NCBI GenBank assembly: GCA_021784675.1
Contig: JAJYHR010000077.1
Span: forward strand, 1 to 35,251
DNA: 35,251 bases
Reading direction: 5' to 3'
Origin: Actinomycetes bacterium
Lineage (GTDB): Bacteria > Actinomycetota > Acidimicrobiia > Acidimicrobiales > Acidimicrobiaceae
Shown one piece after another: positions 1 to 35,251 of the stretch (the first letter of the stretch is position 1; each line of letters starts with the position of its first letter). Below the pieces are notes generated by a model. The model was given only the letters and a program-made list of their open reading frames with translations, was not told the DNA's origin and did not search any database. The translations under genes were made by a program, and so were the position numbers.

Positions 1-156
1 GGTGCGCCGAATTGCCGGGGCCCCCGAGACGTCCCCGCGCCCGGCACGCGCAAGCAGAGGGACTTGCTCCTAGAGTCGACCGAGCTACCGGGGTGGAGGA
101 AGACCGCTCTCGCCCAGCGAAAGCCGCCACCTCCCGCCAGCCGGAGCCGGCGGACT

Positions 157-378
157 TCAGGCTGTCCGGGAAGGCCGGCCCTTGCGGCGGCGGGACCCGG
201 ATGCCGCGGCCGCAGCCGCCAGATCCACCACGTTCCCCACCTCTACATCGATCCCATCCCGCCGCCACCAGCGGCTTCCGCACGCCGCGCAGCTAAGCAG
301 GGTCACGTCCCTGTCCGCCACCTCAAGCTGGATTATCACCATCTCCCGTTCCCGGCAGACAGGGCAGACAGGCTCCAC
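157..378 (-). CDS. Small zinc-ribbon protein (73 aa)
   Basis: Two CxxC knuckles are visible, C5-x2-C8 near the N-terminus and C30-x2-C33, followed by a GSRWW motif. This is the layout of a treble-clef or zinc-ribbon fold that binds one zinc ion. The C-terminal third is Ala/Arg/Ser-rich and probably disordered. The start is GTG at 378: a strong Shine-Dalgarno GGAGGTGA at 383-390 sits 4 nt upstream, which makes a real gene likely despite its size. It is divergent from the mcd gene, and the AT-richer gap 379-549 must hold both promoters. Role unknown; small single-domain zinc ribbons may bind nucleic acid or protein partners, but nothing here specifies one. Confidence 0.7.
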   Translation of the reverse strand: MEPVCPVCREREMVIIQLEVADRDVTLLSCAACGSRWWRRDGIDVEVGNVVDLAAAAAASGSRRRKGRPSRTA

Positions 379-537
379 GGAATCACCTCCACCTACAGGC
401 CAGTGCCAACTCTTGGATAATCGACTGCAATACGCTCGAACTTTAACAACAGCTGAAAATTCAAAACGAACCGGGCATCAAGTTTTCCTGGTGCGCCGAC
501 TTCCGGTACCGCATAGGCGCCCACCTGCGAACTAATG

Positions 538-543
538 TATGCT
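538..543 (+). promoter_or_regulatory. Probable -10 element of mcd (leaderless start)
   Basis: TATGCT at 538-543 fits the TANNNT -10 consensus and is followed by 6 nt and then ATG at 550. This would start transcription at or beside the A of the start codon. No -35 match is visible at the expected distance. Confidence 0.45.
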
Positions 544-549
544 CGCTCC

Positions 550-2091
550 ATGAGTTCATCACCGATTCTTTCCACATCACCGCTTGCTGGTCAGCTCGAC
601 CGGTTAGCGGGGGCGGTAAGGGTTGCCCTTCGCGAGGCAGTCTCCGCCGGGGAGCCCACGCAGGCTGGCCAGTACCAGCTCGGCCAGGCCTTTTCCGCGC
701 TCCGGTGCGCCGCCATCGCGCTCACCGCCGGCCCGTCGGAGCACACCCTGCTCAACGCGCAGCTGGCGCTGGCGGAGACCGCCGGATCCCTGGTGGCCGG
801 GGGGCACCTCTTTGCCCTGGAGGCGGCCGGAGACATCGCCGCCCCGGAGCCCGAACTGATCGACGCCGTCTACGCCTCCGAACCCGCCATCGAGGAGGCC
901 GAGGAGCTGGCGATGCTGCGGGAGATCTTCGCCCGCTTCTCCCGGGAAGCGGTCGCACCCGTGGCCGAGCGCGTGCATCGGGGAAATCTGGACGTCCCGG
1001 AGGAGATCATCTCCGGCCTTGCCGAGATGGGAGCCTTCGGCCTCTCCGTCCCCGAGGAGTACGGCGGGTCGGCGAGCGGGTCGGCTACCGACCTGCTCGC
1101 CATGCTGGTAGCGACCGAGGAGCTCTCCCGAGCCTCCCTCGGCATCGGCGGCTCCCTGATCACCCGGCCGGAGATCATCGCCAGGGCGCTCCTTGCCGGG
1201 GGCACCGCGCTCCAGAAGGAGCGGTGGCTCCCGCTGCTCGCCTCCGGGGAGACGATGGGAGCCGTGGCGGTCACCGAGCCCGACTTCGGCTCCGACGTCG
1301 CCGAGATCGCTTGCAGCGCCGTCAAGGTCGATGGCGGCTGGCGAATCTCTGGAACCAAAACCTGGTGCACCTTTGCCGGGCGAGCAAACCTGCTGGCGGT
1401 GCTGGTGCGGACCGAGCCGGACCGGTCGCTCCGGCACCGGGGGCTCTCCCTATTCCTGGTCGAGAAGCCCGCCTTTGCCGGCCATAGCTTCGCCGTCGAG
1501 TCGAACGGAGGAGCTATGGAGGGGCGCGCGATCGACACCCTTGGCTACCGCGGGATGCACTCCTTCGAGGTCCGCTTCGACAGCTGGTTCACCCCCGACG
1601 ACTCCCTCGTCGGAGAGGAGAGCGGGCGCGGCCGGGGGTTTTACCTCCAGATGGCCGGCTTCGAAAGCGGCCGGCTCCAGACCGTTGCCAGGGCTAACGG
1701 CCTAATGCGAGCTGCAAAGGACGCCGGCCTCGCCTACGCCCGCGACCGGATCGTCTTCGGGAAGCGCCTGTCGGACCTGCCGCTAACGCGATACAAGCTG
1801 GCGAGGATGCAGTCGACCGTGGCCGCAACCCGGCTCTGGGCGGGCTTCTCCGCCGCGGAGGTCGCCGGTGGCACCGGAGCGCTGGAGGCATCGATGGCCA
1901 AAGCGCACGCCTGCCGGAGCGCGGAGTGGGTCGCCAGGGAGGCGATGCAGATCCATGGAGGGATGGGCTACGCGGAGGAGTACCCGATCAGCCGGTACTT
2001 CGTCGACGCCCGCGTCCTCTCCATCTTCGAAGGCGCCGACGAGACCCTCACCCTGAAGGTGATAGTGCCCGGAGTCGCCAGGCTGGCCTAA
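550..2091 (+). CDS. mcd: (2S)-methylsuccinyl-CoA dehydrogenase (acyl-CoA dehydrogenase family)
   Basis: An FAD-dependent acyl-CoA dehydrogenase with an N-terminal extension of about 120 residues before the usual fold, as in Mcd of the ethylmalonyl-CoA pathway, where it oxidises (2S)-methylsuccinyl-CoA to mesaconyl-CoA. The core carries GLSVPEEYGG, TEPDFGSD (FAD/substrate loop), a GGAMEGR...LGYRGM stretch and FESGRLQT, which from memory match Mcd better than ordinary short-chain enzymes. The catalytic base is the Glu of FEGADE, residue 494 counting from ATG 550. An in-frame ATG at 535 would add five residues, but it overlaps a -10-like TATGCT and neither ATG has a Shine-Dalgarno, so I prefer 550. 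Mcl1 of the same pathway lies 0.9 kb downstream on the other strand. Family sure, substrate likely. Confidence 0.82.
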   Translation: MSSSPILSTSPLAGQLDRLAGAVRVALREAVSAGEPTQAGQYQLGQAFSALRCAAIALTAGPSEHTLLNAQLALAETAGSLVAGGHLFALEAAGDIAAPEPELIDAVYASEPAIEEAEELAMLREIFARFSREAVAPVAERVHRGNLDVPEEIISGLAEMGAFGLSVPEEYGGSASGSATDLLAMLVATEELSRASLGIGGSLITRPEIIARALLAGGTALQKERWLPLLASGETMGAVAVTEPDFGSDVAEIACSAVKVDGGWRISGTKTWCTFAGRANLLAVLVRTEPDRSLRHRGLSLFLVEKPAFAGHSFAVESNGGAMEGRAIDTLGYRGMHSFEVRFDSWFTPDDSLVGEESGRGRGFYLQMAGFESGRLQTVARANGLMRAAKDAGLAYARDRIVFGKRLSDLPLTRYKLARMQSTVAATRLWAGFSAAEVAGGTGALEASMAKAHACRSAEWVAREAMQIHGGMGYAEEYPISRYFVDARVLSIFEGADETLTLKVIVPGVARLA

Positions 2092-2115
2092 CGGCGAGCG
2101 CCCAGCTCAAGCTGA

Positions 2116-2160
2116 TATAGTTTGGATCCGACGAGATAGTGTAGGCTGGCCGGTAGGAGG
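2116..2160 (+). promoter_or_regulatory. Possible promoter and RBS of the membrane protein gene
   Basis: TATAGT at 2116-2121 is a 5/6 match to the -10 consensus, 24 nt after the mcd stop. No convincing -35 precedes it. A strong AGGAGG Shine-Dalgarno at 2155-2160 lies 4 nt before the GTG start at 2165 and fixes that start. Confidence 0.35.
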
Positions 2161-2164
2161 TTAG

Positions 2165-2971
2165 GTGGCGTTCCCACGGAGACTACTCGGAGACTTCGCC
2201 ATCCTTCTGGGTGTACTCGCCGCCGGCGTCGCTATCTGGCTTCACCTGATGGTGCTGTCGATCCTGATGCCGGACCGTCTAGCCAGCAAGACGACGCAGC
2301 TGATCGCCAACCCGGCGGTCCAGTCGGCGCTTTCCGACTCGCTCTCCAACGCGATCTTCCCGTACACGGCCACCGCCGGAATTGTCGTCACCCAGACCCA
2401 GCTGCAGAGCATTGTGAAGTCCGCGCTCCTGAACCCGGCCATCGAGACCCAGTTTTCCCAAGCGCTCCAGAACGCGGACCTGCGCCTCGCCGGGCGAGCC
2501 TCTGGACCGGTAACCATCGGAGGTCCAGCCCTCACCCAGCAGATCGCCAACGACCTCCACAGCTACTCCCCCGCGCTCAGCTCGGCTATCGCCTCGAAGA
2601 ACCTGGTGATCACCATCCCCGGCACCGACCTCCCCAACCTCGGTTGGCTGATGACCGCAGCTCAACGCTACCAGCGGCTACTCGCCGTTGGAGCGGTGAT
2701 CCTCTTTATCCTCGGCCTCTCCATCCATCCCGAGCGGCCCCGCGCCCTCAAGCACATCGGCGCCTCCCTGATCGGCATGTCCGCGATCGGGTTCACCCTC
2801 TTCGATCTGGTGCCAAAGTACCTGCTCCCGCAGATCCCGCTCTCTTGGGCGCAGGTCGGTGCGGCGCTCCTGCTCGCGGCCGGCTCCGGCATCGCCTACT
2901 TCTATCTGGAGTTGGTGGCGGCGGGAGCGGCCGTATACACCCTCGGCCTCTTTGCCAAGCGCTTGAGTTAG
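2165..2971 (+). CDS. Multi-pass membrane protein of unknown function (268 aa)
   Basis: No family is recognised. The protein has an N-terminal membrane segment (about residues 10-34), then about 135 residues rich in Ser, Thr, Ala, Gln and Asn that probably lie outside the membrane, and three or four C-terminal membrane segments (about 170-187, 196-215 and 228-262). The start is GTG, set by AGGAGG 4 nt upstream. It follows mcd in the same direction with a 73-nt gap and its stop lies 22 nt from the stop of the convergent mcl1. It resembles, in layout only, the membrane protein at 28545-29159. A link to the acyl-CoA genes is not shown. Confidence 0.7.
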   Translation: MAFPRRLLGDFAILLGVLAAGVAIWLHLMVLSILMPDRLASKTTQLIANPAVQSALSDSLSNAIFPYTATAGIVVTQTQLQSIVKSALLNPAIETQFSQALQNADLRLAGRASGPVTIGGPALTQQIANDLHSYSPALSSAIASKNLVITIPGTDLPNLGWLMTAAQRYQRLLAVGAVILFILGLSIHPERPRALKHIGASLIGMSAIGFTLFDLVPKYLLPQIPLSWAQVGAALLLAAGSGIAYFYLELVAAGAAVYTLGLFAKRLS

Positions 2972-2993
2972 CCAGGCCCCCGGCCTCCCTCGG

Positions 2994-3938
2994 CTACTGC
3001 CGACGCTGGGACCGCTTCATGCCCGCCTTCTCGCCACGGGCGACGAACTTCAGCGCCATCTTCCGGCTCGCCTCGTCGATCATCTCGGCATCGAACATCA
3101 CCGCCCCGCGGCCGCCGGTGGTGGTCGCCTGCTCGTAGGCCTCGAGGATGTCCACCGCCTTGTCGAACAGCTCCTGGCTGGGCAGGTAGACCTCGTTCAG
3201 CACCTCGACCTGGGTGGGGTGAATCGCCCACTTGCCGTCATAGCCCAAGGTCGCCGAACGCTTCGCGTACTCCCGCAACCCGTCCAGCGAGGCGATCCTC
3301 AGGTACGGCCCGTCGATCACCTGGATCCCGTTCGCGCGCGCCGCCATCAGGATCTTCGAAAAGACGTAGTGGAAGTGGTCGCCCGGGTACTCCGGGAGCT
3401 CCACCCCTCCGGTCAGCACCGGCATCTCCATGGAGGCGGCAAAGTCGGCGGGCCCGAAGACAACCGCCTCCAGCCGGCTAGATGCGGCGCAGATCTCCTC
3501 GACGTTGATCAGGCCGGTAGTGGTCTCGATCTGGGCCTCGATGCCCACGTGGCCAGCGGGGAGGCCCACCTCCTTCTCGATCTGGGTCAGCAGCAGATCG
3601 AGCGCGATCACCTGGGCCGCGTTCTGAACCTTGGGGAGCATGATCTCGTCGAGGCGGGGGCCCGAGCCCGACACCACCTCGAGGACGTCTCGGAAGGTGA
3701 GCGGCGTATCCCAGGCGTTCACCCGGACACAGATGATCCGGTCGTCCCAACCGCCGGCGCCGATGGCCGCGGCCACCTTTCCCCTCGCCGCAACCTTCTC
3801 CCTCGGGGCGACCGCGTCCTCGAGGTCCAGAAAGGTCATGTCGGCCGGGATCTCCTTGGCCTTCTCGATAAACCTTTCGCTCGAGCCGGGAACGGCAAGG
3901 CAGGAGCGGCGCAGCATTTGTCGTGATCGATTGGACAT
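2994..3938 (-). CDS. mcl1: L-malyl-CoA / beta-methylmalyl-CoA lyase (HpcH/HpaI-CitE family)
   Basis: A 314-residue TIM-barrel lyase of the CitE/HpcH family. Motifs are RRSCLAVPGS near the N-terminus, FLDLEDAVAP (substrate/Mg site), IMLPKV, GIEAQIET (the Glu that binds Mg2+) and VFGPADFAASM, ending in DEMIDEASRKMAL. These closely match, from memory, the Streptomyces lyase encoded in the ethylmalonyl-CoA cluster with ccr, mutase, mch and mcd. The expected reaction is cleavage of beta-methylmalyl-CoA to glyoxylate and propionyl-CoA, and of malyl-CoA to glyoxylate and acetyl-CoA. The ATG at 3938 is preceded by TAAGTT and a 6-nt gap without a Shine-Dalgarno, suggesting a leaderless message. A plain citramalyl- or citryl-CoA lyase is the alternative. 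Confidence 0.82.
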   Translation of the reverse strand: MSNRSRQMLRRSCLAVPGSSERFIEKAKEIPADMTFLDLEDAVAPREKVAARGKVAAAIGAGGWDDRIICVRVNAWDTPLTFRDVLEVVSGSGPRLDEIMLPKVQNAAQVIALDLLLTQIEKEVGLPAGHVGIEAQIETTTGLINVEEICAASSRLEAVVFGPADFAASMEMPVLTGGVELPEYPGDHFHYVFSKILMAARANGIQVIDGPYLRIASLDGLREYAKRSATLGYDGKWAIHPTQVEVLNEVYLPSQELFDKAVDILEAYEQATTTGGRGAVMFDAEMIDEASRKMALKFVARGEKAGMKRSQRRQ

Positions 3939-3944
3939 GGGGCC

Positions 3945-3950
3945 AACTTA
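3945..3950 (-). promoter_or_regulatory. Probable -10 element of mcl1 (leaderless start)
   Basis: On the minus strand TAAGTT is followed by 6 nt (GGCCCC) and then the ATG at 3938. There is no purine-rich ribosome site in between. No clear -35 was found. Confidence 0.45.
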
Positions 3951-4297
3951 GCACACGACGTCGGAAACTGCCCGCCAACCGGTAGCGAGACAGCGCTCCA
4001 TGGCTGCAGGCGAGTGCGCCTTGGTTGCGCGACTCACGCTGCATCCTTTTCAGGGTTCTCCTCCAGCCGCGGGTGGTCCGGCGATCCCAGCCCGGGTCTG
4101 TGCCAGCGGGGCTGGCCTGGGCCCGCTGCCGAGGGCGCAGGCGTTCACCCCGACAAGACTCTCGCCCGCCGGGATGATCCAGCTTTCAGGACGCACGGTA
4201 TCTACGGCACGGCAAACCCAAGCACGGCCTTGCTCGCTATCCCTGCAACCGCCGCAACCTGCGGCGCTTTGGCCGGAAGAATGCGAGGCCGGCGCCA

Positions 4298-4351
4298 CGC
4301 AACCCCGGACCGCGGGCAGCTCAACTGCGCTGCCCGCGGTCCGGGGTTGCG
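4298..4351. terminator. Perfect 23-bp inverted repeat, probable terminator
   Basis: The arms 4298-4320 and 4329-4351 are exact reverse complements over 23 bp, with an 8-nt loop (4321-4328). There is no T-run on either side, so it would act as a tail-less hairpin terminator of the kind reported in high-GC bacteria. It lies about 80 nt past the importer operon, behind a second hairpin, and upstream of mcl1. The length and perfection of the stem are unusual for a terminator. Confidence 0.6.
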
Positions 4352-4379
4352 AGAGTCCAACGACCGACTGGAGGTGAAG

Positions 4380-4417
4380 GGTCGGGGATCGCGGTTGCCT
4401 ACCGGCGATCCCCGACC
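4380..4417 (-). terminator. Hairpin terminator after livK
   Basis: The arms 4380-4392 and 4405-4417 are perfect 13-bp complements (GGTCGGGGATCGC pairs with its complement), with a 12-nt loop. It begins 14 nt after the stop codon of the substrate-binding protein gene on the minus strand. It has no T-tract. Confidence 0.65.
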
Positions 4418-4431
4418 GTGGCTGGCTGTGG

Positions 4432-5733
4432 CTAGTAGAGCTTGGAAAGCGTTGCCGAGGGCTCCGTGAATACGGTCCTAAGGCTGCCGCTGGTATTGAA
4501 CTGCACCACCTCGAAGGACGAGAAGACGTTGTGGTACCGGTTGAAGTTCTCGTTGCCGCTGGCGCCCTGGTAGTTGATCTTCTTCCCCTGCTTCAGCAGC
4601 GCGGAGCAGCTCGGGTAGGTGTAGCACTTCGTCCCCGGAGGATTTGACACCTTGGTGATGTCGGCTCGCCACACCACCGGGTTGGACGAGTGAGCCGCCT
4701 CCATGGCAAGCGCCGCGATAACCACCGCATCGTACATCGGCGGCGAAGCGGGAAGGGGCTGGTTGCTGTGCCATACGGCCTGGTAGGCCTTCAGAAAGGC
4801 CGCATTCGACTGCGCGTAGGCCGGCGGGGCGGCCATCCCGCTCATCCATCTCGACGCCGAGCTCAACCCGACCGCCTGAGCCAGCTGGGTGGAGGCACCG
4901 GTATCCCCGGTGATGAACGGCATATTCAGGTGGCCGAGCTGGCGCACGTTCGCAAAGAACGTGCTCGCCGTCTGCGGGTCCATGTGGAAAAAGACGCACT
5001 GGGGTTGCTGCGGCCCCGAGAACATCTTGGCAACCGAGGAGAGATACGAGCTCTGGCCCGCTACTATCGTGGTGTTCGAAATCACCTTGCCGCCCAGCTT
5101 GGTGAAGGCTGCCGTAACCGGGCCGACCTCAGCTTGCGCGTTGGGGCCGGAGTCGTAGACCTCCGCCGCGAGGCGGCACCCCTTCGCGTGGTAGGCGTAG
5201 TAGGCCTCGCCGGAGAGCAACTCGGAGTCCGACGGGAACAGGCGGTACACGTAGGGGTACTTCATGTAGTCGAGCTGCGTCGTCCCCCCGACCATCATGT
5301 CGACGACGTGATCGGCGCCAAACTGGTTGACCACCCCCATGATCTCAAGCGACGACGGCCCAAATACCACCTTTGGATTGTGGAGCAGCAGCGTGTGCAG
5401 CGCGGTGACTGCATCCACCGGATCACCGGCGGTATCGGCCAGGGTCCCGGCGATCTTGGCCCCGAGGACCCCGCCGCCGTGGTTGACCGCATACAGCCCC
5501 GCCTGGATCCCGTGGTCGAACCACTGCCCGACAAAGGCCTCCTTGCCGCTCATGGGCAGCAGCAGGCCCGCCTGTATCGGACCGGCAATGGTGCCCGGTG
5601 CCGAGCTCGAGGCACTTGAAGCGCTGGTACCGCAGGCCGCCAGCGCGACAGCCCCCAGGGCAAGCAGGCTGGCCGCCCTTGCCCTCCCCATCCGTACAGG
5701 CTTGGGCCTCCTCGACCTCCAAGACCTAAGCAT
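4432..5733 (-). CDS. livK: HAAT-family ABC transporter substrate-binding lipoprotein (LivK-like)
   Basis: A 433-residue periplasmic-binding-protein type I (Leu/Ile/Val-binding-like) lipoprotein. An Arg-rich N-terminus and hydrophobic core end in the lipobox LAAC, with the lipidated Cys at residue 34, so it should be anchored outside the membrane. The mature part opens with the LLPMSGKEA motif typical of the first lobe and has a GDTGASTQ stretch in the second. It is the last gene of the importer operon, 63 nt after livF, and is followed by two hairpins. LIV-type proteins bind branched-chain amino acids, but relatives take amides, urea or aromatic and dicarboxylic acids, so the ligand is open. 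A later in-frame ATG (residue 15) is a possible start and keeps the signal peptide. Confidence 0.85.
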   Translation of the reverse strand: MLRSWRSRRPKPVRMGRARAASLLALGAVALAACGTSASSASSSAPGTIAGPIQAGLLLPMSGKEAFVGQWFDHGIQAGLYAVNHGGGVLGAKIAGTLADTAGDPVDAVTALHTLLLHNPKVVFGPSSLEIMGVVNQFGADHVVDMMVGGTTQLDYMKYPYVYRLFPSDSELLSGEAYYAYHAKGCRLAAEVYDSGPNAQAEVGPVTAAFTKLGGKVISNTTIVAGQSSYLSSVAKMFSGPQQPQCVFFHMDPQTASTFFANVRQLGHLNMPFITGDTGASTQLAQAVGLSSASRWMSGMAAPPAYAQSNAAFLKAYQAVWHSNQPLPASPPMYDAVVIAALAMEAAHSSNPVVWRADITKVSNPPGTKCYTYPSCSALLKQGKKINYQGASGNENFNRYHNVFSSFEVVQFNTSGSLRTVFTEPSATLSKLY

Positions 5734-5796
5734 TCCGCTCTCCCCCTTTCTTTTTCCCTTCCGCCCGCGTTGGGCGAAGGTCCGACTCCCCGGCGT

Positions 5797-6507
5797 TCAC
5801 CTTCCTGAACCTCCGAGGAACACTTCCGCCAGGTCCAGACTCTCTAGCGCCGCTGGAGTCCCCGAATCTCGGTTGGTACCCGCCACCAGCACGTAGACAA
5901 AGTGCGCGCTCCGGAGCGCGCGGTCGACGTTCTGCTCCACCACGACTACCGCCGTCCCAAGTGAGGAGATCCTCGTGATCTGGGACCAGACCACCTCGAC
6001 GTTGGCAGGCGAGAGCCCGGCAGTCGGCTCGTCGAGCAGCACCACCTTGGGCTCCGACATCAACGCCCGCGCCATACCCAGCATGTTCCGCTGCCCGCCA
6101 CTCAGCAGGCCCGCCCTCCTGCCCCTCGCCGGAATCAGCTCGGGAAAGATGTCGAACACCTCGGCCATCCGCTCGCCAAGCCCTGCGCGGTCGCCGAGCG
6201 CGCCCAGCTCCAGGTTCTCCACCACACTCATGGAAGGGAAGACGTTGTCGCTCTGGGGGACGTAGGCCATTCCCGCCCGCGCCAGGGCGTGGGCCGGCAC
6301 CCCGGTCACGTCGTCCCCGTCGAGGAAGATCGATCCCCCCGACCGGGGGATCAACCCGAAGATCGCCTTGAGAGCGGTCGACTTACCCGCGCCGTTCGGG
6401 CCGACCATCGCAACCACCCGGCCGACGCCCGCCTCTAGGGAGACCCCGTTGACGATCGGCACCGTTCCGTAGCCAGCCGTCAGACCGTCAACGCGCAGTA
6501 CCTGCAT
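5797..6507 (-). CDS. livF: HAAT-family ABC transporter ATP-binding protein LivF
   Basis: An ABC ATPase of LivF type, 236 aa. Counted from ATG 6507 it has Walker A GPNGAGKST (36-44), signature LSGGQ (135-139), Walker B VVLLDEP ending at residue 161, and the VEQN switch segment (190-193) with Gln where most ABC proteins have His, which is usual for LivF. The ATG at 6507 is chosen over GTG 6513 because AGGAGGGGG lies just upstream at the right distance for the ATG and would abut the GTG. It overlaps the end of livG by 20 nt, so translation is probably coupled. With LivG it forms the cytosolic motor of the importer. Confidence 0.9.
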   Translation of the reverse strand: MQVLRVDGLTAGYGTVPIVNGVSLEAGVGRVVAMVGPNGAGKSTALKAIFGLIPRSGGSIFLDGDDVTGVPAHALARAGMAYVPQSDNVFPSMSVVENLELGALGDRAGLGERMAEVFDIFPELIPARGRRAGLLSGGQRNMLGMARALMSEPKVVLLDEPTAGLSPANVEVVWSQITRISSLGTAVVVVEQNVDRALRSAHFVYVLVAGTNRDSGTPAALESLDLAEVFLGGSGR

Positions 6508-7279
6508 CGACACCCCCTCCTGTCAGGTAGGCGTTCACGACCGCCTCGTTCTGCCTCAGCTCGGCCATCGTTCCCCGGGCAAGCGTCCTCCCGACCGCCA
6601 GGACGATGACGTGGTCGCAGATCCGCTCCACGACCTCCAGATTGTGCTCCACCATGAGGAAGCTGACCCCCGCCTCCCGCAGCCGCAGGATGTGCTCGCC
6701 GATGTGCGAGACGAGCGCCGGGTTGATGCCGGCCATGGGCTCGTCAAGAATCAGCATGACCGGATCGGCCATCACCGATCTCGCCAGCTCGAGCAGGCGC
6801 TTCTGCCCACCGCTCAAGTTCCGCGCGTACTCGTCGCGCATCCCGTAGAGTCCGAAGTCGGCGAGCACGTCGAGGGCCTTCAACACGAGCTCGCGTTCCT
6901 GTTTCCGGTAGCGCCGGTGGGCAAGGAGCGCGGTGGCAAGCTTCTCGCCCTCCTGGTTCATCGGCGATACCATCAGGTTCTCAAGGACCGTCATCGCCGG
7001 GTACTCCCGCGAGATCTGGAAGGTCCTGATCAGGCCGCGGCGGGCGATCCTGTGGGGAGCAAGACCGGTTATCTCATCCCCGCGGAAGCCAACCCTGCCC
7101 TCGTCCGCCGCCAGCGCACCACCGATAATCCCTACCGCGGTCGACTTACCCGCGCCGTTCGGCCCGATCAGCGCGGTGACCGTACCGGCCTCGACGGTGA
7201 AGCTCGCCCCGTCGACCGCCAGCACCCCGCCGAAGGCCTTCCTGATGCCATCGACCTCTAGGAGCGGAGCCTCACCCAC
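6488..7279 (-). CDS. livG: HAAT-family ABC transporter ATP-binding protein LivG
   Basis: An ABC ATPase of LivG type, 263 aa. Walker A GPNGAGKST is at 39-47, signature LSGGQ at 155-159, Walker B LILDEP at 176-181, and the switch His at 212 (VEHN). The Q-loop region RTFQISREYP is typical of this subfamily. It sits 3 nt after livM and overlaps livF. It pairs with LivF to hydrolyse ATP for uptake through LivH/LivM. Confidence 0.92.
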   Translation of the reverse strand: MGEAPLLEVDGIRKAFGGVLAVDGASFTVEAGTVTALIGPNGAGKSTAVGIIGGALAADEGRVGFRGDEITGLAPHRIARRGLIRTFQISREYPAMTVLENLMVSPMNQEGEKLATALLAHRRYRKQERELVLKALDVLADFGLYGMRDEYARNLSGGQKRLLELARSVMADPVMLILDEPMAGINPALVSHIGEHILRLREAGVSFLMVEHNLEVVERICDHVIVLAVGRTLARGTMAELRQNEAVVNAYLTGGGVDAGTAR

Positions 7280-7282
7280 GCT

Positions 7283-8287
7283 CTAGACCTCCTCCGCGAC
7301 GATCGCCGGCTCTTGCCGAACCGACGCCTCCGGCAGCTCCGGGAACCTCGCCTTGCGCTCCGGCATGACCCCCTGGGGACGGAACCGCAGGGTGAGGATG
7401 ACCAGCGCACCGATACAGATGTTCCGGACCTCCGGGATGAGGCTGGGATCGGATGAGATCCCGGGCAAGAAGCGGGTCACCTCGTTGAAGAGCACGGCCA
7501 CCAGGAAGGAGCCGATCACCGCGCCTCCGTTGCTCCCCACTCCCCCGACGATCAGGGCCGCCCAGACGACAAAGGTCTCGCTCGTGCCCCATCCCGCCGG
7601 TGCCATCGCGGTGACATACCAGATGGTGAGGACTCCTCCGACGCCCACGTAGACGGAGCCGATCACCATCGCCATCATCCGGAGCTTGTAGGTGTTCTTC
7701 CCGTAGGCCTCGGCAACCTCGAGGTCCTCGCGGGTCGCGCGCATCGCCCGGCCAAGGGGGGAGTTGCGCAGCCGGTTCGCGGCCACCCACAGGACGGCCA
7801 TCACCACGGCTGCGAACCCAAGGAACAGCAGCGCGTAGCTGTTGGGGTTGAGGCCGAGCACCCCGTTGAAGGGCTGCGGCACACCGACGAGACCCTCGAA
7901 ACCATCGAAGATCTTGGAGTTGTTGCCCACCAGCCCGTAGATGATCGACCCTGCCGCCAGCGTAACGATCGCGAGATAGTCGCTCCTCAGCCTTCTCAAC
8001 GCAATCAGGCCGATCGCGCAGCCGAGCAAGCCGGCCGCCGTCGCCCCGATCAGCAGGGCTACCGGCCACGGCAATGACAGCCCCAGGATGTAAAAGATCT
8101 GTGATCCGGGCTGCTCCGGGCCGAGGGATGCCACGCCGGCCATGTAGCCACCGATGGCCATGAAGGTAATTACCGTGAAGTCGAGTATCCCGGCATAGCC
8201 GAACTGGATGTTCAGCCCGATGCTCAGGATGTTGTAGATGCAGAAGTAGATCCCGAGCGTAGCGATGTAACCGACGATGATTCCCAC
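7283..8287 (-). CDS. livM: HAAT-family ABC transporter permease LivM
   Basis: A 334-residue inner-membrane permease with about eight to ten hydrophobic segments. It has the conserved GLNIQFGYAGILDF motif near the N-terminus and a GGVGSNGGAVIG motif in the C-terminal half, both typical of LivM. The start is GTG at 8287, 12 nt after the livH stop. The last 30 residues are a hydrophilic cytosolic tail. It forms the membrane channel with LivH. Confidence 0.9.
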   Translation of the reverse strand: MGIIVGYIATLGIYFCIYNILSIGLNIQFGYAGILDFTVITFMAIGGYMAGVASLGPEQPGSQIFYILGLSLPWPVALLIGATAAGLLGCAIGLIALRRLRSDYLAIVTLAAGSIIYGLVGNNSKIFDGFEGLVGVPQPFNGVLGLNPNSYALLFLGFAAVVMAVLWVAANRLRNSPLGRAMRATREDLEVAEAYGKNTYKLRMMAMVIGSVYVGVGGVLTIWYVTAMAPAGWGTSETFVVWAALIVGGVGSNGGAVIGSFLVAVLFNEVTRFLPGISSDPSLIPEVRNICIGALVILTLRFRPQGVMPERKARFPELPEASVRQEPAIVAEEV

Positions 8288-8299
8288 GTCTCTCGCCCC

Positions 8300-9175
8300 T
8301 CAGGCCTTGCCGGCCACGGTGAACAGCCCCTGGGGCCGAACCAGCAACACCAGCACCAGGACCGCGAAGGCCACGTCGATGGCGTATGCCGACGAGATGA
8401 CCAGGGTGGAGAGATTGATGGCGAGGCCGATGATGAGCGCGCCAAGCATGGCTCCGTAGATCTTGCCAATCCCACCCAGGATCACCGCCGCGAAGATGAC
8501 AAAGAGGAAGGTGTTGCCGGTGAACACCTGGAACTCAACGGTGTTCAAAGCAAGGGTAACCCCGCCCAGGCCGGCCAGGCACCCGGTTATGAACCAGGTC
8601 CACATCGTTGTCGCCCGGGTATCGATCCCGCTGGCGAGAGCCAGGGTAGGGTTGTCCGACATGGCCCTCATCGCCTTGCCCAGGCGGGTCCTGGTCAGCA
8701 GGAGGTGCACCGCGCTCAGTGCCACGATGGCGACCCCGACCACATCGAGTTGGGCGGGAGTCACGCTAAAGGGCCCCAGCCGCACCGGGTTCCCGAGGGC
8801 TACCGGGTAGCGGTCGAAGCCCACCCCCCAGATCGCCTGCTCCAGGTTGAGCAGGATGAGCGCGAGCCCGAAGGTAACGATGAGCAGGAAGAAGCCGCTG
8901 GTGCCTCTCTTGACGAATCGCTCCAGCACCAGCAGGTCGACCGCAACCGCCACCATCCCGGAGGACAGCACGCCCAGCAGCGCCGCCATCACGAATGGGA
9001 GGTGCAGCGACTGGCTGGCCGTATAGGTGGCAAACATTCCCACCGCGAGGTAGGAGCCGTAGGCGAAGTTCACATAGTTCGTGACCCCGAACTGCAGGCT
9101 CAACCCCACCGACGCCAGAGAAAGGACGGCGGCGGTCACCACCCCGAAGCCGAGAGTGAGCAGGAACAGACTCAT
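8300..9175 (-). CDS. livH: HAAT-family ABC transporter permease LivH
   Basis: A 291-residue inner-membrane permease, first gene of the importer operon. It has the LivH motifs SLQFGVTNYVNFAYGS near the N-terminus and LGGIGKIYGAMLGALIIG in the C-terminal part, and about eight membrane segments. The reading frame is open further upstream to 9310, but that extra stretch is hydrophilic and unlike LivH. The ATG at 9175 has AAGGGGGG just before it and gives a family-length protein, so it is preferred. The upstream gap of 179 nt is shared with the divergent sensor kinase. Confidence 0.9.
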   Translation of the reverse strand: MSLFLLTLGFGVVTAAVLSLASVGLSLQFGVTNYVNFAYGSYLAVGMFATYTASQSLHLPFVMAALLGVLSSGMVAVAVDLLVLERFVKRGTSGFFLLIVTFGLALILLNLEQAIWGVGFDRYPVALGNPVRLGPFSVTPAQLDVVGVAIVALSAVHLLLTRTRLGKAMRAMSDNPTLALASGIDTRATTMWTWFITGCLAGLGGVTLALNTVEFQVFTGNTFLFVIFAAVILGGIGKIYGAMLGALIIGLAINLSTLVISSAYAIDVAFAVLVLVLLVRPQGLFTVAGKA

Positions 9176-9199
9176 ATCCCCCCTTGATCCAACTGGCTT

Positions 9200-9229
9200 G
9201 GTTCTAGGAACCGGAAACACCGCCGCCAA
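9200..9229 (-). promoter_or_regulatory. Possible livH promoter with overlapping palindrome
   Basis: On the minus strand TTGGCG (9224-9229) and TAGAAC (9201-9206) are spaced by 17 nt; the last base of the -10 is off consensus. The palindrome GGTTC-TAG-GAACC (9200-9212) covers the -10 and could be an operator. Confidence 0.35.
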
Positions 9230-9260
9230 GCTTTGCCGCGAAAGCGGCCGATTGGCTCCT

Positions 9261-9284
9261 TTGTGCGACTTTTGCGCATTGTGC
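9261..9284. promoter_or_regulatory. Repeated TTGYGC motifs between importer and two-component genes
   Basis: TTGTGC occurs at 9261-9266 and 9279-9284, with TTGCGC at 9272-9277 between them. Direct short repeats in a divergent gap next to a response regulator gene are candidates for its binding site. The motif is short and may be chance. Confidence 0.25.
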
Positions 9285-9309
9285 TCGGAGCGAAGGTTGG
9301 ATCGGGTCA

Positions 9310-9339
9310 TTGGCAGCCGACAGCAAAATTTTGTAAGAT
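9310..9339 (+). promoter_or_regulatory. Promoter of the two-component operon with a 10-bp palindrome
   Basis: TTGGCA (9310-9315), an 18-nt spacer and TAAGAT (9334-9339) form a good sigma-70-type promoter with a predicted start near 9346, 9 nt before the kinase ATG. The palindrome CAAAATTTTG (9324-9333) lies in the spacer against the -10, where a regulator could block or aid RNA polymerase. Confidence 0.5.
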
Positions 9340-9354
9340 CTCGCCGGGGGGATA

Positions 9355-10929
9355 ATGAGTCCGGTCAAAGAGGGGATGGCGACGCTCACCGCGCGCCTGA
9401 TGGTAGCTCAGGGAGTGATTCTGCTTGGCGCCGTCGTCATAGCCGTCTCCTGGCTTAGCCAGGGCGGCCAGAACCCGGCGGCTTCGGCGCAGGGCAGGGC
9501 GCGATCGGTCGCCGCGACTCTCGCCTCTTCACCCGATCTCTCCCCGTTCGAAGGGGAGGGCCGGGCGGTCCGCCTGGCGCTCGGCACGATCGTAGCCAAG
9601 ACCGGCGTCGCCGCCGCCGCGGTGCTCAACCGGTCGGGGGTTACCACCGTCGCGGCTGGCTTGGTCCACCGCGGCCAGATCTTCTCTCGCGCGGCCGGCG
9701 GGAGGAGCTACAGCGGCGCGATCACCGGTTACCCGGCAAACCTGATCTTCGCCATCAGGCCCTTCGCTCGGGGACCGGCTCGCGGGTACGTGCTGATCGC
9801 CGTGCGCGCCCCCGCGGGGCTGCCGGTCACCCCGGCGGCGGTAGTCCGCGGCGTAGAGGCGGTCCTGCTCGCCCTGCTCGCCGGCGGGGTGGGGAGCTGG
9901 GTTGCCGGCAGATGGGTAAGGAAGCAGACCTTCGGGCTGGAGCTCGACGGCCTTACCCGGCTGATCCAGGAGCAGGAAGCCATGTTCCACGGGATCCGGG
10001 AGGGCGTCGTCGGTCTCGACCAGCAGGATCGGGTGCTCTTTGCCAACGCGGAGGCCCAGCGGCTGCTCAGCCTGCCCCGGCGCCACGTAAACCGCCCCGC
10101 GGCGGTGCTGATTCCGGCCGGGCGGCTGCAGGCGATCGTGCGTGGAGAGGTCGAGGGGCGGGATCTGGTCGTGGTCCACCAAGACCGGATCCTGCTGGTC
10201 AACCGCCGCCCCGTGGAAGCCGCGGGCAGGCCTCTCGGATACGTCGTGACGCTCAACGACCGCACCGAATCGGAGGCGATCCTGCGGGAACTCGACGGCA
10301 TGCTCGGCTTGACCGAGGCTCTGCGGGCCCAAGCCCACGACTTCTCCAACCGGATGCACACCGTGGTCGGGCTGATCGAACTGGGCGCCATCAGGGAGGC
10401 CGTGGAGTTCGCGACGGACCTGGCGGTCAGGGATACCACCCTCATGGACCGGCTTACCGCCGAGGTGGGCAACCCGGTCGCGGTCGCGCTGCTGCTGGCG
10501 AAGGCCGCGGTGGCGGCCGAACGCAACGTCAAATTCCTGCTCGGCCCGAGCGTCGAGTTGCCTGCAGACCTGCGGAACGCCAACGACCTGGTAACGGTGA
10601 TCGGCAATCTCCTCGACAACGCGATCGACGCCGCACAGCCCGGCGACTGCCCCTGGGTGGAGGTCCGGTTCGCAAGAACCGGAGCGGAGCTGACCATGGA
10701 GGTGGCCGACTCGGGCCCCGGGGTTCCGGTCGAGCACCTGCAGGAGATCTTCGTCGACGGCTACTCTACCAAGCCGGCGCGGCACTCGATGAGAAGGGGG
10801 CTCGGCCTGGCCATGGTGCACCAACTGGTCACCCGCTACGGAGGGTCGATCACGGTGGGCAGGGAGACGGGAGCGGTGTTCACCGTCCGCCTGCCCTCGA
10901 TCTTCCCGGAGGTCGTCGATCATGCCTAG
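9355..10929 (+). CDS. CitA/DcuS-type sensor histidine kinase
   Basis: A 524-residue membrane sensor kinase. Membrane segments lie at about 15-35 and 165-183 and enclose an extracytoplasmic sensor of about 125 residues. A PAS-like domain follows (about 200-300). The phospho-acceptor region RAQAHDFSNRMH has its His at 328, matching the QSHEFMNKLH motif of DcuS/CitA. The ATPase domain has the N-box NLLDNAIDA (418-426), G1 box DSGPG (452-456) and G2 box RGLGLA (481-486). Family members sense citrate or C4-dicarboxylates outside the cell; the ligand here is not determined. The start ATG 9355 is preceded by GGGGGG. It overlaps the regulator gene by 8 nt and faces the importer operon, which it may control. 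Confidence 0.88.
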   Translation: MSPVKEGMATLTARLMVAQGVILLGAVVIAVSWLSQGGQNPAASAQGRARSVAATLASSPDLSPFEGEGRAVRLALGTIVAKTGVAAAAVLNRSGVTTVAAGLVHRGQIFSRAAGGRSYSGAITGYPANLIFAIRPFARGPARGYVLIAVRAPAGLPVTPAAVVRGVEAVLLALLAGGVGSWVAGRWVRKQTFGLELDGLTRLIQEQEAMFHGIREGVVGLDQQDRVLFANAEAQRLLSLPRRHVNRPAAVLIPAGRLQAIVRGEVEGRDLVVVHQDRILLVNRRPVEAAGRPLGYVVTLNDRTESEAILRELDGMLGLTEALRAQAHDFSNRMHTVVGLIELGAIREAVEFATDLAVRDTTLMDRLTAEVGNPVAVALLLAKAAVAAERNVKFLLGPSVELPADLRNANDLVTVIGNLLDNAIDAAQPGDCPWVEVRFARTGAELTMEVADSGPGVPVEHLQEIFVDGYSTKPARHSMRRGLGLAMVHQLVTRYGGSITVGRETGAVFTVRLPSIFPEVVDHA

Positions 10930-11620
10930 ACTGCAAGCCAGCCTGCCCACGAGAGACCTCTCGGTGATCGTGATCGACGACGACTTCCGGGTCGCCTCGC
11001 TCCATCGAGCCGTGGTGAACCGGGTCGCCGGATTCAAGGTGGTCGGTGAAGCCCACTCCGGCGGCGAGGCCCTGGCGTTGGCGAGAGAGTTCGCGCCCGA
11101 CCTCGTCCTCCTCGACCTTTACCTTCCCGACCTCCCGGGCCTCGAGGCGCTCAGGCGGCTGAGGCAGGCGGCGGATCCCCTCGACGTGATCGTGATCACC
11201 GCGGCCCGCGACGTCGCCAGCATCACCGAAGCCGTCCGGAAGGGCGCGCTCTACTACCTGGTGAAGCCGTTTCCCCCATCGGTGCTGGAGGATCGCCTCT
11301 CCTCCTACCTGGCGATGCGGAAGAAGCTGACCACGATCAGCGAGGCCAGCCAGGCGGAGGTCGATGAGATATACGGCACCCTCCGGACCAACGTCGAGCG
11401 TGCCCTCCCCAAGGGGCACTCCCCGGAGACCCTCAGAGTGGTCCTCGAAACCCTGCACTCCACTACCGAGGATCTCTCCGCCGAGGAGGTCGCGAGACAC
11501 TCCGGCGTGAGCAGGGCCACCGCCCAGCGCTACCTGTCGTTCCTCTCCCGCGTCGGGCGGATCGAGCTGGTGCTCCGGTACGGCTCCGGCCGCCCGGAGC
11601 ACCGGTACCGCTGGCCCTAG
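10922..11620 (+). CDS. CitB/DcuR-type response regulator
   Basis: A 232-residue transcription regulator. The receiver domain (about 13-125) has the acidic patch D19-D21, phospho-acceptor D65 in LVLLDLYLPD, T93 and K115 in VKPF. The C-terminal half has a helix-turn-helix around LSAEEVARHSGVSRATAQRY, then a basic RYGSGRPEHRYRW tail, as in CitB/DpiA/MalR regulators. Its ATG lies inside the last codons of the kinase gene, so the two are translationally coupled. The direct targets are probably in the divergent gap 9176-9354, since regulators of this type usually control an adjacent transporter gene. Confidence 0.88.
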   Translation: MPRLQASLPTRDLSVIVIDDDFRVASLHRAVVNRVAGFKVVGEAHSGGEALALAREFAPDLVLLDLYLPDLPGLEALRRLRQAADPLDVIVITAARDVASITEAVRKGALYYLVKPFPPSVLEDRLSSYLAMRKKLTTISEASQAEVDEIYGTLRTNVERALPKGHSPETLRVVLETLHSTTEDLSAEEVARHSGVSRATAQRYLSFLSRVGRIELVLRYGSGRPEHRYRWP

Positions 11621-11669
11621 CCCGCGACCCTCCAGGCGTCGCCGGCGGCTCCCACCCGCCCGGGCGGTC

Positions 11670-13343
11670 TCAGGCCTCGCAGAGCTCGAACCAGTAGAAG
11701 CCGTACGGGGCCAGCGTGAGCAGGTAGGGAACCCCGTCTTCCACCGCCGGGAAGGGGGTCATCCCCATCAGCTCGACCGGTACCCGCCCCGTCCACTTGC
11801 CAAGGTCGATGTGGACCGGCTGGGCGCGGGCGGCGAAGTTGCTCACGCAGACAACGACCCTCCCGAGCTCGTCAAAGAAGCGCGCGTAGGCGAGAACCGC
11901 CGGGTTGTCCCCGGGGACCAGGGAGAACCGGCCGTCGCCAAAGACCGCCTCGCGGCGGCGGACCGAGAGCATGTCCCGGAACCAGCGGAGGAAGGAGGAG
12001 GGGTTGTTCATCTGAGCCTCCACGTTTACCACCTGGTACCCGTAGACCGGATCCAGGATGGGCTGGAGGTAGAGCCGGGCCGGGTCGGCCCGCGAGAAGC
12101 CGCCGTTGCGGTCCGGAGACCACTGCATCGGCGTCCTCACCGAGTCCCGGTCGCCGAGGTAGATGTTGTCCCCCATCAGGATCTCGTCGCCGTAGTAGAG
12201 GATCGGCGACCCCGGAAGCGAGAGCAGGAGCGCGTTGAGCAGCTCCGCTATCCGCCGGTCGTTGTCGATCAGCGGCGCCAGCCGCCTGCCGATGCCGACG
12301 TTGCGCCTGGCGGCCGGGTCGGCGGCGTAGGCGGCGAGGAAGTAGCTCCGCTCCTGCTCGGAGACCATCTCCAGCGTGAGCTCGTCGTGGTTGCGGAGAA
12401 AGATCCCCCACTGGCAGCCGTCGGGAATGGCCGGAGTCGCGTTTAGCGTCTCCTCCACCGGTCGCGCGGACTCCGACTTGATCGCCAGGAAGAGCCGGGG
12501 CATGAGCGGGAAGTGGAAGCACATATGGCACTCGTCGCCGTCACCAAAGTACTCGACCACCTGATCCGGGGGCTGGTTGGCCTCGGCGAGCAGGACCCGG
12601 TCAGGGAACTCCTCGTCGACGACCTTGCGCAGCTCCCTGAGGAACTGGTGGGTGGCCGGAAGGTTCTCGCACCGGGTCCCCTCCTCCTGGAAGAGGTAGG
12701 GAACGGCGTCCAACCGGAAGCCGTCAAAGCCCATCCGCAGCCAGTAGCGGACGACCTCGAGGATCGCCTCCTTGACCTCGGGGTTCTCGTAGTTGAGATC
12801 CGGCTGGTGAGCGAAGAACCGGTGCCAGTAGTACTGGTTGCGCTCTGGCGACCAGGACCAGTTGGAGCTCTGCGAGTCGATGAAGATCACCGGCGCCGAC
12901 TGGTAGGCGGTATCGTCGTCGGCCCACACGTACCAGTCGGACTTCGGCCCATCCTTGGACGCCTTCGACTCGAGGAACCACGGGTGCTGGTCGCTGGTGT
13001 GGTTGATGACCAGGTCGGCGATCACCTTGATGTTGCGGAGATGCGCCTGGGTGATCAGCTCCTCGAGATCGGAGGAGGTTCCGTAGGAGGGGTGAACCGT
13101 GTAGTAGTCGGAGACGTCGTACCCGCCGTCCTTCAGCGGCGACTGGTAGAAGGGGAGCAACCAGAGGCACTCGATCCCCAGCCACTCGAGGTAATCGAGC
13201 TTGGAGACCAACCCGCGAATATCCCCCTGGCCGTCCCCCGAGGCGTCGGCGAAGCCACGCACGAACACCTCGTAAAAGACCGCCTGCTTGTACCACTGCC
13301 GGCCGCCGTCGAAGTCGACGGCCCTTCTCAACATATCGGCCAT
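11670..13343 (-). CDS. treS: Trehalose synthase (maltose alpha-D-glucosyltransferase)
   Basis: A 557-residue GH13 enzyme of the TreS subfamily, which interconverts maltose and trehalose in the cytosol. The (beta/alpha)8 barrel begins at WYKQAVFYEVFVRGF. Catalytic residues are D212 in DGFRLDAVPY (nucleophile), E254 in LLAEANQPP (acid/base) and D320 in FLRNHDELT (stabiliser). Region I is DLVINHTSDQHPWF. The length fits single-domain TreS; no maltokinase domain or neighbouring maltokinase or treYZ genes are visible. It lies 5 nt after the echA stop, the last gene of the murA-meaB-echA-treS run, so it may be cotranscribed. Confidence 0.93.
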   Translation of the reverse strand: MADMLRRAVDFDGGRQWYKQAVFYEVFVRGFADASGDGQGDIRGLVSKLDYLEWLGIECLWLLPFYQSPLKDGGYDVSDYYTVHPSYGTSSDLEELITQAHLRNIKVIADLVINHTSDQHPWFLESKASKDGPKSDWYVWADDDTAYQSAPVIFIDSQSSNWSWSPERNQYYWHRFFAHQPDLNYENPEVKEAILEVVRYWLRMGFDGFRLDAVPYLFQEEGTRCENLPATHQFLRELRKVVDEEFPDRVLLAEANQPPDQVVEYFGDGDECHMCFHFPLMPRLFLAIKSESARPVEETLNATPAIPDGCQWGIFLRNHDELTLEMVSEQERSYFLAAYAADPAARRNVGIGRRLAPLIDNDRRIAELLNALLLSLPGSPILYYGDEILMGDNIYLGDRDSVRTPMQWSPDRNGGFSRADPARLYLQPILDPVYGYQVVNVEAQMNNPSSFLRWFRDMLSVRRREAVFGDGRFSLVPGDNPAVLAYARFFDELGRVVVCVSNFAARAQPVHIDLGKWTGRVPVELMGMTPFPAVEDGVPYLLTLAPYGFYWFELCEA

Positions 13344-13348
13344 GACGG

Positions 13349-14134
13349 CTACCGCCCCTTGAACTCCGCCTTGCCCGGTCCCTGGGTCAGGAACGACTCG
13401 ACACCAATCCGCGCGTCCTCGGTCGAGAACACCTCGGCAAAGAGCTTCCGCTCCAGCTCCAGCCCGCCCTCCAGCGAGAGCCCGAGGCCGCCGTCGATCG
13501 CCCGCTTGCAGAGCGCCTGCGCCGCGAGCGGCCCCTTCGCGAACTTTTGCGCCCAGGCCAGCGCCTCCTGCTCGGCTGAGTGCGGCGCCACCACCCGGTC
13601 GACCAGCCCGATAGCGAGCGCCCGCTCCGCATCCACCGGCAACCCCTCCAGAATCATCTCCTTCGCCCGCGCCGGGCCCACCAACCGCGGCAGGCGCTGG
13701 GTTCCACCGCCACCGGGGATGATCCCGAGGGCGATCTCCGGCTGGCCGAGCTTGGCCGCCGAGCTCGCGACCCGCAGATCGCAGGCCATGGCGAGCTCAA
13801 GCCCGCCGCCAAGGGCGTACCCCTCGATGGCGGCGATAACCACCCGCGGCAGGGCAGCGAGGGCGTTCAGAGCGCCGTGAAAGCGCCCTCCCATCTCCCA
13901 GCCGTTATCCACCCCGCCAAACTCGCTGATCTCGGCGCCGGCCGCAAAGATCCTCGGCCCCCCGGAGACCACCACGGCACCGGGCAGCGACCGGCCGAGC
14001 TCCGAGACCGCCGCTGCCAGCTCGTCCAGCAGCTCGGAAGAGAGGGCGTTGGCCTTGGGCCGATCCAAGCGGACCAGCGCAACACCACCCTCACCGGTCT
14101 CCACGGTCACAAACTGTCCCACGTCAACCCTCAC
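13349..14134 (-). CDS. Enoyl-CoA hydratase/isomerase family protein
   Basis: A 261-residue crotonase. The oxyanion-hole segments are AAGAEISEF (64-72) and the GGGLELAMACD stretch (109-119). Both acid/base glutamates of true enoyl-CoA hydratases are kept: E113 in GGGLE and E133 in GQPEIALG, 20 residues apart as in rat crotonase (E144, E164). The IIPGGGGTQRLPR motif follows. It is therefore probably an active short-chain enoyl-CoA hydratase rather than an isomerase or a degenerate member. The start overlaps the end of meaB by 11 nt. Placement next to meaB suggests short-chain or branched acyl-CoA degradation feeding a B12 mutase. Confidence 0.88.
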   Translation of the reverse strand: MRVDVGQFVTVETGEGGVALVRLDRPKANALSSELLDELAAAVSELGRSLPGAVVVSGGPRIFAAGAEISEFGGVDNGWEMGGRFHGALNALAALPRVVIAAIEGYALGGGLELAMACDLRVASSAAKLGQPEIALGIIPGGGGTQRLPRLVGPARAKEMILEGLPVDAERALAIGLVDRVVAPHSAEQEALAWAQKFAKGPLAAQALCKRAIDGGLGLSLEGGLELERKLFAEVFSTEDARIGVESFLTQGPGKAEFKGR

Positions 14135-15089
14135 TCTCCGCTCCGACCAGGAGCATCTCCCGCAGGAGTTCGCGCGCCCCTGCCCGCGGGGTCACCGTTC
14201 CGGCGCCCACCCTCTCCCTGATCGAGGTGGCAATCGGCACCCTTGCCAGAACTCGCCCCCAACCCAGCTGGACCAGCCGCTCGAGTTCACGGACCCGCCG
14301 TTCCCCCCGCCGCCGGGCGAGCTCGCCAGAGGCCGCCATCTCCGACCTCATCCCCACCAGGGTGTCGAGCAGCCTAGCCACCCCGTCCCCGCTGGTAGCC
14401 ACGGTCTCGATGATTGGTGGAGGGTTCGGCGACCCTCCAAGGTCGAGCATCGTCTCCAGGTCCCTCTTAGTCTCCCGCAGCCCTGGCCGGTCGGCCTTGT
14501 TTATTACGAAGACGTCCGCCGCCTCCATCAGGCCAGCCTTGCTCGCCTGCACCGAGTCCCCCCAACCCGGGTTGAGCACCACCACGGTGATGTCGGCCTC
14601 GCCGACCACCTCCACCTCAACCTGGCCGACGCCCACCGTCTCCACCAGGATCCACGGGTAGCCGACCCGCTGCAGGAGGCGCACCACCTCGGGAACGGCG
14701 ATCGAGAGGCCACCAAGATGGCCGCGGGTGGCCAGCGAGCGGATGTACACCCCCGGGTCGCTGGTGTGGGACTGCATCCGGATCCGGTCGCCAAGAATCG
14801 CTCCGCCGCTGAACGGCGAGGAGGGGTCGACAGCCAGCACGGCTACCTCCTCCTCCCGCGCCCTGATCGCGCCGATCATCCGGTCGACCAGGGTGGACTT
14901 TCCCGCCCCGGGGGCGCCGGTGAAGCCCGCCACCGCGTAGCCGTCCCCTTCGGGCGCTGGGCCGTCAAAGCCGACCTCGCCAAGACTCTCGTCTGCCAGC
15001 GACCGCTCCACCAGCGAGATCAGCCGCGCCAGCGCGCCCTTGTCCCTGGCAACCTGGACCCGCTCCAGGAGAGCACCCACGTCCGCCAA
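14124..15089 (-). CDS. meaB: MeaB/ArgK-type GTPase, acyl-CoA mutase chaperone
   Basis: A 321-residue G3E-family P-loop GTPase. The P-loop GAPGAGKST is at 58-66, the switch region VDPSSPFSGGAILGDR starts at 87, Walker B/switch is VETVGVGQVE (149-158), and the base-recognition NKAD is at 197-200. The C-terminal helical arm mediates dimerisation in the family. MeaB proteins protect and reload coenzyme-B12 mutases such as methylmalonyl-CoA mutase. Here the mutase gene is not adjacent but an IcmA-type large subunit lies 8.5 kb away (23630-25291). It begins one base after the murA stop codon and overlaps echA. Confidence 0.92.
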   Translation of the reverse strand: MADVGALLERVQVARDKGALARLISLVERSLADESLGEVGFDGPAPEGDGYAVAGFTGAPGAGKSTLVDRMIGAIRAREEEVAVLAVDPSSPFSGGAILGDRIRMQSHTSDPGVYIRSLATRGHLGGLSIAVPEVVRLLQRVGYPWILVETVGVGQVEVEVVGEADITVVVLNPGWGDSVQASKAGLMEAADVFVINKADRPGLRETKRDLETMLDLGGSPNPPPIIETVATSGDGVARLLDTLVGMRSEMAASGELARRRGERRVRELERLVQLGWGRVLARVPIATSIRERVGAGTVTPRAGARELLREMLLVGAESEG

Positions 15090-16355
15090 CTACTCCTCCT
15101 CCACCGAGATATCGGCGCCGAGCGCCGCCAGGTTCTCGACCAGCCCGTCGTAGCCGCGCTCGATATGCTCGACACCGGTGATCACGGTCTCGTTCTCGGC
15201 GCCGAGCGCGCCTACCACCAGGGCGGCACCGGCACGGATATCATAGGCCTGCACCCGCCCTCCCACCAACCTGGGGACCCCCCTGACCACCACGTGATGC
15301 CCCTCGGAGATGAGGTCCGCGCCGAGCCTGCGGAGCTCGTCGAGGTAGCGGAAGCGGCCGGAGAAGAGGTTCTCGCTGACCACGCTCACCCCTTCGGCCC
15401 GGCTGAGCATGGCCACCAGCATCGGCTTGTAGTCGGTGGCTACCCCCGGGTAGGGGAGCGTCTGGATATCGGCGGCCCGCGGCCGCGGCCCCGCCTCCGC
15501 CACCAGGCCGCCGGCGACCGGCTTGACGGAGACCCCGCAGGCACCGAGCTTGCGAATGAGGATCTCCATGATCGAGGTGTCGATCCCCTCCAGCGCCAGC
15601 CTTCCGCCGGCCATCCCCAGCGCGGTCAGGTAGGTAGCCGCCACCACCCGGTCCCCGACGACGTCGTGGTCCATTGGGGAAAGCCGATCCACCCCCTCGA
15701 TAACGATACGCGAGGTCCCCGCGCCCTCGATCCGCGCGCCCATAGACGCGAGGGCCGCGGCGAGGTCCACCACCTCCGGCTCCCTGGCCGCGTTCTCGAT
15801 CACGGTGGTCCCGCGGGCAAGCACCGCCGCCATGATCGCGTTGTCGGTGGCGGTGTGGGAGGGGAACTCGAAGACCAGCCCCGCGCCCTCCAGGCGCGGC
15901 GCCTTCACCTCCAGGTAGTCGTCGAGGTACTCGAAGCTGGCACCGAGACGCTGGAGGGCATCCTCGTGGATGTCGATCGGCCGGGTGCCGAAGTCGTCGC
16001 CACCGGGCGCGGCGAGCCGCGCCCGGCCGGTTACCGCCAGCAGCGGGCCGGCGAGCACTATCGATGCCCGGATCCGCCCCACCAGCTCCACCGGCGGGTA
16101 CGGGCTCAGCCGGTCGGCGGAGGGAACGGTGATCTCCAGCTCGTGCGGTCCGGTCCAGGAGCTCTCCGCGCCGATGGCGTGGAGAATCTCCCGCATCACG
16201 TCGACGTCGGAGATCAGCGGGACGTTTCCGATCCGGTGCGTCCCCTCGGCGAGCACAGTGGCGGCCATCAGCTTCAGGACCGAGTTCTTGGCACCCTGGA
16301 GCTTGAGCGAGCCGTTGAGCGCGCCCGCGTACCCGACACGGTAGATCCGCCCCAA
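15090..16355 (-). CDS. murA: UDP-N-acetylglucosamine 1-carboxyvinyltransferase
   Basis: MurA adds enolpyruvate from PEP to UDP-GlcNAc, the first committed step of peptidoglycan synthesis. Diagnostic segments are LNGSLKLQGAKNSVLKLMA (with the active-site Lys, residue 23), PGGDDFGTRPIDIH, and the C-terminal RAGAALVVGALGAENETV and ERGYDGLV. The reading frame is open to 16547, but those residues are not MurA-like; TTG at 16355 has GGAGGGG just upstream and gives 421 aa, the family length. The loop residue that is Cys115 in E. coli is Asp here (residue 120), as in mycobacterial MurA, which predicts fosfomycin insensitivity. Divergent from the MFS gene. Confidence 0.92.
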   Translation of the reverse strand: MGRIYRVGYAGALNGSLKLQGAKNSVLKLMAATVLAEGTHRIGNVPLISDVDVMREILHAIGAESSWTGPHELEITVPSADRLSPYPPVELVGRIRASIVLAGPLLAVTGRARLAAPGGDDFGTRPIDIHEDALQRLGASFEYLDDYLEVKAPRLEGAGLVFEFPSHTATDNAIMAAVLARGTTVIENAAREPEVVDLAAALASMGARIEGAGTSRIVIEGVDRLSPMDHDVVGDRVVAATYLTALGMAGGRLALEGIDTSIMEILIRKLGACGVSVKPVAGGLVAEAGPRPRAADIQTLPYPGVATDYKPMLVAMLSRAEGVSVVSENLFSGRFRYLDELRRLGADLISEGHHVVVRGVPRLVGGRVQAYDIRAGAALVVGALGAENETVITGVEHIERGYDGLVENLAALGADISVEEE

Positions 16356-16439
16356 TATCCCCTCCAACTCCAACCAGGGCCGCCATGCGGCTGATTCCCC
16401 TAGCCTAAAGGGCGTGTCCACTCTCGACCCCCGGTACGC

Positions 16440-17912
16440 GTGCAGGCGGGAATGAGCCGGATCACGCTCGACCTCGACAACCTCGGGGACACACCCATCG
16501 ACCAGCCCTACCTGATCGAAGCGGAGCGTGACGGCGAGTTCGTCCAAGACCGCGGACCCTTCGTCTCCTATCGCCGGTTCGCCACCGGGGAAAGCAGCTA
16601 CCGGATCGAGGCGGAGCTGCCGAAGACCGACCTCACCTTCCTTTTCAGGCCGGCCTTCTCCAGGATGCTCAAAGGCCGGGGCAGGCTGCTCCGGCGGCTG
16701 ATGCCCCCAGCCCCCCTCTCGCCGGAAAGCCTCTCGATGCTTGGCCTGATGTTCTGGACCACCACGATCATCGCCTACTGCGGAACCCTGCTAGGGCAGA
16801 CGCTTGCCTTTGCCGCCCCCACCCTGAGGGCTAGCGCCTTTGCCCAGGCGGCGGCGCTCTCCACCACCCGGGTAGACGTGCTCCTCGCGCTGCCGCTCGC
16901 CCGGATGGCCGACCGCAGGATCGGGAGGGCGCGGATGCTCCGGGCCGGGGTTGTCCTGGCCGTGGGAGCCACCACGCTCGCGTCCCTCTCCCCCAACATC
17001 TACTGGCTGACCGCCCTGGAGATCCTCGCCAAGGCCGGGGCGACCACCTCCACCCTCCTCATCGCGATCATCCTCACCGAGACCGTGGAGGAGACCGCGA
17101 GAGCGTGGTCGCTGGCGGTGCTGGTGATCGCCACCGCCTTCGGTACCGGTGCGGCCGCGATCATGGTTGCCGGCCTCGGGCTCACCCCGCAGGCCTGGCG
17201 GCTGATGTTCCTCATCGCCGCCGTCGGCTTCGTGCTCGCCGCCCGCCTGCGCAGGTTGCGGGACACGCCCAGGTTCCTCTCCCACCCCCGGGACCTGCCG
17301 GCAAAAGCCCTCCTCGACCGGACCCACCGCAAGCGCCTGATCATCGTATCCCTCGCCGCCTGCATGATCAACCTCTTCTACATCCCCCAGTCGCAGCTGA
17401 GGAACCAGTTCCTCCGCTTCGACCGCCACCTGAGCGCTCCGGAGATCTCGCTGTTCACGCTGGGAACCAACCTCCCGGGAGGGATCGGTCTCGCCATCGG
17501 CGCCCGATGGTCCGAGGTGCGCGGACGGAAGCCGGTCGCCGCCTTCGGCCTCTTCGCCGGCGCAATCTTCACCGGGCTCGCCTTCCTCAGCTCAGGGTGG
17601 CTGCTCTTCACCTTCGCCGCGCTGGGGGCTGCAGCCGGGACCATCGCCGTCCCCCCGATGGCCGTCTACGGCCCCGAGCTCTTCCCGACCCGGCTGCGCG
17701 CAAGCGCCAACGCCCTCATCACCGCGCTCTCCCGGGTGGGGAGCATCGTCGGCCTCTTCCTGGTCGGGCTGGGGGCGTCGAACGGGCTCGGCTACGGGCT
17801 GCCGATCGCGATGCTCGCCACCGCGCCGCTTCTTCTCTCCCTGTTCGTGCTGCTCTTCTTCCCGGAGACCAAGGGGACTTCGCTGGAGTCGATCAACCCG
17901 GAGGACCTCTAG
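16440..17912 (+). CDS. MFS transporter with soluble N-terminal extension
   Basis: A 490-residue major facilitator with about twelve membrane segments starting near residue 100. The inter-domain motif ARMADRRIGRAR, YGPELFPTRLRASANA and the C-terminal PETKGTSLE resemble the sugar-porter-like branch of MFS. The first 90 or so residues are hydrophilic and have no membrane segment, which is unusual for this family. The start is either GTG 16440 or ATG 16452; neither has a clear ribosome site. Substrate unknown. It is divergent from murA, with an 84-nt gap, and its stop overlaps the end of the convergent hydrolase-like gene by 4 nt. Confidence 0.85.
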   Translation: MQAGMSRITLDLDNLGDTPIDQPYLIEAERDGEFVQDRGPFVSYRRFATGESSYRIEAELPKTDLTFLFRPAFSRMLKGRGRLLRRLMPPAPLSPESLSMLGLMFWTTTIIAYCGTLLGQTLAFAAPTLRASAFAQAAALSTTRVDVLLALPLARMADRRIGRARMLRAGVVLAVGATTLASLSPNIYWLTALEILAKAGATTSTLLIAIILTETVEETARAWSLAVLVIATAFGTGAAAIMVAGLGLTPQAWRLMFLIAAVGFVLAARLRRLRDTPRFLSHPRDLPAKALLDRTHRKRLIIVSLAACMINLFYIPQSQLRNQFLRFDRHLSAPEISLFTLGTNLPGGIGLAIGARWSEVRGRKPVAAFGLFAGAIFTGLAFLSSGWLLFTFAALGAAAGTIAVPPMAVYGPELFPTRLRASANALITALSRVGSIVGLFLVGLGASNGLGYGLPIAMLATAPLLLSLFVLLFFPETKGTSLESINPEDL

Positions 17913-18538
17913 CGAAGATCCGGCCCCGGCAGCTCGAGCTCCTCGAGGAGGAGGGTCGAGACTCGCTCCCACGCCTGCCGGGCGGCTAGCCGGTCGTATC
18001 CAGGCACCTCCGGCTCCAGAAAGCCGGGGCCAGCGCCCGGGTAGACGAAGAACTCCGCCGCGACTCCCCGCCCGAGCAGCAACCTCTCCTGCTCCCGGAT
18101 CGATGCCGGGCTCGGCTCCGGGCCGCTCCCCGGAAGGTGCGCTTGGAGAGTAAAGAGCCCACCCTCGACCAGCTCCAGCTCCCCGGCTTCGAGCCCGAGG
18201 GGGTCCAGCAGAGCCACCGCCGCCACCAGCTCCGGGTTCGACCGGCAAAGGGCCAGCGAGGCGCTGGCTGCCGCTCCGATGGTCACCAGGCCGATCCGGG
18301 TGGAGCCCACCTCCAGGCGCAACCACGCGGCCGCCTGGAGCAGCTCCCCGGGGGTGGGCGAGGCGGAGTCCTGATCGCCCACCGCCAGCGCGGCGAGGTC
18401 GCCGGCACCCAGCCCGCGGGTAGCCTCGCGGCGAAGCCGGCCGGAGCCCCCGGCGACCACCACTCCACCGCAGCGATCGCCGCCCTCTCGCTCGAGGTAC
18501 CCAGCGAGCCCGCAGCCGAAGGCGACCAACTTTTCCAT
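17909..18538 (-). CDS. Dienelactone-hydrolase-like protein lacking catalytic residues
   Basis: A 209-residue protein with the alpha/beta-hydrolase pattern of dienelactone hydrolases. The C-terminal VYPGAGPGFLEPEVPGYD followed by AARQAWERV is clearly the family's YPGAGHGF...YD...AAxxAWxR region, but the catalytic His is Pro (residue 171). The nucleophile elbow, normally GFCMGG or similar, reads IGAAAS, placing Ala (residue 90) where Cys should be. The acidic residue loop before the His, normally GEKD or similar, has no matching Asp. The fold seems kept while the catalytic triad is lost, so a binding or structural role is more likely than hydrolysis. Codon structure is intact, so it is not an obvious pseudogene. 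A 15-nt palindrome lies at 18567-18581. Confidence 0.75.
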   Translation of the reverse strand: MEKLVAFGCGLAGYLEREGGDRCGGVVVAGGSGRLRREATRGLGAGDLAALAVGDQDSASPTPGELLQAAAWLRLEVGSTRIGLVTIGAAASASLALCRSNPELVAAVALLDPLGLEAGELELVEGGLFTLQAHLPGSGPEPSPASIREQERLLLGRGVAAEFFVYPGAGPGFLEPEVPGYDRLAARQAWERVSTLLLEELELPGPDLR

Positions 18539-18566
18539 GCCGCGAGCCTAACCGGGCGGCGTGGCG

Positions 18567-18581
18567 GGCCCGAATCGGGCC
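18567..18581. promoter_or_regulatory. Palindrome upstream of the hydrolase-like gene
   Basis: GGCCCGA-A-TCGGGCC is a perfect 7+7 bp palindrome 28 nt upstream of the start at 18538. With a 1-nt centre it is better suited to a protein site than to an RNA hairpin. Function unknown. Confidence 0.25.
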
Positions 18582-18648
18582 GCAGCTCCCCCGACTGCGT
18601 CCACTATCCCTCCAGGCTGAGAGAACGCCTCATGACAACAGCAGCCGT

Positions 18649-18716
18649 GCAGCTCCAGCTTTTGCCAGGCTGCGAGCTGGCGAGATGTCCCACCGCTGCG
18701 GCGTTGGAGGAGCTGC
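18649..18716 (-). terminator. Possible structured 3' end after the PNPOx gene
   Basis: Arms GCAGCTCC (18649-18656) and GGAGCTGC (18709-18716) are complementary and enclose a smaller inner hairpin built from AGCTGG/CCAGCT. It begins 3 nt after the stop of the minus-strand PNPOx gene. The long loop makes it a weak terminator candidate. Confidence 0.25.
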
Positions 18717-18719
18717 CGC

Positions 18720-19175
18720 CTAGTAGCGGCCCCCGAGCTTCCGGTGATCCCAGCTTGCCACCCTCCCCACCTCCAGGGATACGGCCACCCGCTTTGGTGC
18801 CGAGGCCAGGAAGTCCGCAGGCTCAACGTTGCCGATCGAGTAGCGAGCGAGCAGCGCGCTGCCGACCCTCTCTACGATATCGGTCTCGCGATGGAGGTGG
18901 GCGGTTCCATACAGCGTCACCCCCCGCAGCTCCTCGTAGCTCTCCCCCGCCTCCACCAGCGCGGTAACCCTCGGATCCCTGGCCAGATTCACCGCCTTCT
19001 GCGAGCTCCGGTAGGTCCAGCACCAAACCGTGCCGTCGATCAGTGCGTACCACATCGCTACCAGGTGGGGGCGGCCGCCGGGCAGAATCGAGGCGAGCAC
19101 CATCGTCCGGCTCTCCTCCAAGAAGACCCCGACCTCGGTATCGGTCATCGCGACCGCCGACCGTCTCTTAACCAT
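18720..19175 (-). CDS. PNPOx-fold (pyridoxamine 5'-phosphate oxidase family) protein
   Basis: A 151-residue split-barrel flavin-binding-type protein. Family features are MVLASILPGGRPHLVAMWY near the N-terminus, the strand VWCWTYRSSQKAVNLARDPRV and a GTAHLH strand. Such proteins use FMN, F420 or heme; actinobacteria hold many F420-dependent members, but the cofactor cannot be settled here. The ATG at 19175 has GGGAGG 6 nt upstream. The frame stays open upstream through fumC, but that is a shadow of fumC. It follows fumC by 14 nt, so the two form an operon. Confidence 0.85.
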   Translation of the reverse strand: MVKRRSAVAMTDTEVGVFLEESRTMVLASILPGGRPHLVAMWYALIDGTVWCWTYRSSQKAVNLARDPRVTALVEAGESYEELRGVTLYGTAHLHRETDIVERVGSALLARYSIGNVEPADFLASAPKRVAVSLEVGRVASWDHRKLGGRY

Positions 19176-19189
19176 CGAACCTCCCGGGG

Positions 19190-20581
<1,392 letters not shown>

Positions 20582-20598
20582 GATCTCCTCCTTCCAAC

Positions 20599-20627
20599 AA
20601 CCTACCTGCAGGTACCGGCGGGGTCAA
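20599..20627 (-). promoter_or_regulatory. fumC promoter with 12-bp palindrome
   Basis: On the minus strand TTGACC (20622-20627), a 17-nt spacer and TAGGTT (20599-20604) form a good sigma-70-type promoter 18 nt before the fumC ATG. The perfect palindrome TACCTGCAGGTA (20603-20614) overlaps the spacer and the first bases of the -10, a typical repressor position. Confidence 0.55.
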
Positions 20628-20635
20628 GCCCAGGC

Positions 20636-20641
20636 TACCAT
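20636..20641 (+). promoter_or_regulatory. Probable -10 of the oxidoreductase gene (leaderless)
   Basis: TACCAT is followed by 8 nt and ATG at 20650, with no ribosome site. The start of transcription would be at or one base before the ATG. Confidence 0.4.
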
Positions 20642-20649
20642 CGTGAGCT

Positions 20650-21591
20650 ATGAAGACAGTTTTGGGACACGAGGGCACGATCCTGGTCGAGGAGATCGAC
20701 CAGCCTGAGCCAGGCACAAGGGAGGTGCTGGTGAGGGTGGCCGCCTCCGGGATCAACGCAGCCGACTGGATGCAGGCGCGGGGCAACTACCCTCCTCCAT
20801 CCGGGTTTGCTCCCGATCGCCTGGGGTTGGAGTTCTCCGGCGAGGTGGTCGCCTGCGGCGAGGGGGCGAGGCTACTCGCCGCCGGGGATACCGTCATGGG
20901 AATCACCGGAGGCGAAGCACAGTCGGAGTACATCACCATCCCCGAGTCGGCGGTGGTCGCGGTCCCTGACGGGGTAGACCTGGTGGCGGCGGGGGGATTT
21001 CCGGAGGCGGCCTTCACCGCCGTCGACGCGCTCTTCAACCAGGGTGGCCTGGGGCTCGGCGACCGGGTGCTGGTCACCGGCGCCCTCGGCGGAGTCGGGA
21101 GCGCGGCGCTCCAGATCGCCGCTCTCGCCGGCGCCCGGGTGACCGCCTGGATCAGGAGTCACGACCGCGACTCCGAAGCCTTCGGGCTCGGTGCGCATGA
21201 GACCGTCGTAACCGCCGAGGTTCCCGAGGCCGGGCCATGGGACGTGGTTATCGAGCTGGTATCGCCACGCAACATCCCCACCTACCTCGGGCGGATCGCC
21301 ATCGGCGCCCGAATCGTGGTCATCGGCTTCGCCGGCGGAGGAGCCGTCGAGGTGGACGTAAGGGCGCTCGCCGCCAAGCGCGCCTCCATCGCCGCGTCGA
21401 CGTTGAGGACGCGGCCCTGGAGCGAGAAGTCACTGCTGGCGCGCAAGGTCGAGGGACGCTTGCTGGACGCGCTCGCCGCCGGTGCTTACCGGATCCCGGT
21501 CGAAGCCACCTACCCGGTAGCCGAGGCGGCCGCGGCCTACCAGCATTTCCTCCGGCCGGGCAAGCTTGGCAAGGTAGTGATCAGCTTCTAG
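20650..21591 (+). CDS. Zinc-independent MDR oxidoreductase (quinone oxidoreductase-like)
   Basis: A 313-residue medium-chain dehydrogenase/reductase. The N-terminal GroES-like part has GINAADWMQARGNYPPP and GLEFSGEVVACG, and the Rossmann part has TGALGGVG (143-150) for NAD(P)H. The structural and catalytic zinc ligands of alcohol dehydrogenases are missing, placing it with NADPH:quinone or enoyl reductase-like members. It is much shorter than crotonyl-CoA carboxylase/reductase and is not that enzyme. It is divergent from fumC and its stop overlaps the end of the convergent LysM gene by 11 nt. Confidence 0.85.
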   Translation: MKTVLGHEGTILVEEIDQPEPGTREVLVRVAASGINAADWMQARGNYPPPSGFAPDRLGLEFSGEVVACGEGARLLAAGDTVMGITGGEAQSEYITIPESAVVAVPDGVDLVAAGGFPEAAFTAVDALFNQGGLGLGDRVLVTGALGGVGSAALQIAALAGARVTAWIRSHDRDSEAFGLGAHETVVTAEVPEAGPWDVVIELVSPRNIPTYLGRIAIGARIVVIGFAGGGAVEVDVRALAAKRASIAASTLRTRPWSEKSLLARKVEGRLLDALAAGAYRIPVEATYPVAEAAAAYQHFLRPGKLGKVVISF

Positions 21592-21934
21592 GGATGCGCA
21601 GCCGCTCGCCGGGATAGATGGCAGAGGAGCGGGTCTGCAGCTCGAGCCGGTAGATCAAGGGGTAAGGGTCTCCCCCGCCGTCGAAGCGCTCGGCAATCCC
21701 GATCAACGTGTCTCCGGGCTTTACGACGTAGCTGGAGACCGCCGACGAGGCCGCCATCGGGCGGTCGGCAATACGCGTCACCACGGCTACCGCTGCGAGC
21801 AGCACCAGAGCGGCCGCGGCCACCTCCGCGGGGCGCAAGCGCCGCAATCCCCGAGGTGATTCCGATCGTGCAGCACCAGTGCCCCGCCGCGCCCTAGCCG
21901 GCGCGGCCTGCCTTCGCTCTCCAGTCAAGGTCAT
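21581..21934 (-). CDS. LexA-boxed membrane protein with LysM domain
   Basis: A 117-residue protein from ATG 21934: a basic, Arg-rich cytosolic part, one membrane segment (about residues 35-52), and a C-terminal LysM domain (from YVVKPGDTLIGIAERF to YPGERLRIP) outside the cell that should bind peptidoglycan. The reading frame is open to 21964, but the upstream ATG lies beyond the LexA box and the -10, so 21934 is preferred. This architecture plus a LexA site is that of SOS-induced division inhibitors such as YneA of Bacillus and of Rv2719c, the LysM gene divergent from lexA in mycobacteria. No lexA is nearby here. A damage-induced division or wall-remodelling role is inferred. Confidence 0.75.
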   Translation of the reverse strand: MTLTGERRQAAPARARRGTGAARSESPRGLRRLRPAEVAAAALVLLAAVAVVTRIADRPMAASSAVSSYVVKPGDTLIGIAERFDGGGDPYPLIYRLELQTRSSAIYPGERLRIPRS

Positions 21935-21937
21935 AAT

Positions 21938-21953
21938 TCGAACTTTAGTTCGA
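21938..21953. promoter_or_regulatory. LexA (SOS) box at the LysM gene
   Basis: TCGAACTTTAGTTCGA matches the actinobacterial SOS box TCGAAC-N4-GTTCGA at every fixed position. On the minus strand the centre supplies TAAAGT as a -10, followed by 7 nt and the ATG at 21934. Bound LexA would therefore cover the promoter itself. Confidence 0.8.
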
Positions 21954-22027
21954 TGGTCGGACACCCGAAGCCGCCCACTCCTCCACGTACCTCCGAGAGG
22001 CTGCAGCCACCTACCGGACGGCGGCAG

Positions 22028-23629
22028 TCAGCCGCGAAGAGCGCTCTCCAGAAAGGCGCCCATCAGCTCCAGCTCCACGAGGGCTGCCCTCGCCGAGTAC
22101 CCGTGCCCCTCGCCATCGAACTCGTGGAGGGTAAGGTTCAGCCGCCCGCCGTGGCTCGCGACGAAACGGCGGGTAGCTGCTACCGGCACCACCGGATCGG
22201 CAGTCCCGTGGGTGATGAGCACCGGGACCTTGCTGGTTATGGCCGAGAAGGCCGGCGGGGAGGGAGGGCGCAGCCACTCCAGCATGGCGTCCTCGTCGCC
22301 GAGATCGGTGAGCGGGAAGGCGAGCACCAGCCCCGCAAACAGGTCGGGCGAGAGCGCCAGCACCGAGAGCAGGGAGAAGCCGGCGGAGGAGGAGCCGATC
22401 CCGACAACGGGAAGCTCAAGCTCGTGCCGCAGGCTGCGGCCCACCCGGTCAAGAGCCTCCGCCTCGACGACGCCAAAGCTGTGCTGGAGCCGCTTGCGGA
22501 AGTACTTCCCATAGCCGTAGGAGCCCGGGTAGTCGACCAGGGCAAGCCCGATCCCGTGGGCCAGCAGGTAGGCGTACTTCGGGTTGTAGCCCAAAGAGGC
22601 CATCTCCACCGGACCCCCGTGAACGACCAGCGCCACCGCCCGGGGGGAGGAGGGAAGCAGCAGCAGGCCGGGAGTGCCGAGCCCGGAGAGCGGGTGGCGA
22701 ACCAGGTCACGCAGGCTTGCCTGGGCCTCGACGCGGTCGAGGCACCTCGAGGTGGTTCGAACCTCGATGCCGCCCTCCAGGGTGGAGGAGATGAAACCGG
22801 TCTCCTCACCGACGGCTGCGAGAGAGGAGGCCGGGCCGTTGAAGATCCTTCCCCCCTCCGAGTCCACGATGCCAGCCCTCTCAATTGTGGGAAGAACCGC
22901 CAGGTAACCCGCTCCCGCTGGAAGGTAGCTGCACCTGCCGCCGCCGAGCGGTACCTCTCCGAGATCGCTGGAGTTGGAGAGTTCTGGCGGCCTCCGCACG
23001 GGAACTCCCAGCTCTCCCGGGGTGTAGCTGCCACCGGCGTCGGAGCGGGCCCAGAGCTGCTCTCCCACAAAACGGGGCTCGACGATGGACTGCCCGGGCT
23101 GCCCGAAGGAATCGATCACGGTCCCGGAGAGGTCGAAAAGGAGAAGCCGGGCCTCCAGCCAAGGCTCCAGCCCGGTGGCGAGGCTGACCGCCACCCGGTC
23201 CTCGCCAGCCGCCACCTCGATGATCGGGGCGGTGGCAAAGCTCATATCGACTGCGATCTCCCGGTTGGACGCCCCGATGACGAGGTGGTCGGGGTAGCTG
23301 ACCGCGTAGACCTGGCCGGAAGCGGAGGCGGAGATCCCGGTCGCCCCCTCGTGCCTCGCTACCTGCCGGCTGCCCCGGCCGTCGAAGTGGAGGAGGGCGC
23401 CATCGCTCGCCAGCAGGTAGAGGCCGGTTTCGGTTACCGCTAGCGAGCCCGAATTTCCCAACCGGCGCGGGCCGACCTCTACGTTGTCGAGGCCAGGCGG
23501 GCTTGCCGGCCCGGTGTACCGAGAGCCGTGCTCGTCTGTGACCCCGACCAGGTAGAGACCGTCCCTGGTTCCCCTGAGGTCAAAGAAGGTCCGGGGAAGG
23601 ACGAAGAACTCGCCGGGTCGCAGATCCAC
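22028..23629 (-). CDS. S9-family (prolyl oligopeptidase-like) serine peptidase
   Basis: A 533-residue protein with an N-terminal beta-propeller-like region (about 1-310) and a C-terminal alpha/beta-hydrolase domain. The latter has VVHGGPVEM (oxyanion region), DYPGSYGYGKYF, the nucleophile at S415 in GIGSSSAGF, D478 in HGTADPVVP and H509 in DGEGHGYS. The Gly normally two residues before the nucleophile is Ser, giving SxSxG instead of GxSxG. No signal peptide is visible, so it is probably cytosolic, acting on short peptides or acyl-peptides. The GTG start abuts the TGA stop of the mutase gene (TGAGTG), so translation is coupled to that gene, which is an unusual partnership. Confidence 0.85.
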   Translation of the reverse strand: MDLRPGEFFVLPRTFFDLRGTRDGLYLVGVTDEHGSRYTGPASPPGLDNVEVGPRRLGNSGSLAVTETGLYLLASDGALLHFDGRGSRQVARHEGATGISASASGQVYAVSYPDHLVIGASNREIAVDMSFATAPIIEVAAGEDRVAVSLATGLEPWLEARLLLFDLSGTVIDSFGQPGQSIVEPRFVGEQLWARSDAGGSYTPGELGVPVRRPPELSNSSDLGEVPLGGGRCSYLPAGAGYLAVLPTIERAGIVDSEGGRIFNGPASSLAAVGEETGFISSTLEGGIEVRTTSRCLDRVEAQASLRDLVRHPLSGLGTPGLLLLPSSPRAVALVVHGGPVEMASLGYNPKYAYLLAHGIGLALVDYPGSYGYGKYFRKRLQHSFGVVEAEALDRVGRSLRHELELPVVGIGSSSAGFSLLSVLALSPDLFAGLVLAFPLTDLGDEDAMLEWLRPPSPPAFSAITSKVPVLITHGTADPVVPVAATRRFVASHGGRLNLTLHEFDGEGHGYSARAALVELELMGAFLESALRG

Positions 23630-25291
23630 TCAGAAACCGGGCTCCTCGTAGTAGCCGAACACCTGGGCGAGCGCCTCCATCACCTCTCCTACGCTGGCTC
23701 GGGCTCGCGCCGCCTCGATCAGGCCCTCCATCAGATTGGCCTCCGGATCGGCGGCGCTCTTGGCCAGCCTTGCCAGGACCTCCTGGACCTTGTCGCCGTC
23801 CCGCTGCGCGCGCACCCGGTTCAGGCGTGCTACTTGGCCCCTCTCCACCTCTGGACCGATCACCAGCGTAGGGATCTGCTCCTCCTCCTCGAGGATGTAA
23901 CCGTTGACCCCGACCACGATCCGCTGCTTGGCGGAGATCTTGCGCTCCAGCTCGTAGGCAGAGTCGGCTATCCGGTTGGCGAAGTAACCCGAGTCGATCC
24001 CGGAGAGAACACCCTCGAGGATCGAGCCCGACCCCATCTCCCGGATCTCGCAAAAGATCTCCTCCGCCGCCTTCTCCACCACACCGGTAAGGTGCTCTAC
24101 GTAGTAGGAGCCGCCAAGAGGATCGATGACGTTCGCTACCCCGGTCTCGGACGCGATCACCTGCTGGGTGCGGAGAGCGATCCGCGCAGCCTTCTCGGTC
24201 GGAAGGGAGAGAACCTCGTCCATGGAGTTGGTGTGCAGGCTCTGCGTACCGCCGAGCACCCCGGCCAGAGCCTCGATCGCCGTCCGGACGATGTTGACCT
24301 CCGGCTGCTGGGCGGTGAGCGATACACCAGCCGTCTGGGTGTGGAAGCGAAGGGTCCACGATCTCTCGTCCCTGGCTCCGTAGTTCTCCCGCATCCACCT
24401 CGCCCAGATCCGGCGCGCGGCACGGTACTTGGCGATCTCCTCGAAAAAGTCGATGTGGGCGTTGAAGAAGAACGACAGCTGGGGCGCGAAGTCGTCGACT
24501 GCGAGTCCAGCCCGGATCCCGGTCTCGACGTAGGCGAACCCGTTGGCCAGCGTGAACGCGAGCTCCTCCGCCGCAGTCGCGCCAGCCTCACGGATGTGGT
24601 AACCGGAGACCGAGATGGAATGCCACTTGGGCATCTCTCTCGCCGCAAATACCATGGTGTCCCTGACGAGCCGCACCGATGGCCTTGGCGGGAAGTAGTA
24701 CTCCTTCTGCGCCTGGTACTCCTTCAAGGTGTCGTTCTGGAGGGTTCCAGAGAGAGCCTTGCGGGGAACGCCCTTCTCCTCAGCGGCGACGATGAAGGCG
24801 GCGAGGATGAAGGCGGCCGGGGCGTTGATCGTCATGGAGGTGGTCACGGCACCGAGATCGATCCCCTCGAACAGGTCGAGCATGTCCTCGACCGTATCTA
24901 CCGCCACGCCGCACTTTCCCACCTCGCCCAGCGAATGCGGATCGTCGGAGTCCCGCCCCATCAGCGTCGGCAGGTCGAAGGCGACCGAGAGGCCGGTGCC
25001 ACCGGCATCAAGGAGTTCCCGGAAACGCCGGTTGGTCTCGACCGCGGTGGCAAAGCCCGCGAACATGCGCATAGTCCACAGCTTGGTGCGGTATCCGGTG
25101 GCGAAGATTCCCCGGGTATACGGGTACAGGCCCGGGTACTCCTCGTCCCTTCCCTCGGTGGCCCGCTCCGGATCCGCCGGGCCCTCGCTGGTGTACAGCG
25201 GTGCGACCGGAACGCCCGAGAGCGTCTCGAAGCGATCTCCCCGCTTGCCGGTGGAGCGGTAACGTTCGGCCCAGTCCTTGAATAGCGTCAT
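23630..25291 (-). CDS. icmA: Acyl-CoA mutase large subunit, isobutyryl-CoA mutase type
   Basis: A 553-residue TIM-barrel subunit of the coenzyme-B12 acyl-CoA mutases. It lacks the C-terminal B12-binding domain, so it needs a separate small subunit, which is not in the window. Specificity residues: aligning with Propionibacterium methylmalonyl-CoA mutase (constant offset of 12), Tyr89 is F77 (in TMRMFAGF), Arg207 is Q195 (in KEYQAQKEY) and His244 is H232. Phe and Gln at these places are those of isobutyryl-CoA mutase (F80, Q198), so it should interconvert isobutyryl- and n-butyryl-CoA and not handle the carboxylate of methylmalonyl-CoA. A promoter with leaderless spacing precedes it, and an S9 peptidase gene follows without gap. 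Confidence 0.85.
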   Translation of the reverse strand: MTLFKDWAERYRSTGKRGDRFETLSGVPVAPLYTSEGPADPERATEGRDEEYPGLYPYTRGIFATGYRTKLWTMRMFAGFATAVETNRRFRELLDAGGTGLSVAFDLPTLMGRDSDDPHSLGEVGKCGVAVDTVEDMLDLFEGIDLGAVTTSMTINAPAAFILAAFIVAAEEKGVPRKALSGTLQNDTLKEYQAQKEYYFPPRPSVRLVRDTMVFAAREMPKWHSISVSGYHIREAGATAAEELAFTLANGFAYVETGIRAGLAVDDFAPQLSFFFNAHIDFFEEIAKYRAARRIWARWMRENYGARDERSWTLRFHTQTAGVSLTAQQPEVNIVRTAIEALAGVLGGTQSLHTNSMDEVLSLPTEKAARIALRTQQVIASETGVANVIDPLGGSYYVEHLTGVVEKAAEEIFCEIREMGSGSILEGVLSGIDSGYFANRIADSAYELERKISAKQRIVVGVNGYILEEEEQIPTLVIGPEVERGQVARLNRVRAQRDGDKVQEVLARLAKSAADPEANLMEGLIEAARARASVGEVMEALAQVFGYYEEPGF

Positions 25292-25297
25292 GCATCT

Positions 25298-25325
25298 AAT
25301 CTAGTTCGGATCGGCGACGCGTCAA
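25298..25325 (-). promoter_or_regulatory. Promoter of the mutase gene (leaderless)
   Basis: On the minus strand TTGACG (25320-25325), a 16-nt spacer and TAGATT (25298-25303) are followed by 6 nt and ATG at 25291. This is the best-matched of the leaderless promoters in the window because both hexamers are present. Confidence 0.6.
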
Positions 25326-25407
25326 AAGGGACGGCGCCTTTGGGGTGAGGGCGGGATAGCGCTGGCCTTCCCCCCTGCGGTTGCCGCCCGCGCCGCGGCC
25401 GTTCTGC

Positions 25408-25413
25408 TAGCAT
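25408..25413 (+). promoter_or_regulatory. Probable -10 of glpX (leaderless)
   Basis: TAGCAT is followed by 7 nt and ATG at 25421, with no Shine-Dalgarno. No good -35 at 16-18 nt. Confidence 0.4.
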
Positions 25414-25420
25414 CCAAGCG

Positions 25421-26404
25421 ATGAGCGAGAAACCTGCACCGGACCGCAACCTAGCCATGGACCTAGTCCGCGTAACCGAGGCTGCCGCGCTTGCCAGCTC
25501 GGCCTGGATCGGCCGGGGCGAGAAGGAGCTGGCCGACGGAGCGGCCGTCAGGGCGATGCGCTCGGTTCTTGCCACCGTGTCGATGACCGGTACCGTGGTG
25601 ATCGGCGAGGGAGAGAAGGACAACGCTCCGATGCTGTACAACGGCGAGTTGATCGGAGACTGCCAGGGACCACCGGTTGACGTGGCTGTGGACCCCATCG
25701 AGGGAACCACCCCCACGGCAATGGGCAGGTGGGGCGCGATGTCGGTAATGGCGGTTGCCACCAAGGGTTCGATGTTCTTCCCGGGGCCGATCGTGTACAT
25801 GAACAAGCTGGCGACCGGGCCGGAAGGGGTCGGCGTAGTCTCGCTGGAGCTCACACCCTCCGAGAACATCAGGGAGCTCGCCAAGGCGAAGCGATGCCAG
25901 CCATCGGACATCACCACGGTGATCCTCGACCGCCCCCGGCACGAGGAGCTCATCGAGGAGGTCCGCGCGGCCGGAGCCAAGATCCGGTTGATCGGCGACG
26001 GTGACGTCTCCGGCGCCGTCGCCACGGCGCTCTCCGATGTGGACGCCGACATCCTGCTCGGCGTGGGAGGATCCCCGGAGGCGGTGCTGGCGGCGGCGGG
26101 GCTCCGCTGCATCGACGGGCAGATCCAGGTCCAGCTCTGGCCCCGGAACGAGGCCGAACGGTCGGCGGCGGTCGCTGCAGGCTACGACATCGACCGGATC
26201 CTCACCATCGACGACCTGATCAACTCGGACAACTGCTTTTTCGCGGCAACCGGCCTAACCGACTCCGACCTGCTCAAGGGGGTCAGGCACCGCGAGAACC
26301 AGCTGGTGACCCACTCGATCGTGATGCGGTCCCGGTCGAAGACCATCCGGACCATAGAGGCGGTGCACAAGAAGGAGAAGCTCCGCAACTTCGCCCTGCT
26401 CTAG
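25421..26404 (+). CDS. glpX: Class II fructose-1,6-bisphosphatase
   Basis: A 327-residue GlpX-type phosphatase that hydrolyses fructose-1,6-bisphosphate, the committed step of gluconeogenesis. Metal and substrate motifs are IGEGEKDNAPM (61-71), VDPIEGTT (90-97) and IGDGDVSGAVA further on. Class II is the usual, often only, FBPase in actinobacteria. In mycobacteria glpX sits beside the fumarase gene; here fumC is 5 kb away on the other side of the mutase and peptidase genes. It is divergent from the mutase gene with a 129-nt gap that holds both promoters. Confidence 0.94.
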   Translation: MSEKPAPDRNLAMDLVRVTEAAALASSAWIGRGEKELADGAAVRAMRSVLATVSMTGTVVIGEGEKDNAPMLYNGELIGDCQGPPVDVAVDPIEGTTPTAMGRWGAMSVMAVATKGSMFFPGPIVYMNKLATGPEGVGVVSLELTPSENIRELAKAKRCQPSDITTVILDRPRHEELIEEVRAAGAKIRLIGDGDVSGAVATALSDVDADILLGVGGSPEAVLAAAGLRCIDGQIQVQLWPRNEAERSAAVAAGYDIDRILTIDDLINSDNCFFAATGLTDSDLLKGVRHRENQLVTHSIVMRSRSKTIRTIEAVHKKEKLRNFALL

Positions 26405-27125
26405 GCGGCAGCCACGCCGCGCGCCACATTGGGCACCGCGAAGGGGATCCGCCGGCAGAGTTGTTCGATACGGGGACTCCCCTGAAGGCGGGAGGCTTGC
26501 GGATAGCCGGCAGGCTGGAGCTGCTAGCCTTCGCTCGGCACGCTGGAAGGCCCTGCGCCCTCTATCGCGATCGTGGTAAAGCACCTCCCGCTATGCCGGC
26601 TCCCGGAGCACTATGCCAACGCCTCGGCGCTGCCGACAGGTGCGGCTAATCCTGGTGACCGTGGCTGCCAGCATGGCCCGCGATGGTGCTCTCCGCTCGC
26701 CTCAGCGGGACGCCGAGTGGTGCCAGGGCCGTGCGCGCAGAGAACCCCGGTAAGGAGCTCATCGCTGTGCGCGGCGTCCTGATGGAGGGCTCTCGCCCAA
26801 TCCCCACCCGCATCGGCGAGGTGGGACATCTGCGTGAGGCTAACCAGGACTGACAGGGCTTTCGGGCGCTCGCCATCCTGGCTCAGGCCGATGCTTGCTC
26901 CATGACCCGACGATACGAGGTGGGTGCGGCGCGCATACCGGCCAGGTCACCGGTTGGGCCCGGAACGAATTGCGCGAATCCTCCTCAACGACGCCGAAGT
27001 ACTCGGGATCATCACCACCATCTGTGTCGAGACCTGCGGCGAGTGGAGGCCACCGAACGCCACTACCTCTTCCATGAATTGGCGGTGGTGTGCAGTTTTC
27101 GAGCGGCACCAACGGCATGAGCAGG
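26405..27125. other. Long gene-free stretch
   Basis: About 720 nt between glpX and the methyltransferase. Short open frames on both strands show no conserved motif, no ribosome sites in useful places and frequent interruptions. The sequence may be a decayed gene or old insertion debris next to the IS relic at 28241, but I cannot name any source. No tRNA-like or CRISPR-like structure was seen. Confidence 0.5.
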
Positions 27126-27131
27126 TACAAT
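27126..27131 (+). promoter_or_regulatory. Probable -10 of the methyltransferase gene (leaderless GTG)
   Basis: TACAAT, 5/6 to consensus, is followed by 6 nt and GTG at 27138. This decides the start in favour of GTG 27138 over the upstream ATG 27117 and GTG 27090. Confidence 0.5.
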
Positions 27132-27137
27132 TCGCCT

Positions 27138-28070
27138 GTGAGCGCGGGAGATCTTCCATTTGATCCGGCGAGTAGATCGCGATTCAGCGGCTTTGCAGAT
27201 CTCTATGACACCAACCGGCCGTCACCTCCGGCCAGGCTTGGCCCGCTGCTCGCCGGATACGCCACCACCACCCGGCCGGCGGTGGTGGACCTCGGCTCGG
27301 GAACCGGCCTGTCCAGCAGGTGGGCAGCGGACTGGGCTCAGTCCGTTGTCGCGATCGAGCCGAACGACGAGATGCGGGCGGTGGCGCAAGCCCGGCCTGC
27401 TCACCGGATCGAGTACCGCGCTGGCCTAGGCAAGAACACCGGGCTGAGTCCGTCGAGCGCCGATGTTGTCCTCGCCGTGCAGGCCATGCACTGGATGGAA
27501 CCAGAGCCGACGCTAGCCGAGGTTGCGCGGATCCTTCGCCCTGGTGGAGTCTTTGCCGTGGTCGATGCCGACTGGCCCCCGGTCGCCGGGGTCGTCCGGG
27601 CCGAGCGAGCATGGGCTGTCCTTCATAGCCGAATCCGGGTCCTCGAGGCCCGCCTCGCTGCCGGCGAGGAAGGCGCCCACCTGCGGCGCCCGATCACCTC
27701 GGACGATCCCGCTCTCGCCCAGGACGACCTGGCGGATCCCCATCGCGATCGCGTGATGCCGGGCGGTCTGCGGTCATGGTCCAAGTCGGGTCACCTCGAA
27801 CGCATGCGGGCATCTGGACACTTTGCCTTCACCCGCGAAATAGCCCTCAGCGACGCAGTCGGCGGCGGCGTTGAGCGATTCGTGGCGCTTATGTACAGCC
27901 AAGGCGACTACCAGGGCCTGCTGAAGGCGGGCCTTAGCCCGGACGATATCGGGGCCGGCCGGTTCGAGAAGGAGGCCAGGGCCGGCTTCGGAGAGGCAGA
28001 GCGGTTGCCCGACCTCTCCTTCTCCTGGCGCATCCGCATCGGTACGACCCCCATCACGGCAACCCGCTGA
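27138..28070 (+). CDS. Class I SAM-dependent methyltransferase
   Basis: A 310-residue protein with an N-terminal methyltransferase-11-type domain. Motif I is VVDLGSGTGLSS, the acidic end of strand 2 is VVAIEPNDEM, and the post-motif region ADVVLAVQAMHWME and ARILRPGGVFAVVD complete the fold. The C-terminal 130 residues are helical and not recognised. The sequence FADLYDTNRP before motif I is typical of small-molecule methyltransferases. The substrate cannot be told. It stands alone between a 700-nt gene-free stretch and an IS relic, so it may have been acquired. A GTG start with leaderless spacing is preferred. Confidence 0.8.
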   Translation: MSAGDLPFDPASRSRFSGFADLYDTNRPSPPARLGPLLAGYATTTRPAVVDLGSGTGLSSRWAADWAQSVVAIEPNDEMRAVAQARPAHRIEYRAGLGKNTGLSPSSADVVLAVQAMHWMEPEPTLAEVARILRPGGVFAVVDADWPPVAGVVRAERAWAVLHSRIRVLEARLAAGEEGAHLRRPITSDDPALAQDDLADPHRDRVMPGGLRSWSKSGHLERMRASGHFAFTREIALSDAVGGGVERFVALMYSQGDYQGLLKAGLSPDDIGAGRFEKEARAGFGEAERLPDLSFSWRIRIGTTPITATR

Positions 28071-28240
28071 TCGGAGCCGCCGAGCAGTCCAACCGCGTCG
28101 ACGAGCACGACGAGTCGCGCATCACCGTACCCCACACCCCCCGTGAGCCCATGGAGCCGCTACTCGAGCGGCGCCTCCGAACCTGCCGGTTTCAAATGAC
28201 CCGGCCGAGCGAGAGGATGCCCGCACCTCAAGAGGTGCTC
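28071..28240. other. Intergenic region with a small hairpin
   Basis: No gene seen. GCACCTC-AA-GAGGTGC at 28223-28238 is a perfect 7-bp inverted repeat with a 2-nt centre, just before the presumed IS end. It may be a weak terminator of the methyltransferase gene or part of the insertion site. Confidence 0.35.
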
Positions 28241-28490
28241 TGCGGTTACCCAGATTTGGTGGACACCTGATGAGCCGGTCCAAGTTATCCGGGGAAAGGA
28301 TCTCTACCTGGGAGCAACCAGAAGAAGGTTCACCCTTGAGTACAGGATCGAAGCCGCACACAGGGTGATCGATTCCGGAAGGAGCGTGGCCGAAGTTGCG
28401 AGGGATCTCCCCCTGGTGGAGGCGACCCTCGCCAAGTGGGTTCGCGAGAAGAAGCGCCGGTACCGCACTCGGTGGAACGAGAATCAGCAG
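28241..28490 (+). mobile_element. Remnant of the left end of an IS3-type insertion sequence
   Basis: The stretch CCCAGATTTGGTGGACACC (28249-28267) resembles the terminal repeats of IS3-family elements, and an orfA reading frame follows at the expected distance. The element is cut off after about 250 bp; no orfB or right end is seen. Borders are estimates. Confidence 0.5.
28308..28490 (+). pseudogene. Truncated IS3-family transposase orfA
   Basis: The frame translates to TRRRFTLEYRIEAAHRVI then DSGRSVAEVARDL, LVEATLAKWVREKKRR, the helix-turn-helix of IS3/IS911 orfA (compare RSVAEVARELGISEGTLxxWVR). The coding similarity ends about 28460, far short of a full orfA of about 90-100 residues. AAAGGA at 28295-28300 sits 7 nt before CTG at 28308, where the start codon should be, so the original ATG seems to have mutated to CTG. 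No orfB follows; a terminator and a chromosomal gene lie directly downstream. It is inactive. Confidence 0.65.
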
Positions 28491-28523
28491 AAAGAGGCCC
28501 CCGGCTTCGCCGGGGGCCTCTTT
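28491..28523 (-). terminator. Strong intrinsic terminator
   Basis: Perfect 15-bp stem, AAAGAGGCCCCCGGC at 28491-28505 against 28509-28523, with a 3-nt loop. On the minus strand it begins 22 nt after the stop of the membrane protein gene and ends in a short T-run (CTCTTT), so it terminates that gene; being symmetrical it could also work in the other direction. Confidence 0.85.
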
Positions 28524-28544
28524 CTGGCTACCGTCCGGAAACCT

Positions 28545-29159
28545 CTAGACCGATGTCATCACCTTGGTCTCGACGTCCCGCGGGAACATCACGTCGGTCG
28601 GCACCCGGTGCAGGTGAACCCAACCGATCACCGTGAGCACCAGCATCACCGCCGCAAGAGCGTAAGCCGAGATGCTAGCCCAAAAGGCGATCTGGCCGAA
28701 CATCCAGAAGCCGTACGCCTCGAGCAGCAGTCCCTGCAGCGTCGTCCCCTTGAAGCTGGTATCCACCAATGCAGCCAGCTGCGTGGCCCTAGCCGACCCT
28801 GGGGTCGCCGCTCGCGCCGCCGTACTCAGCTGGGAGTAGACACCGTGGAACGGCATCTCGCTCAAGTGGACCGCGATGAAGTGGTCGGCGTACGCCTCCG
28901 CCTGCGGACCGGTCAACAGCTGCTGGCCCGCGTACTTCTCCAGGTACGGGATCATCCCCGGCGTAATCTCCGTGCCAGCTTTAGCGTGGGCAAAGGCGCT
29001 CTTTGGCGGGAAAGCGATCTCCTGTCGGGCCAGCTGCGAGTGCACGTTCTGGTTGGCAAAGCTATAGCCCCAAAGCAGTAGCGAGCCGGCGACCAGCAGG
29101 ATCACGGTAACTAGCGCACCCACCATGCTCAGAATCAGGTCAAATGTCTTGCGTTTCAC
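28545..29159 (-). CDS. Membrane protein of unknown function (204 aa)
   Basis: No family recognised. From GTG 29159 there is a basic start (VKRKTFDLI), a membrane segment (about 7-32), an extracytoplasmic part of about 110 residues that includes EKYAGQQLLTGPQAEAYADH, and one or two C-terminal membrane segments (about 152-185), then a basic-acidic tail. GTG 29159 is chosen because GTGAGG lies 6 nt before it; the frame is open to 29207 but that adds only a poly-Arg stretch. A strong terminator follows. Probably monocistronic. Confidence 0.7.
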   Translation of the reverse strand: MKRKTFDLILSMVGALVTVILLVAGSLLLWGYSFANQNVHSQLARQEIAFPPKSAFAHAKAGTEITPGMIPYLEKYAGQQLLTGPQAEAYADHFIAVHLSEMPFHGVYSQLSTAARAATPGSARATQLAALVDTSFKGTTLQGLLLEAYGFWMFGQIAFWASISAYALAAVMLVLTVIGWVHLHRVPTDVMFPRDVETKVMTSV

Positions 29160-29414
29160 TTTGAACCTCACTTCCGAAAGCCACCGCCCCCGGCGGCGCC
29201 TCCTCATTCACCATCTTGGTAAATGACGGCGTCTCCCCACAGTGCCGAAGTACCGGCTAGCAGGGAACATATGAGAAGAAAGCGAGACCGACCTTCGACG
29301 CCACGGCTCGCGTCGAACGGCGGGCCGCTGCGCACTTTGGTCCTTCGAAGGGCTCTACCCGGGGCGCCCCACCGCCGCGGCATCGGAGTGGCCTAGCCTC
29401 TCCCGGTGAAGGCG
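29160..29414. other. Intergenic region
   Basis: About 250 nt between the membrane protein and the 2H-GNAT gene, both on the minus strand. It should contain the promoter of the membrane protein gene and the end of the ATP synthase transcript. I see no clear hairpin with a T-run and no convincing promoter pair. Confidence 0.4.
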
Positions 29415-30302
29415 TCACCGGCCCCGCATCACCCAAGACCCCGCCGGATCCAGGCCGATCGCGGTCGACATCGCCCTTGGCACCTCGGCCGAGAGGTAGC
29501 GGCGGGCGAAGGGAGAGTCTGCCGCCACCACCTTTGCCGGTCCCAGCCGATCGAGCAGTTCGGAAACGACCATCCCTCCAAGCCCGAGACCGCGGTTCTC
29601 CGGATCGAACACCCTCACCCGGGCGACCTCGAAGAAGCCGCCCGCAAGCCGGCGGGCCACCGCCTCCGCGAGCGCTCCCCCTTTCGGGCTCAACGCCACA
29701 ACGCACGACGCCGGGGAACGGCCGGAAAGGGCATACTCCCACCCTTCGACGACCGCTACCCGGCACTCTATGCCCGAGCGGACCCGGGGGCCCCCATAGC
29801 CGAGGAGAAACGTGAGGAGCGGGCGCCATCTCCGCCGCCGGTCCCGCAGGTCGGCAAGCAGAAGCGAGATCCGCTCCGCCCTCGCGTCGACACGCATCCC
29901 CTCCGACGTCCGCGCGACCTGCTCGAGGAGATCGCGGGGAGCGGCCTCGGCCACGGTGACGTGAGGCACGAAATCCCTATGGCCTCGACCGAGTGCCGTC
30001 CCGATCGGGACCAGGACACCATCAACGTCCTCCACCCGCAGGTAACCGATGATTCGCCGGTTGGGAAAGATCCCCAGCCCCCCCAGTCTTAGATCGAACG
30101 GCGCAGTGGTGGAGGCGATCCCAGCCAGCTCGAACAGCAGGGCGTCGAGCTCGCTTGGAGTGGCCTCCCCGGGGGGAACAAGGGTGATATGAGGTTGGAT
30201 CCGCCCGATCGAGGGTGAAGCAAGAAGGGCGCGGATTCCGTCGACGGCCCTCTCGACCTCCGGCAAGAAGGTAACCGCTGCCGAGTAGCGGACCCTCGCC
30301 AC
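29415..30302 (-). CDS. 2H phosphoesterase fused to a GNAT-like domain
   Basis: A 295-residue two-part protein. The first 165 residues are a 2H phosphoesterase (2'-5' RNA ligase-like) with both HxT motifs, PHITLV (H38, T40) and PHVTVAE (H114, T116), about 75 residues apart as in the family. These enzymes open 2',3'-cyclic phosphates or related linkages. The rest (about 175-295) looks like an N-acetyltransferase fold: VAVVEGWEYALSGR, then RVRVFDPENRGLGLGGMVVSELL, which fits the GNAT acetyl-CoA loop (RGxGxG, R237 on). That second call is weaker. The GTG start directly follows the TAG of atpC, so it is coupled to the end of the ATP synthase operon. Confidence 0.7.
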   Translation of the reverse strand: MARVRYSAAVTFLPEVERAVDGIRALLASPSIGRIQPHITLVPPGEATPSELDALLFELAGIASTTAPFDLRLGGLGIFPNRRIIGYLRVEDVDGVLVPIGTALGRGHRDFVPHVTVAEAAPRDLLEQVARTSEGMRVDARAERISLLLADLRDRRRRWRPLLTFLLGYGGPRVRSGIECRVAVVEGWEYALSGRSPASCVVALSPKGGALAEAVARRLAGGFFEVARVRVFDPENRGLGLGGMVVSELLDRLGPAKVVAADSPFARRYLSAEVPRAMSTAIGLDPAGSWVMRGR

Positions 30303-33006
<2,704 letters not shown>

Positions 33007-33011
33007 CGGCG

Positions 33012-34535
33012 CTAGCCCTTCGCGGAGGCGGCAAAACCCTCCTTGAAGGAGGTTATGACCGCGTCAAGACGACTTTTTTCCACCATCCGCCCACTCTCCT
33101 GGACCTCGGCAAGGAGATCCGCGTGCTTGGCACGGCAGAAGACCAGCAGCTCGCCAATGAAGCGAACGACGTCCTTCACGGCGACGTCATCGAGGAACCC
33201 GTTGGTTCCGGCGTAGACCGATACCACCTGCTCAACCATCGGAACCGGCTCGCCCTGGGCCTGCTTGAGCACCTCGGTCAGCCGGTAGCCGCGATCGAGC
33301 AGCGCCTGCGAGTACTTGTCGAGCTCGGAGCCGAAGGTGGCGAACGCCTCGAGTTCGCGGAACTGAGCTAGATCGAGCCGCAGGCTCCCGGATACCTCCC
33401 GCATCGCCTTCGTCTGGGCGGAGCCGCCGACGCGCGAGACCGAGGTACCGACGTTGACCGACGGCCGCACCCCGGCGTTGAAGAGATCGGAGTCGAGGAA
33501 CACCTGGCCGTCGGTGATCGAGATCACGTTGGTGGGGATGTACGCGGAGATATCGCCGGCCTTGGTCTCGATGATCGGGAGGGCGGTCAGCGATCCCCCG
33601 CCCAGCGCGTCGCTTAGCTTTGCCGCCCGCTCCAGCAGGCGCGAGTGGAGGTAAAAGATGTCGCCAGGATAGGCCTCACGCCCGGGAGGCCGCCGGAGCA
33701 GCAGCGAGATCTGCCGGTAGGCGTCCGCCTGCTTGGAGAGATCGTCGTAGACCACCAACGCGTGCTCGCCGCTCTCCATCCAGTGCTGCCCGATAGCGCA
33801 ACCGGCATAGGGAGCGAGATACTTGAACGGAGCGGACTCCGATGCCGGAGCTGAGACCACCACCGTGTACTCGAGCGCCCCCCGCTCGCGGAGCACATCG
33901 ACAACGGAAGCCACCGAGGTGCCCTTCTGCCCGATGGCGACGTAGATGCACTTCACACCCTGTCCACGCTGGTTGATTATGGTGTCGAGAGCGACCGAGG
34001 TCTTTCCGGTCTTGCGGTCGCCGATGATCAGCTCCCGCTGTCCTCGGCCGATCGGGGTCATGGTATCGATCGCCTTGATCCCCGTCTGCATCGGCTCCTT
34101 GACCGGCTGCCGCTGGACGATGCCGGGAGCCTGGATCTCGAGCCTCCGCATGGAGGTCGCCTCGATCGGGCCCAAGCCGTCAACCGGCACTCCGAGCGGG
34201 TTGACCACCCGGCCGAGAAGGGCGTCGCCGACCGGAACCGAGAGGATCTGGCCGGTGGACCGGACCAGCTGCCCCTCGTGGATGCCAGTCTGCTCGCCAA
34301 GAACGACGACGCCGATCGAATCCTCCTCGAGATTAAGCGCCAGCGCCCGGGCCCCGTTCTCGAAGACCAGCACCTCGTTGACCGCCACCGAAGGGAGGCC
34401 CGATACCGAAGCGATGCCGTCGCCGACCTGGAGCACCCGCCCAACCTCCTCGCCCCCCGCTGTAGGCGTGAAGCTGGAGAGGCGCCGGCTCAGTATCTCG
34501 GCAATCTCGCTCTTATCGATTTGAAGCTCAACCAT
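33012..34535 (-). CDS. atpA: ATP synthase F1 alpha subunit
   Basis: A 507-residue regulatory nucleotide-binding subunit. The P-loop GDRKTGKT is at 172-179, preceded by [13 protein letters not shown], and the arginine-finger region reads [14 protein letters not shown]. Length is standard. It lies 7 nt after atpH. Confidence 0.97.
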
Positions 34536-34542
34536 TTGACTC

Positions 34543-35235
34543 CTAGACCTGATCTACTAGCGCCCTACGGGCCCTATCAAGCTGCGTTGCAACGCTGGCA
34601 TCGTAGAGGCGATCGCCCACCAGCGCAACCAAACCACCGAGGATGGCCGGATCGACGCGCCAGTCGAGCTCGACCTCCCTCGAAGACTCCCCAGCGAGAA
34701 ACTCCAAAAGCCGCTCGCGCTGGCTCGGTGTCGGCTCCTTGGCCGTAATAACCTCGGCTACGAAGAGGTTGAGCACCTTCGCCCCATCCGCCTGCAGCTG
34801 CTCAATCAGCTCCCGCAGGGACCTCACCCCGGAGGTCCCGGAAGCGGCCCAAAGGATGTGCATCAGAGCTGCAGAGACCTTGCTGGCAAACAGCTCCGCC
34901 ACCACCTCGGTCCGGGTTTCGGCGGTGGACGAGTATCCGCTCAGGAACCGCTCCAGCGCTGGATTCTCCGCCAACAGGTGAAGCAGCGCCGTCAACTCAT
35001 CTACCAGGACGGCCAGCACCTCCCGGGAGCTGCCGTCGATCCAGCCGGCCGCGTACCCGCGTACCCGCGAGCGGGTGGCATAGTCGGCCTCCCCCTCGAT
35101 CACGAACGGCTCCCTCAGCACCCTGGTCGCCTCTTCAAGCCCCTCGATCACCACTCCGGGAAGCTCCGAACGCACCGCAAAGGCGATCAGCCGCAACACC
35201 TCCGGGCTCACCCGCCCAACGATCACATCGGCCAC
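34543..35235 (-). CDS. atpH: ATP synthase F1 delta subunit (5' end undecided)
   Basis: The part from about residue 57 ([10 protein letters not shown]) to the end matches delta/OSCP, with FASKVSAAL in the middle and the signature [21 protein letters not shown] near the C-terminus. Delta links F1 to the peripheral stalk. The GTG at 35235 gives 230 residues, about 50 more than usual. The frame stays open upstream to the window edge (35251), so the gene may start further right, or may be a b-delta fusion as in mycobacteria; the edge prevents a decision. Confidence 0.85.
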
Positions 35236-35251
35236 CGCCTGGGAGCGCAGA

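Follow-up and report, generated by a model that had tools for sequence, protein, structure and literature searches.

A LexA box at the start codon of a LysM membrane protein gene that has apparently moved away from lexA in acidophilic actinobacteria

The locus and the LysM protein

The sequence analysed (the window) comprises 35,251 nucleotides of an actinomycete of the family Acidimicrobiaceae (assembly GCA_021784675.1, contig JAJYHR010000077.1, positions 1–35,251, forward strand); the assembly that contains it (G000) has 1.95 Mb in 195 contigs and is 86% complete. The gene under study lies on the minus strand at 21581–21934, from an ATG at 21934 to a TGA at 21581, and encodes a protein of 117 amino acids that combines a single membrane helix with LysM. 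A convergent gene for a quinone oxidoreductase-like protein (QOR; 20650–21591, plus strand) overlaps its 3′ end by 11 nt, and a gene for an S9-family peptidase (22028–23629, minus strand) is found upstream on the same strand. The start codon is preceded by a LexA (SOS) box, by a probable −10 inside that box and by a TGTCCG element. A search of Rfam found nothing.

An earlier note, made from the window's letters, had placed a one-pass LysM membrane protein behind an S9 peptidase and had extended its gene to 21964, which implies a GTG start. The neighbour and the protein type were upheld, the latter by the Pfam match and the predicted single helix and LysM fold described below, and the gene was shortened to the ATG at 21934. 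The GTG at 21964 was rejected as a start because a TAG in the same frame stands shortly before the box in the congener G001; the sole in-frame start in G001 is the same ATG as in G000.

The protein matched the Pfam LysM model (PF01476; 28.3 bits, cut-off 20.9), and it was the only LysM match in a search of the assembly, whose 86% completeness leaves room for a second copy. Residues 1–30 are basic and disordered, the net charge of the N-terminal 38 residues is +7 and the best hydrophobic stretch spans residues 38–56. Structure prediction gave a disordered tail, one helix at about residues 35–56 and a beta-alpha-alpha-beta LysM fold at residues 66–115 (mean pLDDT 69, with 82–90 across most of the LysM fold). 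When solved structures were searched by fold and by sequence, the matches were mainly LysM domains, and the fold search gave no match with E < 0.001. On the strength of the N-terminal charge, the N-terminus would lie inside and the LysM domain outside the cell, a layout of a helix followed by an external LysM domain as in YneA and ChiZ; the orthologs share the membrane helix and LysM. Between G000 and G001, dN of the LysM protein was 0.34 and dS 0.84 (dN/dS 0.40), so that the protein is under purifying selection. The best NCBIfam match was to a generic LysM/Kbp-type model, with a score well under its cut-off. The YneA model (NF010723, equivalog) matched weakly, and filing of the protein as YneA was rejected because its 23.8 bits are below the cut-off of 60.

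The LexA box

Positions 21938–21953 read TCGAACTTTAGTTCGA (TCGAACTAAAGTTCGA on the minus strand), 3 nt upstream of the ATG. The assertion that this site fits the actinobacterial SOS box exactly was confirmed on both strands (TCGAACN4GTTCGA), and a pattern search of the whole 1.95-Mb assembly, a scan for further copies that the earlier note had proposed, returned it as the only exact match. By chance, 0.057 exact matches (independent bases) or 0.12 (first-order Markov) would be expected in the genome and about 0.001–0.002 in the window. A box with no or one mismatch, 2–3 nt before the ATG, was present in all nine genomes of the window genus (g1) and genus g5, that is, in G000, G001 and seven g5 genomes. 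G000 and G001 are identical at all 16 positions of the box, whereas the 60 nt further upstream are only 20–27% identical, which is chance level. A layout unlike that of g1 and g5 occurs in other families, where TTGAC directly precedes the box in several orthologs and these genes have a leader.

Boxes with one mismatch showed no enrichment in the genome (12, against 30 for a reversed control pattern), and nearly all of them lie within long open frames, the exception being a site upstream of recA. These counts would favour a chance palindrome at a gene outside damage control; such a reading is nevertheless nearly refuted by the conservation of the box in 9/9 g1/g5 genomes, and the single exact match adjoins the start of a gene orthologous to a known SOS gene, so that we consider chance extremely improbable.

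Gene order in relatives

The search covered 98 relatives; matches to the LysM gene were found in 56, and 30 loci were examined for gene order. Genera are given as codes, g1 consisting of G000 and its congener G001 and g7 of two genomes (G007 and G013). In nearly all loci from genera and families other than g1 and g5 the LysM gene is divergent from lexA and is followed by nrdR, with SOS boxes present; exceptions among the 30 are L020, with lexA but no nrdR within the stretch, and L027, which ends at a contig edge and has nrdR adjacent. The same order, lexA–LysM–nrdR, is that of mycobacteria, where the genes are lexA, Rv2719c and nrdR. Both lexA and nrdR scored above their NCBIfam equivalog cut-offs (LexA, 165.9 bits against 110.95).

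In g1 (both genomes), g5 and g7, lexA and nrdR are direct neighbours in facing orientation and the gap between them contains no LysM gene; the LysM gene adjoins a convergent QOR gene, which marks a common new site. lexA of G000 is on contig C181 and the LysM gene on C45, in line with the initial claim that lexA is not nearby; in G007, a single contig of 2,158,157 bases, the two are about 1.2 Mb apart. On a tree of LexA sequences the three genera group together as one clade (support 100/99), so that a single move explains all of them. The neighbourhood of the new site, with glpX and methylmalonyl-CoA mutase, is present without the LysM gene in g3 and g4, and its g3 version also includes an S9 gene. 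Sequence comparison thus gives good support to the view that the gene is an ortholog of the lexA-adjacent LysM gene and that it moved a single time, in a common ancestor of these three related genera of acidophiles. Since the move can be traced, distance from lexA was not used to define the protein. The suggestion of a stand-alone SOS gene of this lineage is well supported, as regards regulation and orthology, by the set of relatives, synteny and the retained box.

The S9 peptidase was considered as a partner and dropped: in g5 its gene is not next to the LysM gene and in g7 a TetR gene stands between the two, so the neighbour looks incidental and is listed as context, probably outside the function. 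In g5 and g7 the TetR-type regulator gene (L081:4977–5594, L075:4015–4641) and the LysM gene are divergent and have a common promoter region; g1 has no such regulator gene at this place.

Gene order also bears on what the protein does. A LexA-controlled general envelope or peptidoglycan-binding stress protein, such as a wall hydrolase cofactor, which does not stop division, would suit a domain that is by itself a generic peptidoglycan-binding one, the generic NCBIfam match well below cut-off and the description of ChiZ as a cell wall hydrolase with a dispensable LysM domain (PMC3989709). Against this, the orthologs occupy the lexA–LysM–nrdR position with the membrane helix and LysM layout, and the known gene of the lexA–nrdR position inhibits division (PMC3989709); we regard a general stress protein as unlikely and prefer a division inhibitor.

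Promoter elements

The centre of the LexA box provides a probable −10, TAAAGT (21942–21947, minus strand), 7 nt before the ATG, exactly as the earlier note had stated it (21947–21942). This hexamer is TAAAGT, TATAGT or TACAGT in 9/9 g1/g5 genomes, and since LexA needs no particular N4, a −10 is the best reading of the constant TANA. The transcript is probably leaderless or nearly so. A scan with the sigma-70 consensus detected no promoter and no terminator, and there is no −35 of the sigma-70 type.

The TGTCCG element (21958–21963, minus strand) stands exactly 10 nt before the −10 and resembles the PafBC/RecA-NDp motif, whose consensus in Mycobacterium tuberculosis is TGTC[GA]G-N10-TAN3T (PMC8151990). 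TGTCNG at exactly this distance was found in 10 of 11 genomes, with TGTCGT in G001; all 11, those of g7 included, have TGTC at that spacing. The window has TGTCCG-N10-TAAAGT and several g5 genomes have TGTCAG-N10-TATAGT or TGTCAG-N10-TACAGT; the g1 elements are near, not equal to, the mycobacterial consensus. A fused PafB–PafC-like protein is encoded by G000 in one open frame (L153:503–2623, contig C126); it has two WYL domains, and its halves match, in order, the PafB-type PDB chains 9fnd_X/7p5x_AY and PafC (7p5x_AX). No NCBIfam match was obtained for it; natural PafBC fusions are known (PMC6789036). Taken together, these sequences make dual control of the LysM gene by LexA and PafBC likely, as reported for Rv2719c, whose promoter region has SOS boxes and a PafBC site (PMC8151990, PMC3989709).

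A tight PafBC-like pattern (TGTCNGAG-N8-TAN3T) was found at recA and the LysM gene in G026, at recA in G005 and at several unrelated sites, and its genome-wide specificity is only suggestive. The tight pattern also occurs upstream of a gene that on visual inspection resembles one for ribonucleotide reductase (L168:1501, G005:C46:9466), a plausible damage-response target.

In the two g7 genomes (L075:3464–3979, G007; L079:156–497, G013) TGTCCG is kept, TAGG is at the right place and the start follows just after the −10 position; no box with up to two mismatches was found upstream of the relocated LysM gene in either. Judged by these sequences, g7 has lost the LexA box, so that control by LexA is not needed in every genome; the g7 gene may be under PafBC-like control alone.

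lexA, recA and the regulon in this genome

G000 encodes a LexA repressor and has boxes at recA and lexA. The box upstream of recA has one mismatch (TCGATCAAATGTTCGA; L083:1886, G000:C182:5385–5400); here and in L084–L092 a LexA-like box is followed by TTGTC-N12-TAGTCT, and recA of several g5 genomes has TTGTCAGAG-N8-TAGTCT. Going by these elements, recA is probably also under dual LexA and PafBC control in this genome. The box of lexA is weak, with two mismatches (CCGTACGGGCGTTCGA, L012:3516–3531), and ends at a possible ATG. Of the three boxes, that of the LysM gene is the strongest, as would suit a gene expressed late and under tight control.

The conserved spacing raises an alternative for the LysM promoter, in which control is mainly by a PafBC-like activator on a promoter core TGTC-N12-TA and the LexA box is a secondary overlay that only g1 and g5 have kept. 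It would account for the constancy of the TGTC spacing in 11/11 genomes, including g7 without a LexA box, and it agrees with the same type of element at recA of the same genomes, with the fused PafBC-like protein and with the finding that PafBC drives the rv2719c operon and does not act on lexA in M. tuberculosis (PMC8151990). However, within g1 the LexA box is better kept than the TGTC element (16/16 against 4/6 positions), and the g1 elements TGTCCG and TGTCGT depart from the mycobacterial consensus. We accordingly give little credence to LexA as a mere overlay and keep to LexA repression assisted by PafBC.

Proposed function and known counterparts

The explanation that we favour, and hold to be quite likely as a whole, is that the gene is a relocated ortholog of the SOS LysM protein of the Rv2719c/ChiZ position, repressed by LexA, assisted by PafBC and blocking division. 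From the sequences we infer LexA and PafBC binding and induction by damage; division arrest is suggested by architecture, orthology and known counterparts. In undamaged cells, LexA on the 16-bp box would cover the −10 and the start region and the gene would be off; on DNA damage, RecA-driven cleavage of LexA would open the promoter, and a PafBC-like activator at TGTC, 10 nt upstream of the −10, would probably add induction independent of RecA. The membrane helix would most likely bring the protein to the septal peptidoglycan synthase (FtsW and partners; FtsW/RodA-family proteins are encoded in the genome), and the LysM domain outside the cell would block septal wall synthesis, so that division would be delayed until repair.

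A more tentative proposal, to which we give slightly less than even chances, is that the compact dual promoter arose after the gene had left lexA: a PafBC-type element, a LexA operator, a −10 and a leaderless start would be contained within about 30 bp, both damage branches would meet at one division brake, and g7 would later have lost the LexA half and kept PafBC alone.

The closest counterpart by gene order and layout is Rv2719c (ChiZ) of M. tuberculosis, a LysM membrane protein that is induced by DNA damage and impedes division (PMC8151990, PMC3989709); in contrast to it, the window gene is on another contig than lexA, and its promoter, apparently leaderless, has a single LexA box that covers the −10. 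YneA of Bacillus subtilis is likewise a LexA-controlled division inhibitor with one membrane helix and an external LysM domain, the helix placing the protein at the septum via FtsW and LysM blocking septal wall synthesis; the same binding to FtsW is predicted for ChiZ (PMC13396833). The window protein differs from YneA in its extra basic N-terminal tail and in scoring below the NCBIfam cut-off, and its gene lies away from lexA. DivS of Corynebacterium glutamicum (cg2113), also from an actinobacterium and likened here by description, is an SOS-induced division suppressor encoded near lexA (PMC3989709), whereas the window gene is detached from lexA.

The genes of SulA (Escherichia coli) and SidA (Caulobacter) stand apart from lexA, and SulA acts on FtsZ. 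Both are also SOS division inhibitors (PMC3989709, PMC13396833), but they are unrelated proteins without LysM, unlike the window protein. Streptomyces has been reported to be without clear homologs of these division inhibitors (PMC9380542).

The protein itself is of a kind already known; new here are that its relocation could be traced, that the operator was retained and that control is probably double. LysM division inhibitors of the lexA-linked kind would extend to Acidimicrobiia-type acidophiles, and the gene gains a testable function and a name. Relocation with a retained operator makes a selected operator separable from mere linkage: the gene can apparently leave lexA and keep SOS control, with selection holding the operator at the start codon, not the linkage. 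The nested LexA/PafBC-like promoter, together with a sister genus in which only the LexA box has gone, would constitute a natural experiment on damage responses that share a division checkpoint. Among public records, the LysM family occurs in Ferrimicrobium sp. and in metagenome-assembled genomes named ‘Actinomycetes bacterium’.
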